From NCBI GenBank assembly GCA_023380995.1, contig JAMCTD010000020.1, forward strand, positions 1 to 7,811: a stretch of DNA of 7,811 bases. Reading direction: 5' to 3'. This document shows positions 1 through 7,811 of the stretch, in pieces. The translations under genes and the position numbers were made by a program. The first letter of the stretch is position 1; each line of letters starts with the position of its first letter. Source of the DNA: Patescibacteria group bacterium. GTDB lineage: Bacteria; Patescibacteria; Microgenomatia; Daviesbacterales; UBA10151. The notes beneath the pieces are model-generated. The model saw only the letters and a list, made by a program, of their open reading frames with translations, was not told the origin of the DNA and did no database searches.

Positions 1-204
1 TTAATATGTGCTGTCTCCAAAGAAGATTTACCAAATATCTTCGATGTATACTATAAGAGTAAGGATACTAGCATCCCGGGTATGGGCTTAGGGCTATTTC
101 TTTGTAAAAACATCATTGAAGCGCACAGAGGATCAATTCATATTAAATCAGCCTTAGGTAAAGGAACTATGGTGGAAATACAATTACCGGGAATAAAAAT
201 ATGA
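1..204 (+). CDS. Sensor histidine kinase, C-terminal fragment (5' end outside window)
   Basis: Frame 1 is open from the left edge to a TGA at 202-204, giving 67 residues. They match the end of a HATPase_c catalytic domain. An F-box-like stretch, IFDVYYKS, lies near residues 13-20, the G2 box GMGLGL at 27-32, then LFLCKNIIEAHRGSIHIKS and the closing GKGTMVEIQLP strand. In this family the domain binds ATP and phosphorylates a conserved His in a dimerisation domain, which then feeds a response regulator. The His region and any sensor domain lie outside the window, so the signal is unknown. The stop codon overlaps the start of the next gene in an ATGA, so the two are probably co-transcribed and translationally coupled. 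Confidence 0.88.
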   Translation, partial: LICAVSKEDLPNIFDVYYKSKDTSIPGMGLGLFLCKNIIEAHRGSIHIKSALGKGTMVEIQLPGIKI

Positions 205-1424
205 ATCAAGAAATGTTACCTCATTTTTATACGGGACTGTTAGTAGACGCAGAAATTTTGGATGGGTTAGAGAAAGTAGGCGGTGGATACGCTTCTCATC
301 CTGATTTTGAAGGATTTTCACAGGAATTTATCGGACGGGTTTTAACTTATCCCCTCAGAAAAACCAATATTGCTTTATCTATCGGCCCCTGCGCAGTTGG
401 AAAAACTGATGCTGCAAACCAATGGGTCATGAGGACCATACCTCAATTAACAGGTGAGTTTGAGATTGACTTCAAGCACAAACCGCTGCAAGTTAAGGCA
501 GAGAAATTGGAGATATACCGGATCCAGTGGACAGACGGCATTAAAGCTGCATTAAAATTGGGCATTATTCCTCCTTTAAAGTATGGCGAATGGTTACCAA
601 AACATCTGGATGAAGTCACAAACCTCATTATGAGGGCAGTAAATATTGCCAGAAAAGGCGCAAAAAATTTTCCGGGCATAGATAATAATTCTATTGGTAT
701 CATCGCAATAGACGGACCAGGGATTACAGCCACAAGAACTGAAGATGATATTGCAGAAGGAAGGCCGTATAGGGGTCTTAACAGATTATATACCCTTGTT
801 TGCCAACTAATGCAGGACCCTCTTATCCAACCCAATGTCTCAATTTTATCAACAATTACTGATGCTGCTTCTCAAAGACGCCGGTTGAGCGAGAGAGAAA
901 AACTTCCCAGTGATGCTAATATAAGGACATTAGCCCGTTGGTTTTCAAAAATGGGGCTGGTAATGGAAAGAAGTGAATTGAAGGCCATTGCTAAGGGATA
1001 CCCCACCAGCTTTGCCACTACTTTTGCTGCAACCGAAATAGCACGCCAAGCCGGACAATTGATGTTGGATTTAAGTGAACAAGAATCGCTATCTTACCCG
1101 CAAAAAAAAGAGATAGAATTAACAGAGGAAGAAAAAGCTTTATTAATTCGGGAGCAGGAACTTTTTAATCAAGGCGCAAACTTATTGTCACCGGCAGTTG
1201 ACGAACTTCAGGATATGAAAATGTCCTTACTGGGAAGGAAACTTTATCCTCATATCTTAAAAAGCGCAGGAGTTAGAGCAAGACAATCATTCACAGCTTC
1301 TAATAAAGATATTAACGCCCGGGGGTCTGAAGTAATACATACTCATCCGGGACAAACAGTGGACCGTAATTTAATCGACCGCATTTGGTTTGTAAATCCA
1401 GAACTACTGCGGGATGCTGCTTAA
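201..1424 (+). CDS. P-loop NTPase/kinase-like protein of unknown function
   Basis: This 407-residue protein is one I do not recognise as a named family. A Walker A motif, GPCAVGKT, sits at residues 62-69, after a hydrophobic strand (NIALSI). A Walker B-like strand, IGIIAIDGPG, lies at about 165-174, with Asp171 as the probable metal-coordinating residue. An Arg-rich stretch, RRRLSERE (226-233), could act as a lid or Arg finger. These parts resemble small-molecule or nucleotide kinases and AAA-like NTPases, but the substrate cannot be read from the sequence. The C-terminal third (about 300-407) is charged and helical, then holds a conserved-looking stretch, EVIHTHPGQTVDRNLIDRIWF. No signal peptide or membrane segment is visible. 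The ATG overlaps the kinase stop by 4 bp and has no Shine-Dalgarno, so coupled re-initiation decides this start. Gene is likely real; function is open. Confidence 0.85.
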   Translation: MNQEMLPHFYTGLLVDAEILDGLEKVGGGYASHPDFEGFSQEFIGRVLTYPLRKTNIALSIGPCAVGKTDAANQWVMRTIPQLTGEFEIDFKHKPLQVKAEKLEIYRIQWTDGIKAALKLGIIPPLKYGEWLPKHLDEVTNLIMRAVNIARKGAKNFPGIDNNSIGIIAIDGPGITATRTEDDIAEGRPYRGLNRLYTLVCQLMQDPLIQPNVSILSTITDAASQRRRLSEREKLPSDANIRTLARWFSKMGLVMERSELKAIAKGYPTSFATTFAATEIARQAGQLMLDLSEQESLSYPQKKEIELTEEEKALLIREQELFNQGANLLSPAVDELQDMKMSLLGRKLYPHILKSAGVRARQSFTASNKDINARGSEVIHTHPGQTVDRNLIDRIWFVNPELLRDAA

Positions 1425-1807
1425 TAGGCAAAATCATTCTTAATATTCTTACAAAGTTGTTACGCTACCTTTGTTCAGTTCTTATCTAAAAGGTCTAAAA
1501 TCTCCTCAAGCTCAGGTTTGAGGGTAGGAAAAACTTAATAAAGTAATTTATCAAGCTACCTAGAAATAACAGGAGATCTGACAAATTAATCACATATCTA
1601 CCTAGAGTTTTCTCGGTCCTACCCTTCAACTGAGCAAACCTTATGTATATTTTCAAAAATGCTTTTAAACAATCTATTTTTGGAGCATTATTCACTTTAT
1701 GGACTGCCCCAATTGATAATTATAAATTAGATATATCACGAGTAAAAAAAACTAAAACCTCAAACTTCTTTTTTAATAATTTAATTGTAGGCCATAAGGG
1801 TTAAATT
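1425..1807. other. 383-bp spacer between the P-loop gene and the Rad52-like gene
   Basis: No convincing plus-strand gene is present. The left part (1475-1695) may hold a decayed minus-strand gene, listed separately. The spacer also contains a 9-bp inverted repeat, AGGGTAGGA (1521-1529) with TCCTACCCT (1617-1625), and a 9-bp direct repeat, CTACCTAGA (1556-1564 and 1598-1606). Neither is strong given the length searched. No rho-independent terminator is visible after the P-loop gene, and no clear promoter is seen for the Rad52-like gene, although the last 100 bases are AT-rich. AAGGG at 1796-1800, seven bases before the ATG at 1808, is the best Shine-Dalgarno-like site in the window. Confidence 0.6.
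1475..1695 (-). pseudogene. Possible remnant of a tyrosine-recombinase-like N-terminal domain
   Basis: A 66-codon reading frame runs from an ATG at 1695 to a stop at 1495-1497. Its middle part, FAQLKGRTEKTLGRYVINL followed by SDLLLFLG, resembles the SAM-like core-binding domain at the N-terminus of XerC/XerD and phage integrases, which often reads 'GRSxxTxxxYxxxLxxFLxFL'. No catalytic domain (Arg, His-x-x-Arg, Tyr) follows. In another frame the sequence continues as PTLKPELEEILDLLDKN to a stop at 1475-1477, which would fit a frameshifted tail, but so short an open stretch could be chance. On the minus strand TTTACT, a 16-base spacer and TATAAT lie upstream of the ATG. This could be a decayed recombinase gene, a small real protein or a chance frame. 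Confidence 0.3.
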
Positions 1808-2311
1808 ATGGTTGACCAGCAGTTAAGTAAAACAGAAAGCTCTTTACCTGCTAACTTGTCAGAGGCTCAACTTAGTTTTATTACTCAAAAAACACCAAAG
1901 GAGTATATTAAAACCAGGCCTGGACCAGGAGGGGTTATCTTAAGTTATGTAGAGGTGGGGTATGTGATAAATATGTTAAACCAAGTGTTTGGTTGGGACT
2001 GGGATTTTAGGATCCTGGATCAACAAATTGGCAAAAAACAGGTCTGGGTCAGAGGAGAACTCACAGTCCGGGCTAAAGGCCGCAATATTACCAAGGGACA
2101 ATATGGGGGTGCTGATATTAAATTTAGCAGATCTACAGGTGAACCTATCAGTATTGCTGATGATTTAAAAGCTGCTGCTTCTGACTGCTTAAAAAAGTGT
2201 GCTTCTATGTTAGGCATTGCGGGAGATGTGTACTGGAAAGAATTGGAAACTCAGGCACCGGAAGAGCAACCAAAAAAACAGCCTGCCTATTCCCACAAGA
2301 TCCCATATTAA
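1808..2311 (+). CDS. Rad52/Rad22-like single-strand annealing protein
   Basis: The 167-residue product matches the Rad52/Rad22 (DdrA-, Sak-like) family. These proteins bind single-stranded DNA as rings and anneal complementary strands in repair and recombination. The conserved core covers about residues 29-144: the entry PKEYIKTRPGPGG, the helix and strand YVEVGYVINMLNQVFGWDWDFRI, a strand pair ending QYGGADIK, and the signature helix DDLKAAASDCLKKCASMLGIAGDVYW. About 24 charged, Pro-rich residues follow, ending YSHKIPY; in related annealing proteins such tails may contact partner proteins, which is an inference here. The ATG at 1808 is preceded by AAGGG at a spacing of 7. lexA follows 83 bp downstream on the same strand, which suggests a DNA-damage context. 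Phage annealing proteins belong to the same superfamily, so a phage origin is possible, but no other phage genes are nearby. Confidence 0.88.
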   Translation: MVDQQLSKTESSLPANLSEAQLSFITQKTPKEYIKTRPGPGGVILSYVEVGYVINMLNQVFGWDWDFRILDQQIGKKQVWVRGELTVRAKGRNITKGQYGGADIKFSRSTGEPISIADDLKAAASDCLKKCASMLGIAGDVYWKELETQAPEEQPKKQPAYSHKIPY

Positions 2312-2344
2312 ACAAGCCCTCCATTATTAATTGTTTTTGGCCTA

Positions 2345-2387
2345 TTGACAGTTTCGGGTTGTGTTTGGTAAAGTAAATATACAAACA
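2345..2387 (+). promoter_or_regulatory. Candidate lexA promoter with overlapping inverted-repeat operator
   Basis: A perfect -35 hexamer, TTGACA (2345-2350), is followed after 18 bases by TAAAGT (2369-2374), a 4-of-6 match to the -10 consensus. An inverted repeat, TGTTTG (2362-2367) and CAAACA (2382-2387) separated by 14 bases, straddles the -10 and the likely start of transcription. Extended outward, the arms pair at 8 of 9 positions. A repressor bound there would block RNA polymerase, which fits LexA autoregulation. The repeat is not the Gram-positive GAAC-N4-GTTC box nor the E. coli CTGT-N8-ACAG box, so the assignment is inferred from position and symmetry. Confidence 0.45.
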
Positions 2388-2394
2388 AAACCCA

Positions 2395-3012
2395 ATGCCA
2401 ATCACTTTATACAGAAGACAAAAACAGATTTTAGATTTCATCAAGCAATACATTGATAAATATGGCTACTCACCGACCTTAGGTGAAATAGCAGAAAGTA
2501 TTGGTGTTTCTTCTTTGGCCACAGTACACGAACACCTGCAAACCCTTGTGCAAAAAGGTGTTATCAAAAAGTTTGAAGGAGCAGTACGGGGAATTGAGGT
2601 ATTGGACCAAAAAATTTCTTCTACACTGAAAGGGGTTGAGCTGCCTGTTTTAGGATTTATAGCAGCAGGTTCACCAATTATGCCCTTTACAGACCCTGAT
2701 GCCACTATTAAAGTTGCCCCAAATATGATTTCAGGTAAAAAGCGTTCGTTTGTTTTACAGGTTAAAGGTGATTCCATGATTGAGGATGGAATATTAGATG
2801 GGGATTATGTCATTATCGAGGAACAAAATACAGCAAATGACGGGGATATTGTGGTAGCTTTACTTAATAATGGCCTGGCTACTTTGAAAAGGTTTTTTAA
2901 GGAGGCAAACAGAATTAGGTTGGAACCAGCCAACTCATCCATGTCCCCCATTTATGCTACAGAAGTAAAAATACAAGGCAAGTGCGTCGGGGTTATCAGA
3001 AGATTCAGTTAG
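2395..3012 (+). CDS. lexA: LexA, SOS-response transcriptional repressor
   Basis: The 205-residue protein has the full LexA architecture, close to the usual length of about 200. A winged helix-turn-helix occupies residues 1-70 (SPTLGEIAESIGVSSLATVHEHLQ region), followed by the wing GAVRGIEVL. The self-cleavage site is Ala91-Gly92 in GFIAAGSP. The S24-type peptidase has Ser127 in VKGDSM and Lys165 in ATLKRFF as its catalytic pair, a spacing of 38 against 37 in E. coli. In known LexA proteins, RecA filaments on single-stranded DNA trigger cleavage and release DNA-repair genes; all the residues needed are present. The ATG at 2395 lies only about 14 bases after the predicted transcription start and has no Shine-Dalgarno. 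The Rad52-like gene upstream is a natural candidate target, though it has no visible copy of the operator. Confidence 0.95.
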   Translation: MPITLYRRQKQILDFIKQYIDKYGYSPTLGEIAESIGVSSLATVHEHLQTLVQKGVIKKFEGAVRGIEVLDQKISSTLKGVELPVLGFIAAGSPIMPFTDPDATIKVAPNMISGKKRSFVLQVKGDSMIEDGILDGDYVIIEEQNTANDGDIVVALLNNGLATLKRFFKEANRIRLEPANSSMSPIYATEVKIQGKCVGVIRRFS

Positions 3013-3016
3013 GCTC

Positions 3017-3045
3017 TTGCCAAATAATTAACGCTTCCTTATACT
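3017..3045 (+). promoter_or_regulatory. Promoter for the dedA-family gene, predicted leaderless
   Basis: TTGCCA (3017-3022), a 17-base spacer and TATACT (3040-3045) match the sigma-70-type consensus at 5 of 6 positions in each hexamer. The ATG at 3052 begins 7 bases after the -10, where transcription itself is expected to start. The message should therefore have no 5' leader, consistent with the lack of a Shine-Dalgarno. Confidence 0.6.
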
Positions 3046-3051
3046 TACTAA

Positions 3052-3672
3052 ATGCACCTTGATCTGATTTCCCTAATTAAAACCTTTGGATACCTGGGAA
3101 TTTTTACCATAGTTTTCCTGGAATCAGGACTTTTAATTGGATTCTTTTTCCCCGGAGATTCCCTGCTTTTTACTGCAGGGTTTTTGGCCTCACAAGGATT
3201 TTTGGATATAGGTCTTTTGATATTAGGATGTTTTGTCTTTGCAGTTTTAGGCGACAGCATTGGTTATTATATTGGAACCAAACTTGGTCCCCGAATTTTT
3301 ACAAGAGAAAACTCTTTCTTCTTCCACAAAAAAAACCTTGAAAGAGCACAAAAATTCTATGATAAGCACGGTGGTAAAACCATAATCTTAGCCAGATTTA
3401 TTCCGGTTATCAGGGCTTTTGCTCCGGTTGTAGCAGGAGCAGGCAAGATGGATTACAAACGGTTTGTCTCATTTAATCTGGTAGGAGGAGTTTTATGGGC
3501 GATCGGAGTAACCTCTGCAGGATACTTCCTAGGAAATCTTATTCCTGATGTTGATAAATATCTTCTTCCGATAATTGGTCTTATTATTTTTGTCTCAATT
3601 CTGCCAGTACTACATCATGCCTTAGTTGACGCAGAAATTAGGGCTAGTATAATAAAAAAGTTTAAGAAATAG
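3052..3672 (+). CDS. DedA-family (VTT/SNARE-associated domain) membrane protein
   Basis: This 206-residue integral membrane protein has the DedA/VTT-domain signature. It opens with a hydrophobic segment containing GIFTIVFLESGLLIGFFFPG, with acidic Glu24 and Asp36 (PGDSLLFTAGF). GDSIGYYIG follows at 67-75. The family's diagnostic block is at 115-149, RFIPVIRAFAPVVAGAGKM followed by F138, N142, G145-G146 and W149. It includes Arg115 and Arg121, which are the usual Arg positions of the block. Further hydrophobic segments lie near 148-165 and 172-190, with a basic tail IIKKFKK. DedA proteins support membrane homeostasis, and several act as flippases for undecaprenyl phosphate or phospholipids; the exact cargo here cannot be told. 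The gene starts 39 bp after lexA with its own promoter, so it need not be under the lexA promoter alone. Confidence 0.9.
   Translation: MHLDLISLIKTFGYLGIFTIVFLESGLLIGFFFPGDSLLFTAGFLASQGFLDIGLLILGCFVFAVLGDSIGYYIGTKLGPRIFTRENSFFFHKKNLERAQKFYDKHGGKTIILARFIPVIRAFAPVVAGAGKMDYKRFVSFNLVGGVLWAIGVTSAGYFLGNLIPDVDKYLLPIIGLIIFVSILPVLHHALVDAEIRASIIKKFKK
3626..3653 (+). promoter_or_regulatory. Promoter for rsmI inside the end of the dedA-family gene
   Basis: TTGACG (3626-3631), a 16-base spacer and a perfect TATAAT (3648-3653) lie within the last codons of the upstream gene. Transcription would begin near 3660, leaving a leader of about 32 bases before the rsmI ATG at 3692. The site lies in coding sequence, so chance is possible, but the hexamers and spacing are close to consensus and the position suits rsmI. 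Confidence 0.5.
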
Positions 3673-3691
3673 TTTTTCCTGCCTCAAATTT

Positions 3692-4354
3692 ATGCTGTAT
3701 ATTGTTCCTACACCTATTGGTAATTTAAAAGATATCACTTTAAGGGCGCTGGAAGTGTTAAAAGAGATTGATGGGATAATTTGTGAAGATACCAGAAGAA
3801 CTGCTTTACTTCTAAACCATTACCAAATAAAAAAACCGCTCCAGGTTTTAAATGATTACAATGAAACAAGAATGGTGCCAGCTATTTTGGAATGGTTGCG
3901 GAATGAAAATTGGGCCTTGGTTTCTGATGCAGGAACCCCGCTTGTTTCTGACCCAGGCTATAAGCTAGTCAGGGAATGTATCAACCAGGGGATTCCAGTA
4001 GACTCCCTTCCCGGCCCTTCCTCAGTGATCACAGCTCTTACTCTTTCCGACCTTCCCCCAGATAAGTTCATGTTTTTAGGATATCCTCCGGAAAAAAGCG
4101 GCCACAGAATGGACTTATTGAAAAAATTATCAATTATCCATTCTCAATTTTCAATTACCTATATTTTTTTTGTTTCACCTCATAAAATGTTAAGAACTTT
4201 GGAGGATATGAAATCAATTTTAGGTGATATTGAAATAACTTTAGCCCACGAACTGACAAAAGTTCATCAAAGTGTGAGAACAAAACTTGTAAGCAAATGG
4301 CAGGAAACTTTAGAAAACCCCAAAGGGGAGTACATTCTGCTTTTTAGGTCATAG
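3692..4354 (+). CDS. rsmI: RsmI, 16S rRNA (cytidine-1402 2'-O) methyltransferase
   Basis: RsmI uses S-adenosylmethionine to methylate the 2'-O of C1402 in the decoding centre of 16S rRNA. This 220-residue protein carries the tetrapyrrole-methylase-fold motifs in order: VPTPIGNLKDITLRALEVL (5-23), CEDTRRT (31-37), NDYNE (54-58), VSDAGTPLVSDPG (77-89), LPGPSS (106-111), FMFLGYPPEKSG (126-137) and HELTKVHQ (186-193). It ends at the KGEYILLF strand and lacks the C-terminal extension of the E. coli enzyme (286 residues). Two oddities: an insertion of about four residues, encoded by a repeat, near 147-155, and VSPHK (161-165) where the family usually has ESPHR, so a conserved Glu is Val. The methyl-donor site looks intact, so activity is likely. 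The ATG lies 19 bp after the dedA-family stop, without a Shine-Dalgarno. Confidence 0.94.
   Translation: MLYIVPTPIGNLKDITLRALEVLKEIDGIICEDTRRTALLLNHYQIKKPLQVLNDYNETRMVPAILEWLRNENWALVSDAGTPLVSDPGYKLVRECINQGIPVDSLPGPSSVITALTLSDLPPDKFMFLGYPPEKSGHRMDLLKKLSIIHSQFSITYIFFVSPHKMLRTLEDMKSILGDIEITLAHELTKVHQSVRTKLVSKWQETLENPKGEYILLFRS
4130..4158. repeat. CAATT-type AT-rich repeat inside rsmI
   Basis: The stretch contains CAATTATC, then CTCAATTTTCAATTAC: three closely spaced CAATT units. It encodes SIIHSQFSI of RsmI, at a point where the protein is longer than the E. coli enzyme. Repeats of this look are more usual between genes; here the reading frame is kept. Confidence 0.45.
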
Positions 4355-4355
4355 G

Positions 4356-4670
4356 TCAGGGAGAATGTATTTGACGATATAAATCCTTCTGCAAACTAAG
4401 ATGAGTCTTGACTATACCCTGCAGTCCATTTGTTTTTAAGAATCGCAGGGTTTCTCTTGGTTGCCTTAAGGCACATTCAGCAAAACCAATAGGTAAAGCG
4501 AAGGCAGTGACAATATGAGTTGCTACCATATCATAATTTAAAGTCTTAACCTCCGAAAGGGAAAAACGAGGAAGATACTCCATCATTTTTTTATGCGATT
4601 TTACAGGAGCAGCAGGAAGTGTATCAATATGATCAATCTTATTTATTAGCTTTTTAATATTCCTTTCCAT
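4356..4670 (-). CDS. Small hypothetical protein (104 residues)
   Basis: I do not recognise the family. The product is basic and probably mostly helical: a Lys-rich start (MERNIKKLINKIDHIDTLP), a middle FSLSEVKTLNYDMVATHIVTAF, and a C-terminal half with ECALRQPRETLRFLKTNGLQGI and TH near 84-92. It has a single cysteine (residue 67) and no signal peptide, membrane segment or metal-binding cluster, so it is probably cytoplasmic. It follows the PEP-synthase-like gene by 25 bp on the same strand and converges with rsmI, with one base between the stop codons. A perfect TATAAT lies seven bases upstream of the ATG. The length, the promoter element and the lack of a competing gene on the other strand support it being real. 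Confidence 0.6.
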   Translation of the reverse strand: MERNIKKLINKIDHIDTLPAAPVKSHKKMMEYLPRFSLSEVKTLNYDMVATHIVTAFALPIGFAECALRQPRETLRFLKTNGLQGIVKTHLSLQKDLYRQIHSP

Positions 4671-4677
4671 ACCCCAT

Positions 4678-4683
4678 ATTATA
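4678..4683 (-). promoter_or_regulatory. -10 element of the small hypothetical gene, predicted leaderless
   Basis: On the minus strand TATAAT is followed by seven bases and then the ATG at 4670, so transcription would start at or next to the start codon. I see no good -35 hexamer at 16-18 bases, which lowers confidence. Confidence 0.4.
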
Positions 4684-4695
4684 CAACAAATAGTT

Positions 4696-6189
4696 CTAAC
4701 TTTTTCTTAAAAACATCCTCCTTTCTGTCTGATTTAATAGCTCATGGATAGAATGAGCCTCATACCTTTCCACCACCACTCCATAAACTCCCCTTTCCAC
4801 TAAAAATTCCAAAACTTTTGGATTAAGGGCCAGGCTTCCATAGGCTATAAAGGGCATTCTTAACTTATGCAGTATTTTCACCCCATCCTCTAAAAATTTA
4901 AGCAAGCCTTCCACCTCGTTTTTATAGAATGCCAGGTTTTCTTCTAAAGGATCAAAACCGTTTAAATGAGCTATTAATTCATCCAGATTTAACACTACTC
5001 CATCAATTCCTGCCAAAAGATAATCCTCTAAATTAACAATATTTTCCAAAACTGCAGCTTCCATTAAAATCTTAAGGGAATTTTTTCTCATCAGTTTTTT
5101 AATAGCCAATTCCCTTTTAACTTGTAAAAGTTCACTGATACCCCGCACATAAGGAATTACCACATGAACATTAAGTAACGCTTTTTTGTGACGGACAAAA
5201 TCCAAAGCATCCACTAAGGGATTAAACAGGCTGCTTTGATGCAAAAGACGCAAAGCTCCTCTGACTTTACCCATTCCCTCAGACTTGTCTGCCAGCTTAA
5301 AAAACACTGGTAAATTGGGAAAAGTTTCAGCAGATTCCACTAACTTAAGCACTAATTTTTCAAAAGAATCCTGAGGCTTATTTAAGTCAAATATTTTCTC
5401 AGAAGCAATATAGACCCCATCAGCATCTTTTTCCAAAGCAAATCCTGTTGAAAGGTCAAAAAATACTTTAATTGTGCTTTGCTTTTTGCTTTGAGAAATA
5501 CCTTTAACAGGAGGCTTCGTAGCTATTTCATTTGTTGAAGTGGCATTTTGTGGAGTATAAGGCTTTATGCCAACTAATTTAACTGTACTATCCAAAACCC
5601 ATTCATGTTCATGAGGAATAAACAATTTTTTGTTGGAAGTTTGAACAATTTCTGCTATTTTTTTCAGATCACTTGGAGAAAGCTTGCCAAACTTACAATT
5701 TATTACCACATCATCCTGCAGGCTATCTTTAAAAGCTGTTCCAAAAGCTTCTATCTTTTTAGCAAAAACAACTATTTTAGGTTCTAAATTCTCAGTAACT
5801 CCCGGATAAAACCCGTTATTCCATAACCTACTCTTAATTTGTTCCAGCCATAAATTTAACAGGGTAAGCCACAAATCTTTTACTGATTTTATTTTTACTC
5901 CATTTACAAAAAAGCTTTTGTGCTGACCAATCTCTTTGATTAAAATTTGTGGGACAGGAATTTTATTGATTTCTTTTTGGATTAAAGTTATTGATTGGGT
6001 AAAAACTTCTTTTGTGCCAAAATTGTAGTGTTCTAAAATAGTTTTTAATTTTAAATTAGGAGCTGTTACAACTATTCCTGAACTTACAGGCAAACCGCTT
6101 CTTAATAATTTTCCCAATGTAACATTTAGAGAGCCAAAAACAGGCGCATCTTCTTCTGTCAATAATCTTATGGGCAGAACTTCTATCAT
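4696..6189 (-). CDS. Degenerate phosphoenolpyruvate-synthase-like protein lacking the phospho-His domain
   Basis: The 497-residue protein is a reduced relative of PEP synthase (PpsA, about 790 residues, which makes PEP from pyruvate and ATP). Residues 18-43 match the PPDK_N opening (GSLNVTLGKLLRSGLPVSSGIVVTA). The VRSSAT-ED block is gone, but 95-212 still follow the ATP-grasp part up to LVGIKPYTP, aligned with the usual QARPIT. The swivelling domain with the phosphorylated His (TSHAAI) is absent, replaced by a polar linker (about 213-238). Residues 239-497 match the PEP/pyruvate barrel: IKVFFDLS; VRGALR with Arg310 and Arg314 kept; HVVIPYVR; and LMEAA with metal-ligand-like Glu377. The catalytic Cys of CGQ-PS is Tyr450 (AYGSLA), the GSND motif is NLDE, and the Arg of GLLRAEF is Ser263. 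The reading frame is intact, so this looks like a maintained pseudoenzyme, perhaps regulatory. Its own role is unknown. Confidence 0.82.
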   Translation of the reverse strand: MIEVLPIRLLTEEDAPVFGSLNVTLGKLLRSGLPVSSGIVVTAPNLKLKTILEHYNFGTKEVFTQSITLIQKEINKIPVPQILIKEIGQHKSFFVNGVKIKSVKDLWLTLLNLWLEQIKSRLWNNGFYPGVTENLEPKIVVFAKKIEAFGTAFKDSLQDDVVINCKFGKLSPSDLKKIAEIVQTSNKKLFIPHEHEWVLDSTVKLVGIKPYTPQNATSTNEIATKPPVKGISQSKKQSTIKVFFDLSTGFALEKDADGVYIASEKIFDLNKPQDSFEKLVLKLVESAETFPNLPVFFKLADKSEGMGKVRGALRLLHQSSLFNPLVDALDFVRHKKALLNVHVVIPYVRGISELLQVKRELAIKKLMRKNSLKILMEAAVLENIVNLEDYLLAGIDGVVLNLDELIAHLNGFDPLEENLAFYKNEVEGLLKFLEDGVKILHKLRMPFIAYGSLALNPKVLEFLVERGVYGVVVERYEAHSIHELLNQTERRMFLRKS

Positions 6190-6231
6190 AAATAAGTTAA
6201 AAGCGTTAGAAGATTTTTTTGAAAACTCTTA

Positions 6232-6276
6232 ATTGTAAATTGCAATTTTGAACTTTGCATTTTGAATTTTAAATTG
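6232..6276. repeat. AT-rich periodic repeat overlapping the DUF192 gene's stop codon
   Basis: The stretch is built of recurring units such as AAATTGCAATTTTGAA, TTTGCATTTTGAA and TTTTAAATTG, with a spacing of about 8-15 bases and partial dyad symmetry. It lies between two minus-strand genes and includes the TAA stop of the DUF192 gene (6269-6271). It resembles the CAATT-type repeat inside rsmI. Whether it acts in termination, mRNA stability or nothing cannot be told from sequence. Confidence 0.5.
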
Positions 6277-6754
6277 TTTTAACCATATCCCCTATTTTTA
6301 TATTTAGCCTGTCAATTGTCCCTCCATTTACCTCCAACACCTGATCTACATCTTCCTTTGGTGTATAAATTGGCAAAGAAGCTTCAACTTGTCCGGGAAC
6401 CGGAGGTTGGGCACCCTTAGTAAAATCCACAACTATCCCCCCTCTAATCCAGATAAAGTCCAAGGGGAAACTTAACCCTTTCATCCAAAATGGATACTTA
6501 TCTGTTTTCGGAAAAATAAACAGCATACCTTCATCTGATGCCAGGCTTTCTTTTCCTCCCAAACCTTTATTCCTTTTAGCCTGTGTATCAGCAACCTCTA
6601 CATTAAACTTAATATCATTAATTTGCACTTGTTTAAGTATTGGATTTTGGGGCAAAAAGGGCAATTGGGGAGCGGTTGTTTTTTGACTAAATAAAACAAT
6701 AGCAACCGCAGTCACTGCAATCAAAAGCACAGCTTGAATGGTAAATTTTTTCAT
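6269..6754 (-). CDS. Membrane-anchored DUF192 protein
   Basis: The 161-residue product has an N-terminal membrane anchor or signal peptide (KK then hydrophobic residues, about 4-23), a Pro-rich spacer (27-41), and a DUF192 domain (about 46-159). Family hallmarks are FNVEVADTQAKRNKGLGG (50-67), EGMLFIFP (75-82), FWMKGLSFPLDFIWI (89-103) and the closing VLEVNGG and IKIGDMV. The domain is widespread in bacteria and archaea and small; its biochemical role is not established. The sequence predicts a domain outside the cytoplasmic membrane. It lies between a secreted-type nuclease 67 bp upstream and the PEP-synthase-like gene 79 bp downstream, all on the same strand. GATGGG just before the ATG is at most a weak Shine-Dalgarno. 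Confidence 0.9.
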   Translation of the reverse strand: MKKFTIQAVLLIAVTAVAIVLFSQKTTAPQLPFLPQNPILKQVQINDIKFNVEVADTQAKRNKGLGGKESLASDEGMLFIFPKTDKYPFWMKGLSFPLDFIWIRGGIVVDFTKGAQPPVPGQVEASLPIYTPKEDVDQVLEVNGGTIDRLNIKIGDMVKTI

Positions 6755-6821
6755 AGACCCATCTTAAGGTAATTCTACCGTACCACATTTTTCAAGCATA
6801 GTCACGTTACCAAGGTTTAAA

Positions 6822-7403
6822 TTACTTACATTTTTTCCAAAGACCCCTGTTATTTTCCCTTGCCTGTCTTTCAGCTTCTAAAAATTGATCTGCAAATTTT
6901 ACATCAGGAGGGTAGGTTGAAACTTTGGCAAACCCTTCTCTAACTAAATAATCATTTACAAAAAGCTTTTGCCCGTTATCCAAAGGCAAATAAATAAGCC
7001 TTAAAATCCTGTTATATTTATCTGTCTCAGAAACGTCTTTTTGCATAATTACCACTTTCCCGGTCAGCAAGCTTTTTGTTTCATTTGAAGCTTCTTTGCC
7101 AAAACAGCCAACAGGCCTTCTTGGGTCAACAGTCTCAGGAGTATCTATTCCTATAAAACGCACCCTTCTACCGTCTGCCAGCTCGATTGTATCCCCGTCA
7201 ATAACCTTGGTAACCAAAGCCTGCTCGCCATTAGTATATGCAGAAGCAGTTGCAGTAGGTAAGCTTTCAGCTAAAGGAGCATTTGTTGAAGTTGGAACAA
7301 TAACAGGATTTGCGGGTAGTTTTAAACTAAACCACAAAAGGCTAAAACCTAAAATAATAATTAAAAAACAAGCTATAACTAATAATTTAGTATTAGACCA
7401 CAT
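6822..7403 (-). CDS. Membrane-anchored thermonuclease (staphylococcal nuclease-like)
   Basis: The 193-residue protein carries an N-terminal membrane segment (about 7-27), a Thr/Ser/Ala/Pro-rich linker (30-57) and an SNase domain (about 61-191). Catalytic positions known from the S. aureus enzyme are present: Asp69 and Asp71 in VIDGDT, Arg82 in RRVRFIGIDTPE, Asp87 and Glu90 in the same block, and Arg132 in DKYNRILR. The end AREN-RGLW is also typical. Such enzymes cut DNA and RNA in a calcium-dependent way to 3'-phosphate products. The anchor places the domain outside the cell membrane, where it could break down environmental or host nucleic acid for uptake (an inference). It follows the CAP-domain gene by 25 bp and precedes the DUF192 gene, so the three probably form one transcription unit. 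Confidence 0.94.
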   Translation of the reverse strand: MWSNTKLLVIACFLIIILGFSLLWFSLKLPANPVIVPTSTNAPLAESLPTATASAYTNGEQALVTKVIDGDTIELADGRRVRFIGIDTPETVDPRRPVGCFGKEASNETKSLLTGKVVIMQKDVSETDKYNRILRLIYLPLDNGQKLFVNDYLVREGFAKVSTYPPDVKFADQFLEAERQARENNRGLWKKCK

Positions 7404-7428
7404 AATTTACTAACCAGCTGTTTATAAT

Positions 7429-7811
7429 CTAATCAGAAAACACTTGTGTAAACATTTTGCCGTATATGCCTCCATCTAAAACACCTATCCCAACCTTGTT
7501 AAAATCAGGGGATAAAATATTAGCCCTATGGCCTTCTGAATTCATTAATCCTTTGTGAGCAAGTTCCACACTTGGAGCATAAGCTAAATTTTCCCCTATC
7601 ACTAAAAAATCAACACTGGCATTTAAAGCTCTGTCTGCCACAGTTTTTCCCTCCAGGGAATAATGGGAGAAGTAACCCTTTTTAAACATATCCCCGCTAT
7701 GGCCTCTAGCTACGGCCTGAAGCTTCTGATCAAAAACTAAAGCTTTTAACCCTCTGCCGGTTCTTTCTTTGTTAACTAACTCAAACATCAGAAAACGCGA
7801 TGTTTGAGTTA
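7429..7811 (-). CDS. CAP-domain (SCP/PR1, YkwD-like) extracellular protein, 5' end outside window
   Basis: The frame stays open to the right edge; the ATG at 7788 is probably internal, because the CAP domain is already under way there (FELVNKERTGRGLKALVFD). Counting from that Met, the family residues are His42 (FSHYS), Glu66 (GENLAY), Glu85 and His87 (NSEGHRANIL), followed by the strand VGIGVLDGG. The aromatic residue usual before NSxGHR is Leu81. CAP proteins are secreted or surface-bound, and bacterial YkwD-like forms are linked to spores, envelopes and host contact, but their activity is mostly undefined. The missing 5' part probably encodes a signal peptide or anchor. The last bases of the window belong to an inverted repeat, so the first few residues read from the edge (TQTSRFL) may be artefactual. 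Confidence 0.9.
   Translation of the reverse strand, partial: TQTSRFLMFELVNKERTGRGLKALVFDQKLQAVARGHSGDMFKKGYFSHYSLEGKTVADRALNASVDFLVIGENLAYAPSVELAHKGLMNSEGHRANILSPDFNKVGIGVLDGGIYGKMFTQVFSD
7777..7811. repeat. Perfect 13-bp inverted repeat ending at the window edge
   Basis: TAACTCAAACATC (7777-7789), a 9-base loop (7790-7798) and GATGTTTGAGTTA (7799-7811) pair at all 13 positions. The right arm ends on the last base of the window. The left arm lies in the conserved CAP coding sequence (FELVN), so the right arm is a reverse copy of coding DNA. This pattern is more typical of a fold-back amplification chimera or contig-end artefact than of a biological signal. Confidence 0.85.

Follow-up and report, generated by a model that had tools for sequence, protein, structure and literature searches.

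The question raised by this locus is what a descendant of PEP synthase (PpsA) may be doing after it has lost the domain and most of the residues that the PpsA mechanism needs. The gene lies on the minus strand at 4696..6189 of the stretch of DNA analysed here (7,811 nucleotides in total; hereafter, the window), in an open frame of 497 aa, the coordinates including the stop codon. The initial annotation, made from the sequence alone, read the product as a PpsA-like pseudoenzyme with a PPDK_N-type opening, remnants of an ATP-grasp part and a PEP/pyruvate barrel, and with a polar linker in place of the phospho-His domain. As far as the barrel, the missing His domain and the linker are concerned, this reading stood; the PPDK_N-like opening is indicated by weak pairwise matches, with which the alignment to PpsA and the fold matches of the whole model agree, and not by Pfam, as no PPDK_N match was found in the protein.

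The N-terminal part (residues 1-212; 5554..6189, minus strand) is a shrunken, PPDK_N-type ATP-grasp remnant, as judged by alignments and by whole-model fold matches. In the alignments it lacks the GGK lysine, the RSSATAED loop, the GLGE region and the QTRP motif of PpsA, so that no intact set of nucleotide-binding ATP-grasp motifs is left, and it retains a P-x-x-x-E-W element at residues 192-197. A variable polar linker follows (residues 213-237; 5479..5553, minus strand), which differs in length among relatives and has pLDDT <50 at residues 215-234 of the model. It stands in place of the phospho-His domain, for which the protein has no Pfam match (PF00391) and whose TSHAA site in PpsA falls in a gap of the alignment. 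The remaining residues, 238-497 (4699..5478, minus strand), form a TIM barrel of the PEP/pyruvate type that has lost the catalytic residues of PpsA.

The barrel scores 49.2 bits against PRK06464 (cut-off 598) and 44.7 bits against TIGR01418 (cut-off 739.75), both less than one tenth of these NCBIfam whole-protein cut-offs for PEP synthase. PEP-utilizers_C (PF02896) is the sole Pfam signal, at 17.1 bits with a gathering score of 22.8; the same profile is matched at E<=0.01 by 18 of 20 family members, and the fold match is strong. Among PDB entries, the PpsA structure 9dae matches the protein with an E value of 2.4e-9, and PpsA chains align to the barrel and, weakly, to the first ~50 residues. 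A first structure model, built from 48 alignment rows, had a pLDDT of 70.5 and a poor barrel, and was replaced by a second one from 58 more diverse rows (pLDDT 83.9, pTM 0.52), in which the orientation of the domains is not to be trusted. Foldseek matched the whole model to PpsA (2ols) and to the ATP-binding domain 5hv6, the latter match probably falling on the N-terminal remnant. Together with the family described below, these profile, PDB and model matches identify the frame as a real two-domain PpsA descendant composed of an ATP-grasp remnant, a short linker and a barrel without catalytic residues.

How much of the active site is left was assessed in a table of 166 family rows against 29 PpsA rows; many of the family rows are near kin, and 101 are left at 75% identity. 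The roles of the PpsA residues (Mg-binding, substrate, catalytic) are those known from work on PPDK, PpsA and Enzyme I. The proposals that the catalytic Cys has become Tyr450 (4840..4842, minus strand) and that NLDE (401-404; 4978..4989, minus strand) occupies the position of the G-S/T-N-D motif agree with the alignment, and so does the retention of Arg310 and Arg314, both of which align with conserved PpsA Arg. Position 450 is not fixed, being Tyr in 0.60 and Cys in 0.07 of the family rows. Glu377 (5059..5061, minus strand), which had been regarded as the retained catalytic Glu, turned out to be something else: it is Glu in a fraction of 1.0 of the family rows, and the PpsA rows have Met there, also in a fraction of 1.0. 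The Mg-binding Glu of PpsA aligns with Ala379 (5053..5055, minus strand), a position occupied by Ala (0.75), Cys (0.14) or Ser (0.07) in the family. Altogether, positions 263, 298, 379, 403, 404, 414 and 450 are changed with respect to PpsA and Arg310 is kept; of the barrel catalytic set (Cys, Mg-binding Glu/Asp, Asn and substrate Arg), the metal-binding Glu and the Asn-Asp pair are altered in the family, as are three of the four substrate Arg, one of them to Lys. The alignment and the residue table thus bear out the view that the protein lacks the domain and the residues on which the mechanism of PpsA depends.

Loss of the old chemistry may, on one hand, mean a new one. It could be supposed that the protein is a new enzyme, whose rebuilt site (Glu377, Glu382, Asn383, Asn401, Glu404, Lys298, Asp301 and Arg310) acts on a carboxylate ligand in some different reaction, as is the case for barrels elsewhere in the superfamily. 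Several pocket positions have indeed switched from the PpsA residue and are nevertheless near-invariant in the 166 rows (M377E 1.0, G401N 0.98, D404E 0.97, R298K 0.97, and a new E382, 1.0), which argues for a retained ligand site, and acyl-CoA lyases and pyruvate kinase, too, are similar to the model in fold. On the other hand, the changes at the Asn-Asp pair, at three substrate Arg and at the Glu that binds the metal speak against catalysis, and conserved positions of the family are not enriched on the catalytic face (odds ratio 1.1-1.2, p 0.52-0.84), unlike those of PpsA (odds ratio 3.1-6.3, p 3e-4 to 6e-7), although this test is crude, its loop boundaries having been drawn by us. Because conservation is not focused there, a scaffold or interaction role is favoured, and we consider a new enzyme unlikely.

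The frame is not private to the window. When 5.8 billion proteins were searched, 347 homologues were found at E<=1e-3. The 120 matches listed have lengths of 492-579 aa and span 99-100% of the query; they include several from Ca. Daviesbacteria and show no precomputed Pfam domain apart from PEP-utilizers_C. Such uniform length and near-full cover among the relatives indicate a family of fixed architecture. A profile search yielded 352 proteins and reached no wider family among the 120 matches listed. In the Daviesbacteria-bearing order, to which G001 with the locus L003 belongs, 41 of 45 genomes match the profile; since G033 does so only via an 813-aa PpsA, 40 of 45 are carriers, including those with split frames (G016, G017, G024) and one with a short frame (G029, 356 aa), which may reflect assembly errors or loss. 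Class-wide, 316 of 373 genomes match. Among the matches listed outside the order, it is the barrel part of the query that aligns, in PpsA-type frames of mostly 740-850 aa and in a few shorter ones (201-634 aa); the ~500-aa pseudoenzyme form was not found among the matches listed in the class searches.

The family also has a stable neighbourhood. In the window, a DUF192 protein (6269..6754) lies immediately upstream of the pseudoenzyme, preceded in the same presumed operon by an SNase-type nuclease (6822..7403) and by a CAP-domain protein cut by the window end (7429..7809), all on the minus strand. On the plus strand lie the convergent TP_methylase (3692..4354), which we take to be RsmI and which is an anchor common to the sister orders, and two further anchors, a VTT-domain membrane protein (3052..3672) and LexA (2395..3012). 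These assignments rest on Pfam and on synteny. Across 24 loci, the genes typically follow one another as CvpA/CAP, SNase, DUF192 and pseudoenzyme, then convergent RsmI, VTT and LexA: DUF192 is upstream in 23/23 testable loci, SNase is present in 22/22 and CAP in 18/22, and RsmI is downstream on the opposite strand in 21/22. A CvpA (Colicin_V)-CAP fusion was found in L003, the one full-length relative tested by Pfam. The gap between DUF192 and the pseudoenzyme is -26 to +7 bases in all 21 adjacent pairs, and -1 in nine of them, with starts assigned mechanically; the 79 bases in the window are wider than in the relatives.

Two other frames of the window deserve mention. Just 3' of the pseudoenzyme, 4356-4670 (minus strand) holds a 104-aa frame with no Pfam match and no tblastn match across 24 related loci. 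At 201-1424 (plus strand) there is a 407-aa protein with a P-loop-like motif recognized by eye and no Pfam match, which has one relative, in L005, at 34% identity.

That the frame is kept open by selection, as the initial annotation had proposed, is a view that fared well. For three pairs of relatives, dN was 0.18-0.24 and dS 1.25-2.4, giving a dN/dS below about 0.2, with dS near saturation in all three; these are the pairs that gave values out of the 12 closest pairs and four window pairs tried, the others, including the window's, being saturated. Between the window and L001, 26% of first, 16% of second and 54% of third codon positions differ, and the third-position bias is also seen between the window and L008. 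Order-wide presence, low dN/dS, third-position bias and the conserved operon together support the conclusion that purifying selection holds the frame open, as far as sequence comparison can tell. Common descent with PpsA, loss of catalytic residues and such selection coincide here, as expected of a pseudoenzyme derived from PpsA. One might still regard the gene as a decaying, functionless relic, considering that a domain and the active site are lost and that three of the 40 carriers have split frames and one a short frame; a frame open in most of the 40 genomes, the strong constraint on amino acids and the order-wide coupling to the operon make this highly improbable. Recent decay of ppsA was also considered, and is rejected by the order-wide presence of the pseudoenzyme form.

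Where, then, did the gene come from? Homologues of intact length at the corresponding locus do exist, in sister orders and not in close relatives, which implies that the loss is old. Of 15 sister-order loci, picked for contig size and score, 13 have a full-length PpsA-type gene with RsmI downstream and convergent, other genes lying between, and LexA was found in eight. The genes around the sister-locus ppsA presumably include those for HolA, a phosphomannomutase-like protein, a sugar isomerase, enolase, phosphoglycerate mutase and an acetyl-CoA synthetase-like protein. As the RsmI/LexA context is common to both, the pseudoenzyme is likely the positional heir of the sister-order ppsA near rsmI.

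Trees point in the same direction. In a tree of barrel columns, whose bootstrap was unsettled, 17 pseudoenzymes form one clade (100/100) that joins 18 PpsA rows, 13 from loci of the class and five from a phylum search, at 97/95. Ten intact PpsA of the order itself group instead with four proteobacterial and nine other phylum PpsA (100/100), and a tree in which the pseudoenzymes share a clade with PpsA from within the order was rejected (AU p 0.017) in a test of two trees, the hypothesis having been framed after the first tree was seen. Given the long pseudoenzyme stem and the unsettled bootstrap, long-branch attraction may have affected the placement. L021, L022 and L023, whose frames are split or cut (none >450 aa), were left out of alignments and trees, as was L097, a copy of L033. 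The shared locus and the trees, taken together, support the view that a ppsA was gutted and repurposed in the ancestor of the Daviesbacteria-bearing order.

Some full-length genes of the sister lineage have lost catalytic residues as well. Two of the sister-order loci just described, L070:6456-8750 and L073:7526-9835, which were dropped at first by the G-S/T-N-D motif filter and added as His-less after inspection, encode full-length PEP synthases with Pro or Leu for the carrier His and with further losses; their genomes (G285 and G199) each hold a second match to the same query. With a third such protein, P0142, they make up the full-length His-less set P0140, P0141 and P0142, which have Leu, Pro and Gln in place of the carrier His and other catalytic losses. 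These three sit nearest the pseudoenzymes in trees, at 99/99 with catalytic columns removed (a tree that included 12 PpsA rows from outside the class and, from the 120 relatives of L073, 11 proteins), and one His-less tree left out eleven PpsA rows. It is possible, judging by these sequences, that P0140, P0141 and P0142 are intermediates toward the pseudoenzyme. The ladder shape of the His-less rows may be a product of long-branch attraction, and a clade of the three with the intact P0143 is not rejected (p 0.43), so that an independent loss of the carrier His is possible. L073 and its relatives make up a set of 120, of which 115 are intact at 13 sites.

Does the pseudoenzyme have anything to do with PEP? 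The initial annotation suggested that it may regulate a functional PpsA, and this could not be upheld. Such a regulator or partner would share ancestry and fold with its target, and a full-length PpsA, meaning one over the TIGR01418 cut-off, is present in 22 of 45 genomes, that is, in 20 of 40 carriers and two of five non-carriers. When the split PpsA of G021 and G026 are counted, the numbers become 22/40 and 2/5, which is no association (Fisher p 0.65), and 18 of 40 carriers are left without a full-length PpsA by that cut-off, below which G010, for example, has a frame of 768 aa that matches both ATP-grasp and phospho-His. Moreover, the order's PpsA is of a different type where sampled (ten in the tree), and it is mostly enolase-adjacent and away from the pseudoenzyme locus. 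We hold a role as PpsA regulator to be improbable, and it was rejected for the absent co-occurrence.

Among the 45 genomes of the order, enolase is matched in 29, pyruvate kinase in 11 and RpoB, our sole control for genome completeness, in 44; ATP-type PEPCK is matched in none of the 45. In thirteen of the 40 carriers, none of enolase, full-length PpsA and pyruvate kinase was matched, and RpoB was found in all thirteen, some of which hold separate ATP-grasp or phospho-His frames. With so many carriers lacking matches to these enzymes, the pseudoenzyme is unlikely to serve PEP synthesis or to work with a partner PpsA. A PEP synthase gene is reported from another Microgenomates genome (PMC7143001).

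Of the 22 genomes of the order with an intact PpsA, 16 have an enolase match no more than 2 kb from it (seen in G001, G003, G018, G019, G020, G034, G037, G038, G041, G043 and others), away from the pseudoenzyme locus, as if the two had been acquired as a pair. The enolase beside PpsA is mostly low-scoring. An EPSP_synthase/MurA match, from a family whose members use PEP, occurs in 13 genomes (G002, G004, G006, G009, G010, G011, G015, G017, G023, G024, G025, G030 and G042) in which enolase, full-length PpsA, pyruvate kinase and ATP-type PEPCK all went unmatched.

It is conceivable that the missing parts are supplied in trans, the pseudoenzyme being the acceptor barrel in a split PEP synthase, with separate genes for the ATP-grasp and the phospho-His domain. 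Stand-alone ATP-grasp and phospho-His frames do occur in some genomes, e.g., G018, G014, G009 and G045. However, the barrel is without the catalytic Glu, Asn and Asp and has Cys in just 0.07 of rows, PF00391 found no match in 13 of 40 carriers, and G045 has the split genes and no pseudoenzyme. This is the least credible of the explanations considered, and was rejected because of the active-site loss.

Stand-alone ATP-grasp frames (245-286 aa) with separate phospho-His frames (113-157 aa), observed at G018:C1:336010-337190 and in G014, G038 and G010:C3, have sequences as of a split PEP-synthase-like system. Elsewhere, L120 (G414:C1:76000-95900) holds tandem proteins of 352-915 aa with phospho-His matches beside a stand-alone 311-aa ATP-grasp PPDK_N protein, and match positions indicate similar arrays in G394:C8, G440:C6, G405:C6, G389:C2 and G429:C43. 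By Pfam, two of the L120 frames have only a C-terminal PF00391 behind ~400 unannotated residues. Arrays of this type look like one kinase serving many carrier proteins, going by their matches.

What remains is the reading that we find rather probable, namely a remodelled ppsA descendant that no longer catalyses and now serves for ligand binding or as a scaffold, coupled to DUF192; its origin is much surer than its function. The source is the ppsA that much of the remaining class carries close to rsmI, VTT and lexA. In the order's ancestor, this gene lost the phospho-His domain, about one third of the ATP-grasp domain and the catalytic residues of the barrel, and the remnant came to lie in a new CvpA/CAP-SNase-DUF192 operon, under purifying selection ever since, as the results above support. 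Its product is predicted to be cytoplasmic and non-catalytic, and the old barrel pocket may have been rebuilt around the near-invariant Lys298, Asp301, Arg310, Arg314, Glu377, Glu382, Asn383, Asn401 and Glu404, either to bind a small ligand or merely as a stable scaffold. The two domains could then serve as a module for interaction or sensing, produced along with the DUF192 protein, in a function presumably independent of PEP metabolism.

A more far-reaching version is offered tentatively, and we would sooner expect it to fail than to hold. It sees a staged series at one conserved locus of this class of uncultured bacteria, from intact PpsA through His-less full-length PpsA to the two-domain remnant with a rebuilt, near-invariant pocket. 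The remnant would be a ligand-sensing cytoplasmic subunit of a CvpA/CAP-SNase-DUF192 envelope operon, unrelated to PEP. In some genomes, a PpsA-enolase pair gained by horizontal transfer would have taken the place of the functional PpsA, which others would have given up.

Several points make this family worth attention. It is order-wide in small genomes that are otherwise much reduced, the locus may offer a natural series from enzyme to non-enzyme, and the pseudoenzyme is a starting point for the function of the DUF192 operon. The name PEP synthase may mislead in such genomes; one relative, P0091, is named 'Phosphoenolpyruvate s...'. In the open-access literature searched, we found no description of a pseudoenzyme of the PEP-synthase/PPDK family and no paper joining Daviesbacteria, or pseudoenzymes, with PEP synthase; the protein is thus a conserved pseudoenzyme from a family in which we found none described.

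Set against known systems, the differences are plain. PpsA (TIGR01418/PRK06464; 2ols, 9dae, 8a8e) is ~750-830 aa long, whereas the pseudoenzyme has 497 aa, an ATP-grasp part of ~212 residues and no phospho-His domain, and its catalytic Cys, Glu, Asn and Asp and most substrate Arg are changed. The ATP-binding domain of rifampin phosphotransferase (5hv6) resembles the model in fold, probably through the N-terminal remnant; the pseudoenzyme has neither the PpsA ATP-binding motifs nor a rifampin-binding domain. Compared to PTS Enzyme I and PPDK, it lacks the His carrier, the catalytic Cys and the metal site. There is also a likeness to the full-length His-less PpsA of the sister lineage, which occupy the corresponding locus (L070, L073), have lost catalytic residues and are nearest in the trees; unlike the pseudoenzyme, P0140, P0141 and P0142 keep all three Pfam domains by precomputed annotation, and the catalytic Cys.
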